Below, piece after piece: positions 1 through 64,000 of a stretch of 64,000 bases of DNA. Where the stretch lies: contig NW_020289975.1 of the NCBI RefSeq assembly GCF_003144245.1, forward strand, positions 186,001 to 250,000, read 5' to 3'. The position numbers and the translations under genes were made by a program. The DNA is from Jaminaea rosea. Taxonomy: Eukaryota; Basidiomycota; Exobasidiomycetes; Microstromatales. The notes under the pieces are model-generated. The model saw only the letters and a list, made by a program, of their open reading frames with translations, was not told where the DNA came from and made no database searches. Every line of letters starts with the position of its first letter. Position 1 is the stretch's first letter.

Positions 1-299
1 CCCTCAGACTCGTATGCTGACGCACCAGCCCCGCCTTCGCTCATGTCTTCGTCGTTTTCGTCTTCGTCGTCGTCGCTTCCCTCTTCTTCTCCTTCTGAAA
101 CCGCCGTCCCAGCTTGTGCAGCCGCGAGCAGATCTTCTCCATCATCAAAGTCGTCATCACCATCATCATCATCGCTGCCATCCATGAGATCGGCAGCGAC
201 GGGCCTTGCTGGCCTCTTCGAAAGCCTCGATGGGCCAGCAGAAGCGGTCTGATCAGCTGTCGAAGCAATGGCGTGCTTTCTCTTTGTGCCAGCTGCCAT
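1..299 (-). CDS. N-terminal part of an acidic nuclear-type protein (incomplete at window edge)
   Basis: An open frame starts at an ATG at 299 and runs off the left edge without a stop, giving about 99 residues. It begins MAAGTKRKHAIAS, with a basic KRKH patch that could be a nuclear localisation signal. Two strongly acidic runs follow (DGSDDDDGDDDFDDGED, then EGEEEGSDDDEDENDED). No folded domain is visible in the part present. It is divergent from SPB4 across about 218 bp. Acidic N-termini are common in nucleolar and chromatin proteins, and the shared promoter with a ribosome-assembly helicase makes a ribosome-biogenesis role possible. That role is inference only, and I do not recognise the family. 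Confidence 0.6.
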   Translation of the reverse strand, partial: MAAGTKRKHAIASTADQTASAGPSRLSKRPARPVAADLMDGSDDDDGDDDFDDGEDLLAAAQAGTAVSEGEEEGSDDDEDENDEDMSEGGAGASAYESE

Positions 300-517
300 G
301 ATGGACGAGACGAAGAGAATATGGAGTGATGAGAAGGATTGACGCCGCCGCCGCCGCCTTTCCGAGCTTCAAGGCGGATTGCAATTGAATTTTTGCCGCG
401 GTCCGTCGGACAAAATTGTGGCGGTCGACTCGATGTCAAGGCGGACTGAGGATTCGGCTTGCTTTCCCATCATTACCTCGACCTCAATACAGCATATACC
501 CAGCTCAAGCCCACGCC
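300..517. promoter_or_regulatory. Short divergent promoter (acidic protein / SPB4)
   Basis: These 218 bp separate the ATG at 299 (-) from the SPB4 ATG at 518 (+). GATGAG at 328-333 resembles the core of the yeast PAC element (GCGATGAG). An A/T run near 386-394 (GAATTTTTG) loosely resembles RRPE. Both elements mark ribosome-biogenesis genes in ascomycetes. The matches are partial and could be chance. Confidence 0.4.
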
Positions 518-2956
518 ATGGCCGCACCTTCGGCCTCAGGCCCGCCATTCAGCTCCTTGAAGCCATTACTAGCCCCTTGGCTGCTGGACCACCTTACAGC
601 ACTAGGTTTCAGCCGATCCACGCCGGTCCAAGCATCCACTCTCCCGCTCGTAGTGCAAAGACACAAGGATGTCATCGTTGAGGCAGTCACTGGTAGCGGC
701 AAGACGTTGGCCTACCTTGTGCCCCTACTTGAGATGGCAAGAGCCAAGATCGAGGCAGGTGACTCGCTGGACAGGGGCATCCACTCGCTCGTCATCCTGC
801 CCACGCGCGAGCTCGCCATTCAAGTCTTCTCCGTATTGCAGGGACTCCTTGCCTCTGCTCCTTCAGACTTTCGTGAAGCTCTGATACCGCAGCTGCTGGT
901 AGGCGGATCCTCAACACAGTACCATACCTCTGGCAGGAGAAAGGGTGTAGAATCAGGCGACGAATCGGAGGACGACGGGATTGCCTCTGTCAACACGGCG
1001 GCGACGGATTATGCGCGATTTCGCAGGGATGGCTCCAATGTTCTGATAGGCACGCCAGGCAGGGTTGAGGAGCTCCTCTCGCCTGGTAAGCGCGGCGGAA
1101 AGGTAGCGGCAAGACAGCGCTGTAAGACTGTAGAGCTGCTGGTGCTGGACGAAGCGGATCGTCTGCTGGACCTAGGCTTCATGCAGAGCCTTACGACGAT
1201 TGTGGGCGCCATGCCTTCGCAGAGACGGACGGCCCTGTTCTCGGCGACGATGAGTGACGCCATGACCGGTCTGGTGAGACTGGGCTTGCGCAACCCAGTT
1301 AGGGTGACGGTCAAGGTCGAAGCGAAGCCGACGCCAGCCGCCAAGGCTACTCAAGCGACAGAGGATGCAAAGGCAGGACGCACCCCCTCGACCCTCTCCA
1401 ACTACTTCCTCATCACTCCGCACCATCTCAAGCTCGCCCAGCTCATCCGCTTGCTGCGCTACGAAGCGCAAGAGCATGCCGCGAGGAAAATCATAGTGTT
1501 CTTCGCAACATGCTCGCAGGTCGAGTATTTCTATCGGGCGCTCAACGAGGTACCTGCGCTACGTAGTAACAAGACGGACAAGATGAAGCTGTTCTCCTTG
1601 CACGGCAAACAAGACCCCAAGCGTCGCTCTGCAGTCTATCGAAACTTTGTCGACGAGATTGCTCTACCGTCTTCTTCCTCCTCTTCTTCATCGACATCCT
1701 CCACCTCCATCCTCCTCAGCACAGACGTGGCCTCGCGCGGCCTGGACCTGCCCAACGTTGACCTGGTAGTGCAGTACGACCCACCACTCGACCCCAAGGT
1801 CTTTCAGCATCGCATCGGAAGGACGGCACGCGCGGGCAGGCCAGGAAGGGCAGTCTGTCTGTTGGCGAAGGGAGCCGAGGAGAGTTACATTGATTTCTTG
1901 AAGTTGAGGGGCGTAAAAGGGGAGCGATATGGCTCCTTACAGGAGCAAGACGACGGCAAGGTCGAGCGGGTGCAAGTAGGTAGCCAAGAAGACCACGACG
2001 CCAGCTCTCAGCGTCTCACAAACGCGCTGCGCAACGCCTGCCTGTCGGATCGCGGCCTACATGACTCCCTCGTCCTCGCCTTGGTATCCTATCTCCGCGC
2101 CTATGGCAAGCACGAAGCCCGCTTCGTCTTCCCGCTCAAGGCTTTGGTGGATCAAGTAGAGGCATTGGCCAGGAGCTGGGGGGCTGTCAGGCTGCCTAGG
2201 CTGGGGGAGCTTAAGGAGCGGGATGCGAAGAGACGACGCAAAGCCAAAGGGGATGCGCGAGCAGACGGGGAAGGGGAGGAAGGAGAGCAGGAAGTGGTAA
2301 GCGAGGGTGCACCACCAGGGGCAGACGAAGCTGGCTATCTTGATGGTTCTGTTGACGAGAAGACATGGTCGTACAAGGACGCAGCAAAGGAGACTGCCCG
2401 CCTCGCCAAGCTTGAAGCAGCAGAAGCCCGCCGTCAAGCTCAAGCACAGCAGGAGGCGAATGGTGAGGCTCCTTCGACCTCCTCAAACGTGGCAGCGCGC
2501 AAACGCATGCGCCTGACAGGGGACGATGATGCGACCACTGGGGCGTGGTCAGACCAGAAGAAGCGCAAGGAGCGCAAGGAGGAGCGAAGGGTCAAGAAGG
2601 GAAAGAAGCGGGAGGCCATTTGGCGTGCTAAGAAGGAGGCGGAGGAAGCCGAGGAGGCCCAAAAGAAAGCGGCAGAGCAGGGAGTAGAGGGTGGAGAGTC
2701 GGGCGAGGACGATGATGACGCTGATGCATGGGCGGAAGAGGAGCGTGAGGTTCGTAGGGAGAAGAGGGCGAAGAGGAGGGAAAAGGCAAGGAAAGCTGGT
2801 GAGAGGGGAGCAAGGCGACAGAGGGGAGACGCAAAAGAGAGTGATGATGATGCTGAGAGTGAGGGTGAGTTTGGCATGGGAGATGCGTCGTCAGGCGAGG
2901 ACGGCGAGGTCGGTGCCGTCGAAAGTAACTATGGAGGCTTCTTCGACGATCTCTGA
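518..2956 (+). CDS. SPB4: ATP-dependent rRNA helicase SPB4 (DDX55 family)
   Basis: Single-exon gene of 812 residues. The DEAD-box motifs appear in order: Q motif (GFSRSTPVQASTLP), motif I AVTGSGKT (~57-64), Ia PTRELA, Ib TPGR, DEAD (~211), SAT, motif V RGLDLPNVDLVVQYDP, and motif VI HRIGRTARAG (~431). After the helicase core, SYLRAYGKHEARFVFPLK matches the C-terminal extension shared by Spb4, Has1 and Dbp4 (DUF4217). In yeast Spb4 acts in 60S precursor maturation in the nucleolus. The tail is long, highly charged (Lys/Arg/Glu) and probably coiled, so the protein exceeds yeast Spb4 (~606 aa). Ser-rich and acidic insertions also lie inside the core (near ESGDESEDDG and the polyserine run). The ATG at 518 was chosen over the open frame starting at 416 because it is the first ATG, with a good context (CCATGG), and sits just before the conserved region. 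Convergent with the flippase gene. Confidence 0.93.
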   Translation: MAAPSASGPPFSSLKPLLAPWLLDHLTALGFSRSTPVQASTLPLVVQRHKDVIVEAVTGSGKTLAYLVPLLEMARAKIEAGDSLDRGIHSLVILPTRELAIQVFSVLQGLLASAPSDFREALIPQLLVGGSSTQYHTSGRRKGVESGDESEDDGIASVNTAATDYARFRRDGSNVLIGTPGRVEELLSPGKRGGKVAARQRCKTVELLVLDEADRLLDLGFMQSLTTIVGAMPSQRRTALFSATMSDAMTGLVRLGLRNPVRVTVKVEAKPTPAAKATQATEDAKAGRTPSTLSNYFLITPHHLKLAQLIRLLRYEAQEHAARKIIVFFATCSQVEYFYRALNEVPALRSNKTDKMKLFSLHGKQDPKRRSAVYRNFVDEIALPSSSSSSSSTSSTSILLSTDVASRGLDLPNVDLVVQYDPPLDPKVFQHRIGRTARAGRPGRAVCLLAKGAEESYIDFLKLRGVKGERYGSLQEQDDGKVERVQVGSQEDHDASSQRLTNALRNACLSDRGLHDSLVLALVSYLRAYGKHEARFVFPLKALVDQVEALARSWGAVRLPRLGELKERDAKRRRKAKGDARADGEGEEGEQEVVSEGAPPGADEAGYLDGSVDEKTWSYKDAAKETARLAKLEAAEARRQAQAQQEANGEAPSTSSNVAARKRMRLTGDDDATTGAWSDQKKRKERKEERRVKKGKKREAIWRAKKEAEEAEEAQKKAAEQGVEGGESGEDDDDADAWAEEEREVRREKRAKRREKARKAGERGARRQRGDAKESDDDAESEGEFGMGDASSGEDGEVGAVESNYGGFFDDL

Positions 2957-3210
2957 GGATGACCACCAATGTAGCATCAATCTCAATTTCGTTGAATCGT
3001 CTCACGAATGCATGAACAACCTATGGAATCGATTGCAACGAGAATGTATCCAGACGCGGCGCGTCACATGTAGTAAGGACAACAAAGAGCGGGTAGAGCA
3101 ACCGAGGTAGCATGATCGAGAAGCCTGATAGATAGATGGATGGGGGAGGGTGGGTAAGGAGTGGGAAGAGAAGGATAGATTATCTACAGAGTTCGTGAGA
3201 GGCCGACCGG

Positions 3211-6200
3211 TCATCTCGATGTCGAAGTCGTCCCGGCAGCCATAGCTCCACCAAGCACTCTGTCCACCTCAGCATTGGTATCGTCTGCGTCTGCGTGTGC
3301 GCCCGAGCGCGCGTCAGCGTAGTCCGTCGAGTCTGGGTCAGGGTCCGCTTCCTCTTCTACATCGTTCTCTGGACCTCGGCGAGCGTGCGCTGCCGCTTCG
3401 TCGTGCTGCTCGTCATCGTCGTCTTCATCCTCGACGGGTCTCAAGGCCGAGGCAGCGACTCCTGCTCCCGCGGCGCCAGCACCAGCTCCAGCGCCAGCAG
3501 CAGCCGCTTCCCTCTGCGCCTTGTTCCTCTTCATCGAGGAACCGCGCCTCTTCAGCGAGCCAGGGATGGTCGGCATCAACAACCTCCTGAGCGTACCGCC
3601 CCTCTTTGCGTGTTGCCTGCCCGGCCTCTGCGACGGCGGAAGGTCCTCGTGGCTGAACGAGTATCCCCTAGACGGTCGATCGGTGCCCGTCAACATGTCG
3701 TAGTGCCTGGAAGAGGCGCGAGACTGCGTTGGACGAAGCTCGTGCATTGCCAAGGCATTGGGCGGGTCCAAAGCACCGGTACCGCCCTCGCCTGCCTCCT
3801 GATCGGCGTACAGACGATGGTGATGCTCCGAAGACGAAGCAGGCACCAAGGGCGCACCACCTGGCACGTTGCCGTTGTTGCCCTCCGCGTACTTGGCGCG
3901 GCTGCGCATTGTCGGCATGTTGGGGTCGTGCACATAGTCGTGGTTGGGATCGCGCTTATCCACGTATCGCAGGATATCAATGTCGTTCGGGTAGTAGCTC
4001 TCCTGAACGAAGCGGAAGATGACGCGGGGCAGGAGAGCGAGGACGATTGCGAAGATGCCTGCCATCCAGAAGAGGAAGGACGGATAGAGGAATTGATTGT
4101 TGCCGTATGAGTAGGTCCAGATCGTCGTCGGGCTGAAGGCTGCATAGACGGGGGCGAAGATGTTGAACAGGATTGGGCCGAGCGCAATGGCGAAGACCAT
4201 CCACCATGTGTACGCTCGGACGTTGATCCCCGTGAAGAGGTTTGCGCACAGGACAGATGCGTAGGCGATTACGGTCGACCACTCGTAGAGAGGCACGTCG
4301 TATCCATCCCCTCGGGCGGAGGTGACATTGTACGTGTAGAGGATGAAGAAGAGCATCACCACGCCTTGGTAGACACCGTCGATCATGCACCAGCCGAAGG
4401 GGGTCAGGCCGAAGTACCTGTTCTCCCTCGAGCGGCGGTATAACTCTGGCACCTCCATGAGGATGCGGTCCGAGATGGGGCGGTCGAAGATACCCGCACC
4501 GATGACCGCCGCGACCGTCCAAAAGGCGTTCCAGAGCAAGATGTAGACGTAGTCCAATGCGTAGGTTGTAGACCAGGCGCAGTAGATTTGGTAGAAGAAG
4601 AGGTAGGAGATGTTGATGATCTCCTTGTAGAAGAAATTGGAAATCATCAGACCGTTGCGCCAGTAGGACCAATGGCCGTGCACGAGCAAAAGGCGCTTGA
4701 GGAAACGGAATTGCGCAATGGCGTAGTCGGAGGAGTTGACGGCTTGAAGACCTTCTTCTCCTGCAATACCGATACCGACGTGCGCCGCTTGGATCATAGA
4801 GACGTCGTTGGCCCCGTCGCCGATAGCGAGGGTCATGACGCCTAGTCCGTCCTTGATCAGACGAACGATAAGGGCTTTCTGGAGCGGTGAGACACGGCAG
4901 CAGATGACGGCCTTGCACTGCGTCGAGATGCTGAGCAGGAGGTCCTTGGAGAAATCCTCCGATAGCGCGTGGCCCAGCGCAGTGCCATCAATGACGAGAG
5001 CGTAGCCACCAGCACGTTGACCATTATCGGCGCCGACAAGTGACTGGTTGCTGATAGAGCTGCGGCTGTGCGAGTGTGATCGCCTTCCCTGCAGGGACGG
5101 CCTGCCACCCAGACTGAACCTGCTCGAATTGCGTCGTTCATTCTCGCTGTCTGGCGGCTGATGCTTCATCTGCGCCAGAGCCTCATGCCCACCAAAGAAG
5201 CGCTCCACAGCCCTCTTGAGCTGCTCGTAAGCCGAGTTGGGTGCACCGTACTCCCCTCCACGCACGACAATCAAGTTCATGTCCTGCGCGAGGAGCTGCG
5301 TGCTGTACCCAATAGCAATGGCCGTCTCGAGCTTGTCTCCGGTCGCCACCCAGACATTGATCCCTGCGCGCTTGAGGTCGGCAATCGTCTCCGGTACACC
5401 GTCCTGCAGACGGTCCTCGATGGCCGTCGCGCCGTACAAGAGGAAATCACGCTCCAGCTCGCTGGCGAGATCCTCCATCTTCTCCTCACGACGTTCCAGT
5501 GCAACGCTGGCGTCGTGGTAGCGGAAGGCCCACTCATTGTAGCTCTCCTCCGTCAGCTCCTTGCCCGCCAGGCAGAGCGTGCGCAGCCCCTTGTTGGCGA
5601 ACTCTTCCAGAGCCTCGTCCGTGTTGGCCTTGATGTCGTCCTGGCCCGCAGCGGAGCGCTCAAAGATGATGCTGTCCGCTCCCTTGCTCAAGACGAGGAT
5701 TTTCGAGTCCGCATGGCGGCGCAGGATGACACTCATACGCTTTCGCGCCGAGGTGAACTCCAGGACGCTGAGCAGCTCATACTTCTCAATCTCGCTCGAG
5801 CCGGGTACCTGCAGTGAGAGAGTGGAGCGGTCGCGACCGAGGAAAACGAAGCCAGTTTCTGCGGCCGCTTGGACCAGAGCCTGCTCATCGGGGCTCTGCG
5901 CCTTGTAGTCGATCATGCCATCGCTCGTCGAGGCCAGCGCAGTGTGGCAGAGAGCGAGACAGCGCCAAAAGCGACCGAGCTGCTCGCCGTGCGTCGAGTG
6001 AGGGTCCTTGAGCGCGTTCTGAAGTTGCGCATCCTTGAAGGGCTCTCCATCTGCGGACGGCTTGACCCTCATGCGACCGGTCTTGCCACCAGCCTCGTGC
6101 CCCGAGCCGCTCTCGACGTCAGTGCCAGACGGCGAGGACGCGCCTGCCTTTTCGTTGAGGCTGTGGTCCGCGGATCCAGACGCTTTCATCTGCGGCTGTT

Positions 6201-8336
6201 GACTGCCTGGATCGCCGCGGTAAACAACGCCCCCGATCGCGCACTCGCGGAAGAGCATTAGGTTCTGCGTGAGCGTACCGGTCTTGTCTGAGAAGATGTA
6301 CTGAATCTGACCCAAGTCGTCGGACAAGTTCCAGGATCGAGCTGTGGTTCTCCTGTTGGTCTTCTCGTAGTAGATTTCGGCGTCGTCGAAGATGAAGTAC
6401 GCCTGAATGGTACGGACTACCTCGATGGAGATGTAGAGTGAGATGGGCACGATGTTCTGGAAGGTGATCAGTGCATTGCCGAAGGTGACGAGGCCGTTGA
6501 TCCGCGGGTTGTCGTCGGAGCGAGTGGCCGCGAACTCCCAGTAGGCGTTGAGGCCGAAGTAATGGACCTCAATCAGCGAGTCGGCAATCGCACAGCCGAC
6601 GGCCATGCATGCGAGGATGAGCAAGTTGACGTAGACCATGGGGTTCATCTGTCTCTCCACCCTTGAACGCTTAGACGGTGTATTACCCGAATTGGCAATG
6701 ATCTTCGTGTCGACGCCGGTCATGAGGACAAGACCAACGACCCATTTGGTGTTGCGCAGGTTGCAGCCTCGCAGGAGGATCTGGTTGAGCGTAACGGGGC
6801 AGCGCATCGGGTTGCCCTCCTGGTCAAATCGGTCCGCGAGTGTCACGCTCGCGTTGAGGCGGTACATGTTGGTGTCCTGCGGCTCCGAGTCGACGCGCAT
6901 CGCAGCTTGCGCCGCCTCGCCTGCCGTTCTGATCATCGTAGCTAGCTCGGGCACGGCATGACGAGACTTGAGGTTCGTCTCGCCGTCGAGGTTCTTTGTC
7001 TCAATGAAGCAAGAGTCCTCCTCTTCTGACGTGGCGCAGATGATCACATCGGCCGGGATGGGCTCGTCATTCTTGATGAGCACAAAGTCGCCCACACGCA
7101 GGTCCTCCCACATGTTCTTCTTCCAACGCGGCGCCTTCTTTGCGTGGTATTTCGTCTCCTCCTCCGGCGTGAGCAAGACGCCATTGCGCATCACGCGTCC
7201 CTCGGGCGTCGTCTCGTAGCCCTCGTACATGCTTCCGACTCCCATTGTCGACGATCTGTTGGGTCCGCCGAAGCTCGTACTCGCCCTGCTGAGGGTATGT
7301 CCGAGACCCGGCGTTGACGGAGCATCGCTGGCTGAGCGATGATGACCAGGCGCAGCAGCATTCGTCGTTGGCAGTGTCTCAGGTGCCGGTCCTCCTGGCC
7401 CATCTGCTGTCGAGGCCCTCGGCGTGCCAACGACCGCTTCAGGGTTCTGAGCAGCAGACGCTTGCCTGCGTTCGAACTCCTTTGCGAGACGCTGGCTCTG
7501 CTTCTTTTTGCCTCCGAGCCACTTGTACCGCAGCCCGTTCCAGATCGCTGAGACGGATCGCTCCTTCTCCTCCATCACATTAGGGTTGATCCAGTTGTGG
7601 GCGGTCATAACGCGCACCTGTTGGCGATTAAGGTATCGGTCCGACTGATGTCGCTTGACGTCTTCGTAGCCGTCCTTGAGGGCTGTGATGGCCAGGACGG
7701 CGAGCAAGGGCAGCATGGCCAAGACTGGATTGATCGTAGCGAACTTGGGAAAGAATTGCAGGATGACCAGGACTGGAGGCAGGCGGGGATGGTAGACGGT
7801 CAGCAAGGATTACCCCACGCGCTCCTCCTGGCCTCGCCTGCACTCACTCAAGAAGAAGATGTTGGCCACTCGACGGAACTGCTCGAAGAGATTCTTGGGG
7901 ATGAAGTTGTAGACGGTGTACTTTGCAGTGAGGACTGAATGAGGTGGAACAAGGTCAGCGCCTTGAACGTAATTGCAGTCGATTGCCGATATTGCTCACC
8001 CTGATTCGTAGCATAGGTGACCGACTTGAGCGGTTTGCCCTTGTGATCGAAATACTCAGCGGGCAGCGGCTCATTGAAGAACTGGCGGCGTTGGGGGAGG
8101 GCCAAATCCGATGTTGGTCAGCACCACTGCTGAGGATCGACGCTGTTCTTCGAGCTGAGACGACTCACAATTGTTCTCGGAGCAGGCGGAGGTCTTGTCT
8201 TTTGAAAGAGTAGCTCTGGATCCAAGCCTACTGCCCTGACCTTCCTCCACGCCTGAACAAACTTGTTTGGCTCGCCCATGGCTTCCGGAGTCTCCTCTGG
8301 GACCTGGTCGCGGCCTTTGAACGGATTGCGAACCAT
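3211..8336 (-). CDS. P4-type phospholipid flippase (DNF1/DNF2-like)
   Basis: Four exons on the minus strand: 8336-8169, 8081-8000, 7934-7848, 7772-3211; 1632 residues. Exon 1 starts [10 protein letters not shown]. The exon 2-3 junction restores the P4 N-terminal signature ([11 protein letters not shown], then [20 protein letters not shown]). Actuator motif DGETNLK (~375), phosphorylation site DKTGTLTQN (~608) and hinge [14 protein letters not shown] (~1096) are intact. The region [18 protein letters not shown] matches Dnf1/2 rather than Drs2. About ten membrane segments are expected. The family moves aminophospholipids or lysophospholipids to the cytosolic leaflet of plasma and endosomal membranes, usually with a Cdc50/Lem3 partner (none seen here). 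The last ~230 residues are low-complexity: Ala/Gly repeats then an acidic stretch ([12 protein letters not shown]). Substrate specificity cannot be judged from this. Confidence 0.93.
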
Positions 8337-9516
8337 GTTTAAAGGGTGCTGGCTGATCGTCGTTGGAATCAATGAGGAGTGGCCAGCTTCTCACGGGCTC
8401 AGCATGGGCCGAGGGGAACCAGAGACGGAGAGCGGAGGCAGCTACGGTCCTGTGGCGGGGAGCGCGGCTTAGAATTGGCTGGCTAGCTGGTGACACGATG
8501 CTGCCTGGGCCCGGCTATAGCAATGAGACGCCCTAGCAAGCCGATTGTCTTAGGCTGACTCCTTGCTGAGATGTAAGGCCTGCGCAAGAAGTTGTTGACG
8601 ATTGATCTTGACCCCCTTAGCTGGAGTAGCCGGCGGGCGGCTGTGCTGCGTGCGTGTTTTGGACCCCTGTACAGCCCGCTCGAGCGGCAGCCAGACTCGC
8701 ACTCTTCCTAAGCTCGTGGTGGCCGAGGGGGAGCAAAGAAGTTCCAGAGATGAAGACGATGAGGAGGAGGAGGAGGAGGTGGTTGAAAATGCAGAGACGA
8801 ATACACGGCCACGCCGAGATGAGTGGGTAAGTCAGGGTTGAATTGGAGGTCGCCCTCGACGACGATTCGCAGCACGAGACAATTCCGACGACGCTTCGGC
8901 CCGCGCCCGGTCGTTGACCCTTGGATTGGCTTTGGCCCTCTAGCAGCGGACGTGCCAGGGCTTTTTGGCGGGCAGGCAGATGCGCTTTCTCGGCCTCAAG
9001 GGCTTGAGTCCAAGCAAGCAAGCAGGCTCAAGCTCCGCGGCCCTGTTCCCGCTGAGCGTGCTGCACGCATGACGAAGGCCGCGAGCTCAAGCAGAGATGG
9101 GCGGGCGGCACAGGCCGAGGGCGGTGACTTCAGTCGTCAACACACAAGACGAATCACTGACGGACAGACGGACGGGATTGGACGCCCGCGGTAGGAGAAG
9201 AAGAAGCGGGAGCGAGCACAATGCAGCTCGAGGCGGGCGAAGGTCTTTGCAGGCCTTCAACGCTCGTCTGTCATCTTACCAAGATATCACGACGTGGAGC
9301 CCCTAACTACAAATAGTGGTTCACGCTGCTCTTCATCATCGCTGTTTGCATCGCCGCTCGCATTTGACTGGCATGGTCTGGCATTGCACGCGCACGGCAC
9401 AAAGAATACTGCAAAGCGCCCATCGTCGTCATGCTAGCCTAAAACCTGGCTCCATCATCCCTCGTCTATTTTGTCTCTCTCTTCAAACAGCTAAGATGTG
9501 TTCAGGACCAGTTTGC
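8337..9516. other. Non-coding gap: flippase promoter and enolase 3' flank
   Basis: About 1.2 kb between two minus-strand genes. It should hold the flippase promoter near 8337-8900 and the enolase 3' UTR near 9400-9516. A GAG-rich simple run lies at about 8762-8780. Short open frames are present, but none shows a recognisable motif, and no RNA gene is seen. Confidence 0.5.
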
Positions 9517-11101
9517 TTACGCGCTCTTCTGCTTGAGAACAGCGGGGGCCTCGTCGCCGCGGGTGAAGCCACCGAGACCAGCGTAGGTAGCCTTGGGCTC
9601 CATGCCCTCGATACGGAGGAGCTGATTGTACTTGGCGACACGCTCAGATCGGCAGGGGGCACCGGTCTTGATGATACCAACACCGAGACCAACGGCGATG
9701 TCGGCAATCGTAACGTCCTCGGTCTCACCAGAGCGGTGCGAGACCATGACAGCCCAGTTGTCCGACTGAGAGAGCTGAGCGGCCTGGATCGACTCGCTGA
9801 TGGTGCCGATCTGGTTGATCTTGAGGAGGAGACCGTTGCACGACTTCTTCTCAATGGCGGTCTTGATACGCAGGGGGTTGGTGACCGTCAGGTCGTCACC
9901 GATGATGGTGATGCCAGCCTTGGCACGAAGCTCGGACCAGGCCTCCCAGTCGTCCTGGTCGAAGGCGTCCTCGATGGAGCTGATGGGGTACTTCTTGATG
10001 TAGCCAAGGTAGATCTCGGCGAGCTGCGAGCCGGTGATCCCTGTAAATGTGGGCGAGAAGACAGAGGATGGTCAGCTGTGGAGTGGGGCTCCGTCGGCGT
10101 CGGCGCTACTCACACTTGCTGGGGTCGCTCTTGGGGTTCTTGAAGTCAAGGTCGTACTTGCCGTCCTTGTAGAACTCAGACGAGGCAACGTCGAGCGAGA
10201 TGTGGACCTTGCCCTCGTAGCCGGCCTTGTTGATAGCCTCGGTGAGGACCTCGAGGGCCTCGTCCGAGGACTCGAAGGGGGGTGCGAATCCTCCCTCGTC
10301 ACCGACGTTGGTCGAGTCGATGCCGTACTTGCTCTTGATGACGCTCTTGAGGGTGTGGTAGACCTCAGAGCCCACCTTCATGGCCTCAGTGAAAGTCTGA
10401 GCACCAGTAGGGACGATCATGAACTCCTGGAAGGCGAGCTTGTTGCCGGCGTGCGAGCCACCGTTGATGACGTTCATGGCGGGGGCAGGAAGGATGTAGG
10501 GGGCCTTGACGCCGGCAAGGTCGGCGATGTGGGCGTAGAGGGGCTTGCCCTTGGCGGCAGCACCGGCGTAAGCGGCGGCAATGGAGACGGCAAGGATCGC
10601 GTTGGCGCCGAGCTTCGTCTTGTTGGAGGTGCCGTCGAGCTTGAGGAGGAAGTCATCAATGGCCTTCTGGTCGGTAACGTCGATGCCAGCCTTGATGATC
10701 TCGGGAGCGATGATGTCGTTGACGTTGGAGACGGCCTTGGTGACGCCTGGCGCGCATAGCGAAGAAGACGAGGTCAAAAGGTGAGTAATGGCTCTGATAG
10801 TTGATGAGCTACATGACTCGCGCACTCACCCTTGCCAAGGTAGTTGGCCTTGTCACCGTCACGGAGCTCGCAGGCCTCCCACTTGCCAGTGGAAGCGCCC
10901 GAGGGGGATACTCCACGGAAGGTACCCTGGTGCACGCGAATGGCGGAAAAAGTTGGTGTCAGTCAATAGGGGCGCTCAGAGATTAGGGTCTTCCGGAAAA
11001 GCTCGCTCGCAGCTCACCTTGTCAGTGGTAAGGTCGACCTCGACGGTGGGGTTACCACGCGAGTCGAAGATCTGACGAGCGACAACCTTGGTAATAGCCA
11101 T
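9517..11101 (-). CDS. ENO1: Enolase (2-phosphoglycerate dehydratase)
   Basis: Four exons on the minus strand: 11101-11018, 10926-10830, 10746-10114, 10040-9517; 445 residues. It catalyses 2-phosphoglycerate to phosphoenolpyruvate in cytosolic glycolysis. The protein starts [20 protein letters not shown]. Enolase landmarks are [30 protein letters not shown] (catalytic Glu region), [12 protein letters not shown] (metal ligands), [11 protein letters not shown] (catalytic Lys) and SHRSGETED. The exon 3-4 junction recreates the conserved DPSKWITG. Length is normal for the family. The 5' flank read on the minus strand is CT/CCA-rich just before the ATG, as is common in highly expressed fungal glycolytic genes. 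Strong C-ending codon bias produces long antisense open frames, which I reject as genes. Confidence 0.97.
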
Positions 11102-12533
11102 GTTGTGTGTTTGTGTGAGAAACGGAGTGGTGGTGGTGGTGGGTAGTATTGGTGGTGGTGAGGACAGGAAAGAAAGGAAGAAGTTGATTCACAGACAGCG
11201 TTGGGGCCAAGCGGCAGGGCGGCGGGATTGGGCCTCAGAGCGGCGCCCGTGCGTGCGTGCGTGCGTGCAGGGAGACGGGCAAGGCGTGGCTTGGTGTGGG
11301 CAGGAAGAACCGAGTCGAAGTCTTCGCTCTGAAGCGGCCAGCCAAGCTGGCCACACAACGCCGTCTAGAGCCTACCTTCACCGGCGCGCTACCGAGAATG
11401 GCGATGATGACGAAGAAGAGCACAGCTGATCGAATAAAGAAGGGCATCGGGTGATGGCGTCTTCCATGGCGGACCTTTGGTGAAGCAGATCCATCGCAAT
11501 TGCGATGAAGGCGGCCTGTCTCGCAGGTGCGGAGGTGAGACAGCTAGATGGTGGGCTAGCAGCCCGATCGATTATGAGACGAAGCAGGTGCTCAACGGCG
11601 CTTTGAAATCGGACAATGTGTTCTTGAGTCCTCTTAAACCTCACTTCCACCGGCTCCACTGACGGGCAAGGAAAGGGAAGGCGAGAAGCAGTCGGTCGGC
11701 CAGGCAAATCACATCGTGGAGCTCTGACTTTGCTTTGCGCTCTACGGTCCCCCACTGGATTAACACAAGAAAGAGGCCTCGATGCTGATCTGCTCAGCCT
11801 TGCCACTTTCCCCAGCAGAAGGAGCTTGAGCCGAACAGCTGTTGGGCGTGAGGAGATACCGTGGCGCGGGACATTCGCAACTGCTCATATCGAGCCAGAT
11901 TGAGGTGGCGCAGAACGCAAGAAGAGTGGAGTCAAAGCCTCCAGCTGTGATCGACTGACCCTCAAACGATGACCCCGATAGTGCTCTGTCAACGGCAGCG
12001 TAACAACGAGATGGTCTCACGTGTGGCACATCCTTGGCTCTCTCTGCCCGCCGATTGGCGCTTGCTCAATCCCATCTGGCAAGCTCAAAAGTGAATCGTG
12101 TTTGTACAAGCGTAGATCGCGTCCCGAGGCTTTCCCTAGCTATCTGCTACCTTGGCTGCGTCTTACCACTGATTGGCTGGCATAGAAAGGTGCGCAGGCG
12201 GCATATGACCGAGGGCGGACTGGAGTCGTGGCAGCAGCCAGCAACTGGTGTGAGCGGGCGTTTCGTGGGCGGGCGACTCGCGAGACACCTGTGCGCCCGC
12301 TCTCTCCAGGTCGACACGCACGCACGGCGCAGGCCAAAGCAGAGTGACACGCACGACGGCGACGACGACGGTCGACCTTCCTTCGCACTTAACCTCCTCA
12401 CCTCACTACCCTTCCTCGTCGCGAGCAGGACAAGGGCGAGCGTCGCACTACTCAGCATCATCCTCGCCCCGTTGATCCTACCTTTTGCACTGCCAAACAA
12501 GCGCCTCCTCATCTTCACACTCGCCCGCCCGCC
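11102..12533. promoter_or_regulatory. Divergent promoter region, enolase (-) / SEC24 (+)
   Basis: About 1.4 kb between two divergent starts. A pyrimidine-rich tract (minus-strand sense) lies directly upstream of the enolase ATG at 11110-11160. Several ATTGG/CCAAT-type motifs occur, for example near 12052 and 12171. No TATA box was convincing and no open frame looks coding. Confidence 0.4.
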
Positions 12534-15500
12534 ATGTCGCAGACTCCCGTTCTGCCGCCCGGGTGGATCGCCCAGTGGGATCAACAGGCCGGCCGAAACC
12601 TCTACGTAGAGCAATCGACTGGTCGCTCCAGTTGGCAGCCCCCCAACACCGCCCTCTCGCCAGGGCAAAGGCCTACCCACAACCAGGGAGCAGCGAGGAT
12701 GTCGATGCCGCCCATGCAGGGACCGCCAGGCATGAGGCCACCTCCTTCCATGTCGGGCGCACCAGGCGGAGGCACCCCTGGCCATGAGGGGGCTACCTCA
12801 CCGCCTCCCTCGGGCATTCAGGGCTCTCGTAGGAGAGCCTATCCGACTGCCCATATGGCCGCTAACAGTGTCAGCTACAGTGGGGGATTCGATGCTGGAG
12901 CGCAGGCAGCAGCAGGTGGATTCGCTCCTTCGCCTGCTATGGCGCCCGTCCAGGAGCAGCCTCAGTACTTTACGCCCGGGGTACCAGAGGCAGCGCCCGC
13001 TGCTTCTCACCCCTATGGTGGAATGCAGCAGCCGCAGCACCAACAAGCGCAGAACGGTCAGCCAATGGGCGGCCAAGGTGGATACCCCGGCGCACCAGGA
13101 GGAGCTGGCATGGCAGGGTTGGCGAATCAATTTTCCAACATGGGAGTGTCGGGGCAGCAGAGAGGGGTAAGTGTGGGGGGCGAAGGTAGCAAGTAGCAGT
13201 CATACTGCAGGAGCTGACACACCTCTACCGTTACTCGCGCAGAACTCACTCTACACGGTCAACCTCTCTGGAATGCAGCCAAATGTCAACGACATCGAGC
13301 GACCTCCTCCGGATATCAAGTTGCCAGCCAATGCGTGCATCACCAACCACCCAAAAGCCAATGCAGACCCCTCGTATCAGCGCTGTACCCTCAATGCAGT
13401 CCCCTCGACAGCCTCGCTGCTCAGCAAGTCGAAGCTGCCCTTTGGTATCGTTCTCTCCCCCTACCGCAGTGTGCGCCCGGAAGACGGCGATGAGCCCGTA
13501 CCCGTTGTAACGGACTCGGTCATTGCTCGATGCAGGCGGTGCAGGACCTACATCAACCCTTACGTCCAATTCATCGAGGGCGGACAGCGATGGAAGTGTA
13601 AGTACGAGGCTCACAACTCATGTCTCACGGGTCGCCGATGCTCACCTCCTCCTTTCTTGGCCCCTCGCCGCTTCAGGCTGCATGTGCAACATCACTAATG
13701 AGGTCCCTCAACTCTTCGACTGGGATCAGGAGACGAACCAACCTGCAGACCGCTGGAAGAGAGCTGAGCTAAACCACGCCGTCGTCGAATTCATTGCCCC
13801 TCGCGAATATATGGTCCGCCCGCCGCAGCCACCCGTCTACGTCTTCCTCATCGACGTCAGCCATCAGGCGATTCAGAGCGGCATGGTGGCGACGGCAGCC
13901 AGGACCATCCTCGAGACCCTGCCTAGGCTTCCGAATGCCACCGACCGCACCAAGGTTGCCATCATTGGTGTGGACACAAGTCTGCATTTCTTCTGCCTTC
14001 CCCCCGGTGCATCTGAGGCAGAAATGCTCGTCGTCAGCGACCTCGACGATGTCTTCCTCCCGAAGCCAAATGACATCCTCGTCAACTTGAGCGAGAACCG
14101 CACGGGCATCGAGGCGCTCCTCAACCGCTTCGGCGACATGTTCAAGGACAATACAGTCGCAGGCTCCGCTCTCGGCGCAGGGCTGCAAGCGGCATACAAG
14201 CTCATCTCGACCATCGGCGGCAAGATTCTCACCCTTACGGCTACAATGCCCAGTGTCGGTCCTGGAGCCCTGAAGCGACGAGATGATGCCAAGCTGCTGG
14301 GAACAGCAAAGGAGAGCACCCTCCTGAGCGCTGCTTCCACCTTCTACAAGACTTTCCCTATCGACTGCTCCCGCAGCCAAGTCTCGGTGGACATGTTCCT
14401 CTTCAGCACCGCATACACGGATGTCGCCACCCTCTCCTGCCTGCCGCGATACACTGGTGGTCAAACGTACTTCTACCCTGCCTTCCATGCCGCTAGAGCT
14501 GAGGACGCGGTCAAATTCTCCCACGAGCTGGGTCATGTCCTCTCCTCCCCCATCAGCTACGAGGCCGTGCTCCGCTTGCGTGCCACAAAGGGGATCAGGG
14601 CTATTGGATTCCACGGCAACTTCTTTGTGCGTTCCACGGACCTGCTCGCTCTGCCGGCCGTTCCGCTCGACCAGAGCTACGCAATCGAGTGCGAGATCGA
14701 GGAGCCCATCGCGGCGCCATTCGTCGTCTTCCAGTCCGTCGTCCTGCACAGTACCAGCACGGGCGAGAGGCGCATTCGTGTTTGCAACTTGGCCCTGCCC
14801 ACCACGACAAACATGTCCGAGATCTACGCGAGCGCGGACCAGGTGGCCATCGTGGCCCTCCTCGCCAACAAAGCCGTCGAGCGCTCTATCCATGCCCGAC
14901 TGGAGGATGCGCGTGATGCCTTGACAAACAAACTGGTGGACATTCTCACCACATACAAAAACACGATGACTTCCGCCGGGCAGGGTGCCTCCGCTCAGCT
15001 CAACGTCGCGAGCAATATGGCACTTCTGCCGCTCCTGATCCTCTCACTTCTCAAGCATGTCGGCATCAGGCAAAGTTCTCAGATCCCTCCAGATCTCAGG
15101 GCCTACGCGCAAGCGCTGCTCACCACCATGCCCGCTCAGCTCCTGATGCCATACCTCCATCCCAACTTCTACTGTTTGCATAACATGCCGGCCAACGCGG
15201 GGACGGTAGAAGAGATCCCTGGACCACCTGCGGCCCCTGCAGCAAAGCCTGAGGGAGACGAGAAGGACGGCGAGTCCGCTTCTGCGCCGGCGATGATCCG
15301 TCGCACCGTCTTCCCTCCGAAGCTCAACCTGACCTCTGAGCGTCTGGAGCGCCACGGCCTCTACCTCCTGGAGGATGGACAGCACGTCTTCCTTTGGGTC
15401 GGCCGCGATGCTGTACCCCAGCTGACGCTGGACGTCTTCGATTCGCCTTCATACTCGGCCCTGCGCGGTGGCAAGACTACCCTGCCCGTGCTGGAGAACT

Positions 15501-15712
15501 CGATGAATAAACGCGTGAGAGCCCTGGTGGACGCGGTTGCTACGATGAGGAGAGGACCGTACAAGCCTACTGTGTACGTAGTGAAGGAGGATGGGGAGCC
15601 TAGCCTCAGGTTGTGGGCGCTGAGCTTGTTAGTGGAGGATAGGTTCGAAGCTAGCCCCAGCTACTCGCAATTCTTGGGAACATTGAGGAGTAAGGTCAAT
15701 GGGAGCTCGTAG
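12534..15712 (+). CDS. SEC24: COPII coat subunit SEC24 with N-terminal WW domain
   Basis: Three exons (12534-13166, 13243-13597, 13677-15712), 1007 residues. Sec24 is the cargo-binding half of the Sec23/24 inner COPII coat at ER exit sites. After a Pro/Gln/Gly-rich N-terminus come the Sec24 zinc finger (CRRC ... WKCCMC; the second intron splits the WKC codon), the trunk ([19 protein letters not shown]), the beta-sandwich and helical domains, and a C-terminal gelsolin-like domain ([18 protein letters not shown]). Residues 7-37 form a WW domain: LPPGW (W11), central aromatic Y24, second W34 and final Pro. WW domains bind proline-rich ligands and are not part of yeast or human Sec24. The ATG at 12534 has a good context and precedes the WW domain directly, so the WW is in the same first exon as the Sec24 N-terminus. 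Confidence 0.95.
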
Positions 15713-16146
15713 AGCGGGCAAAGCACGACGCGGAGTCTACCCTCTGTGGAGATAAGGCGGAGGCGGGCAGAGGCGATGGGGCGAAGCTACAAAGGACTGG
15801 GCGAGAGGAGTAGGAAAAGATCTTGTGAGGTGCTCACACATTACCATCGACATCATCATTCAGTGCCGGTCGGGAGGACCGGGGCAAGCGAAGGGACCCT
15901 TGGATCTGGTCCGGAGGAGATAGTCCGGAGGGAGAGGCCATACTCCCTTTCTCTCAACTCTTTCTTGTATCTTCGTCGCGCACGTTCCATGTCATTAGTC
16001 TACATTCACACGCAGCGTCTGCGTCCGGCAATGACTCGCAGTGAGATCAGACCCATTGGCATGATGCATTTCAAGGCAGCCTGATGGTCGACAGGCCGTG
16101 TCACATATCAAGTCGTCGAGTGTCCGTGCTCTTGCGACTCGCCCTC
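15713..16146. other. Convergent intergenic region
   Basis: About 430 bp between the 3' ends of SEC24 (+) and the MAPR-type gene (-). It should hold both 3' UTRs. I see no gene or RNA element in it. Confidence 0.5.
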
Positions 16147-17020
16147 TCAATCACAAGGCTCCGGCGGGGAGGTCTTGGGATCAATAAGAGGCAGCTGCAA
16201 TGTCCCGACCTTTTGGTATCGCGGATTCTCAGCGAAGAAGGTATTCCACGCATCGATTTGCTGGCGTGGCGTGACGATGAGGTGGTAGGAGGCAACATCA
16301 GCGATCAGTGCAAGCAAGCTTTCGACCTTGCTTCCTCCAATTCGTAGCTCTCACCTGCAAATCCTCCTCCCCCAGCCCCCTCAAATCATGCGTCAAATGC
16401 GTCTTGAAGCACCCTGTCACATACGCCCTACTCGCATCCTTGCCGGCGAAGAACCAGTAACTCCCCCCAGGCTTGTACGTCGATCCTCCCCTGGTGACAT
16501 CGTACACATTACCCAAGATGCTCAAATAAATCGGCCGCGAAGGGTCCCGACCATTGTACAGTGCCAGCTCTGCAGGTGTAAAAGTTCGCTGCTTTGGCGG
16601 GATCCATCGAGAAGGGTAGCGCCATCGTCCATCATAGCCGTACAATACGTCTCCTGTAATGAATTGACCCAAAGCGAGGGCGGCAAGGACAGCGAGGAGG
16701 ATCCACTTGATCAGTGTCCTCAAAGGGGAGAGGGAGAGGGGTACATCCTCATGGTCCTTGCGGAGCTCCTTCCATTGCGAGTGGACGAGGAAGGCACGAT
16801 TCGCGTTCTTGTGCGCAACTGTCCGACCTGGGCGCGAAGGATCTGGTTGTCGAGGCTTGTCTGATGCCGCTGTGGATGAGGATGTCGCCGCAGTGCCTTG
16901 CGCTCCCGGCACTATTGTTGAGGCCGCAGAGGAAGACGACGTCAACGACGTCGTGGACTGTGTCTCGTCGTGCTCCTGAGCGGCGGCGGCGGCGGCATTT
17001 GGCCGTAATTGAGGAGCCAT
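16147..17020 (-). CDS. Membrane-anchored cytochrome b5-like heme-binding protein (MAPR/neuferricin-like)
   Basis: Two exons on the minus strand (17020-16355 and 16260-16147), 259 residues. Residues ~1-100 are Ser/Thr/Ala-rich and probably disordered. One transmembrane segment follows (~105-125, IKWILLAVLAALALGQFI). Then comes a cytochrome b5-like MAPR domain: FTPAELALYNGRDPSRPIYL, GNVYDVTRGG, YKPGGSYWFFAGKDASRAY, then a Cys-containing helix. The spliced second exon supplies the expected C-terminal signature WNTFFAENPRYQKVGTL, which supports the intron. Without splicing the frame ends in an unrelated tail. MAPR proteins (Dap1, neuferricin) bind heme and some assist cytochrome P450s at the ER. 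The specific role here is not determined. Confidence 0.85.
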
Positions 17021-17506
17021 TGTACTGACTTGAGGCCAGAAAGTGACGATCTGCGCTTTCGTTTACCGCTACTGTGGCAGCTCGAGACGGCTTCAGGATC
17101 ACTCGATGATAGTAGTGTGGGAATCAAAGCTGCAACGGAGCTTCGAGCGAGCGAGCGAGCGAGCGAGCAGGTGCACGGACGGGCCAGAGCAGCAGCGGCA
17201 GCGGCCTCCACGTGGAGTCAAATCGACTACTGGTCTCGCTCTCGCGCTCTCGCTGACTTCAGGCTCGACGATGTGGTAAGGATGATCAAAGTGACGATTC
17301 AGAATTGCAAAGCATATTCGGAATATGGATGGACTGCGGGCGAGCTCTGAGCCCACACCGCCCGATTTTGTCGCCCAGCCGTGACGCCACGAGCTGGGCG
17401 GGGAATACTTCTAACACAGGAGAGAAGGGAGAGACGATGGGGTAAACCAGGATAGAACAGAGAATGCATGATGCAAAGAGAGTCAGGAGAGTCGGGACAC
17501 GTCCTT
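17021..17506. promoter_or_regulatory. Promoter of the MAPR gene and 3' flank of the phosphate transporter
   Basis: About 490 bp between two tandem minus-strand genes. A perfect tetranucleotide microsatellite lies inside it (see 17145-17168). No open frame here looks coding. Confidence 0.4.
17145..17168. repeat. (GAGC)6 microsatellite
   Basis: Six perfect tandem copies of GAGC, about 125 bp upstream of the MAPR gene start, so probably in its promoter or 5' UTR. It should vary in length between strains. Confidence 0.9.
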
Positions 17507-19442
17507 CTACGACGACTTGCTGGGCGCAGCGGTGTCGTTGATCTCGTGGGCGATGTTGACTGGGTTCTGGGGCTCGTGCGCACCAGGCTGGATGCCGGCC
17601 TTGGCAGCGAGCTCTTGACGGTCGACCTCGTCGGCGTCGTAGTTCTTGGTCTCGGGAACCAAGAGAACGGTAATGATGAGACCAGCGCCAGAGACGGCGA
17701 AGAAGATCCAGAAGACAATCTCTTGTCCGACCTGGTTGGCGAGGGCAGAGAAGCCCAACGACGAGATGATGGCACCCACCTTACCCGTCGCAGCGCAGAG
17801 GCCGTGAGCTCCAGCACGCACACGCGTAGGGAAGACCTCGGCGGGAATAATGAATGTAGTGGCGTTGGCACCGAAGTTGAAGAAGAGCTGCAGGAAGACG
17901 AAGACGGCAAAGAAGGGGCCAGTCTGGTGTCGCAGCGTGTCGAACTTGCCACCGAGGATGCCAAGGAACAGCATGTTCATGGCGAAACCAAGGATCTGGA
18001 TGGGCTTGCGTCCCATGGGCTCGATGAGGGCTACGGTGAAGAAGTAACCGGGCAGGAAACCGGCGACGGTGATGATCAGGTTACCGGTCGCCGTCTTCAT
18101 GAGCTTGCCCCAGGTGGAGCCGGTAGTGAAGTTGATGGCCGAGAGAATGAAGGACTGGTTCAGGTTGATACCGTAGAAGGTAATGTCGACCAGGAACCAG
18201 CAGAGGGAGCAGCCAATGAGCGTCTTGAGGTGGCGCCACTCGGAGAAGTACTGGAAGAAGTCGTTGTGCGCCTTCTGACCAATGGTTCCGAACCCAATGG
18301 CAACATCCTGAGTGTGGTTGGTCATGGGGGCGACGTCACCGCCAGCCTTCTCGAGGGCAAGCTCCTCCTCGGAGTCGATCTCGCCGACGATGACACCCTT
18401 GGCCGAGGCCTTGTTGAGGAGCTCGGGGTCGTCCTGGATGGCACGTGCCTGAGTGAAGCGAGTAGACTCAACGAGAGTGAGACGGAAGTAGAGGGCGATG
18501 AACGCAGGGATGAGGGAGAGACCCTGGAGAATACGCCAGGCGCCAGAGAGCTTGTGGAGCTGGCCGGCGTCAACGTAGTCCCTGTAGCCGGCAATGACGA
18601 TGACGGCGAGGAGACCACCAGCGAGGTTACCCCAACCCTGGTTGCTGAAGATCCAGGCAAGCATGGCACCGCGCTTCTTGAGGTGAGCACGGTCCGAGAC
18701 GACGGCAGCCGACATCGGGTAGTCACCGCCGATACCGATGCCCATGAGGATACGGAAAGCCGTCATCCAGACGGTAATGCCGTGGCCGCCAAGGTAGTCC
18801 GGAGCTGAGATGATGAGAATCACAGAGACGATGACGATGACAAGCTCCTTGCCGTAGACGGCCGAGCGACCCAGAGAGTCACCGAGGAAGCCGAACATGA
18901 TCTGGCCGATAATGTTACCGATGTTGGCTGACGCCTTGAGCACACCACCGTCGAGACCCCAGTCGATGTTCTTGGCGGTCGAAGGGTACTGCGGTGCGTG
19001 GGCGCGTAACGGTGGAATCCAAGGGCAAAGGGCAAATGCGGGGGCGGGAGCGGAAATGGGCGTACGGTTGTCAGTGCCCGCTCCGCATTGCTACCGCGTC
19101 TCTCGGCGAAGCAACGTTCGCTACATCGCCGAGCGACTCTGAGCAGGAGACTCACGTAGGCACGAAGGAGAATTGCGTAAATCATGTTGATGATGAAGAG
19201 GTCATAGGCGTCCATGAAGACTGAGGGCAGAACGGAGCAAGAAGGTGGTCAGACCAACGCGTCTTCGTAGGCGAGGAGTTGTTGTACTAGCTCGCAAACT
19301 CACAGCCTACACCAGCGATGGCGAGGAGCTTGATCTCGCCCCATGAGATGCCGAGGAAAGTCCTCTGCTTCTTCTCAAGCATGGCAAGCGGGCTAGCGCC
19401 CGATGCCTGGTAGGCGTCCAGGGAGGCACCGTTGAAGACCAT
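17507..19442 (-). CDS. PHO84: Inorganic phosphate:H+ symporter, PHO84 type (MFS)
   Basis: Three exons on the minus strand: 19442-19304, 19220-19156, 18988-17507; 561 residues. Exon 2 is only 65 nt, and intron 2 (167 nt) is the longest in the window. Exon 2 carries the first transmembrane signature FFMDAYDLFIINMIY, which contains the D of the Pht1 family. Further landmarks are QIMFGFLGDSLGR (MFS loop 2-3), GIGIGGDYPMSAAVVSD (the GGDYPLS signature of Pi transporters), the central cytoplasmic loop, and FFNFGANATTFIIPAEVFPTR. It would sit at the plasma membrane and import phosphate. Family members are induced by phosphate starvation through a Pho4-type bHLH factor. E-box-like motifs lie upstream but far away. 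Confidence 0.94.
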
Positions 19443-19567
19443 TGTTGCTGCTGTTGCTTGTTGCGACTAGGCAGCGACGGGGAGAGGAAAGGAGAGGAAG
19501 GTGGTTCGGTGTAGGTGAGGAAACAAGAAAGAGCAGTCACAGGCATCGACAACGGGATCTTCCAGGT

Positions 19568-19573
19568 CTTATA
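19568..19573 (-). promoter_or_regulatory. Candidate TATA box of the phosphate transporter
   Basis: TATAAG on the minus strand, about 126 bp upstream of the transporter ATG at 19442. Position and sequence fit an inducible promoter. No other evidence. Confidence 0.35.
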
Positions 19574-21216
19574 CAGCCGCACCAGCCGTCTGACACGGAG
19601 TAGCTTTTGCCGCCGAAGAAAAATGGCGGTCCTCTACCGCTGCTGCTCAGGAAGATCCATCCTAGTGTACTGCCGCACTACTGCCGGCGGTGGGTGTGCC
19701 GTAGGTAGTGAAGCGGCGGCCAATACTGGGTCAAACCTCGACGGCGGCGGCGAATGCGAGCATTCATAGATGGGGAACGTGCTCGTCGTCGTCGGAGGTC
19801 TAAGTCTGGCCTCCGCCCATGCCGGGCGCTGGACTCGACTTTCCAATCTTCGTGAAATCGCGCCCTTGTCGCTACCTCCTGAATCCAGACTTCAACGAGA
19901 CCTGCAGCGGATTGACCAACTACTGTCTCACGATACAGTGCGCCACACTTGCAGCCGGGGAGCCACTCAGACATCGACTTGATCACGAGAACGAGCCAGA
20001 GGCAGAAGATGCCCTTGCAGGCAGTTCGGACGGGCGGACGCTCGCCACGGCCCGGTCGTCCAAAGCTCGCACGTTCGTCAAGCTGCTACGGGCGATTCTG
20101 AGCCGTCCCTTGCCACACCTAGACTTTGGTGCCTTGCTCTCGTGCAGCGTCTGTGTCTTTCGCCACCTTCTGGCTCTGGCTCACGAAGATGATGAGGACG
20201 TACGAAGAGTCTTGAGAGGCCCTATTGGAGAGCACAGACAGAGAGACACATGCATCGCTCGACTCGCTCCGTCGCTCGGTCCGTCGTCGCGGGCGGGGAA
20301 ATTGGCTCGCCAGATGCACTCGACTGCGAGGCTCACTCACGAACGCACTACGACAGCGCTTTGAATGAGCGCGAGTACGATGTGCGAACGTGCTGTTTCG
20401 CAGCCACGCATGCGAATCCCGATGAGCTCTCAGATAAGGCTGGATCCTCCCTCACTCACACGCCGTCCAAGCGGGCAACATCACCATGCTCAGGCGAGCC
20501 AATAACCGTCACGAAGTCTACCAGCCGACCAAAGCCAAGACCAACGGCATCCTTGTCCTTCCTTCCTGAGCCGCATCGTCCGCCGGCCGATCGGGCTCAT
20601 GTCGCGATCATTGGATTTCGCAACCTCGTCTAGACATACTCGCTGTCGTTACCAGCCTCATTTCCCGAGCCATAAGCAGAGCCCGCGGCGTGCCCGATCG
20701 TCGCTGATGATCGAGGACCCCTCTAACCTCGCCTCTTTGAGCGCGGAGCAACGTTGAGAGTGAAGCGAAGTTGTGCCCAGGCTCTTTGCGCAGTCAGCCT
20801 AAATTCGTGATGGTGCTTGCGTGCGATGCAACGGAAAGTGTGTTGGCCGTGAAAGTACGGCTGAAGCTGGCCGGACCTAGCCTGCCATCCCGTCCGCCTT
20901 CATACGCAGGCAAGTGGTGGGTTGGTGGAAGATGTGGCTGGCTCCCTCCGACCACTTAGAAGATGAAAGTGATCAAATTGCAAGCGGCGCCACACCATGG
21001 CGACAGGAAGATGTGAGTCGCGCGACATCATCGTCCGCGGGGTGACGAGGCTACAAACCGCGGCCCTCAAGCTGCTCCGTCAGAGCGACTTGGATGACCC
21101 CCAAGCCCGGTCACGCTCGTGATGATGAACATTTGGAGTGTTTGACATGCAACGTGTTCCCCGCGAACGACCTACCTCGGCTTATAGTTGGCGACCCCGT
21201 GATGATGAGCATCTCT

Positions 21217-21244
21217 ACACCGCGATCGTTGTGGATCGCGGTGT
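21217..21244. repeat. Perfect 11-bp inverted repeat with 6-nt loop
   Basis: ACACCGCGATC and its exact reverse complement GATCGCGGTGT are separated by GTTGTG. It lies in the 2.6 kb non-coding region, just after the second GTGATGATGA motif. It could be an RNA hairpin or a protein-binding dyad. No U-rich tract follows. Confidence 0.7.
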
Positions 21245-21856
21245 CGGAGTGGCTGGCAGCCGTCGACTGCTCGCTCAGCACGATCGTTTGGCGAACGGCT
21301 ACTATCGCCACTTATGATTTGCGCCCTTCGAACCTGGATGACGGGACGGCATCGACCCTCATCGCCTCGCTCGATCGATCTTACGCAAACTGGACTTATC
21401 TCTCCCCGATCCTCGATCACGTTACCGCCTCCCCTAAGACACGCCATCTTACGATGCTATGTATCGGCAGGCTAGGCGAGGCGAGGACGCCGCCTTGCTG
21501 ATGGCCATTTCACGGCGCAGGCGTCACGAAGCGTCTCAGGCGCTGCGAGAATGACACCTCTGGACGACCCTGGTGTGACGAGTTGACAATAGGGCGCCAT
21601 GTGCATCAGTGCACGCGCAGAGCGAGTCCTTGTGGGACGTGTAACGCTTGAACCGCCATCCCGATCTCCCGTGACACCCTTATGAGAGAGCAATTCATTC
21701 ACGCAAGGAATCCTCTCATCTTCTGCCGACGGTATCCATCAGGGTTCAGCGGTGCGTAGAATCCGGCGGGCGGCGTGAGGATGGGTCGCGCTCAGCCGGC
21801 GGCGAGGACGATGCCAAGACATCACCGTGGCAGCGAGCGAGGAACTCAGCTTGGGC

Positions 21857-21870
21857 CGCACACGTGTGCG
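21857..21870. promoter_or_regulatory. 14-bp perfect palindrome centred on an E-box (CACGTG)
   Basis: CGCACACGTGTGCG reads identically on both strands and contains CACGTG at 21861-21866, the binding core of Pho4- and Cbf1-type bHLH factors. It lies about 220 bp past the MED8 stop and 2.4 kb upstream of the phosphate transporter. Its target, if any, is unclear. Confidence 0.4.
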
Positions 21871-22083
21871 TCAAGGCTCGTGGATATCCACTCTATGTAT
21901 GTTCGGCCATATCTGGGACGATGAGAGTCGGGCGCTAATATTTGGACGATGAGCATCTCCTCGTTACCCAGAGATGTACTCTCACTGCCCTTGACTGACG
22001 GCAGACCGATCGGCCCGGGCGAGGCGAAGAACCACCGCGAGGCTGCATAGCGAATGATTTGATTTCCAGACATGTGTACCTTG

Positions 22084-23040
22084 CTAGGTGATCTCCTCCA
22101 TGTCATCGTCCTCGTCTTGTTCTACATCTTCGCCGCCCTCGCCTGTCCCGCCTGCCTCCGAAGGTCGCTCTTCCCTACCACCTTGCTCAGCCGTGCCACC
22201 CGCCTCGTCTGCTTCGCCCACGTCGCCCACGTCAACCATATCACCATCCGCCTCGTCATCGTCATCAAGCTCACCCGTGTCTCCCTCTGGCAATCGCATC
22301 CGAAAATCGTACGTCTGATCGTCTTCATCCGGTCTCCACCTCACGTGATACCATGCCCTCAGCGCCCGCGCCGCAATCTCATCGTGTGCTCGAACAGCCT
22401 TGAGTATGGCATTGAGGTCTGCGTGAGAGATGTTGGCATCCTTGCCCAGACTAGTTTGCTCGGTGTCGATGCTCCGTAGCGCCGCAATTGCCTCATCGTG
22501 CGCAACTTGCACCTCTGGCTCCAGCTTAGTCCTCAACGCCTCGCCCAGCCTGGCCGTCTTGTCGCCATCGAGTGTGGTAGTCGGAACAGCCGAGAGTCTA
22601 GGTAGAGTGTTTCGCCCATCCGCGAAGGATACGGGCGGGACGCCCTCGCTGGTCGTGGCTCGAAGCGCCGCCTCCTCGCTCATGAAGTAATTGGACGTCC
22701 GTGCCTCTTCCTCGAGCGTGCGCTGCACATTGTCCAGCTGAGCGGGGAGGAAGGTGGACGAGGCAGATGTGAGGGAGGAGGAGAGGGAGTAGGTCTGAGA
22801 GACGAGCGTTCCGAAGCGACTGAGAATCGTAGGCCAGTCGAGTATTGGGGTCATGGCAAGCTCCATCTGTAGCTGTCCGGTTGAGGCGACGAGGGCTTGC
22901 AGCTTCTTTTGGATCTGATGAAGCTGGTCCGTCGGGCCTGTGATGGCGGGCAGACCAGAGGGGCCTGCAGATGCCATGTCCAGCAGACCGGTGGGGCCAC
23001 CACCAGGGCGTCGTGAAGAGGACGCTGTTGCTGATGCCAT
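22084..23040 (-). CDS. MED8: Mediator complex subunit 8
   Basis: Single exon, 318 residues from the ATG at 23040 (MASATASSSRRPGG). The helical N-terminal region carries the MED8 pattern: a heptad-like segment (QLHQIQKKLQALVASTGQLQ), then ILDWPTILSRFGTLVSQTYS. A later segment ALRTKLEPEVQVAHDEAI aligns with the LRTKPDPEVEE motif of animal MED8. In the head module of Mediator, MED8 bridges MED18/20 to the rest of the head in RNA polymerase II transcription. The C-terminal ~70 residues are strongly acidic (ELDDDDEADGDMVDVGD and on). The open frame continues upstream of 23040, but the ATG there precedes the conserved part and longer versions add unconserved basic sequence. Divergent from the chitin synthase. 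Confidence 0.82.
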   Translation of the reverse strand: MASATASSSRRPGGGPTGLLDMASAGPSGLPAITGPTDQLHQIQKKLQALVASTGQLQMELAMTPILDWPTILSRFGTLVSQTYSLSSSLTSASSTFLPAQLDNVQRTLEEEARTSNYFMSEEAALRATTSEGVPPVSFADGRNTLPRLSAVPTTTLDGDKTARLGEALRTKLEPEVQVAHDEAIAALRSIDTEQTSLGKDANISHADLNAILKAVRAHDEIAARALRAWYHVRWRPDEDDQTYDFRMRLPEGDTGELDDDDEADGDMVDVGDVGEADEAGGTAEQGGREERPSEAGGTGEGGEDVEQDEDDDMEEIT

Positions 23041-23881
23041 GATCGTGACCACCGCTGCTACTTTGCGTATTGCTGTTGCCGCCGCTGGCCTCCACTCCCT
23101 TCTTTGGAAGAAGTTGCGAGGGAGGCGTCGATGCAAGCAAAGTCAAGTCAAGCCGCGGGGCGTCATCGCGTGAGGGCTCCTCGTCGCCCCTGCCGCCCGC
23201 CTCAGCTCTCGTTGTCCAACACTTGAAGCCGCGTCGCCGCCCAGCTGCAGCTCACAAGAGCGAGCGAGGCAGCGAGGGACGGGACCCTGACTGCTGAGTC
23301 TGAGTCGGCGGGCCACCGAGGCACAGCCAGGCCTTTAGGGCGCCCCGCTCACGAACCTTCGCCCCGTTGGACATCGAGCGTCCATTGAATCGCGGTGAAT
23401 TTCACAGCCTGTCGCTCGCTCATCATTGCAGTGCGTTGCTCGTCCTTGCCAGCTTGCTAGGCGGTCGCTTTTCTTCCCCTTTCATCACTCACCTTTTCCA
23501 TTCCCGTTGTCTCTGCGAAAGCTCCCTTCTTTGGCATCGCTCCTGTGGCCGACTGCTCATTTCGGTAGACTGCCTCATCCAAGGTGGACCCCCTTGCACC
23601 ACCGTCTGCTCCTCGCCTTCGCTTCAAAGGCTTCCAACGGGAGGCCCAACCGCCATTTGCTTGTCCGCTCTTCATCGAGCCGGTCGAAGCCCAGCATCAG
23701 CATCAGCGTCAGCATCTTCATTTCGCCCCCTCTTTCACTTCTTCTCTTCACTACCACTTCTCTCACGACCACAGCACGCCACCATCTGACGATTCGACGA
23801 CAGGATCAAGGCGTTACCGGACGCTCGCTTTGAAATCGCCGGTTGCGCTGTCATTGTCCTACCCCTACATCTTCGTCCGCC
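23041..23881. promoter_or_regulatory. Divergent promoter, MED8 (-) / chitin synthase (+)
   Basis: About 840 bp. The half nearer the chitin synthase (23470-23880) is CT-rich, as is typical of fungal 5' UTRs. No TATA box is evident. Confidence 0.35.
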
Positions 23882-26800
23882 ATGGCAGGCTCATCGTCGA
23901 TGCCAGCGGAGCAATTGACGCACCTGACGTCGCTCTCGTCCCTCAGCGTCGACACCATCTTCTCCACTCTTCGTGACCGCTTCTTTGCTGGCCTCCCCTA
24001 CACGTCCCTCTCCGACTCTGTCCTCGTCTCTGTCAATCCCTTCGCCACCAGCGGTAACCGCAATAGCGACGATGCCCTCCGCGAGTATACTAAACAGTAC
24101 CGCGAGACGAATCGCGCCGCTCGAGGAGCTCCGTTACCACCTCACGTCTTCCAGCTGGCCTGTGACGCCTACTTCTACATGCAGAGAACGGGGCAAGACC
24201 AGATCGTCCTTCTCGCAGGCGAGACGTCTTCGGGCAAGAGCGAGCTCCGTCGTCTGGCCACCCGCATTCTCATCGACCTTAGCGCTGCAGCACCGGGCAA
24301 GAAGGGATGGAAGCTAGCATCACAGATCCCCTCGGGCGACTATCTGCTTGAGTCCTTTGGCAACGCCGCAACCCTCGAGAATGCCAATGCCTCTCGCTTT
24401 GGCAAGTACTCGGAGCTGCAGTTCAACGAGGCAGGCAGGCTCGTAGGATCAAAAACGCTCGACTACTACCTCGAGCGCAGCCGCCTCACAGGCGCTGGAG
24501 GTAGCGACCAAACCTTCCACGCCTTCTATGCTCTCGTCGCGGGAGCATCGGCGGAGGAGAAGACGCACCTCAAGATCCAAGACGGCGCCGACTTTCGCTA
24601 CCTAGGCGGGTTGCGACACAAGGGGGCTGTGCGAGAGGACGCTCTTCGATTCCAGCGCATGAAGCAGGCCTTCAAAAACATCGGTCTCTCGCAGCGTCAC
24701 GTCGCTTCCATCTGTCAGGTCCTCGCTGCCATTCTCCATCTCGGCAACCTCGACTTCTCGCAAGACCATCACCGTACGCAGGATGCGGTCTCGATCCGCA
24801 ATCAAGAAGTCCTCGAGAATGCTGCTGGCTTCCTCGGTGTACCGCCCAAGGATCTCGAGGAGTCCATTGTCCTCAAGACAAAGCTCATCCGCAGCGAGGT
24901 CTGCACCATCGTCCTCGATGCAGATGGCGCTGCCGCCAACCGAGACGAGCTTGCAAAGACGCTCTACTCTCTTCTCTTTGCCTGGCTCAACGAGCATCTG
25001 AATCAGAAGCTCTGCAAGGACACCTTCGAGACGTATATCGGCATCCTCGACCTGCCTGGCCCACAGAGCGCAGCAAAGGGCGGCAACTCTCTCGATCAAT
25101 TCTGCGTCAACTTTGCAAACGAGCGACTGCATCGCTGGATGCTAGCCTCCGTCTTTGAGAAGCGTCGCGACGAATACGCAGATGAGGGCATCTCGCACCT
25201 TTCTCCTGACGTGCCCTTCTTTGACAATGCAGACTGTGTGCGACTCTTCATCAACCAGCCAGGAGGACTCGTCCACATCATGGATGACCAGGCGCGAAGA
25301 ATGCCCAAGAAGTCGGACCATACCATGGTCGAGGCGTTCGGCAAACGATGGGGCAACCACCCCAATTTCAAGGTCGGCGCGGCGGATCGCAGCGGCTTTG
25401 CATCGTTCACCGTCACCCACTTCCATGGTCCTGTCTCGTACAGCAGCGAAGGGTGGCTCGACCGCAATTCAGATGTCGTTAGCCCCGACTTTGTGTCGCT
25501 CCTGCGTGGCTCCACCGACGCTAATGGCGACAGACGACCCTCTGATGCCACACTGCTCAACAATGGCTCTGCCGACGTGTCTGCAGGGTCGACTGTACCC
25601 TTCGTTCGCAGCCTCTTCAAGAGCGACGCTCTCAAGACGCAAGCGCATCCAAAGGACGACCACACTGTCGTTGCAGCTCAGCAGTCAGCGAAGCCCATGC
25701 GTGCACCCTCAACCCGCAGGCCCAACCGCGCCACCAGTATCAAACGCGTGGGGACGAAGCGCAGCGCCGCAACGTCTTCTGCTGCCGCCAATGAGGATTC
25801 GGATGACGAGCAGCACGACGGCAAGAAGGCAGCAGTCACGGGAGTGGCAGGCGAGTTTCGCAGTGCGCTTGACACGCTCTTCAAGACGATGGACGAGGCC
25901 AAAGCCTGGACGATCCTCTGTCTGCGTCCCAACGACAATCAGATGCCCAACCAATTCGAGGCGCGTATCGTCAAGCAGCAGATCAAGACTTATTGCCTTA
26001 CCGAGATGGCTCGCAAGCTCGTCAACGAGTACAGCGTCTCGATGACGCACGAGGAGTTCTGCGAACGGTACGCCGACAATCCGTCACTCAATGCTGTCAG
26101 CATGAAAGCGGCCACGGGAGGCTACGCCAAGCAGAAGTTCGCCGCTGCCAAAGAGGTCATGAGCTGGACGGACGCAGAGGCTGCCAGTGGCCGTCTGAAG
26201 ATCTTCCTCTCGCACACAGCCTTCCGCGAGCTGGAAGACGAGCTTCGCGCCGTCGATCCTGAAGAGCAGGCTGCCAACGAGCGCAAAGCTCAGCTTGACG
26301 CCGAGGCGGCTGCAAAGGGCGCCAACGACCCCTTTTCGCCCTTTGGTGCCCTCTCAGGTGACAATACCAATGATCCCGAATCACCGCAGCAACTCTTTGG
26401 ACTCGGCGACCCCTTCAAGGAGATGTCGAGCTCAGCGCTGCCCCTCGTCGGTGGAGCTGAGACGCCTGGCTTCACGGGCGATGACAACAAGAGCATGATG
26501 AGCGAGTGGGCAGCACCCAATCTCAACTTCACGCATCAACGCAACGACTCCGTGGCCCCTTCTGAGGCCTATGCCCCCTCACGCAACATGTTCGCCGGAA
26601 GTGGCGCTCGCGGCATCGATGAGAAGAGGCAGAGTGGTGGTCTAGAAGCGGGCGGCTTTTCTGGCGCAGGCAACAATGGGGAGGTGGCCGAAGAAGTCGG
26701 CGAATCAGGCTCTCGTCGTCGCTGGGTCGCCTGGACATGGATGCTTACCTTCTGGGTCCCCTCCTTCATGCTCTCCCGTGCTGGCTCGATGAAGCGCCCC

Positions 26801-29800
26801 GATATTCGCATGGCCTGGAGGGAGAAGCTCGCCATCAACATCATGATTTGGTTCATCTGCGGCTGCGCCGTCTTTGTCATCGCTGTCCTGGGCAACGTCA
26901 TCTGCCCGAAGGAGTACGTATACACACCCTCGGAGCTGGCGAATCACAAGAGCGACGATCAAGCTTTCACTGCCATTCGAGGCGAGGTATTTGACCTCAC
27001 GAACGTCATCAAGACGCATCGCAGCGTCATCCCCGTCGTGAGCGCCGATCGTCTCAACGCTTACGCAGGCACGGACTCGACGTCCCTCTTCCCTGTCCAG
27101 GTCAACGCGCTCTGCAACGGAGTCGACGGCAGCGTCAGCCCATGGGTGCAGCTCTCTGGCGGCAACACGACAGACGCCAATGCGCAGTACCACGACTTCC
27201 GCTCATTCCATACTGAGGATGCTCGCCCTGACTGGTACTACCAGTCGATGTGGCTCATGAGGAGCAATTTCCGAGTCGGCTTCATCGGCTACGACCCTTC
27301 CGCGATCTCGGATTTGCTCGACGACGGGCGCGCCGTTGCCGTCTATCGTGGAGGTGTGTACGATGTAACCGACTACGTCAAGCAAGGCAACAAGGGCGTC
27401 ATCACCGCTCCCGAGGGCACGCAAGCGCCCGCCGACACGAATGCTGCCTTCATGTCTGGGCCCATCATCGATCTCATTGTCCAGAATCCGGGCAAGGACA
27501 TCACGCAGCAACTCGACTCTCTGCCCCTCGGCAACGACGTTCTCGACCGCCAACGCGTGTGCCTGCGCAACCTCTTCTACATCGGCAAGCCCGACGGGCG
27601 CAACTCCCCTCGCTGCCAGTTCTCGAGGTACATTCTCCTCGCTCTGTCCATCGTCATGGTCTCGATCATCGGCTTCAAGTTCCTGGCAGCCCTGCAGTTC
27701 TCCCGCATCCGCAAGCCGGAAGACCATGACCGCTTCGTCATCTGTCAGGTGCCGTGCTACACCGAGGGAGAAGAGTCCATGCGCAAGACCATTGACTCGC
27801 TCGCTGCGCTCAAGTACGACGACAAGCGCAAACTCCTCTTCATCATCTGCGACGGCATGATCGTTGGATCGGGCAATGATCGTCCTACCCCGCGCATCGT
27901 GCTCGACATCCTGGGGGTAGACCCTAATCTCGACCCAGAGCCGCTAAGCTTCCAGTCCATCGGCGAGGGAAGCAAGCAGCACAACCTGGCCAAAGTGTAC
28001 AGCGGTCTCTACGAGTACTCGGGGCACGTCGTGCCTTATGTCGTTGTTGTAAAGGTCGGCAAGCCAACGGAGCGTTCTCGCCCCGGTAACAGAGGCAAGC
28101 GTGACTCCCAGCTGGTGCTGATGCACTTCCTCAACAAGGTCCACTTTGGCTCGGCGATGAACCCCATGGAGCTGGAGATCTATCACCAGATCAAGAATAT
28201 CATTGGCGTTAATCCCAGCTTCTACGAGTATCTGCTGCAGGTGGACGCTGATACCACGGTGGACCCGTACTGTCTCGGCCATTTCGTCTCCTCTTTCATC
28301 AACGACAAGAAGATCATCGGACTCTGTGGAGAGACCGCCCTTTCCAACGCCAAGCAGAGCTTCGTGACCATGCTCCAGGTCTACGAGTACTACATTTCGC
28401 ATTACCTCGTCAAGGCCTTCGAGAGTCTCTTCGGCTCAGTCACCTGCTTGCCCGGTTGTTTCTCAATGTTCAGGCTCAGGACGCCCGACACGCACCGTCC
28501 TCTCTTCATCGCCAATCGCGTCGTGGACGACTACTCCGAGAATCGTGTCGACACGCTCCACACCAAGAACCTGTTGTCCCTCGGAGAGGATCGCTACCTG
28601 ACCACACTCGTCCTCAAGCACTTTGGCGACTACAAGACGACCTTCGTCCGCGCAGGCAAAGCCAAGACGTCCGCTCCCGACGACATGGGCGTCCTCCTTT
28701 CGCAGCGTCGTCGCTGGATCAACTCTACAATCCACAACCTCGTCGAGCTTATCAAGACGCCCGGACTGTGCGGGTTCTGCCTCTTCTCGATGCGCTTCAT
28801 CGTCTTCATCGACTTGCTATCGACGATCATTGCCCCCGTCACCGTGGCTTACATCGTCTATCTCATCGTCCTCGTCTCCACCACCGACCAGACGGTACCC
28901 GTCACCTCGCTGATCATGCTCGCCGCAATCTACGGTCTGCAAGCGCTTATCTTCATTCTCAACCGCAAGTTCGAGATGGTAGGCTGGATGATCATCTACA
29001 TCATCGGCATCCCTATTTGGAGCTTCTTCCTGCCCCTCTACTCCTTCTGGCACATGGATGACTTCTCCTGGGGTAACACGCGCGTCGTCCGCGGTGAAAA
29101 GGGCCAGCGTGTCCTTCTCCATGACGAAGGCAAGTTCGACCCCTCAGAGATTCCCCTCCGAACGTGGGAAGACTACGAGAACGACCTGTGGGAGAAGAAC
29201 TCGGCCCGCTCCATTGGCGAGATCTTGATGTCCGCGCAGCACAAGAAATCGTACGACGCTGCGTCGATGTACAGCCGCAGCGGAATGGGCGGCAACAGGA
29301 GTGGGCCGGGGTCTCAGTACGAGCCCAGCCTGTACGGGCAGACGCCGATGCTGCCTCGCTCGACGAGCTTCGCGAACAGTATCGGCGGACAGAGCGGCTA
29401 CTTCGGAGGGGCAGATCCGAGGCAGAGCACCTTCTCCCTCGGAGGCATGCCGGGAGCAGGGTACGGCACGCCCGCCGCATCTATGTACGGCTTCCCTCAG
29501 CAGCAGCAGCAGCAACAGCCAGGCTACTTTACCGGCACGCCGTCCATGTACGGTGCACCCCAAGGCGGCTTCATGAGCCCGAGCAGCTCGATGCCCATGA
29601 TGGCCAGCGGAAGCGGCAGCAACAACAACGCCTTCGCCACGCCGCGCCAATCAATGGGTAGCATCGGCAACCTCATAGACGCTAGCACCCCTTCGCCGAG
29701 TCGCTCCGCTGCTGGAACACCAGCTGGAGTCGCTCCTCGCACCCGCGTCGGCCCACCCTCGGACGCAGAGATCGCCAGCGACCTTCGCTCCCTGATCGCG

Positions 29801-29941
29801 AATGCAGACCTGAATACGCTATCGAGAAAGGCGCTCCGTGAACAGCTGCAGGCCAGGTATGGTCCTTCAGTGGACTTGGGCGAGAAGAAGGACTTTATCA
29901 AGGAGACGATTGCGAGGATTCTGGAGGAAGGAGGGGAGTAA
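23882..29941 (+). CDS. Class V chitin synthase with N-terminal myosin motor-like domain (MCS1-like)
   Basis: Single uninterrupted exon, 2019 residues from the ATG in CCATGGC. Order of parts: myosin motor-like domain (~15-785) with P-loop GETSSGKSE (~113), switch I NANASRFGKY (~167) and switch II DLPGPQ (~390); membrane segments (~949-965 and ~983-1009); a cytochrome b5-like fold (~1028, AIRGEVFDLTNVI); a third segment (~1250-1272); the chitin synthase domain (~1280-1730) with VPCYTEGEESM, DADTTVDPY, LPGCFSMFRLR, EDRYLTTL and QRRRWINST (QxxRW); further membrane helices; a Gln/Gly/Ser-rich linker (seven Gln in a row); and a C-terminal DEK_C domain (~1958-2018). It polymerises UDP-GlcNAc into cell-wall chitin at growing tips. 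The closest known type is Ustilago Mcs1. The motor motifs deviate from active myosins (GESGAGKT, DIxGFE), so ATPase activity is doubtful. Confidence 0.95.
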   Translation: MAGSSSMPAEQLTHLTSLSSLSVDTIFSTLRDRFFAGLPYTSLSDSVLVSVNPFATSGNRNSDDALREYTKQYRETNRAARGAPLPPHVFQLACDAYFYMQRTGQDQIVLLAGETSSGKSELRRLATRILIDLSAAAPGKKGWKLASQIPSGDYLLESFGNAATLENANASRFGKYSELQFNEAGRLVGSKTLDYYLERSRLTGAGGSDQTFHAFYALVAGASAEEKTHLKIQDGADFRYLGGLRHKGAVREDALRFQRMKQAFKNIGLSQRHVASICQVLAAILHLGNLDFSQDHHRTQDAVSIRNQEVLENAAGFLGVPPKDLEESIVLKTKLIRSEVCTIVLDADGAAANRDELAKTLYSLLFAWLNEHLNQKLCKDTFETYIGILDLPGPQSAAKGGNSLDQFCVNFANERLHRWMLASVFEKRRDEYADEGISHLSPDVPFFDNADCVRLFINQPGGLVHIMDDQARRMPKKSDHTMVEAFGKRWGNHPNFKVGAADRSGFASFTVTHFHGPVSYSSEGWLDRNSDVVSPDFVSLLRGSTDANGDRRPSDATLLNNGSADVSAGSTVPFVRSLFKSDALKTQAHPKDDHTVVAAQQSAKPMRAPSTRRPNRATSIKRVGTKRSAATSSAAANEDSDDEQHDGKKAAVTGVAGEFRSALDTLFKTMDEAKAWTILCLRPNDNQMPNQFEARIVKQQIKTYCLTEMARKLVNEYSVSMTHEEFCERYADNPSLNAVSMKAATGGYAKQKFAAAKEVMSWTDAEAASGRLKIFLSHTAFRELEDELRAVDPEEQAANERKAQLDAEAAAKGANDPFSPFGALSGDNTNDPESPQQLFGLGDPFKEMSSSALPLVGGAETPGFTGDDNKSMMSEWAAPNLNFTHQRNDSVAPSEAYAPSRNMFAGSGARGIDEKRQSGGLEAGGFSGAGNNGEVAEEVGESGSRRRWVAWTWMLTFWVPSFMLSRAGSMKRPDIRMAWREKLAINIMIWFICGCAVFVIAVLGNVICPKEYVYTPSELANHKSDDQAFTAIRGEVFDLTNVIKTHRSVIPVVSADRLNAYAGTDSTSLFPVQVNALCNGVDGSVSPWVQLSGGNTTDANAQYHDFRSFHTEDARPDWYYQSMWLMRSNFRVGFIGYDPSAISDLLDDGRAVAVYRGGVYDVTDYVKQGNKGVITAPEGTQAPADTNAAFMSGPIIDLIVQNPGKDITQQLDSLPLGNDVLDRQRVCLRNLFYIGKPDGRNSPRCQFSRYILLALSIVMVSIIGFKFLAALQFSRIRKPEDHDRFVICQVPCYTEGEESMRKTIDSLAALKYDDKRKLLFIICDGMIVGSGNDRPTPRIVLDILGVDPNLDPEPLSFQSIGEGSKQHNLAKVYSGLYEYSGHVVPYVVVVKVGKPTERSRPGNRGKRDSQLVLMHFLNKVHFGSAMNPMELEIYHQIKNIIGVNPSFYEYLLQVDADTTVDPYCLGHFVSSFINDKKIIGLCGETALSNAKQSFVTMLQVYEYYISHYLVKAFESLFGSVTCLPGCFSMFRLRTPDTHRPLFIANRVVDDYSENRVDTLHTKNLLSLGEDRYLTTLVLKHFGDYKTTFVRAGKAKTSAPDDMGVLLSQRRRWINSTIHNLVELIKTPGLCGFCLFSMRFIVFIDLLSTIIAPVTVAYIVYLIVLVSTTDQTVPVTSLIMLAAIYGLQALIFILNRKFEMVGWMIIYIIGIPIWSFFLPLYSFWHMDDFSWGNTRVVRGEKGQRVLLHDEGKFDPSEIPLRTWEDYENDLWEKNSARSIGEILMSAQHKKSYDAASMYSRSGMGGNRSGPGSQYEPSLYGQTPMLPRSTSFANSIGGQSGYFGGADPRQSTFSLGGMPGAGYGTPAASMYGFPQQQQQQQPGYFTGTPSMYGAPQGGFMSPSSSMPMMASGSGSNNNAFATPRQSMGSIGNLIDASTPSPSRSAAGTPAGVAPRTRVGPPSDAEIASDLRSLIANADLNTLSRKALREQLQARYGPSVDLGEKKDFIKETIARILEEGGE

Positions 29942-30279
29942 GTGCGCCCATCCGCTGGACCTCGCACCCTCAGCAACAACGAATCATCACGGACTCTCAC
30001 GCACCACGTCCTCACAATACATGCCCGTCAGCTTTACCTTTCTCTACACGTTCCCCATCTCTCAGCATCACTCTCGCACATCCTTGTATCTCTGCTCCGA
30101 CCCGATTTTCCGCTCTCTACATTCCTTTACGAATCTGGAAATACATCGCTTGTTTCGCACCAGCCCCTAAAGAGCTTCAGACGTGAGACTTCCACGCAGC
30201 GAAGAGATCCATTGCAAGCTGTCCCCTTTCGTCTATCTCCGAAACTTCGTATCGTACACTGCCTCGCTGATCATCTCGC
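29942..30279. other. Convergent intergenic region
   Basis: About 340 bp between the 3' ends of the chitin synthase (+) and the SYLF-SH3 gene (-). I see only presumed 3' UTRs. Confidence 0.5.
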
Positions 30280-33205
30280 TCACTCGACCCCTTCAACGAA
30301 ATTAGCAGGGAAACTGCCCTGCTCGCCCGTCCTTTCATTCTCCCCCAACCACCAATCATTGGTACTCTCGGTCCTCCTCAGTACCAGGATCACGTCACCG
30401 CGAACAAAGGATAGGTCGGTCGACTCTTGGCCAGGAAAGTCGAAGGATGCCAGAACACGATTCGATGAGGTGGCCGAAGGAGTGACGACGACTGCGTCGC
30501 TGAGGGGTAGAGAGGATATGCGCGGTTGGATGGTGGAGCTGGGAGGGGACGAGGCGATGGAAGCGTCTCCGCCCGCATTGCTGTCGAAGGGCGAGCGTTC
30601 GGCTACGGAAGATGGCACGCGTGCACGAGCGGCAGCCGCACTCGTCGCCCTAGGCGTGGTGGATTGGGTGCGGCTCGGTGGGCGCCACGCTGCGTTGCTT
30701 CGCGGCTCGTAGCCTGCCCCACCATAGCGGCCATGCCCGCCATCTTCACTCTCCGACGAATCCTCGTATCCAGCCCAGACGTCCGTCTGGTGTTGGAGCT
30801 TACTGCCCCTCTCACCGCCACCCCCTGCGAGCCAGGAAGCCGCCTTCGAAGTAGGAGGCCCACCGCTGTTCGTTCTGAAGCTTCCAAGGATCCCACCCGC
30901 TGACCCTGAGTTGGAGCGATCCCTACCTCCGCTGCCTGTGCGGAAGCCAAATTTGGGGCTAGAAGACTGGGGACGGCTGACCTTGGCGTCGCTGAAGCTG
31001 GAACTTCCGTACGAGGAGGCACGATGTGCTGCAAGTGGTGGAGGAGGCGCTGCCCGTCGAGCAGACTCTACGCTGCTTATACTGCCATTCCTTTGCAGCT
31101 CGCGATCCAGCTCGTCGAGCCCCGGGCGGTACGATGATGAGGAGATACGAGAAGAGCCACGACGCTCTCGTTCAGATTCCCATAAGTCGCCAAAGGCATC
31201 AGGATTCGCGCTGGCCCGATTGCCTGGACCCCTACCTGCCGACGAGGAGGATGAAGCAGCGCCACTGCTTCTCGCCGCAGCTGCTGCTAGGACGGCTTCT
31301 GCCGGCGTCATCTTCTTGAGCCCACCGTTGAGATAGGCTGAGGGCGATATGCGTCCGCCGGCAGTAGGATTGTAGTCGGACGAAGAACCGCCATTGTCGA
31401 AGCTCATCGCCCCCAATCTATCCCTCAGCTCGTCCTCTGCACTGCTGCTGCTAGCCTCCCGACGCGAGAAGTCCTCCGGGAAGCGCGAATCGGAGCTTGG
31501 TGCTCCATTGAGGAGCGCGTCTGGCGGTGGGGTCTTGCTCTTGCCAAACCTTCCCAGCGAGAAGGTGGAAGACGACTTGCGGTGCCCCATGGTCGGCCTC
31601 TTTCCATTCAGAGGGCTATACGAGCGTGGCGATTTGTTGTTCGACGAGGAGGGGGTGGCCGAGGAGACAAGGTCGTCGAAGTAGCCTGCTACCATTGCGC
31701 CACGTGAGCCTGCTCGTTGCCTGCCGCTGACGCCAGTTGGAGTGCTGCTGCCGTAGTCGCTGGGCGTGCCTCCGCCGCCTTTGCGAGATTGCTTGGGCGA
31801 ATTGGTGATCGACCCACCGCCACCGGGAGAGAAGCCGTACGTCCCCGCATTCCGAAGGGCGTTGTCACGGTCGAGGCTATACGCTGGATCGTCTTCATCT
31901 TCTGCTGCCGCGAATGGATCGCGCGTGGAATTGGACGGCGGACCACCCCGAGGCGACTGTCTACTCGCGAGATCCTGCCGTGAGGACGAAGAGGCCATAG
32001 GCGTAGTCACCCTTCCGCCACCGCCGGGAGTCGTCTGTCCCCGCTCATACTTGCGTTGTCGCGAATCAAGCTCAGCCTGCGAGAAGTAATTCTCCAGACC
32101 TGATTCCTTCTCGCCACCCCTGCGCTGCTCGTATCGATCAAAGCTGTCTCTATCGCCCTCGTCCATGCTCCAGCTGTCCCTCCCTGCTCCGGGCTCGATC
32201 TCATCAGCGCGGGCTGCTTGGGACATGGCGCCTGTGAGGGAGAGCCGCTCGATTGTGCCAATGAGGCCAGAGGCGAAGGCGGGTACGTCGAGGGAGCCGG
32301 AGAGGATTTGCTTGGCCGTGCACGAGCGATGGTATGCTTTGGCGTTTGCGTCCGAGCGGTCCACGAGTATGGTTCCCTCCAGTGAGACGCCTGTGGCGAC
32401 AGAGGGGCAAAATAGGTGGTGAGCTGAGTGTCACAAAGGTCTTTACCAGAGCCAATCAATGCTCCTCCTCACCTCCAAAAAGTCCCTGACTCTTAGAATA
32501 GCTGAACATAGCCGCCACGCCACCCCCACTGCTCAATGAGCCGGCAGCCTCCGCTGACCTTCCCAATGGTCCCACGCTCAAGCTCAAATTCCCACCCAAC
32601 TGCAAGCTTCCCGTGGCCATGAAGCTCTTGACGGCTGCCCTCGAATTGAGCACAACGATGAAGTCCGTCACCTCAGCACCAGCGCTGAATCCTCCACCGA
32701 TACCGCCGATGCCCAAGGCGGAGGGAGCAGACCATGAGCCGTCTGGTAGCTTGGCGACGACTACGCCTGAACCGGCACGGGCTGTCAAGAGGAAGCCGAC
32801 ACGAAAGATGGAGAATATTGCAAAGCCTTTCGCTCGGCGTAGAACTGTGAGGGGGATAATGCGATCCAGGCCATTGACGCTGAGGGAGCGGGACGGGGAC
32901 GGAGGTTGGGAGGTTAGGGGCGCAATAAGGCGGTGTGAGATCCTTCGACGAGAGTACTCACGGGTCGACCTGGCGATAAGGCGGTTGCGGGACGTATGCA
33001 AAAGGTCAGCTTTGTTCCTTGTGCTAGGCTCCAACGACGAGAGCGCTACGCACGAAATCCTTGAGGATCTTGTCGGCTGGAGGGACGGCAGCGTGTGGGA
33101 GAAGCGAGTGAGCGGCGCAGGCTATGTGCAGCTGCTCTTTGGTCTAATCTGGTGCTCACCCTTCCTACACTCCGAGGCCAAATTGACCGGCAGTGGATTG
33201 CCCAT
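30280..33205 (-). CDS. SYLF-SH3 protein of actin patches (LSB3/YSC84 type)
   Basis: Five exons on the minus strand: 33205-33160, 33076-33054 (23 nt), 32969-32962 (8 nt), 32879-32473, 32390-30280; 864 residues. Residues ~1-215 form the SYLF (Ysc84) lipid- and actin-binding domain: MGNPLPVNLASECRK, then KILKDF, VDP, NGLDRIIPLTVLRRAKGFAI, ARAGSGVVVAKLPDGSWSAP, GGNLSLSVGPLGRSAEAA, SKSQGLFGGVSLEG, RSCTAKQILSG. A very long Ser/Gly/Arg-rich, probably disordered linker (~590 residues) follows. The C-terminus is an SH3 domain (ASFDFPGQESTDLSFVRGD ... NDWWLGE ... GSFPANFVEGVE). In yeast such proteins bind Las17/WASP and work in actin-patch endocytosis; yeast Lsb3 is about 450 residues, so the linker is expanded here. 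The tiny exons are needed to keep the conserved SYLF N-terminus. Confidence 0.88.
32962..32969 (-). other. 8-nt micro-exon of the SYLF-SH3 gene
   Basis: Read on the minus strand, GTCGACCC is flanked by CGCCAG on one side and GTGAGTAC on the other. Joined between GATTTC (exon 2) and CGTCAATGG (exon 4) it encodes V-D-P and gives DFVDPVNGLDRIIP, matching the FV(D/K)P...V/IIP region of known SYLF proteins. Without it, exons 2 and 4 do not join in frame. Confidence 0.7.
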
Positions 33206-33482
33206 GCTTGTGAGCGAAGGCAGGCGAGTGAGGCTGGATTGGGACAATGAGAAGGAGTAAGAGGAAAAGGGTAAAGTGATGTGGGGACGACGCAGGCCAA
33301 CGTGAGGCCGAGCTGCTCGGCGGCCGTCCGAAAGCGAGGCTCGCTCCAGGCCCGAGTGGAGGCAATCGCGGACGGCACTCAGCTGCCGGGCCTCTCAGTT
33401 GACACCTTCTCAGACGATCAACCAGTACCAAAGTGCAGTCTCGCAGCACACACCAGCCGAATTATATATTCGCCCTCCCAAC
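33206..33482. promoter_or_regulatory. Divergent promoter, SYLF-SH3 (-) / glucose-6-phosphate epimerase (+)
   Basis: Only 277 bp between the two start codons. An A/T-rich patch (AATTATATATTCG, about 33460-33472) lies 11-23 bp before the epimerase ATG. That is too close to be a normal TATA box for that gene. Confidence 0.35.
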
Positions 33483-34512
33483 ATGCCCCTGGATCTCTCA
33501 TCTGAAGACTCAATAGTCCACCTCTCTCTCCCCTCTGGCTCAGCGACGGCAGACGTCCTCCTCTTCGGGGCTACGGTCATCTCCTTCAAGACCGGCCAAA
33601 AGGAGCGCCTCTTTCTCTCCTCCGCCTGCCCGCTGGACGGGTCCTCCGCCGTACGAGGAGGTATCCCACTCATTTTTCCCGTCTTTGGTCCCGCCTCGGA
33701 CCATAAGGATAATCACGGGCTGGAGAAGGTGCCGAGGCATGGCATCGCGAGGACCGCGATGTGGAAATTGAGGAGCGAGGTTGGGGCAAAGGAGGATGGA
33801 AAGGACGACAGTGGGGAGGAGCAGGTCACAGCAAGCTTTGCGCTGAGCTCGAAGGATGTCAAAGGGATTGCGGGCTTCTATCAGTGGCCCTTTGAGCTCG
33901 AATACGATGTGTGAGTGCGACGTGGGCGAGCACCGCAGCCGCGCTGTCCACATGCTGACCCTTTCCATCATCACGCGCAGCACTCTCACCTCCACTACAT
34001 TGACCACCTCGCTTCACATCACCCATGTCGCCTCCTCCTCCTCCTCCTCCTCCTCTTCAGCGGAGCCTATGCGCTTCCAAACCCTCCAACACACTTACCT
34101 GCACGTTCCGTCCTCCCTCTCTGCCTCGATCTCTGGGCTGCAGGGCCAATCTTACCTGGACAAGACGGACTCCGCCGCGACCAAGACTCTCCAATCAGAC
34201 CCCATTGTCCTCAATGGAAAGGAGAGCGACGCCGTCTTCCTCGGTCCCGCGCCCCCCGCGGTCGACGTCGCATACGGTGGTGGCGAGGGAGGCGTAAGGG
34301 TAAAGCGCTCGCCGAACTGCCCGAATACGACGGTATGGAATCCCGCGGAGGAGAAGGCAAATGGGATGAAGGACCTTCATGAAGGGGGATGGAAGGAGTT
34401 CGTCTGCGTGGAGCCAGGGACGGTCGTTGGCTTCGAGGAGCTGGTGGCGGGCAAGACGGTGAGTTGCGTGCTGAGGCCGCGTCAAGAGGAGAGTGAGAAA
34501 TGTGAGAACTGA
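33483..34512 (+). CDS. Glucose-6-phosphate 1-epimerase (YMR099C family)
   Basis: Two exons (33483-33910 and 33981-34512), 319 residues, close to yeast YMR099C (~297). It interconverts alpha and beta anomers of glucose 6-phosphate in the cytosol. Motifs of the aldose-1-epimerase-like fold are ADVLLFGATVISF, AVRGGIPLIFPVFGP, PRHGIARTAMWKL (active-site His), YLDKTD near the middle, and GGWKEFVCVEPGTV (catalytic Glu). The intron splits the Val codon of YDVTLTS. A run of nine serines (34035-34061, TCC repeats) sits in a predicted loop just after the splice site and is not a family feature. The ATG at 33483 precedes the first conserved strand directly. Confidence 0.9.
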
Positions 34513-35514
34513 CATTGTTTCCTCTCTCGTCTATGGCCTCGCTCACAGTTCACGGCAACTCAGACGCTCGAGGCCTTTTGACTCGCGGAGGAGATGAGGG
34601 ACTCTTCGCCTCCTCTTCGCCGCAGCGCTCAGTCACGGCCGTCGCGCAGTAAGATGTAGCTTTGCGATACCTCGTATCATCTCAGCAGCCGTGAACCAAA
34701 GCGACGTGCAACTCTGTGCGTGCCTATCGTGTATGTTCATCGTTCTTTGCTTGCTCGAGGATCGCAAGTCAGACGACGTCCACGCACCCTCTCGCCTCCT
34801 CTATCTCGAGAGGCATTCAGGCAATGTTGAAGAATGCAGACTGAGCGGAGAAGTCTCACAAGGTATCGCTGTATCGCTGTGAGCGAAGTTTGGGTGTGTG
34901 AGATCATTGCTGAGCAGAAGACGTTGCCACGATGTCCGTTGCCTTTGAGCGTAGCTGGTCAAGCTGGGTCACCCAAGGAAGGTCGTCGACAACCACCTAG
35001 CCGTCGCAGTTGTACGAGTCGCGGAGGGACAACAAGTCTGTTGGCTGGATCGCGATGCTCATGGAAACCTGAAGCTGTTGAAGGTGAGGATTGCTGGGAA
35101 GGGAGCCAAGCAAGATGAGTGAGCCGGCTTCGGCCTACTTTTGCCGCTTGGCTCTCGCATCGAGTTGCTCTCAGACCAGTGCGTCGACGTTCCGACTCCA
35201 TGCCCGCCGACGCTCGTGACGCCCACAACGCGGGCGGGCACTGCAGCAGGGCGTCGCAGCGCGGAGAGAGGTTCAGCCGAGTCCAACATCCAGTCTCGAG
35301 GCAGAGTGCTTTGTTTGGCTACGAACGAAACAAGGGACGCAACGCAGCTCATCAGCTGCCGTCGACCAAAGGCGCTTGGACCTCTCAGTCTGACTCTCGT
35401 CCAATCTGCCGCCGCTGAGGAGCTTCTTTCGTCCTCAAGTCATTGTCCTAATTCGCCGCCCTGCGTAGCTCCATCGCAACCAACAACACCATCCAATTCA
35501 ACTCGCTCTGCGTG
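34513..35514. other. Non-coding gap
   Basis: About 1 kb between two plus-strand genes. It should hold the epimerase 3' UTR and the promoter of the next gene. Short open frames occur on both strands, but none has recognisable features. Confidence 0.45.
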
Positions 35515-37682
35515 ATGGCTCAAGCTGGCTTCTCATCGCCGGCTCGCGCTAGCCTGCGCTCCATCGACACATCGTCAGGCGATCGATCAGCTGCCACCAC
35601 ATCATCATCATCGTCAACCCCTACTCGCACAATCGCCGTGCTGGCAAGGTCTTGCGCCAAGGTTCACAGACTAGCGATCGAGTCCAAGCTTACCGAGTCA
35701 GTATTCTCGCGAGCTAAGACGTAGTCATAATCGCGCTGACCTCTTCTCCCGCTACAATTGCCCGCAGAGCCGGCTTCGACATTCTGGAATCTCGACAAGA
35801 GGAATGGGCGTACCCCGATGACAGCGAGTTTCTCTACGAGTTTCTCCAGGGCCACTCACAGGCTTCCGTCCACAAGTGGATCGAGAGGCTCACAGGCAAC
35901 CCGATTCAATTCATGATTCTCGAGCGCACGCGTGCTGTGCAGGCGTGGCAAGAATTGATGGGTCTCGGCGATGATGACGACGCCGCAGACCAGTCCATCG
36001 ATGCCGACATCTCCGTCGAAGCCATCCGCCGCTCTCTCCGAAGTACGAAGATGTCCAGCGGCATGCCGTCGGGGCCTAAAATGCGAGAAACGTATGGGAA
36101 AGGCTTGCTCTACGGCTCACGCTCGGACAGCCAAGCGCAGAGGCAGATTGCCATCTGTGCGCCTGACTTTGCGACCGCTCAAGCCATGGAGGACCTCTCA
36201 ATTGAATACGCACAGAGGGCTGACGAGGAGGAGGAGGCGGCAGACCAAAGCTACGACCCTCCCACCGAAGCAGAAGAAAGCCTTGGGACGCTTGAAGTCC
36301 ACACGAACGATGTAGCCGCGGCAGAGGAGGATGGTTGTGTCGTTGTGGACGAGTCATCCCTCGTCTTCAATGAGGCTGGGGAAGCCTTTGACGCAAAGAC
36401 CGGTGCCGAGGTTGCGCTAGAGGAGGAGCTGCTGCCTACTGTCGGGACGACCACTAGCAGAGATGCCCCCACTGGCCGAAAAGTCTTCAGAGCTAGGCCA
36501 ATCCCAGCATCAGTTGCCACTCCCAAGATTCAGCCTCGCCTCAGCAGGGCCGCTGCGTTGCGAATGGGCGTCGAGCTACCGGCTGTGCCGGTCAGAAAGG
36601 TAGCCGCTGCGGCCGATCAAGGACCCGTGGGCATATCGGGCATGCCTAAGGCAGACGTCGCCGTCCCTCGCTCCTTGGCTGAGCCTTCCATCAAGCCGCG
36701 AGCCAATCGAGCAAGCATGGCGCGAGCGGGACCTGGTGGCATGGGAGCGTCAAGCGCAAGCCGCACGTCTTCCACATCACCTGTACGCGCACGCAAGGAG
36801 GTCGACTTCGGCAACACGCCGGGCCACAAGCGTCAGTCCATCGGGGGCGCGAGTGCTATTGCAAGCCTAGCCAAGCCGACCATCGCACCTCGTCAGAATC
36901 GGGCATCGCTAGCTCGCACCGGCGGACCAGCGCCAGCAAGTCAACGAGCAGTGGGGCCTCGACCTTCAAGCTCATCAACAAGCGCCGGCTCCTCATCTTC
37001 GCCCGGCAAGCCATCCGCTCCTCGTCAGTCCTTCAATCTCGCCAGCCTCAAGCCCCCGACCATTGCGCCTCGCTCAAACCGCGCGGCCGTTGCTCGTGGC
37101 GGTGTAGTCGCCGGGGACGGCAGCGATGAGGTGGTGCGCTCTCCTAGCCCGAATAAGGAGAATCGTCCCCGATCCAGCCTTGCTATGAATGGACGCGCAA
37201 GTGTTGTGGCCACTGCCCGGCCCTCTTCACCGGTGAAGGCCGAGACTAATCGCGAACGCCGGCCTGTAGACTTCTCGGCCACTCCGGGACATAAGAGGGC
37301 GTCCAACTCCTTCTCCATCTCCGCACTTGCGGCGCCCAAGATAGCTCCGAGGAGCAATTTGGCCGCCTCACGTCGTCTCTCTGTCGGCGGCGTTGGCGTT
37401 GGGGCCACCGCTGCCGCACGAGTTCAGAACGGCAACGCTGCACCTTCAGGTCACCGTCCCGCCTCGAGCATGAGCGGCGCAGCCATGATTAGCAGCAGGC
37501 CCGGTGTGGGCCGAGGTGCTGCTCGTCCGGCTTCGAGCGCAGGCGTTCGAAGTAGTACCGCGAATGGCGCCGCCCATCAGGATGGACACAGCCCAGCCAC
37601 GGCGGCTTCGGCGTTGCTCCACCATCAGCCGCTGAGGGCGAGGGCTAATCCTCCAAGCTCATTCGAGGTTGTGGGTGCCTGA
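35515..37682 (+). CDS. Unrecognised protein with repeated IxPRxNRA motifs
   Basis: Two exons (35515-35696 and 35768-37682), 698 residues. The donor is GTCAGT, weaker than its neighbours; the acceptor CCGCAG and the frame are consistent. I do not recognise the family. Residues ~62-115 look folded and helical (EFLYEFLQGHSQASVHKWIE, then RTRAVQAWQELMG). The rest is Ala/Ser/Pro/Arg-rich and probably disordered. It contains five copies of a motif close to (K/T)I.PR.NRA..AR: KIQPRLSRAAALR (~314), SIKPRANRASMAR (~368), TIAPRQNRASLAR (~432), TIAPRSNRAAVAR (~492) and KIAPRSNLAASRR (~585). VDF..TPGHKR occurs twice (~406 and ~561), shortly before copies 3 and 5. TP and SP sites are frequent, which suggests phosphorylation. 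This pattern resembles a scaffold with repeated short linear motifs, but the function is unknown. Confidence 0.75.
36525..37382 (+). repeat. Five-copy coding motif array (IxPRxNRA)
   Basis: Coding repeats at about 36525, 36687, 36879, 37059 and 37338, spaced 162, 162, 180 and 279 nt (54-93 residues). Copies 3-5 share a longer unit ending ...L..P(T/K)IAPRSNRA, and copies 3 and 5 are preceded by VDF..TPGHKR. The DNA itself has diverged, so selection appears to act on the protein motif. Confidence 0.7.
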
Positions 37683-38188
37683 TGCCATGGAGCTGATCGA
37701 ACTCTGGACCGTCACCACTTCTCTGGCTCTGCTCTGCTATAACCTCTGCTCTTGCCTTACTTTTGTATTTGTTCCTTTGCTCTTCTCCGTGCTCGTCCAA
37801 GATCCGCGCTTCTGTTGTCAGCTCACACTCCTGTCTCGCTTTCTCAATGACACCACTGCGATCGTTTGCGCACGCTTGGCCGTTTCTACGCTGCCTGCTC
37901 GATAACAAGTCTTTTGTAATGTCGAGATGCTGGAGATGATCTGGACGAGGACAAGTGGGCCGTGGTCGTCCGAGTGGAGTCTGGAATCGAGCCCAGTCCG
38001 ACGGCGACTCGGAGTGAGCGGGCTGAGCCAAGAAAGGCGCTCGCGAGGAGCGGCATCCCTTTGTTCGTCCTCACCTCGCCCTCGAACATTCCCATCTCTG
38101 TGCACAGGATCTCACCTTCCCTTTTTCTTACACCACCGAGCTGCCTTGCTGGCCTTCCCTGACTAGCATCGCACCTCGACGCCCTTGA
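37683..38188. other. Intergenic region
   Basis: About 500 bp between tandem plus-strand genes. It holds a 3' UTR and the promoter of the M16 protease gene. The region at 37690-37860 is T-rich on the plus strand. No gene seen. Confidence 0.45.
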
Positions 38189-41100
38189 ATGCTGGGCCTC
38201 ATCCAATCGACAACACGGTCACGCCTAGCCGGTGTGCGCCTTCTTTCTCAGACTGGTCGACGAGCCCTACTCGCCACACCCAGCGCTGCGCCAGCAATAG
38301 CAACTGCGTCCGCAAAGGCTGTACCTGCTCGCCTCTCTCACAACTCAAGTCGATTGCCCAACAACAATCGCCCCGCCACGACAATGACCGCCCCTTCGCA
38401 GGGCAGCTCGAGGTCGCTCGCCACTGCCGTATCCGGCACCACAGCTCCTTCCTCATCCTCGCTCGCTCCCCCTCTGCAGTCTCTGCCTCCCGGTTTTGAG
38501 GTCAAGACTGCATCCACTGCTTCCTCATCTTCATCCTCATCTCCCGCGCCATACGCCCTCTTCACGCGCGATCTCGAGAAGTCGCTCCTCGATGACCGGC
38601 AATATCGCATCGTCTGCCTCGCCAACGGCCTCGAGGTACTCCTGATCCACGATCCGGCTACGGACAAGGCATCAGCAGCCATGGACATTCGAGTTGGACA
38701 CCTCTCAGACCCAGAGGATTTCCAAGGTCTTGCCCACTTTTGCGAGCATCTCCTCTTCATGGGCACAGAGAAGTACCCTCGTGAGAACGAATACTCCGAG
38801 TTTCTCTCCAACCATTCCGGTTCTTCCAACGCATACACGGGCATGGACAACACAAATTACTTCTTCGACGTCGGCCATTCTCACCTTGAAGGCGCACTGG
38901 ACCGCTTCTCGCAATTCTTCCTCACGCCCCTCTTCGACGCCAGCTGCACAGAGAGGGAGATCCGAGCAGTTGACTCGGAGCATAAGAAGAATCTCCAGTC
39001 AGACGCTTGGAGGGCTTTCCAGCTCGAAAAGTCCCTCTCAGATCCCACACATCCTTATTCGCACTTTGGTACGGGAAGCGCAAAGACATTGTGGGACGAG
39101 CCGCGTCAGAGGGGCCAAGACGTGCGTGACGAGCTGCTCCGCTTCCACGAGCGCTACTACTCGGCCAATGTCATGAAGCTCGTCGTTCTCGGTCGCGAGT
39201 CTCTCGATCAGCTCACAGAGTGGGCGGTCGACAAGTTTTCTGGCGTGAGGAACAAGGGGCTCGCTGCACCTAGCTGGCCGACCTCGCCGCTGGGCAAGGA
39301 GCAGATGTCCACGCAGGTCTTCTTCAGGACGGTCAAGGACATTCGTCTGCTCGACATCTCATTTCCCATTCCGGATCAGTCGCCCCTCTTCCGTAGCAAG
39401 CCGGGCCAATTCATCTCCCACTTCATCGGGCACGAGGGGCAAGGGTCCATTCTCAGCCACCTCAAGAAGCGTGGATGGGCCAACCACCTGAGTGCTGGGG
39501 GTACCAACGGCGCTGATGGCTTTGAGTTCTTCAAGATCAGCATCGACCTCACAAAGGACGGCCTGCAACATTACCAAGACGTCGTCTCGGCCGTATTCCG
39601 CTACCTTGACCTGCTCAAGCAGTCGTCCATCCCTGAGTGGACGTACAAGGAGGTGGCCAGCCTCTGTGACCTCGCATTCCGCTTCAAGGAGAAGGTACCT
39701 CCATCGAGCTACACATCTGGTCTCTCATCGCAGATGCAGATCAACTACCCTCGCGAGTGGGTCCTCTCTGGGCCGTACTTGACGAGGGAGTTCGACCAGG
39801 ACCTCATCCGCAACACGCTGGCTTGCCTCTCGCCTGAGCGATGCCGAGTCAGCATCGCTGCGCAGGAGTGCCCAGATGGCAGCAAGGCGTGGGATCAAAA
39901 GGAGAAATGGTACGGGACCGAGTACAAGCTTACGCCCCTGCCGACAAATCTGTTGACCTCGAGCGCAGCAGCAGATGCGTCGATGTCGTCAACCCAATCG
40001 TTTGAGGACCTCTCACTTCCCGAGCCGAACAGCTTTATACCTCAAAGCTTTGACGTAGCCAACGGAGGCTCAAAGCAGCAAGGGCCCTTCAGGCCGACAA
40101 AGAGACCAGTTCTCCTCAAGCACACGCAGCTCTCTCGTTTGTGGCACAAAATGGACGACCAGTTCTTCCTGCCCAAGGCCAACGTCTTCACCCTGCTGCG
40201 CTCTCCGCTCATCGACGCTACACCTGCAAATGCTGTCAAATCGCGCGTCTTCGTCGAGCTGCTCAAGGACGCCCTCACCGAGTACTCGTACGACGCCGAG
40301 CTGGCCGGGCTGGGCTACAACATCGAGGCACAGGCGGACGGCTTCGGCATCAGCGTCGACGGCTACAATGACAAGCTGCCCGTGCTCCTCGGTCATATCT
40401 TGAAAGCTGTCCGCAACTTCGAGGTTGACCCGGCCCGCTTCGAGATCATCAAGGACACGGTCGCCCGTGGCTACGAGAACTTCCGCCTCGAGGCCCCCTA
40501 TCAGCACGCCAACTACTATACAACTTATCTGACGGTGGAGCGCATCTGGACCCCCGAGGAGAAGCTGCGCGAGCTGAAGCGCATGCAGTCCTCAGACGTA
40601 CAGCGCTTCATCCCTGACTTACTTGCCCGCCTGCACATTGAAATGTTGGCGCATGGCAACCTGACCTCGAGCCAGGCCACATCTCTGGTCGACCTCGCCG
40701 AGTCTACCCTCCAAGCTCAGCCACTCTCCCCCGCTGAGCTCATCTCGCCACGCTCCTTGCTCCTGCCCGTCCCCTCGGAGACGCGTTGGCGCAAGCAGGT
40801 CAAGAATCCAGAGAATGTCAATTCGAGTATCGAAGTCTACTGCCAAGTCGGCGACGTTGGCGATGCTCGCAAGCGTGCCACTCTCGGCCTCTTGAGCCAG
40901 ATCGCATCAGAACCCGTCTTCGACCAGCTCCGTACCAAGGAACAGCTAGGCTACCTCGTGTTCTCCTCTGCGCGCAAGTCTGTCGGTTCAATGGGTTTCC
41001 GCGTCCTCGTCCAATCAGAGCGCGATGCCTCGTACCTGGAGTCGAGGATCGAGGCCTTCTTCGAGCAGTTCAAGGGCATCCTGGAGAACATGTCTGCAGA

Positions 41101-41806
41101 GGAGTTCGAGAAGCAGCGCACCTCGCTCATCAACAAGAAGTTGGAGGTGGTCAAGAACCTCGTCGAGGAGAGCACGCGTTTCTGGTTCCACATCCACTCG
41201 GGATACTTTGACTTCCTACAGAGGGAGATCGACGTTGAGCATCTGCGCTCGCTGAACAAGCAGGATGTCCTCGACTTGTTCATGAGGCATATTCACCCTT
41301 CGAGCCCTGAGCGCGCCAAGCTGGCTGTGCACATCCAGAGCCAGGTCAAGCCAAAGGCATTCTCCATCGCCGCAGCACAGGCGCTCAAGGCCGCTTTCCC
41401 TGCCAAGCTGGCCTCGGCGCCTCAGCCTCCTGCAGAGGCGTGGGAGATGCTCCTCTCTGGCAACTCCAGCGTCGAAGCTGTGAAGGACTTCCTCAAGGAG
41501 TCATTCAGCGCCGGCGGTGCGGCTAGCGAGCTGCTCGAAGAGGCTAACAAGCTTGTCGACTCCCTCGCGGCAGAACACCCCGGCGAGGCCGTGTCATCCT
41601 CAAGCAGCGAAGCGCTCATCTCACAGGAGGGCGTCACGGAGGTAGCAGAGGATGAACCCACAATGTTCAAGGCGGGGCTAGTGCCGAGCAAGGCGGCACA
41701 GCCTGTCCGGGCCTGGAAGGAGTTTGAAGGAGAGCCGGAGAGAAGAGAGGTCACAGAGAAGGAAAGCGAGGCCGAGTCATCGGCGAAGAAGACGGCGCAT
41801 CTGTAG
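38189..41806 (+). CDS. STE23: Insulysin/STE23-type M16 metalloprotease
   Basis: Single exon, 1205 residues, longer than human IDE (1019) or yeast Ste23 (1027). The inverted zinc motif HFCEH with following LLFMGTEKYPRENEYSEFLS is intact, and the downstream Glu helix (EREIRAVDSEHKKN) supplies the third ligand. Four M16 half-domains are recognisable, including GHEGQGSILSHLKKRGW and QLGYLVFSSARK. The enzyme degrades small peptides; yeast Ste23 also trims a-factor precursor. The N-terminus is Arg/Ser/Ala-rich with no acidic residue in its first 65 positions (MLGLIQSTTRSRLAGVRLLS), like a mitochondrial presequence. A second in-frame ATG at 38384 (Met66, MTAPSQGSSRS) could give a cytosolic form. A C-terminal extension (~100 residues, acidic and Ser-rich) is not shared with IDE. 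The start was chosen at the first ATG. Confidence 0.93.
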   Translation: MLGLIQSTTRSRLAGVRLLSQTGRRALLATPSAAPAIATASAKAVPARLSHNSSRLPNNNRPATTMTAPSQGSSRSLATAVSGTTAPSSSSLAPPLQSLPPGFEVKTASTASSSSSSSPAPYALFTRDLEKSLLDDRQYRIVCLANGLEVLLIHDPATDKASAAMDIRVGHLSDPEDFQGLAHFCEHLLFMGTEKYPRENEYSEFLSNHSGSSNAYTGMDNTNYFFDVGHSHLEGALDRFSQFFLTPLFDASCTEREIRAVDSEHKKNLQSDAWRAFQLEKSLSDPTHPYSHFGTGSAKTLWDEPRQRGQDVRDELLRFHERYYSANVMKLVVLGRESLDQLTEWAVDKFSGVRNKGLAAPSWPTSPLGKEQMSTQVFFRTVKDIRLLDISFPIPDQSPLFRSKPGQFISHFIGHEGQGSILSHLKKRGWANHLSAGGTNGADGFEFFKISIDLTKDGLQHYQDVVSAVFRYLDLLKQSSIPEWTYKEVASLCDLAFRFKEKVPPSSYTSGLSSQMQINYPREWVLSGPYLTREFDQDLIRNTLACLSPERCRVSIAAQECPDGSKAWDQKEKWYGTEYKLTPLPTNLLTSSAAADASMSSTQSFEDLSLPEPNSFIPQSFDVANGGSKQQGPFRPTKRPVLLKHTQLSRLWHKMDDQFFLPKANVFTLLRSPLIDATPANAVKSRVFVELLKDALTEYSYDAELAGLGYNIEAQADGFGISVDGYNDKLPVLLGHILKAVRNFEVDPARFEIIKDTVARGYENFRLEAPYQHANYYTTYLTVERIWTPEEKLRELKRMQSSDVQRFIPDLLARLHIEMLAHGNLTSSQATSLVDLAESTLQAQPLSPAELISPRSLLLPVPSETRWRKQVKNPENVNSSIEVYCQVGDVGDARKRATLGLLSQIASEPVFDQLRTKEQLGYLVFSSARKSVGSMGFRVLVQSERDASYLESRIEAFFEQFKGILENMSAEEFEKQRTSLINKKLEVVKNLVEESTRFWFHIHSGYFDFLQREIDVEHLRSLNKQDVLDLFMRHIHPSSPERAKLAVHIQSQVKPKAFSIAAAQALKAAFPAKLASAPQPPAEAWEMLLSGNSSVEAVKDFLKESFSAGGAASELLEEANKLVDSLAAEHPGEAVSSSSSEALISQEGVTEVAEDEPTMFKAGLVPSKAAQPVRAWKEFEGEPERREVTEKESEAESSAKKTAHL

Positions 41807-42578
41807 GCAGTCGTGCACGCTACCCGATGGAGCATCGGATTGTATGGTAGAGCTAGACCTATCCTTGCGAACACTATCTGCTGCGATTCTTGCCGAATGT
41901 GATACACTACTTCTCATCCTCCCCGCTTTGCTGCTTCATACAGACACAGCCAAGCTGATGCTATCGTGCTGCGAAGTGGTGATGTGGGAGTGCCCGAGGT
42001 AGCCTTCTCCTGGCTCTTGCTACTTTGTGATCATCGTCGCTCGCCCATCTCTACCCCCACAAAAAAGGATGCTCGCGCTGCGCTTTCATATGCGCTGCAG
42101 GACCCTGATCACCTCGTCGCTCGCCTCGTGGCGCGTAGCTGTCCTTGCAAGCGCTTCTACCGCTTTGGGACAACGCCTCTACTTCGGTATGCCGGCAAGC
42201 TCGCGGCGGCGTGCCGCGCGCGATTCAATGGCCGAGCCGGGCCCTGGCTGCCCCAGCTCACGTTGGGACGTCATTCACAGGCTGAGAAAGCAACGGAAGG
42301 GGCGGAGTTGATTGAAGGCACGGAGGGCAGGGCGGACTGACGTTTCGCAGCCTTTGCTTGGCCCTATTCCCCGCAAAGAGCAACGAGGGGAGGCAGGGGG
42401 AGGGAGGTGGCCTTTCAAAAGCAGATGCCTATCAGCGAGATGTCGTCCTCCACGCAGACGGCGACGACGACGACGACGACGATCAACATCTTGACCCAGT
42501 ATCCACTCCATCCGCTATTGTATCCTCAGCACCACCAGCATCCATCCCTCGTAGACGCATCGTATCGCCGTCATCATC
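41807..42578. other. Intergenic region with GAC microsatellite
   Basis: About 770 bp: protease 3' UTR, then the SDR promoter. A (CGA)n run of about seven units lies at 42462-42482, roughly 100 bp before the SDR start. No gene seen. Confidence 0.45.
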
Positions 42579-44004
42579 ATGTCCGAGTCCAAGACGCCAA
42601 GCTACTCAGCCGCAGAGGCTGTCAAGACGCAGCCTGAGCAGGCCAAGAAGCCGACGGACATGGATCGACGTGAGCCATTCACTCTGGATACCTGCCTCGA
42701 CTTCCTCGATGCAACGCTCTTTACCACGCCTGCCCTCCTTCTCATCCCCGCCATCCTCTACTTCTGGGACAGACATCAGGTCGTCAGTGCCGGGAGCGCT
42801 GGAGCGGCTGGTAGTGGTGGGCCAGGAATCGTAGGATTCCTCTCTTCGCTCACCAAGGCAGCATCTGCCAAGGCCGCAGCTGTGTCTTACCCTGAGGCGT
42901 CCTATGCGCACATCAAGGACCTTCTCTTCACAAAGTACAAGTGGATCGGCCGCCTTCTCGTGTTCGGCCTGATCAAGAATGTCAATCACCACCTCAACCG
43001 CCTTTGTGCGAACAATGTGAGCATCGCCCGGCACGTCACCCGCTTACAATCGATCCCCATTGACCACCCTCCTCTCCACCCGCTCGCAGGCCGTGTATCG
43101 CGCCGACAAGCCCGACTGGAGCAACGAAGTCGTCGTCGTTACTGGCGGCGCCGCAGGTATCGGCAAGGCGATCGTCGAGGCGATGAGCCACAAGCGCAAG
43201 GCAAAGGTCGCCGTCCTGGACCTTGCTCCCCCCACATACGCCCCCGCCCCTCGAGGCGCCCCTGCCATCCAGTACTACAAGACAGATGTGACTGACCCTG
43301 CGCAGGTCAAGGCCGTGGCTGAGCAGATTCGCTCTACCTTGGGCCAGCCGACGATCCTTGTCAACAACGCCGGCATCGCTTCTGGCAACACGATTCTCGA
43401 ATCTGACCCGGAGCACATCCAGCGAGTGTGGCGTGTAAATCACCTCTCCAACTACGTTACCTTGCAAGAGTTCCTCCCGCACATGATCAAGCACAACCAC
43501 GGGCACGTGGTCACGGTTGCTTCTTCTGCTAGTTTCTTCTCTCTGCCCAGCATGGGAGAGTACAGCGGCTCCAAGTCTGCGACCTTGGCGTTGCACGAGG
43601 TCCTCAAGGGTGAGCTGCGTCAACGCTACAACGCTCCGCGAGTGAGGGCTTCCCTCGTTGCGCCTACGAAGGTGCGCACCGCTCTTGGAGACGGGATGGA
43701 AGACCACTCGATGCCCTTTCTGCACCCGGTCCTCGAGTCCTACCAGCTTGGCCGTAAGGTCTTGTGGGCAGTCGACTCGGGTCTGTCGCAGTACATGGTC
43801 CTGCCACGACTTATGCAACCCTTGCCCGCTCTGAGGGGCTTCCCGGACTGGCTGAGGAGGAGCTTTGAGCTCATTGGACACACGGATGACATGGTCAGCC
43901 ACAAGTCCATCTCCAGGGCATTGGGCAACGGATATGGAGCCAACTGGCAGGGAGCAGAGGCTGCAAATCGCGAGAAGGTGATGGCGAGGATGAACAAGAA
44001 GTGA
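42579..44004 (+). CDS. Membrane-anchored short-chain dehydrogenase/reductase (SDR)
   Basis: Two exons (42579-43016 and 43090-44004), 450 residues. The ~150-residue N-terminal extension has a hydrophobic segment (~45-62, LFTTPALLLIPAILYFW) and a second amphipathic stretch (WIGRLLVFGLIKNVN), so it is probably ER or lipid-droplet anchored. The Rossmann fold follows: VVVVTGGAAGIGKAI (TGxxxGIG, NAD(P)-binding), ILVNNAGIASG, HVVTVASSASF (catalytic Ser) and YSGSKSATLALHE (YxxxK). The arrangement resembles the RDH10/17-beta-hydroxysteroid dehydrogenase-like (SDR16C) group, which acts on retinoids, sterols or lipid intermediates. The substrate cannot be assigned. The intron (73 nt) lies just before the Rossmann fold, in phase 0. 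Confidence 0.88.
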
Positions 44005-44915
44005 TATGGCTTGATGCAGCGCGGCGCTCGCTTTCCTTGCCCTTTGTTGGTCTCATTCAGGATTTCACGCTAAACACGCTAGACGTTTGTCAATCATTCC
44101 GCATCGACTTTTGTTCCTCTATCACTTTTTCGCTGCCTGCATTTCGTCTCATGATAATACGAAGCTTTTCATTCTTCTGCATCGCGTTTCTGCCCTTTTC
44201 GTACGGCTCACATCTCGTTGGCTGCGTGATGTGCGCTCTGTGCGCTCGCAGGTGTTGGTTGGCGGGCGCCGCTGTGTGCCGTGGGCACGACGCCTGTTTG
44301 CTTGCCGGCGCACCCGAGGCACACAAGCTGAGGGCGGCTCTCTGGGCGTCGCCGCGATGCGATTGCCTTGTCGAAGAGCTGCTCACTTGGCTCGCCTCTT
44401 GTCCTTCTTTCACTCGATTCGACGACCAATCCCCTTTCCCCCCCTTGATTGCCATCGACTGAGCAAAGCATCAAGACCTAGCTGGCTCGTCACTTGACCT
44501 TGGCTTCGCAGACGGACGACGCCTCTACGCACGCACGCCTTCCCTGCTAGGCGTCGCTCGGTCGTCGCAGTCGCCTTGACTCCGCGGCGGAGATTGGAGA
44601 GCCGCCATCATCAGTCGTTGAACCCCATCGATATCGGTCCTCCCAACCCCACAACCTTACCCATTGCTTCGCATCACACCGCAACTCCACGACATCTCAT
44701 CAGCGTCGTCTCGCTGCGTCGTGAGCAGCAACATACCCAACACATCCCTGCTCTGCAGGTGCGCCCGCCCCACGTCACTCGCCATCACGAACCCCTGAAC
44801 TCGCTCACATCTTCAACGACCTCGCAACGACGCTCTTAGCAGCCTCACGACAACGGGTCTGACCCAAGACTCAAATTGCATCAACGATCTCACGACCAGA
44901 CTCAGCGCACACGCA
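44005..44915. other. Intergenic region
   Basis: About 910 bp between tandem plus-strand genes. It includes the SDR 3' flank and a long, C-rich presumptive 5' UTR and promoter of the kinase gene (44560-44915). No gene or RNA element seen. Confidence 0.45.
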
Positions 44916-47900
44916 ATGCCATCTGCCACGCAGACCTCGTCTGCACCCTCGTCTCCTGGCGGCAAGAAGTTCAGCACCATTGCCGGCAACTTTGGACCCT
45001 TTGGAGGAAGCGGCGGCGGCACAGCAAAGGGCTCTCTAGCATCCAATACCGCCACTGCCGGCTCCAATCGCCCATCGAGCAAAAACATCTTCGGCGACGC
45101 AGCTCCTACAATCAACAAGCTCGGACTAGATGATGGTGCTCTGCTCGGACGACCCGTCGATGGAGGCCGCACACCCGCAGCAGCCGCCTCGTTGGCTCCC
45201 GGGGGACGATCTCGCAACTCGACAGTCGCGCACCAGGAGGGACCGTGGAGCGTCAGTGTCGCAGAGGTCAAGGAAGAGGAAGATACTCAGCAGCAGCAGA
45301 GGAGCAGCCGCAAGGCGACCAAAAAGAAGGCAGCCAAGGGGTCGACTTCTGCTCCTGCATACACCCTCTACATCACGACGCCGACGCACAATCTCACGCT
45401 TCAAAGGTCCGCAAGCGACATCGTCGAGATGGACATGAGGCTGCGGGAGGGGAACTCCACAGCGACTGCCTCCTTTCCTCGTTTGCCCACCCTATCGTCA
45501 TCACCTTCAGCCTCGTCTGGCGGCAGCAAGATTCTCAAGACGCTCTCGCGAACCCTCTCTCCCGGTGGCAATCGAAATCGTACAGGCCTCAGTCAACTCA
45601 CCGGCTTTGGAGACTCGCAGACGCCCAAGTCAACGTCAAAGTCCAGCTCGCCGCTCAAGCCTGGATCTCGAGATGGTACTGTCTCACCGGCCGCAATCGA
45701 GACTGGCACAGACGAGGAGAAGACAACGCACGCCCTGGCCAGCTACTTTACGACTGTGTCCAATCTGCCAGCTGTACGCAAGCACAAGGCCTGGAAGCGC
45801 TTCGTACGAGTGCGAACCGACGATCTCGAGAGCCAGCGAGTCGAGCGTCGAGTCCACCGCGTGCGATCTGATCTGGCTTCGCACATCAAGCACGTCGTGG
45901 CTCCGACGAACACCAATGTTGGCGTCGGCCCAAGTCAGTCTGACATTGGCGAGGACATAGGCAGGACGGATGACGAGCGCGAGGCAGCTTCTCTCAGTGG
46001 ACGATCCGGCTCGAGGCATTCGTGGGGTCACTCGAGTGGCCAGCTGATGCGTCCAGGCTCGTCGCGATCCAGCACCGATCGGCCTGATGTGCCGACTAGG
46101 TCGACGTCAGTAGAAGGCGCGTCCGGCAATGGCGCCGCTGGCCCCAATGGAGCGACGGGAAACCGCAGCAGCCCCAACTTCGCCAACATCCCCGAAGAGG
46201 TGGAACGCGAGCGCGAGTCGTCGATGACAAGCCTGCATCCAGAGCGTGGGCCAAGCGCGGGCACTACGGGTGCTGCCACAACGACTACGGCCACGACTGC
46301 CGCCACGACGAACGAGGCGCCCGACACAAGCGTGGACAGCAGCGCCATTGTCAAGCGCAAAAAGCGCCGCCAGCACCGCGAGCCGGAGAAGGTGACGGTC
46401 GACGATTTCGAGATGATCCGCGTCCTCGGGAAAGGCTGCGCAGGCAAAGTGCTCCTCGTCCGTCATCGTCCCACCTCTGGCCTCTTCGCCATGAAGTCGA
46501 TTCACAAGCGACACGTTCTCGCCCACCAAGAGCTGCAGCATACCCTCACGGAGCAGGCCGTTCTGAAGCGCATGGCCCGCGACGTTCAGGACCCCTTTGT
46601 CGTCAAGCTTTGGTGGTCCTTCCACGATCGCACCAATCTCTACCTCGTAATGGACTTTCATCCTGGAGGCGACTTGGCGACGCAGCTCTCCCGCTGGGGT
46701 CGGCTGGGGAGGGACCGCGCCCGCTTCTACGCCGCAGAGATCGTCGAAGGCGTCGAAGGGCTGCACAAGGCTGGAGTCATCTACCGCGACCTCAAGCCAG
46801 AAAATGTCCTCATTGGCGCTGACGGGCACATTGTCCTTTCGGACTTTGGTCTGTCCAAGGAGTTCCCAGCGAGGGATACCACCGAAGGGCACAAGAGCGG
46901 AATCGACTCGACTGCACCTAGCTCTCCAGCTCGCTCCGCCTCCAATCGCGACCTCTCTCGCTCCATGGCAGCCGGACGAAGCCCTCACTGGATGTCAGCT
47001 TCATCAGACGACACGGCCACCATGTCTGCCGGCGAGGGCGGTGCAATCAACAGCCCCGCCAATCGATCTCGCAGCCGCTGGACAGCCGACGAGCGCGACA
47101 CTACTACGACCTTCTGTGGCACTGCTGAGTACCTCGCTCCCGAAGTGATTCAGGGCTCCGCCTACTCGTACGAGGTCGATTGGTGGTCCTTCGGCACGAT
47201 GCTCTACGAGATGTTGACCGGCATCACACCGTTCTGGGCTGACACCCACGCCGACATGTACGTGCGCGTGCTGCATGACGAGCTCGTGTTCCCGGACGAT
47301 CGAGTACTGGATATGGATACGAAGAGTATTCTGAGGGGGCTGCTGCAGCGTAACCCCATGCTGAGGATGAAGGAGCCGAGGATCAAGAAGCATCCCTACT
47401 TCTCGATGATCGAGTGGGCTCACGTATTCCACAAGCGCTACATCCCGCCCTACATCCCGCCTATCGACCCTTCGAACGCCATGGACACTCAGAACTTCGA
47501 CGAGGCTTTCCTGGACATGCAGCCCGTTGTGAATGGCGATGAGGATGAGGACGACGCCGCTCCTGCCGCCTCGGACGCAGGCAAGGGCAGCAAAGCAAGC
47601 AAATCTGCCAGCAAGTCAGTCACAGCAAAGAGTGCGACCACGACGGCCAGCCCCGCGAAGAGCAAGGCTTCGGAGCCTGCCAGCAAGGCAGGAAAGTCAG
47701 TCGCTGCAGATGGGAAGAGCCTCTTCGACGGCTACTCATTCCGCGGGCGTAAAGACTCGGGCTCTATTCACTCGACGGCCTACTCGGAGAGTCTGGACGC
47801 CGCCACCAGTGGCGGGGCAAACGAGTCGACGGCGGCAGCGGATGAGTCAGGTGTGTCAGGCGCGGCAGCCGCCATGGCGCCCGTTGCCGTAGCAGCAGCA

Positions 47901-49184
47901 ACGCCGTCAGAGCCAAGCGCACATGGCCCCACTGCTGCTGCGCCTGTGGCTCCTAGCCCAATCACGCCACGTCCTTCGGCTCCACCTGCCACATCATCGT
48001 CGCAGGCCTCGTCGTCAAGCATGCCTTCTCTCCTCAACGCTCTCGCGCCTACGCCGGCCGCGTCTTACCTCAAGCAGCAGCAGCTTCGCGCTCAGCAGCA
48101 GCAGCAACAGCAGCAGCTGGCCCAGGCTCAAGCGCAGGCTGCGGCTCAGGCCAAAGCTGCCGCTGTCCCCTCCCCTGCCACGCCCACTCCACCTGCTGCA
48201 CCAGTCAGGACCACCTCCAAGAATGTAGTCCCCGTGTCATCGCCACCAGTCACCGGCACTGCTATCGTTCAACAGCCTGCAGACAGTGACAGCGATGACG
48301 ACGAGTCTGCAGCGCGCAATGCCGTCCTGGCCCTTGCAGCCTTGGAGCGTGAAGCCGACGAAGAGGAGGCGTCCATGCGCAGCGGCTCGGTCGGCGGTGT
48401 CGGCTCCACATCTGGGAGCAGTGTCGGTGGGCTCAAGACTACCGCCACACCCATCTCGCACCCTGCCGGCACCATCGCCGAGATGGACGGGGAGGATGCT
48501 GCGAATGACGCTGATAGCAGCAGCTCAGAATCGGGAGACGACGCTGGCGATGAGGAGTGGGATCTTCTCGACCTCGGGGCCAGCTTGGACGGCAAGCATG
48601 GCGCTCTGCCCTCTGAAGCGAATGGTGGGAAGGGGCAAAATCTCTTTGCGCGCGGAGTGGTAGACACGTACCGCTTGCTCAGACGACAGGACTCGACGAG
48701 GCTGACGCCGTCTGGTAGCGGAGCCACGCTTGGCGGCACGACAGGGAGCCCTACAGCCGCGGCCAATGGCACGGACTCGCGGCGATTCAGTCGCTTGACG
48801 ACGAGACAAAAGCAGAGGAGCGCGGCTGCTGCAGCGCTCAATGGTACCAAGAGCGGGGCTGGTGCAGCATCTGCTACCAGCGTCGTCTCCTCCGACTCTC
48901 GCAGCCCTGCTGGCCCTCTTGCTCAGCACCAATCGCCGGCAGAAGTCACTCCCTCGTCTACGATGCTCACCGTACCCAGCACCTCCATGGGCAAGATCTC
49001 CTCTCCGGCCAAGAACGGGAGCAATGGCAGTCGACCCAGTTCGTCCGAGGAGCGTGTCGCAACTGATCATCACTCGAAAGGCGGTAGCTCGAGCGGGGAT
49101 GGCGTCGGGATTCCGGTGAGCAAGAGCTCGAGCTCGAAGATCAAGAGGCGATTCACGACCTTCTTTGAACAGGCGGGCAGGTGA
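44916..49184 (+). CDS. PX-domain AGC protein kinase (SGK3-like layout)
   Basis: Single exon, 1422 residues. Residues ~145-305 look like a PX (phosphoinositide-binding) domain: YTLYITTPTHNLTLQRSASD, FPRLP, then a ~70-residue Ser-rich insertion, then LASYFTTVSNLPAVRKHKAW. The AGC kinase domain (~493-830) has G-loop GKGCAGKV, AMKSI (Lys), YRDLKPEN, DFG (~642) and the PDK1 site TTFCGTAEYLAPE (~735). About 80 Ser/Arg-rich residues are inserted between DFG and the PDK1 site. After NFDEAFLDMQP, a ~60-residue Ala/Ser/Lys insert separates a probable hydrophobic motif, LFDGYSFRG (~935). The remaining ~480 residues are low-complexity (poly-Gln, Ala/Ser) with acidic patches. Such kinases act downstream of PDK1 and TORC2; here PX would target endosomes. 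Related to the Ypk/SGK group, but the exact orthologue is unclear. Confidence 0.85.
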   Translation: MPSATQTSSAPSSPGGKKFSTIAGNFGPFGGSGGGTAKGSLASNTATAGSNRPSSKNIFGDAAPTINKLGLDDGALLGRPVDGGRTPAAAASLAPGGRSRNSTVAHQEGPWSVSVAEVKEEEDTQQQQRSSRKATKKKAAKGSTSAPAYTLYITTPTHNLTLQRSASDIVEMDMRLREGNSTATASFPRLPTLSSSPSASSGGSKILKTLSRTLSPGGNRNRTGLSQLTGFGDSQTPKSTSKSSSPLKPGSRDGTVSPAAIETGTDEEKTTHALASYFTTVSNLPAVRKHKAWKRFVRVRTDDLESQRVERRVHRVRSDLASHIKHVVAPTNTNVGVGPSQSDIGEDIGRTDDEREAASLSGRSGSRHSWGHSSGQLMRPGSSRSSTDRPDVPTRSTSVEGASGNGAAGPNGATGNRSSPNFANIPEEVERERESSMTSLHPERGPSAGTTGAATTTTATTAATTNEAPDTSVDSSAIVKRKKRRQHREPEKVTVDDFEMIRVLGKGCAGKVLLVRHRPTSGLFAMKSIHKRHVLAHQELQHTLTEQAVLKRMARDVQDPFVVKLWWSFHDRTNLYLVMDFHPGGDLATQLSRWGRLGRDRARFYAAEIVEGVEGLHKAGVIYRDLKPENVLIGADGHIVLSDFGLSKEFPARDTTEGHKSGIDSTAPSSPARSASNRDLSRSMAAGRSPHWMSASSDDTATMSAGEGGAINSPANRSRSRWTADERDTTTTFCGTAEYLAPEVIQGSAYSYEVDWWSFGTMLYEMLTGITPFWADTHADMYVRVLHDELVFPDDRVLDMDTKSILRGLLQRNPMLRMKEPRIKKHPYFSMIEWAHVFHKRYIPPYIPPIDPSNAMDTQNFDEAFLDMQPVVNGDEDEDDAAPAASDAGKGSKASKSASKSVTAKSATTTASPAKSKASEPASKAGKSVAADGKSLFDGYSFRGRKDSGSIHSTAYSESLDAATSGGANESTAAADESGVSGAAAAMAPVAVAAATPSEPSAHGPTAAAPVAPSPITPRPSAPPATSSSQASSSSMPSLLNALAPTPAASYLKQQQLRAQQQQQQQQLAQAQAQAAAQAKAAAVPSPATPTPPAAPVRTTSKNVVPVSSPPVTGTAIVQQPADSDSDDDESAARNAVLALAALEREADEEEASMRSGSVGGVGSTSGSSVGGLKTTATPISHPAGTIAEMDGEDAANDADSSSSESGDDAGDEEWDLLDLGASLDGKHGALPSEANGGKGQNLFARGVVDTYRLLRRQDSTRLTPSGSGATLGGTTGSPTAAANGTDSRRFSRLTTRQKQRSAAAAALNGTKSGAGAASATSVVSSDSRSPAGPLAQHQSPAEVTPSSTMLTVPSTSMGKISSPAKNGSNGSRPSSSEERVATDHHSKGGSSSGDGVGIPVSKSSSSKIKRRFTTFFEQAGR

Positions 49185-49824
49185 GCTCTGCCGCTGCCGC
49201 TGCCGACTTCCGCTTGTTCTCCACTGCTGCAAAACGTAGCGACCACGGAACCGCTGCCACCACCAACCAACTCACCTCTTCTCCTCTCGACACCTTCAAA
49301 CACCCTTCTCTCCTCCCGCCACGTCTTTTATACCCATCACAACCTCCTTCAGCCTTAACAACCTCGCGCCACGACACACGCCACGCCAGCCTTATGTTTC
49401 TCCGATGCGCTTCCCCCTTTTGCTCACCTTAATGATCCTCACTTCGACTTCAACTCCCCACTTCTTAGACCCCTCGACACCTGTTCAACGCACACGGCGA
49501 CGATCTCCTCTTGACTCTTTTCCTTCTACTTCATCACATGCGACGCGCAGACCTGCATACAACAATCTTGCCGCTCCATCTCTCTTTGTAAAGCCCCCCC
49601 TTTTTTTTTGGCCATGGTCCCGCTCTCTAGCCCGCGCCTACGCCCACGTCTAGTCGACTCAGTCACTCTTTACCAATTTTGACATTCTTTGCTTGAGTGG
49701 CCAGCGTGAGGACCGAGTCGAGCGCTAAAGCAGGAAAGAGAGGCTATCCGATGAATTGAATGCTATGTCGACGAGTCACCACACATGCTGCTCTTCTTTC
49801 CCTGTCTTTCCTCGTGCTCGAAGC
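49185..49824. other. Convergent intergenic region
   Basis: About 640 bp between the 3' ends of the kinase (+) and the ACSL-like gene (-). A homopolymer pair (seven C then nine T) occurs near 49596-49612. Only 3' UTR sequence is expected. Confidence 0.5.
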
Positions 49825-51984
49825 CTACTTCATCTTCTTCGCCTCCTCATCTTCATCCCCCTCATTATCATCGCCATCACTCTCACTATCACTGTTCAAT
49901 CCACCGCCCCTCCCCTTCCTCGGCCTACTAGCGCTGAGCTGCCCAACAAGTGGGACCATCTTACGCTTCTCGCTCCTGATATCGGGCGGGAGGAGCAAAA
50001 GCGTGCCGTTGGACCTGAAGCTTCCCGCCTGGCAGGTGGAGGTATGGTACCATCGACCTTCTTCGCCGCTGGAGAGCAGAGAGGAGCCGGTCAAGCACGG
50101 ACCCCGGATCTGGACCACGCCAGCCATATCGTCGTCGCTCAGAAAACGCTGCCATCCTCCCTTGCGCGCTCGTACCTCATCTCTGGGCGCTTGAGGTTTG
50201 CTCTGAAGCGCATCAGAGCGATTCTCCTTGGCTGCGCCAGAGTCGAGGCGCATGTGCTGCCCTCCAGCATCACTCGAGTCGTCCTCGCTGCCAACTACGA
50301 TCTTGAGCTCGCAAGAGACAGATGGAGGGCCGACGTGCTGTGGAACTTCAGATTTACCGCCCGCATTGTTGCTGCGGAAATGCTGGAGGTCGTAGATGTG
50401 CGATTGGCTGAGAGGGGCCGTAGTCCATACGGCGTCGCTTCCCCGAGATGGTGGGCGGGGAGTAGCGTTGGCCCCGCCCTTGGCGAGTCTTTCCCTCTGC
50501 TCCGCATCCTCACCCTCGCCTGCAGCGAGGAGGGGTGAGCGTGGAAGCCATGCATTCCCCACTGCGCAGGCCATCTGGGCACGCAGCGTGTCCATCATCG
50601 TCTGCGGGACGGTCCAGCCGTCACCTGCGATGGTGATGTTGCGCACCGCCTCGAGGCTGAGCTCATGGCGGACACGCTTGAAGAGGAGCCTATCCCAGAC
50701 ACTGTCCTTGACCATGGCTGCTCCGCTGCGTAGGATGCGAGTCTTGGCGGTCAGACAAAGCCAACTGAGCGGCGAGCGTCGCGTTACGGCAAGGAGGGCG
50801 AGTTGGAGGCTGGAAGCTCCACGTGGAGAGGCGTAAATGATCGTTGGCCTCATCTTGTGCAGCAATGGGGAAGTAGAAGGATTTGCGTCGCTCAGCGAAG
50901 TGGTTAAGGCTCCGACTGCGAGCCCTGCGCCGGTGTAGAGGGCCACAAGGGCGAGGCAGAGCCCCGAAGGCGTCTGAGAAGCGGAGAGGTGTGACGTACT
51001 GTTGGAGTGGGTTCCATGTTGCTCCACGAGTATGAGGTCCGAAGGGGTGGGGATCTCGTCGCTTGTTGGGTAGAGGGAGAGGTAGGCGGTCACGCCGGAG
51101 GTGAGAGAGTAGTTGGTCACGGGCACCCAAGAAGAGGAAAGCCAGTAATGCGCAAGAATGGCTTTGGCCGACTCTGCTGTAGGGCTTTGAGAAGAGGCAG
51201 GCGCAGGGGTGCGACCTCTGTCCACGAGCTGGGCGAAGGAGACAAGACGCGACTTGAGCGAAGACGAGGAGCGCTGCGCCTCAGATACGTCGCTTTGGGT
51301 CGCAAGGATGAAAATAGTTTGCGAGTCGATGCCAGTCAGCTGGGCCACTGCCTCCAATTGGTCCGAGGTAGTGAAGACGGCAGCGAGGCGATCGACTCCG
51401 GAGGGGAGAGAGGGGGGCTGCTCCGTGCGCAGGTGCGAGGGAGGCGCGACGAGGGTGCTGAAGGGTGCCTTCCCGCTTGAAGTATCACTAGATAGCGCAC
51501 CAGCCACAGTGGCCTGAAGTGAGTGAATCGAATCCGTCTCGACGCATACAGCCAGGGCGATGTTGCCAGCATTGGAACCAGCCATGTCAAGAAGTCCAGC
51601 GGCAAACTTGCAGGCTTGCTCCAAAAAGGTGGAGTTGCTCAACTTAAACTCGTCGTACAGCTGTCGTGGCTTGTTGGCTTCGTCGCCCTTGGCGCCGAGG
51701 GCGAGTAGTCCCTTGACATCCTCTGCTCCCTTCTTTGGGCGAACGGGCAGGTCGAAGCCGTGAGGCGAGTTGGCATTCCGGTATACAGGAGACTCTCCCT
51801 TCTGTCTCGTGGCTGAGGTGTCTGCCTGTCTGGCAAGGATGAGTGGGTGGACGGTAGGCTGGTACCACCTATCGATGATGGTCCCTATGATGAGCAAGGC
51901 TACGACGCCGACGAGCAAGTAGAGGGAAACATCATCGATGATGACTCCCTTCTTGCCCGTCGTAGTGTCCTTTGAGGAGATCAT
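49825..51984 (-). CDS. Membrane-anchored acyl-CoA synthetase-like protein, probably a pseudoenzyme
   Basis: Single exon, 719 residues. An N-terminal transmembrane anchor (~18-40, VSLYLLVGVVALLIIGTIID) is followed by a short lumen or cytosol linker. The body follows the order of AMP-forming acyl-CoA synthetases: an N-terminal domain (KLSNSTFLEQACKFAAGL), a position where the ATP-binding loop should be (SDLILVEQHGTHSNSTSHLS), VRNITIAGDGWTVPQTMMDT (like the VRxxxxGGAP helix), CELKIV, GVVQIRGPCLTG (like GEIxxRGP) and GRWYHTSTCQAGSFRSNG (like GWxxTGD). The nucleotide-binding motif (SGTTGxPK) is absent, the YGxTE motif is not seen, and the TGD aspartate is replaced (TSTCQ). I therefore infer loss of adenylating activity. 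The C-terminus is acidic (SDSESDGDDNEGDEDEE). A lipid-related structural role is possible. The family assignment itself is moderate. Confidence 0.6.
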   Translation of the reverse strand: MISSKDTTTGKKGVIIDDVSLYLLVGVVALLIIGTIIDRWYQPTVHPLILARQADTSATRQKGESPVYRNANSPHGFDLPVRPKKGAEDVKGLLALGAKGDEANKPRQLYDEFKLSNSTFLEQACKFAAGLLDMAGSNAGNIALAVCVETDSIHSLQATVAGALSSDTSSGKAPFSTLVAPPSHLRTEQPPSLPSGVDRLAAVFTTSDQLEAVAQLTGIDSQTIFILATQSDVSEAQRSSSSLKSRLVSFAQLVDRGRTPAPASSQSPTAESAKAILAHYWLSSSWVPVTNYSLTSGVTAYLSLYPTSDEIPTPSDLILVEQHGTHSNSTSHLSASQTPSGLCLALVALYTGAGLAVGALTTSLSDANPSTSPLLHKMRPTIIYASPRGASSLQLALLAVTRRSPLSWLCLTAKTRILRSGAAMVKDSVWDRLLFKRVRHELSLEAVRNITIAGDGWTVPQTMMDTLRAQMACAVGNAWLPRSPLLAAGEGEDAEQRERLAKGGANATPRPPSRGSDAVWTTAPLSQSHIYDLQHFRSNNAGGKSEVPQHVGPPSVSCELKIVVGSEDDSSDAGGQHMRLDSGAAKENRSDALQSKPQAPRDEVRARKGGWQRFLSDDDMAGVVQIRGPCLTGSSLLSSGEEGRWYHTSTCQAGSFRSNGTLLLLPPDIRSEKRKMVPLVGQLSASRPRKGRGGGLNSDSESDGDDNEGDEDEEAKKMK

Positions 51985-52331
51985 CTTGACGAAGCTGCTT
52001 CTAAAGCGGGGGTCTTGGAATGATTGATGCTAGCTGGAGTGGTCGTCGTTGATCAAGAAAGGCATTTGCTAAACACCACGACGAAGCGAAGGTCGATGAA
52101 AGGCCAAACGAGGACCCGCTTAGGCCATCTCCAGACTCGCAACTCCGCCCTCTTTCCGTCCAGTAGTGGAGAGCCACGTGGTTGGAGCACGGGCCCTACG
52201 AATTGAATTCGAGGGCTGGGTGGCGTCGGCGACTACATTTCTTCTCAATTCCTGGAACCTGACATTTCGCCTTATCAATCTTTATCCTGGCCTCGATCAT
52301 CCCACTGCGACGACACTTCACCACCCGCATC
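51985..52331. promoter_or_regulatory. Divergent promoter, ACSL-like (-) / flavoprotein (+)
   Basis: About 350 bp between two start codons. CCACGTGG at 52174-52181 contains CACGTG. No TATA box is obvious. Confidence 0.35.
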
Positions 52332-53555
52332 ATGGCCACAGACACATCGCAACGTCGTATCGTCATCGTCGGCGGCGGTATCATGGGCACCTCCACCTTG
52401 TACCACCTCGCCCACTCTCCCTCTCTCGCGCCTCAGACGCACATCAGCCTAGTCGAGGCGGCTTCCTCCCTCGCTCCAGCAGCCTCCGGCAGGTCAGGCG
52501 GCTTCCTCGCGCAAGATTGGCATGGAGCAGCCACAGCTTCCATTGCCGACTTGTCCTACCGTCTGCACAGGGAACTGGCGGAGAAGGATGGCGGCGGGGA
52601 GAAGTGGGGGTGGAGAGAGGTTGATACGATGAGCGTACGATTCGATGACAGCAAAAGCAAAGCTTCGAATAAGCTGCCAAGTAGTTTGCAATGGGTAAAA
52701 GCTGAGCATGTCACCAAGGCAAGCAATATGGGCGGAGGAGGTACGACGGCGCAGGTGACACCGCTGCCTCTAGTAAACCACCTCGCGGAGGAGGCTGAGA
52801 AGAAGCTGAAGGAAAGGGGTCGTACCTTCGACCTCTTGTTGAACAACTACGCCGAGAAGGCAACGATCAAGGATGGCCGAATCGAGTCTCTCGACGTCGA
52901 GTCCACCTCTTCAGGCTCGGACGCCACGCTCCCCTGCACCGATCTGATCCTCTCAGCCGGTCCCTGGATGGGTCAGTTGGTCCCTTCCCTCTTCCCTCGA
53001 CCCTTCATCAATTCGCATCGCTTCCTGTCCTCGGCATCTCACATAGACGGATCGAGGGCACACAGCGTCGTCATTCGCGGTTCGGCGCCTACGTCAAACC
53101 ACTGCCTGTTCACGGACATGAGCTTCCAGAGTACCAAAGGTGGTAGACAAAAGGCGGCAGCTCCAGAGGTCTACGCACGGGCAGACGGGACGGTGTATGT
53201 CTGCGGGGGAAGCGATGATGTCCCACTGCCTCGCCTTGCGAGCGAAGTGAAGCATGACAGCCGTAAGACGGCGGATCTGCTCGAGCAGGCGGCGCACCTC
53301 TCGCCACATGTACTCGACACCACCTCTGGCCCGAAGGCAGGAGCCACAGTGGAGAAAGAGCAGGCCTGCTACTTGCCCATCGCCGAGCGCAGTGACTTCA
53401 TCGTCGCAGGCGACAAGAAGAGCGGTGTCTGGGTCGGTGGAGGAGGTGCAAGCTGCTGGGGGATCACAATGGGATTGGGCACTGGCAAGTGCGTAAGTGA
53501 GATGGTGCTGGATGGCACGGTCAAGAGCGCGGATGTGAGCATGCTGCAAGGATGA
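52332..53555 (+). CDS. FAD-dependent oxidoreductase of the DAO family (TDA3-like)
   Basis: Single exon, 407 residues. The N-terminal dinucleotide fold RIVIVGGGIMGTSTLYHLA with the acidic end of strand 2 (HISLVEA) binds FAD. AASGRSGGFLAQDW follows, as in glycine/sarcosine oxidase-type (DAO) enzymes. The C-terminal flavin contact is SGVWVGGGGASCWGITMGLG. Overall length and the Gly-rich ends match the yeast Tda3/fungal 'FAD dependent oxidoreductase' group, whose substrate is unsettled; yeast Tda3 is linked to endosomal and late-Golgi trafficking. No targeting signal is visible. The stop is 95 bp from the stop of the convergent BCKDH E2 gene. Confidence 0.8.
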   Translation: MATDTSQRRIVIVGGGIMGTSTLYHLAHSPSLAPQTHISLVEAASSLAPAASGRSGGFLAQDWHGAATASIADLSYRLHRELAEKDGGGEKWGWREVDTMSVRFDDSKSKASNKLPSSLQWVKAEHVTKASNMGGGGTTAQVTPLPLVNHLAEEAEKKLKERGRTFDLLLNNYAEKATIKDGRIESLDVESTSSGSDATLPCTDLILSAGPWMGQLVPSLFPRPFINSHRFLSSASHIDGSRAHSVVIRGSAPTSNHCLFTDMSFQSTKGGRQKAAAPEVYARADGTVYVCGGSDDVPLPRLASEVKHDSRKTADLLEQAAHLSPHVLDTTSGPKAGATVEKEQACYLPIAERSDFIVAGDKKSGVWVGGGGASCWGITMGLGTGKCVSEMVLDGTVKSADVSMLQG

Positions 53556-53650
53556 CCTGATGCGACGTGTGAGCATCTAGAGTATGCTTGCTATGCTGAG
53601 AATTTTGAATTGCAAATACCCCTTTGACTATCTCACATCGCGGCCGCCGC

Positions 53651-55447
53651 TCACTGCATCATCGTCATCCACACGCCCGGCCTCTCACAGAGGTCCTTCC
53701 ACCTCATCACCAAATTGGCCAGCTCTGTACCCTGCAGCACCCTGTGGTCTCCCGCGAACGTCACAGGCAGAATCTTGCGGCGGACCAGCGTCGCCACACC
53801 CTCCTTGGAGCCGCCAGGAACAGTGTCAGAGTATCTCGGCGCGTCGACAATCCTGCCCAGAGCACCGATAGCCAACTGGCCAGTAGGCGGGAGCACGGGT
53901 GTCGTCCCGCCGAGTCCGCCACCAATTGAGCCAATGTTGGAGAGGGTGATCGTTCCCCCATCGCCGGTCTCTGCTGCGCCCAAACCGGTAGAGGTTGCCT
54001 TCTTCTGCAGGAAGGAGATGCGCGACGCCAAATCCAACACCGTTGATCCCTCGACCGATCGAATGGTCGGAGTGAGGAGTCCATTCGGGGTCGAGAGGGC
54101 GATAGAGATGTCGTGAGCGGCTCGCGGGATCAAGCGGGCAGCAGAGGCTGCTCGGTTGAACTCTTCGGCGGGAGTAGAGGAGGAACCTGCTGGTGCGGGT
54201 GGTACTTGCAGGCGGGTGAGGAAGAGAGGATTGTCGTGCATGGCGGTACTGAGCGCCTTGACCAAGAATGACAGGAGGGTGACCTTTGATGGCTGTCCCT
54301 CCATGCTGGCCGGGTTGCGCTTTGCTCGCATCGCCAGATCGGCATTGACCTGCTTGCGGAGAGCCTCGAGCTCGGTGACGTCGATCTCCTCGGTGAAGGT
54401 GAAGATGGGAACCGCAGCCGAGTGGGATAGGGCCTTGAACATGGCCTTGCGGATACCCGTGAGGGGCTGGGGCTCGCCTGTCTGCACGGGTCCCATAGGA
54501 GACGAGGCCGCAGCGCGTGCACGGGCGGGGGCGTTGTCCACAGTCAGGCCAGCCTCGCCGGGCACGTCTGTTCCTCGCATGGCATTGCCGCCCTGGATTG
54601 AGTGCATGTCGTTGCCCACGGACGCGGCTCTGCTTGCTCCTGAAGCGGCAGGGATGGCGCCTACATGTCGGAGGACGTCCTCCTTGGTGACGCGGCCATC
54701 CTTGCCGGTACCCGAGATGGAAGCCACGTTGAGGCTGTGCTCGTGGCAGAGCCTTCGTACCGCCGGGGTGGCCAGAGTCTGGATAGCCTCGGCGTTGGGG
54801 TGGCGCTCGATACCCACTTGCGGGCTCAAGCCCTTGATACCGGGAGCCGAAGCATCAAAGTGTGCCGCCTCCTCGAAGCCACTCGAAGCCGGAGTGTTCA
54901 TGGCAGGCGACTTGGCAGGTTGGCTTACCTGCGCCGGAGCAGACGAAGCTGCCTCGATGCCTTGCTGAGCTGCCGCCTCCGATGCGCCATCCTCATCCAG
55001 CACGTCAATGTTGCACAGCGGGCTGCCAACCTTGACAATTCCGCCCACCTCACACGCCAAGTCAGACACGACGCCGGAGAAGCGAGAGGTGATCTCCACG
55101 CTGGCTTTGTCGCTCTGTACCTCACACAGAGGGTCGAACTCCTCGACTGTGTCGCCGGAGGAGACGTGCCATTTGACAACCTCACACTCGGTGATGCCTT
55201 CTCCCACGTCGGCGAGGTTGTAGGGCTGCTTGGCGGCGAGGTGGGTGGTGGAGGAGAAGAGGCGGGCCGAGTGGAGGCGGCCAGGTGAAGGGATGAGAGG
55301 GAGCGTCGAGCGAGGGCTGGCGGTGATGCTGCGAGCGGCTGCTGATGCTGAGCGGCTACTGTAGTGCAGGCCTCTGGCCGATACGGTGGCTCGCAGCGAG
55401 GCTCGTGCAACCCCTTGTGAGCGGGTGGCAGCAGCTACGGCCCACAT
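53651..55447 (-). CDS. Branched-chain alpha-keto acid dehydrogenase E2 (dihydrolipoyl transacylase)
   Basis: Single exon, 598 residues from the ATG at 55447 (MWAVAAATRSQGVARASLRA). The first ~65 residues are Arg/Ser/Ala-rich without acidic residues, a mitochondrial presequence. The lipoyl domain (~70-145) has DVGEGITECEVVKWHV and lipoyl-lysine motif QSDKASVEI (~114). The peripheral subunit-binding domain (~217-255) has TPAVRRLCHEHSLNVASISG. The acyltransferase domain (~345-598) follows. The lipoyl and PSBD patterns match the branched-chain type (DBT), which forms isobutyryl-, isovaleryl- and 2-methylbutyryl-CoA in the matrix. The catalytic His motif reads GDHRVLQGTEL, with Gln where E2 enzymes usually have Asp (DHRxxDG). 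Divergent from ornithine aminotransferase. Confidence 0.92.
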   Translation of the reverse strand: MWAVAAATRSQGVARASLRATVSARGLHYSSRSASAAARSITASPRSTLPLIPSPGRLHSARLFSSTTHLAAKQPYNLADVGEGITECEVVKWHVSSGDTVEEFDPLCEVQSDKASVEITSRFSGVVSDLACEVGGIVKVGSPLCNIDVLDEDGASEAAAQQGIEAASSAPAQVSQPAKSPAMNTPASSGFEEAAHFDASAPGIKGLSPQVGIERHPNAEAIQTLATPAVRRLCHEHSLNVASISGTGKDGRVTKEDVLRHVGAIPAASGASRAASVGNDMHSIQGGNAMRGTDVPGEAGLTVDNAPARARAAASSPMGPVQTGEPQPLTGIRKAMFKALSHSAAVPIFTFTEEIDVTELEALRKQVNADLAMRAKRNPASMEGQPSKVTLLSFLVKALSTAMHDNPLFLTRLQVPPAPAGSSSTPAEEFNRAASAARLIPRAAHDISIALSTPNGLLTPTIRSVEGSTVLDLASRISFLQKKATSTGLGAAETGDGGTITLSNIGSIGGGLGGTTPVLPPTGQLAIGALGRIVDAPRYSDTVPGGSKEGVATLVRRKILPVTFAGDHRVLQGTELANLVMRWKDLCERPGVWMTMMQ

Positions 55448-56577
55448 CTTCTTCGCGCGACGATAAGGCTGAAGGACGGAGGAGGAGGAGGAGATGGATA
55501 GATGGGGAGAGAGCAAAGGGGACGTTCGTGAGGGAAGGAGAGTCAGGAAGCAAGGAAGATGGCAAAGGCAGTCGAGGCTTTATCGGCCCTTCTTTGTGAC
55601 TCTTCCCTTATGATGTGTGTTGGATTGCAATTGCACTGAGCAGGCGGACCGGACGGACGTCGACCGGGGGCCGGCAGCGTAACGGCGTCGTGACCTTGGA
55701 AGCGGCAACGCTGCGCTGCACAAGCAGGCGCCGCACTTTTTACCCCGGACTCGGCGCCTACGCCGTGCAGCCAGGCTGTGGCTGTCGCCCACGCGGGAGC
55801 GTGTGAGCGTGTGAGCGTGCGCGTGGGGAAAGAGGTGAAGCACGATGGCTGGGATGCTTTGGAGAGGAGCAAGTTGTGAGGCGAGGTTGAGTCTGGATGG
55901 AAGGGCGATGCGTAATGCCGCGCGAGAAAAAGGGTCGAGAGTCAAGTGTCGTGATGGTGGGAGGAGGAGGAGCTGGCTGCCACGAGGGAAAAACGGTGAG
56001 CTATTTCGAAGCGGCTCATCTCGAATGTGGACCCTGGCCGGATCTGTTGATCATGTTGGGGAAGAACCACTCCACTCGAGCCTCGGTCCAGCTCTATCGT
56101 CTGTCATCATCTTCTCGCGTCCTGGTCACGAGTGGTCTGCCGTGACGACGCTTCGAGGAGGTGCAACGGCGACTTTGCGACGTGATAGCCTCCCGAGCCC
56201 CCCACACCTCCGCGCACCTCCGCCAAGTTGAGATCGTCGATTATGCACGCGCGGAAGGAGGCGCTGTGCCTGGGCCGTGTGCGTGCGTGCTCCTCGCGCT
56301 CACTACGAGGGAGGGAGAGAGAACATGCCGCCTCCTCGCTCATCTTGTTTCCAATCCATCTCCTCCTCTGTTGCTATATAGTGGCGGCCAAATTCCACTC
56401 GCTCACCTTGATCTCCTCCTCCTCCTCACATTCATCTCAACGATAGCCTTGTGCCCGCGAATGCTCGCAACCTCGACGATTACCACCGCTACCAAACACT
56501 GCTACCTCAACAGCTCCTCCATTCAGTACAGGCGATACCGCTTTCGATCCACTACCTAATCGCACACGCACACCATA
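55448..56577. promoter_or_regulatory. Divergent promoter region, BCKDH E2 (-) / ornithine aminotransferase (+)
   Basis: About 1.1 kb between two amino-acid catabolism genes. A TATA-like site (56375-56381) and a CCAAT (56351-56355) point toward the aminotransferase. No coding frame is convincing. Confidence 0.45.
56375..56381 (+). promoter_or_regulatory. Candidate TATA box of ornithine aminotransferase
   Basis: TATATAG, about 200 bp upstream of the ATG at 56578 and 20 bp after a CCAAT motif. The sequence between it and the ATG is CT-rich, fitting a 5' UTR. Confidence 0.45.
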
Positions 56578-58153
56578 ATGGCACCCATCGCGACATCCAC
56601 TGACGGCGCAGCCGTACCCAAGCTGAGCGCCACTGCCACTGCCGTCAAGGGCATCGCGCAGACCACGCTGGCCGCTTCAACGGCGCAGCCTCTGGGTGCT
56701 GGCCTCTCGAGCAAGGAAATCATCCATCTTGAGCATGAGCATGCTGCCCACAAGTAAGTGTAGACAGGACACCATTATATGCATCCTGCTTTGAATGTAA
56801 TGCTAACCTCCCTATTTCCTCGCTCGCCCAGCTACCACCCCCTCCCCTGCGTCTTCGATCGTGCCTCCGGTGCTCACGTCTGGGACCCAGAGGGCAAGCA
56901 GTACCTCGACTTCCTCTCAGCATACAGCGCCGTCAACCAAGGGCACTGCCACCCGAAGATCGTCGGCGCTCTCATGGCGCAGGCACAGAGATTGACCTTG
57001 TCCTCAAGAGCCTTCTACTCGAGCACCTTTGGGCCTTTTGCCAAGAAGATTACGGAGATGATGGGGTACGATATGGTGCTGCCGATGAACACGGGCGTGG
57101 AGGCCGTCGTGAGCAGCGCGTCGTGAGCCAAGTAGAGAGGATAGCGTGAGGCTGACATGTGGTCACGTCCACTTTCGCCGCCAGGAAACGGCCATCAAGC
57201 TCGCCCGCAAGTGGGGCTACAAGCACAAGGGCATCCCCGAAAATCAAGCAATCGTCCTGTCCGCAGAAGGCAACTTCCACGGGCGAAGTATCGCCATCAT
57301 ATCGATGTCCACCGACCCTGACTCACGCGTAGGCTACGGACCCTTTGTCCCCAACCTCTCCCCCGGCGTCGACTCAATGCGCATCAGGCACGGCCACGCC
57401 GAAGACCTCGAAGCCGTGCTAGAGAAGCACGGCGACCGAGTAGCAGCGTTCCTTGTCGAGCCCATCCAGGGCGAAGCGGGAATTATGGTCCCGCCGACCG
57501 GCTATTTGCAGAAGGTCAGGGAGCTCTGCACTAAGCACAAAGTCCTGCTCATCTGCGACGAGATTCAAACTGGTCTCGGGCGAACGGGCAGAATGTTGGC
57601 CGTTGAGCATGAGGGAATCCGTCCTGACATGATCACGCTGGGCAAGGCTCTTTCGGGGGGTATCATGCCGGTGTCTGCTGTGCTGGGTGACAAGGAAGTC
57701 ATGCTCAGCATGGAGCCGGGAACGCATGGCTCGACCTTTGGCGCGAATCCGCTCGGATGCACCGTTGCGCTGGCCGCGCTCGAGGTGCTCAAGGAGGAGA
57801 AGCTGTGCGAACGGGCTGACAGACTCGGCGCCCAGTTCCGCGAGGAGATGACGAGCTTCATGAAGAGTGGTCAGGCTCCCCACCTCGTCGAGGTTCGAGG
57901 GCGTGGGCTGATGAACGCCATTGTGTTGGACTCGGCGCAGAGCAAGAAGAAGAGGTCGGCATGGCAGCTCTGCTTGCTGCTCAAGGAGAGAGGGGTCCTC
58001 TGCAAGCCTACGCACGACAACGTGGTCAGGCTGACCCCGCCGCTAGTCATCACTGACGAGGACATGCAGAGGGGCACGGAGATCATCAAGAGGGCACTGC
58101 TGGAGATTGATGAGATCGAGAGCGTGCCAGGTGAGGAGGAGGGGGTACACTGA
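56578..58153 (+). CDS. CAR2: Ornithine aminotransferase
   Basis: Three exons (56578-56753, 56832-57108, 57185-58153), 473 residues. It transfers the delta-amino group of ornithine to 2-oxoglutarate, giving glutamate semialdehyde and glutamate, in arginine catabolism. Class III aminotransferase marks are [40 protein letters not shown] (restored across intron 2), [38 protein letters not shown] and the PLP lysine in [22 protein letters not shown] follows. The ~45-residue N-terminal extension (Thr/Ala-rich, few Arg) is not a clear mitochondrial presequence; yeast Car2 is cytosolic. Convergent with ECO1, 164 bp apart. Confidence 0.95.
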
Positions 58154-58317
58154 GCACGAGTTGCGCCTCAATGTCAATGCTATCATGCACGTCACATCCC
58201 GAGGTCATGAACGAGTGGGCTTCGAATGCAGATGATGGTATAGAGTGATTGCAAGCAAATGTGTGTGAGAGACGAAGCAATTACTGAGCTCCGTCCTAGC
58301 CTGCGCCGTCTCGCGTC

Positions 58318-59646
58318 TCATTCCTCGAAGACGACCAACCTGTTCTCCCCTGCCTGGCCCCTCTGTGCCTCCAACCACGCCCTGGCCAATCTGGCACCAG
58401 ACTCCGTCGGCTGACTGAAGGCCAGAAGCGGTACCCCCTTCTCCCCATTTGATCCCTCATCGTTCGCACGCGACCTGAGGTCTTCCCTTAGCTGCTTCGC
58501 CCCCACGCCGTACAGTGAATGCTCGACGACGGTGTCGAGAAGACGGTGAGCTAAACCGCAGCGTCGCAGCGAGGGGAGTACGTAGATACGGTGCACGCCC
58601 AATGGTGGGGTTTGCGAAGCCGAGAGGCGTGAAGAGGAGAGGCGCAGGCCGTCGCTGCCACCAGGCACCGAGGGTTCAGCTACTTCGGCGTCGTCATCCT
58701 CTATCACGTCCCTCGCCTTGCCCTCCTCGATACGCGTCGCAACAACGGCACCTCCGAGGACGCGACCGGCGCATACGGCCAAGAAGAGCTTGAGGGCGGG
58801 CGAAGCCGTGTCGTTTCCCTGATCGTCGTGGTGTTGAGGCCTAGGGAAGAGGGAAGCAGCGCCCAGAGCCGTATCGATTGTCTCGAGGACTTCGCACAGC
58901 TTGCGGTGCAGGAAAGCCTCGCCATTACCATTGCCGCTTCCAGAGCGTCCGGTGGATGAGGCGGCAGACAAAGATGTCCCAAGGCTGTCGGGCAGGTTAT
59001 ACCGCACGAGTTGTACGGGGATCTTGTCGCCACCAACGGCTGTCTTTGCGACCGACGTCGAAGAGAAGACGGTGTCCAGGTCGAAGCCTACGCTCGGCGA
59101 AGCCCCTCCTCCGGCCGCACCGCTGACTCCTGCTCCACCTTGTCCTTTCATCGCCCCATCCACAATGCCTCTCCCTAGCGCCTTTACCACCTTCTCTCTG
59201 CCCAGACCAATCGTGCCGACAACACTCCCTGCTTTGCTGAGTGCCGCACTCGTTGCCATAGGCCACTCGACGCCCTTCAGCACCCGATCATGATGGCGGA
59301 CATGCAGCGCACTGTCCTCCGGGCTAGACCGGTCGTAGGACATGGAGCAGTCTTTGCACGTCACTTGTATCTTCTGGCCTAGGTCGAGAATGAGCTGTTC
59401 AGCGCGGGGCTGCGTGGTCTGAGCAGGCTTTTGCTTTTTGGTGCGCTTGATGCTCCCGCCGATCGAAGTGGGACGCCTGCTTGCAGTGGCGGGCGTAGGA
59501 CTGCTCCTTGAGCGCTTGAGCGGTACAGGCGAGGATGGCGGGCCGTCGTTCTCTTCGTCGCTCCCATCCTCATCTTCTCCGTCCGCGAGGTGGCTCCTCT
59601 TGGCCGAAGAGGACATAGCGCCTCGAACAGACACGGGCGTTGACAT
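58318..59646 (-). CDS. ECO1: Cohesin acetyltransferase ECO1 (ESCO/Ctf7), possibly the C-terminal part of an MSH6 fusion
   Basis: As a separate gene: ATG at 59646, one exon, 442 residues. The protein acetylates Smc3 during S phase to establish sister-chromatid cohesion. A basic, Ser/Pro-rich N-terminus leads to QLILDLGQKIQVTCKDC, then a C2H2-type zinc finger (CKDC, then HVRHH, ~95-121), as in Eco1. The acetyltransferase core lies at the C-terminus (~365-442): GVHRIYVLPSLRRCGLAHRL (acetyl-CoA loop) and LLAFSQPTESGARLARAWL. A Ser/Gly/Ala-rich insert of ~180 residues and extra loops lengthen it relative to yeast Eco1 (281). The ATG is only 149 bp after the MSH6 stop on the same strand. The frame stays open upstream of the ATG to a good acceptor at 59715, which links it in frame to MSH6 (see that entry). 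Confidence 0.88.
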   Translation of the reverse strand: MSTPVSVRGAMSSSAKRSHLADGEDEDGSDEENDGPPSSPVPLKRSRSSPTPATASRRPTSIGGSIKRTKKQKPAQTTQPRAEQLILDLGQKIQVTCKDCSMSYDRSSPEDSALHVRHHDRVLKGVEWPMATSAALSKAGSVVGTIGLGREKVVKALGRGIVDGAMKGQGGAGVSGAAGGGASPSVGFDLDTVFSSTSVAKTAVGGDKIPVQLVRYNLPDSLGTSLSAASSTGRSGSGNGNGEAFLHRKLCEVLETIDTALGAASLFPRPQHHDDQGNDTASPALKLFLAVCAGRVLGGAVVATRIEEGKARDVIEDDDAEVAEPSVPGGSDGLRLSSSRLSASQTPPLGVHRIYVLPSLRRCGLAHRLLDTVVEHSLYGVGAKQLREDLRSRANDEGSNGEKGVPLLAFSQPTESGARLARAWLEAQRGQAGENRLVVFEE

Positions 59647-59714
59647 TGGCCCCACCCTGCGTCGACCGTACGTGGCTGGTGAGCTTGCGATTCGGGAAGG
59701 CAGAGGGCTGGCGT

Positions 59715-59803
59715 CTGTAGAGGTGCGCAGGCGAGGCAGAACGAGGGATCAGCTGATGTTTCATTGAATTGTGTGGAATGTGACCGTCGCGGCGTCTACG
59801 TAC
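59715..59803 (-). other. Candidate intron that would fuse MSH6 to ECO1 in frame
   Basis: On the minus strand GTACGT (59803-59798) begins six codons... more precisely two codons before the MSH6 stop ends, and CTCTACAG ends at 59715. A CTGAT branch-like site lies about 35 nt before the acceptor, followed by a pyrimidine-rich stretch. Length 89 nt fits the 65-94 nt of nearly all other introns here. Splicing joins ...SSSPT to Y-ASPLPSRIASSPATYG and then the ECO1 sequence, keeping the frame (total 5109 coding nt, divisible by three). The MSH6 stop TAG (59798-59796) lies inside this intron. Confidence 0.5.
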
Positions 59804-62800
59804 AAGTGGGAGAAGACGAAGGACCCGCAGCCGCAGCCGCGTCCTCCATAATGATGTCCCCGCCGTCTTCGCCCTCGCATTTTTGTGCCACCCTCTGAAT
59901 CTGCGCCCTGATGACTTCGAGGCGCGATGCGACCTGTCGGGGCTCAACGTCCATCGTCTCCACGGCTGCGCGGCTCTCTCCCTTCGATTGCCCGAGCCCA
60001 AAGAGGTAGGCAAAGTCACTGAGTGTGGCCATAGGAAGTGCGGAGGTGGTCCTCTGCTGTTGATGCTTCTTGGTGTCCTCTGCAAATTCGCGCGAGATGT
60101 CGTTGGCCCGGTCGCAGATGCTCTCCGGCACGCCGGCGAGATGGGCCACCTGCGTTCCGTAGGATGACTCTGCGACCCCGTCAACGAGCCGATAGGTGAA
60201 GACTACTTGGCGATTCTCATCGTCGACGACGACGGCCATGTGCTTGTTGGCGCAGCGCGGATACCCCTGGAAATCGTATGCAAGCTGGAGGTAGTGGGTG
60301 AGGAAGAAGCAGAGACAACGCGTGCGCGCAATCAGGTGGTGGAGCACAGCGTGCGCAATGGCGTGACCGTCGAATGTACTGGTGCCGCGGCCGAGCTCGT
60401 CCATGATGACGAGAGAGCGAGGCGTGCAGTCCTTGACGATGCGACTTGCTTCGAGCATTTCGACCATGAAGGTGGAGCTATTCTTGAAGATCTGGTCGTT
60501 GGCGCCCATTCGTGTGCAGACGCGATCTGCTGGTGAGATGCGGGCAGACTTGGCCGGGACGCGGCAGCCCAGCTGAGCAAGGATGACGCCTGTAGCCGTC
60601 GTGCGAGCCGTCGTGCTCTTACCAGCCATGTTGCCACCGGTGAGGAGGATGACCTCAGCGCTGTCGCCGCCCATTTTGATGTCGTTGGCGATGAAGTCGG
60701 TGGAACCGGCGATGCAGGGGTGGCGTAGCTCTTCAAAGTCCACCAGGGCCGTGTCGCATTCGACAAGTTCCGGTCGGCAGGTCGGCTCCCCCATGGCGTA
60801 GGAAGCCAGGCCCAAGCTTTGCAGACAGTCGATTTCGGCCAAGGCTCGAACGGCGGCGAGATAGGAGGATGCGTTCTCATTGAAGCGGTCAAATAAGCCG
60901 GCGTGGAACTCCTTGAGTGCAGCAAGGCGAGTCTCGCGCGCCTCCTTCAGCTTGAGGACAAGAGCTCGCACCGTCGGAGAATAGTAGCCCGTCGTCGCCG
61001 TCGTGCTTGACATGACCTGCCAATCATTGGGCACCTTGGTCTTGACCGGCACCTCGATTTGGTAGATCTCGTTAGTTCCTCGATGCTTCCAGTTGCAGCC
61101 GCCCTTCTTTTCTGCGCCGAGCTTGAGCAGCTTGCGGTAGCTTCGAAGCTCGCTCTCCAAGTCTCCTTCGACTTCATCGATGTGCGCCTGCGCGGTATCA
61201 TAGGCCTCGTCAACATCCTCACGAGGTTGGAAGGAGCCGTCTTCGTTGGCGATAAAGGAATCATCGAGCTCGCTGGCAAGGGAGGCAACATCCGGCACCG
61301 AATTGAGCAGCTCGCGGACCAAGGCAGACTTGAAATCAGCGCTGGCGTGCTTCAGGTCATTGACGATGGGCATGAGTTTCTTGAAGGCCGTGAGCAGACG
61401 CGTGAAGTCGCCAGGCTTGATCTTCCCTGAGTAGACCTTGGGTAGCAATCGCTCAAAGTCGGGCAACTTCTTCAGCGTAGCAAAGCAGTCTTCAAACTCG
61501 GCATTGCCTAGGAGATCGTCGACGGCGTCTTGTCTAGCCTTGATAGCGTCGACGTCGCAGAGTGGATGTGTGAGCCAGTGCTTGAAGAGGCGCTTGCCGG
61601 CGGGAGTGACGCAGCGGTTGAGGAGGCGATGAAGAGTACCGGCGTCGGAGCCATCTTCATTCTGTAGGACGCAGAGGTGGCTGAGGGTATTGGCGTCGAG
61701 GTGCATAGGTCGCCCGCTGGCCGTCCTGCGGTGCTCGAGCAGGCTGAAGTTCTTTGATGATGTGAGGTCTTTGAGGAGCGATAGTTGGTTGAGGTAGGCA
61801 AACATGCCCGCCATAGACGACATGACTATCTCTTTGTCTTGCATGGCGACGATGGCCTCCGGAATCTGGGCCTCGTCGCCGCCAAAGAGGTTGACAAGCT
61901 CGTCCTCAGTCTCTTCACGGGACAGCCACTCCTTGCCCTCGCGCAGCATCGTGATGCGGCAATCGGCGCTAGTGCAATTGCGGAGTAGGCGAAGTGTGTC
62001 CTTGCTGAGCTGACCTTTTTTGTGAATGACCTCCTTGACGCGCAGAGAGAGCAGAAGGGTCTCCAGCTGGCTACGCTGCTGATCGTCGACCCAGTGCGAG
62101 AGGCCAAAGTCACTCGTAGCAGCGTCCAGCGAGCAGATGCCAAAGGAGACAATCTCGCGGCCTTCTTCATCCTCACCGATCTCCTCCACAATGGCAATGC
62201 AGTAGGTGGCGAGGTCGTCTTCCAAGCCGTCGATTTGCGTCGCCGAAGTCATGACGTGGCGTAGCTCTCGTCGGACGATGTCGCCGCTGCTCTTGTCTCG
62301 CATCCCCTTTGCAACGGCAGTCTCCATCTGGTCGACGCGGCCGACCTTGTAGCCTAGAGCGAGGAGCTTGGTAGCGAAGAGATCAAAGGAAGCTTCAGGC
62401 ACGCCGACCATGGGCATCCTACCTCGATCAGTGAGCTTGAGGTCGAGCTCACGATGGACCGTGTAGGCGTCCTCCAGAAACATCTCGTAGAATTTGCCCT
62501 TTTGAAACATGAGGATCGTGTCCATGTTGTTTTGCCTGCGCGTAGGAGAGCGATGTTGATGCATTTAGTCAGCTAACCGCATCTGCAATGCTGTATCCCC
62601 TCGTCCGAGTACTCACTTGATCTCAAAATACTGCTTCTCGAAGTTGGTGAATTTGCCCCACCATGCGGATGGGATGCGTAGAGTGCGAGGATCGAAGTCG
62701 GCGTCGCCTGGGCGGTTGCCGTCACTGTCTCTTCGATCGACAAGGAAGGGAAAGCCGGGCTCTTTGGCGCCCCCTGCCTGCCCGGGAATAGGCGTAGAGC

Positions 62801-63680
62801 CACCCGGAGTTGCAGAGGAGGACGAGCTCCTCGCAGGAACGAGAGGCGGACGTGAAGACGACGACGAGGCTGAGGGAAGGCTCGGGCGAGACTTCTTGGC
62901 TGGTGGCTGGCCCGTCTTAGCTGCCTTTTTGCGAGGTGGAGGAGTGGGCGATGCTGAGCCCGATGCATCCGACATCGATGCATCGCCATCGTCGTCCTCA
63001 TCGTCATCCTCACTGTCGGAGACGGCCTGCGCCTTCCTACTCTTGTTCGCTGTGTCATCGTAGTCAGAGCCATCGTCTTGGTCTGATCCGGACTCGTAGT
63101 ACGTCTTGCGCTTGGCAGCCGCACCTCGCTGCGACGCGAGAGCGAGTCAGAACAGTCAATATGGTCAGCTCAGGTCTTTCATGCGCATACAGCCAGCTCG
63201 GTCACCACTCACCCTACGCGACGTGGTTGGCATCAAGTCCTCTTCGTCGTCATCATCCTCGTCCATCGTGGCTGAGAGTGGACTGCTGGCCGGAGGCGTA
63301 GGCTCACCACGAGGGACAGCCTTAGGAGTCGTCGCCGTCTTGACAGCGGCTTTGGACTGAGCAACGGCGCTGTTGCTGGCGTTGGTGCCAAGCCTGCTGG
63401 AAGGCGACTGCTTCGAGCTGGACGCGACAGGAGAGACGGAGCCACCGGATACGGTGGAGGGAGGCGAGGGCACAGAGCCCCTCTTGGTATACGATGTCGA
63501 CGACGATGAGGACGACGACGCGGTCTGCTTCTTTGCTGTACTGGAAGCGGCGCTGGGGGCAGTAGAGGCAGGGGCACGAGGAGGCTGAGAAGCTCCGCCA
63601 GGCGCAGCGTCGACTTTCTTGAAGAAGCTAAGCAGCGTGCCTTTGCCATTGGCCGGCTTCGCCGCCGGCTGCGATGGCAT
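59796..63680 (-). CDS. MSH6: DNA mismatch repair ATPase MSH6 (MutS homologue)
   Basis: Three exons on the minus strand (63680-63213, 63128-62617, 62535-59796), 1239 residues if the stop at 59796 is used; a fourth exon through 59714-58318 would instead give a 1702-residue MSH6-ECO1 product. With MSH2, Msh6 forms MutS-alpha, which recognises mismatches and small loops behind the replication fork. A PCNA-binding (PIP) box lies at residues ~13-22 (KGTLLSFFKK), as in known Msh6. A disordered, charged N-terminal region follows. The mismatch-contact motif is GKFYEMF (Phe-x-Glu, ~342-344). The ATPase has Walker A TGGNMAGKSTT (~960), Walker B VIMDELGRGTST and STFMVEM. The ATG at 63680 was preferred over an upstream in-frame ATG at 63932 because it places the PIP box at the N-terminus, as in orthologues. 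Confidence 0.95.
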
Positions 63681-64000
63681 GATGGCAATGGCGACGAGTG
63701 CGCGGGACGCTGGCACGAGAAGCACGAGACGGGGATGGAAGGAAAGAGTTGGTGGGTCGAGCAAGAGAGCGTTGAACGCGAGCGGAGCGACGCGACCCAG
63801 CTTCAATTTCAAGGTCCGCGCTCGCTCGTCCGCCCAGAAGAGGCGTGTCACGGAACGGAAGAAGTGAGAATGGCATTGGTCAATCCTCCTGGCCCTGAAC
63901 CTTCGCCTCTCGAGGTGCCATTGACGGTGCATGCTGTATCTGAAATTTTGACTCTGTCTTCACAATAGGATCGCAATTCCATGAGGAGGTTCAAAGTCTC
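63681..64000. promoter_or_regulatory. Upstream region of MSH6
   Basis: About 320 bp to the right edge. It should hold the MSH6 promoter. The minus-strand frame stays open to an ATG at 63932 but has no conserved content. I looked for MluI-type ACGCGT boxes and saw none; ACGCGA occurs near 63776. Confidence 0.35.

Follow-up and report, generated by a model that had tools for sequence, protein, structure and literature searches.

A probable fusion of MSH6 to the cohesin acetyltransferase ECO1 across a predicted intron that contains the MSH6 stop codon in Jaminaea rosea

A 64,000-nucleotide stretch of Jaminaea rosea DNA (the window; contig NW_020289975.1, positions 186,001 to 250,000) carries, on its minus strand, tandem reading frames for the mismatch repair protein MSH6 and the cohesin acetyltransferase ECO1, and the question is whether they are two genes or one. 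An earlier note had proposed that the MSH6 stop codon sits inside an intron whose removal fuses the frames, and the elements of this proposal are as described: 149 nt separate the MSH6 stop from the ECO1 ATG, the coordinates of the 89-nt intron are exact, and its removal leaves a single 1702-aa frame without a stop, the segment between the acceptor and the ECO1 ATG being open (Table 1). If the fusion intron is left unspliced, MSH6 (63680 to 59796) is 1239 aa long, and ECO1 (59646 to 58318) is 442 aa from its ATG. The two introns within MSH6, which were placed by eye, resemble the proposed fusion intron in length and have GTGAGT donors, CTGAC sites and CAG acceptors. We consider it probable, from sequence comparison, that MSH6 and ECO1 constitute one four-exon gene in which the phase-1 intron is spliced to give the 1702-aa protein. 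Such a protein would consist, in order, of the mismatch-recognition protein MSH6, a low-complexity linker, and the ECO1 zinc finger and acetyltransferase.

The earlier note also took the two frames to be unusually close, the other tandem gaps being given as about 490 bp to 2.6 kb. With frames that run from stop to stop over 250 codons or more as a proxy for genes, this pair is the closest on the same strand within the window (48 nt, the next gap being 315 nt); some of the other frames may be exons of one gene. Rfam returned no match at the gathering threshold in 58000-64000, and thus no known structured RNA.

Table 1. Features of the MSH6-ECO1 locus, in window coordinates.
Feature	Position	Strand	Remarks
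MSH6 exon 1	63213..63680	-	start ATG at 63680; TLLSFF PIP-box-like motif
MSH6 intron 1, 84 nt, GTGAGT..CAG	63129..63212	-	placed by eye
MSH6 exon 2	62617..63128	-	
MSH6 intron 2, 81 nt, GTGAGT..CAG	62536..62616	-	placed by eye
MSH6 exon 3, MutS domains I-V	59804..62535	-	PF01624, PF05188, PF05192, PF05190, PF00488 above cut-off
Proposed fusion intron, 89 nt, phase 1, GTACGT donor, CTGAT branch-like site, CTCTACAG acceptor; contains MSH6 stop	59715..59803	-	donor-like end pattern in relatives
TAG, MSH6 stop upon intron retention	59796..59798	-	overlaps donor GTACGT (59803-59798)
Exon 4: linker (YASPLPSRIASSPATYGRRRVGP) and ECO1 (PIP-like EQLILDLGQ, C2H2 zinc finger, acetyltransferase)	58318..59714	-	PF13878, PF13880 above cut-off; ESCO-like fold
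ATG read as ECO1 start	59644..59646	-	internal if the fusion is real
ECO1 stop	58320-58318	-	

The MSH6 part shares all five MutS domains with the MutS-alpha subunit, the five corresponding Pfam families all scoring above cut-off; its nearest named matches among those listed are MSH6 and it groups with MSH6-named records in the tree, the difference from a typical MSH6 being the C-terminal ECO1 that it would carry if spliced. MSH6 proteins have an N-terminal PIP box of consensus QxxLxxFF, for which the window protein has, by eye, KGTLLSFF, with K at the usual Q position. ECO1 scores 50 bits against PF13878 (cut-off 27) and 56.4 bits against PF13880 (cut-off 22.8), and its sequence matches solved ESCO2 and ESCO1, chiefly over the zinc finger. 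Directly before the zinc finger, EQLILDLGQ aligns with DQLVIDAGQ of ESCO2, a stretch that we take to be a putative PIP box. A PCNA-binding box sited before the zinc finger is needed for S-phase acetylation by Eco1 (PMC10656103). A structural model of ECO1 built from 17 sequences has a mean pLDDT of 66.6, with extended regions of low confidence separating the conserved parts, and its 12 matches in the PDB at E <= 0.001 are all ESCO1, ESCO2 or xEco2 (3.0e-8 to 2.6e-6; TM by target 0.57-0.72, rmsd 5.5-9.2). ECO1 looks intact, and is like ECO1/ESCO1/ESCO2 in zinc finger, acetyltransferase domain, fold and, putatively, its PIP-like stretch, although it probably lacks a free N-terminus. A second ECO1 copy was considered and rejected, since the 16.6-Mb assembly yields no PF13880 match beyond two fragments of this one gene. 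An SMC-family locus of the genome contains KKDEY, which is like the SMC3-type target.

Could a joining intron have arisen by chance between two close genes? When the 149-nt gap was shuffled with its dinucleotides preserved and the real donor kept, 6.7% of 4000 shuffles contained a frame-joining intron of the form GTRNGT..CTRAY..YAG, rising to 12.3% when any GT was accepted as donor; with a random-codon tail added to the shuffled gap, the frequency fell to 0.2% of 4000. Of the ORFs that reach 300 codons in 264 kb of sampled genome, 78 in all, MSH6 alone has the ending NGT-RCG-TRR. The cysteine codon at the MSH6 end is TGT, as are 25% of the 398 cysteine codons in the sampled ORFs, and GTACGT occurs once at ORF ends against 0.46 expected, hexamer counts being too sparse to gauge GTACGT use in the genome. 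Taken alone, these figures are no more than suggestive. A splice-like sequence that arose by chance, together with a gene-prediction error in the one annotated fusion (see below), would fit the 6.7% obtained with the donor given, but fits poorly with the 0.2% obtained once the tail is also random and with the end pattern and adjacency seen in relatives. We regard it as very improbable and, on the shuffle and ORF-end figures and the end pattern, rejected it as the main reading.

The ends of MSH6 in relatives also bear on the junction. The 120 best of 208 MSH6 matches were taken, and 112 of 121 rows were used in the count. Among the matches listed, an ending of [CSR][TA] before the stop is present in 28 of 29 complete tails from three clades: 6/6 in the Microstromatales-like clade (the window included), 8/9 in the clade with Meira (Exobasidiales), and 14/14 in the Ustilaginales. 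Elsewhere it is present in 5/79, made up of 2/17 in the Malassezia clade and 3/62 outside rows, of which 52 were classed by their listed name or by identity outside the range of the clades rather than by the tree and were unscreened for completeness (one, P0149, ends inside the ATPase domain); four other Ustilaginomycotina-side rows, none of which fits (0/4), were omitted from this comparison. The tree was computed with FastTree from 70 rows, 10 of these outgroup. Fisher's test gives about 1e-19 for 28/29 against 5/79, a figure that overstates the case because rows within a clade are kin and the pattern was defined after the tails had been seen. A further nine rows, every one belonging to these three clades, were set aside because the frame ends differently or the record is partial (P0036, P0048, P0053, P0056, P0058, P0060, P0082, P0084 and P0129), and if all nine are scored as misses the three clades give 28/38. 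The tails that do not fit include P0080, which ends RDV and is the sole complete non-fitting tail of the Meira clade among the matches listed, as well as Ceraceosorus and P0077, P0083 and P0123.

In the 28 fitting tails the preceding 18 positions have 6-28% pairwise identity, and the last two have 61-64%, in part by construction since only fitting tails enter the calculation. At these two positions the residues are restricted to C, S or R and then T or A. Since NGT codes for C, S, R or G and RCG for T or A, this set of ends is what is expected of a conserved phase-1 GTRCGT donor, with the codons in relatives deduced from the amino acids. A conserved C-terminal peptide motif of MSH6 is disfavored, as the variation at both end positions stays within the amino acids specified by NGT and RCG. 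The arrangement looks to be old within the Ustilaginomycotina (the Microstromatales, the Meira clade and the Ustilaginales), and the scarcity of the pattern in the Malassezia clade suggests that the fusion was lost or is lacking there.

The earlier note further suggested that the locus has two products, with retention of the intron giving MSH6 alone and splicing giving MSH6-ECO1; in such a locus alternative splicing would tune the ratio. The stop does lie within the donor, the unspliced frame encodes a complete MSH6, and many database MSH6 records among the matches listed end exactly at the donor stop. However, the stop is supplied by the GTRCGTRR sequence itself, arising with a phase-1 donor and requiring no regulation, so that its presence does not show regulated retention, and the retained form would bear ECO1 as a very long 3' UTR. 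We view tuned production of both proteins as possible but doubtful. Because the donor includes the stop, the locus is also easily annotated as MSH6 alone.

One annotated protein has the proposed architecture. P0002, a 1648-aa record from Sympodiomycopsis kandeliae, contains the five MutS families and both ECO1 families, and among 7985 candidates listed it is the single match at E <= 1 to the ECO1 part of the joined protein, in a search scored on the ECO1 part alone and admitting proteins of about 936-2978 aa. It is like the window locus in domain order and in the place of the junction, and differs in that the record carries no protein name. Its MSH6 tail runs for 112 residues from ESSYGT to the junction cysteine, compared with 98-138 in unfused tails, and this cysteine occupies the place where other MSH6s end in [CSR][TA] and a stop. 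On the MSH6 tree the window, S. kandeliae and Parajaminaea phylloscopi cluster together, the latter two being Microstromatales. The joined record may nonetheless reflect the merging of neighboring genes by a gene predictor.

Adjacency of MSH6 and ECO1 is also suggested in the Ustilaginales clade, in which the MSH6s of three pairs sit whose MSH6 and ECO1 matches lie on contigs of equal size (834540, 11587 and 78990 bases). At 834540 bases, the pair comprising Ustilago trichophora MSH6 and an ECO1 record, equal size shows that both are on one contig but not that they are close, whereas at 11587 bases it shows closeness. Three of 12 close ECO1 matches have such a partner, and the remaining nine are without one among the MSH6 matches listed. 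Against a fusion stand an ECO1 annotated as a separate protein (P0011) and 17 named non-Malassezia Ustilaginomycotina MSH6 records among the matches listed, Parajaminaea phylloscopi included, that have no ECO1 domains; these MSH6-only records are an unfair census of annotations, since the admitted length of about 507-1613 aa bars fusions of the size of P0002.

If instead the genes are separate, the ECO1 promoter would lie in the MSH6 3' end, the intron would belong to the ECO1 5' leader or the MSH6 3' UTR, and translation would start at the ATG at 59646 or nearby. The record P0011 agrees with this, as do the presence of the ATG and a Met just before the ECO1 N-terminal motif described below in five ECO1 sequences (P0006, P0009, P0010, P0013 and P0002). 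Separate genes would not, however, demand that three clades retain the donor phase where MSH6 ends, and would leave unexplained both P0002 and the ECO1-like sequence upstream of the ATG, and we therefore judge this arrangement unlikely.

That upstream sequence is seen most clearly in six Ustilaginales-type ECO1 frames (P0006, P0007, P0009, P0010, P0013 and P0014), which share [TR]TYAGR.RR at a position that precedes the start annotated in P0011. In the window, ATYGRRR lies between the acceptor and the ECO1 ATG with no in-frame Met before it, a short match to a loosely conserved motif; P0002 and P0004 show SYGG, a looser version. Between the apparent acceptor and the motif, P0004, P0007 and P0014 likewise have no Met. 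The first residues of P0004 and P0014 can be read by eye, from the amino acids, as the end of an intron whose ACAG acceptor shares the phase seen in the window. The 16 more distant ECO1s (P0015-P0030) comprise six with TYSR, TYGR or TYGK at residues 3-9, two with TYAR or TYSR close to residue 70, one with TYSL close to the start, and others that are without a clear motif. The start of P0011 is perhaps annotated too far downstream, as related frames are conserved upstream of it. As a separate observation, the TY[SG][RK]-type start of several fungal ECO1s (among P0002-P0030) resembles the [M/hydrophobic]xxYG[K/R] motif of Wapl, described in PMC10656103, and could contribute to an ECO1-Pds5 contact.

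Returning to the single fused gene, the relatives support the earlier note's reading of a fusion well, through P0002, the end pattern, the equal-sized contigs and the ECO1-like sequence before the ATG; its further idea, that acetylation is targeted through the MSH6 PIP box, is possible but perhaps redundant. In J. rosea the mRNA would be spliced at the fusion intron and the fused protein would be the main or only source of ECO1. MSH2-MSH6 behind the fork could then carry the acetyltransferase to newly replicated, PCNA-bearing DNA near cohesin, where it would acetylate the SMC3 KKD lysines, much as Eso1 ties Eco1 to DNA polymerase eta. The redundancy may arise because ECO1 keeps its own PIP-like stretch before the zinc finger.

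Fission yeast Eso1 is a natural fusion with Pol eta at the N-terminus of Eco1 and, when the Pol eta part is missing, remains in effect competent for S-phase cohesion, as reported in PMC3542068. The window gene would be alike in that Eco1 is C-terminal to a repair or damage-tolerance protein, and differs in that the partner is MSH6 and that the junction intron contains the partner's stop. By analogy with the cohesion-proficient truncation of Eso1, the MSH6 part may also be no more than a passenger, or may be relevant under damage. A Pol eta-ECO1 fusion in this genome was considered and rejected: the neighbor of ECO1 is MSH6, PF13880 is found at this locus only, and the 3.4-3.8 kb of sequence surrounding each of four IMS-family loci showed no ESCO-type zinc finger.

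A search of openly licensed literature, over titles and abstract starts among the matches listed, found no report of an MSH6-ECO1 fusion, nor any paper on the S. kandeliae protein P0002. In a study that includes Ustilaginales (PMC10262431), MSH6 is given as an ordinary gene, that of Ustilago maydis as UMAG_11009, and a term search of its main text does not return the word ECO1. In frog egg extracts MutS-alpha inhibits PCNA unloading after replication (PMC4942255); as Eco1 needs its PCNA-binding box, the fusion offers a testable model in which cohesion and mismatch repair share a post-replicative window.

We see about an even chance that a broader proposal holds, namely that most Ustilaginomycotina other than Malassezia obtain the essential cohesin acetyltransferase solely from an old, lineage-wide fusion, making MSH6 essential and letting cohesion establishment travel with MutS-alpha behind the fork, that this fusion was overlooked through its stop-bearing donor, and that Malassezia lost or never had it. 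If so, mismatch repair would have gained an essential gene in MSH6, which elsewhere is dispensable. The fusion in itself, if real, would give Eco1 a further natural joining to a DNA-repair protein with a partner other than that in Eso1, and would point to mismatch surveillance and cohesion being physically connected. It would also mean that a stop codon in a splice donor can make one gene appear as two in annotations.

Elsewhere in the window, a convergent gene on the plus strand (56779-58153), by eye ornithine aminotransferase-like, ends about 165 nt from the ECO1 stop, and a 2035-codon open frame, also on the plus strand (23834-29941), appears by eye to encode a chitin synthase with a myosin-like head.
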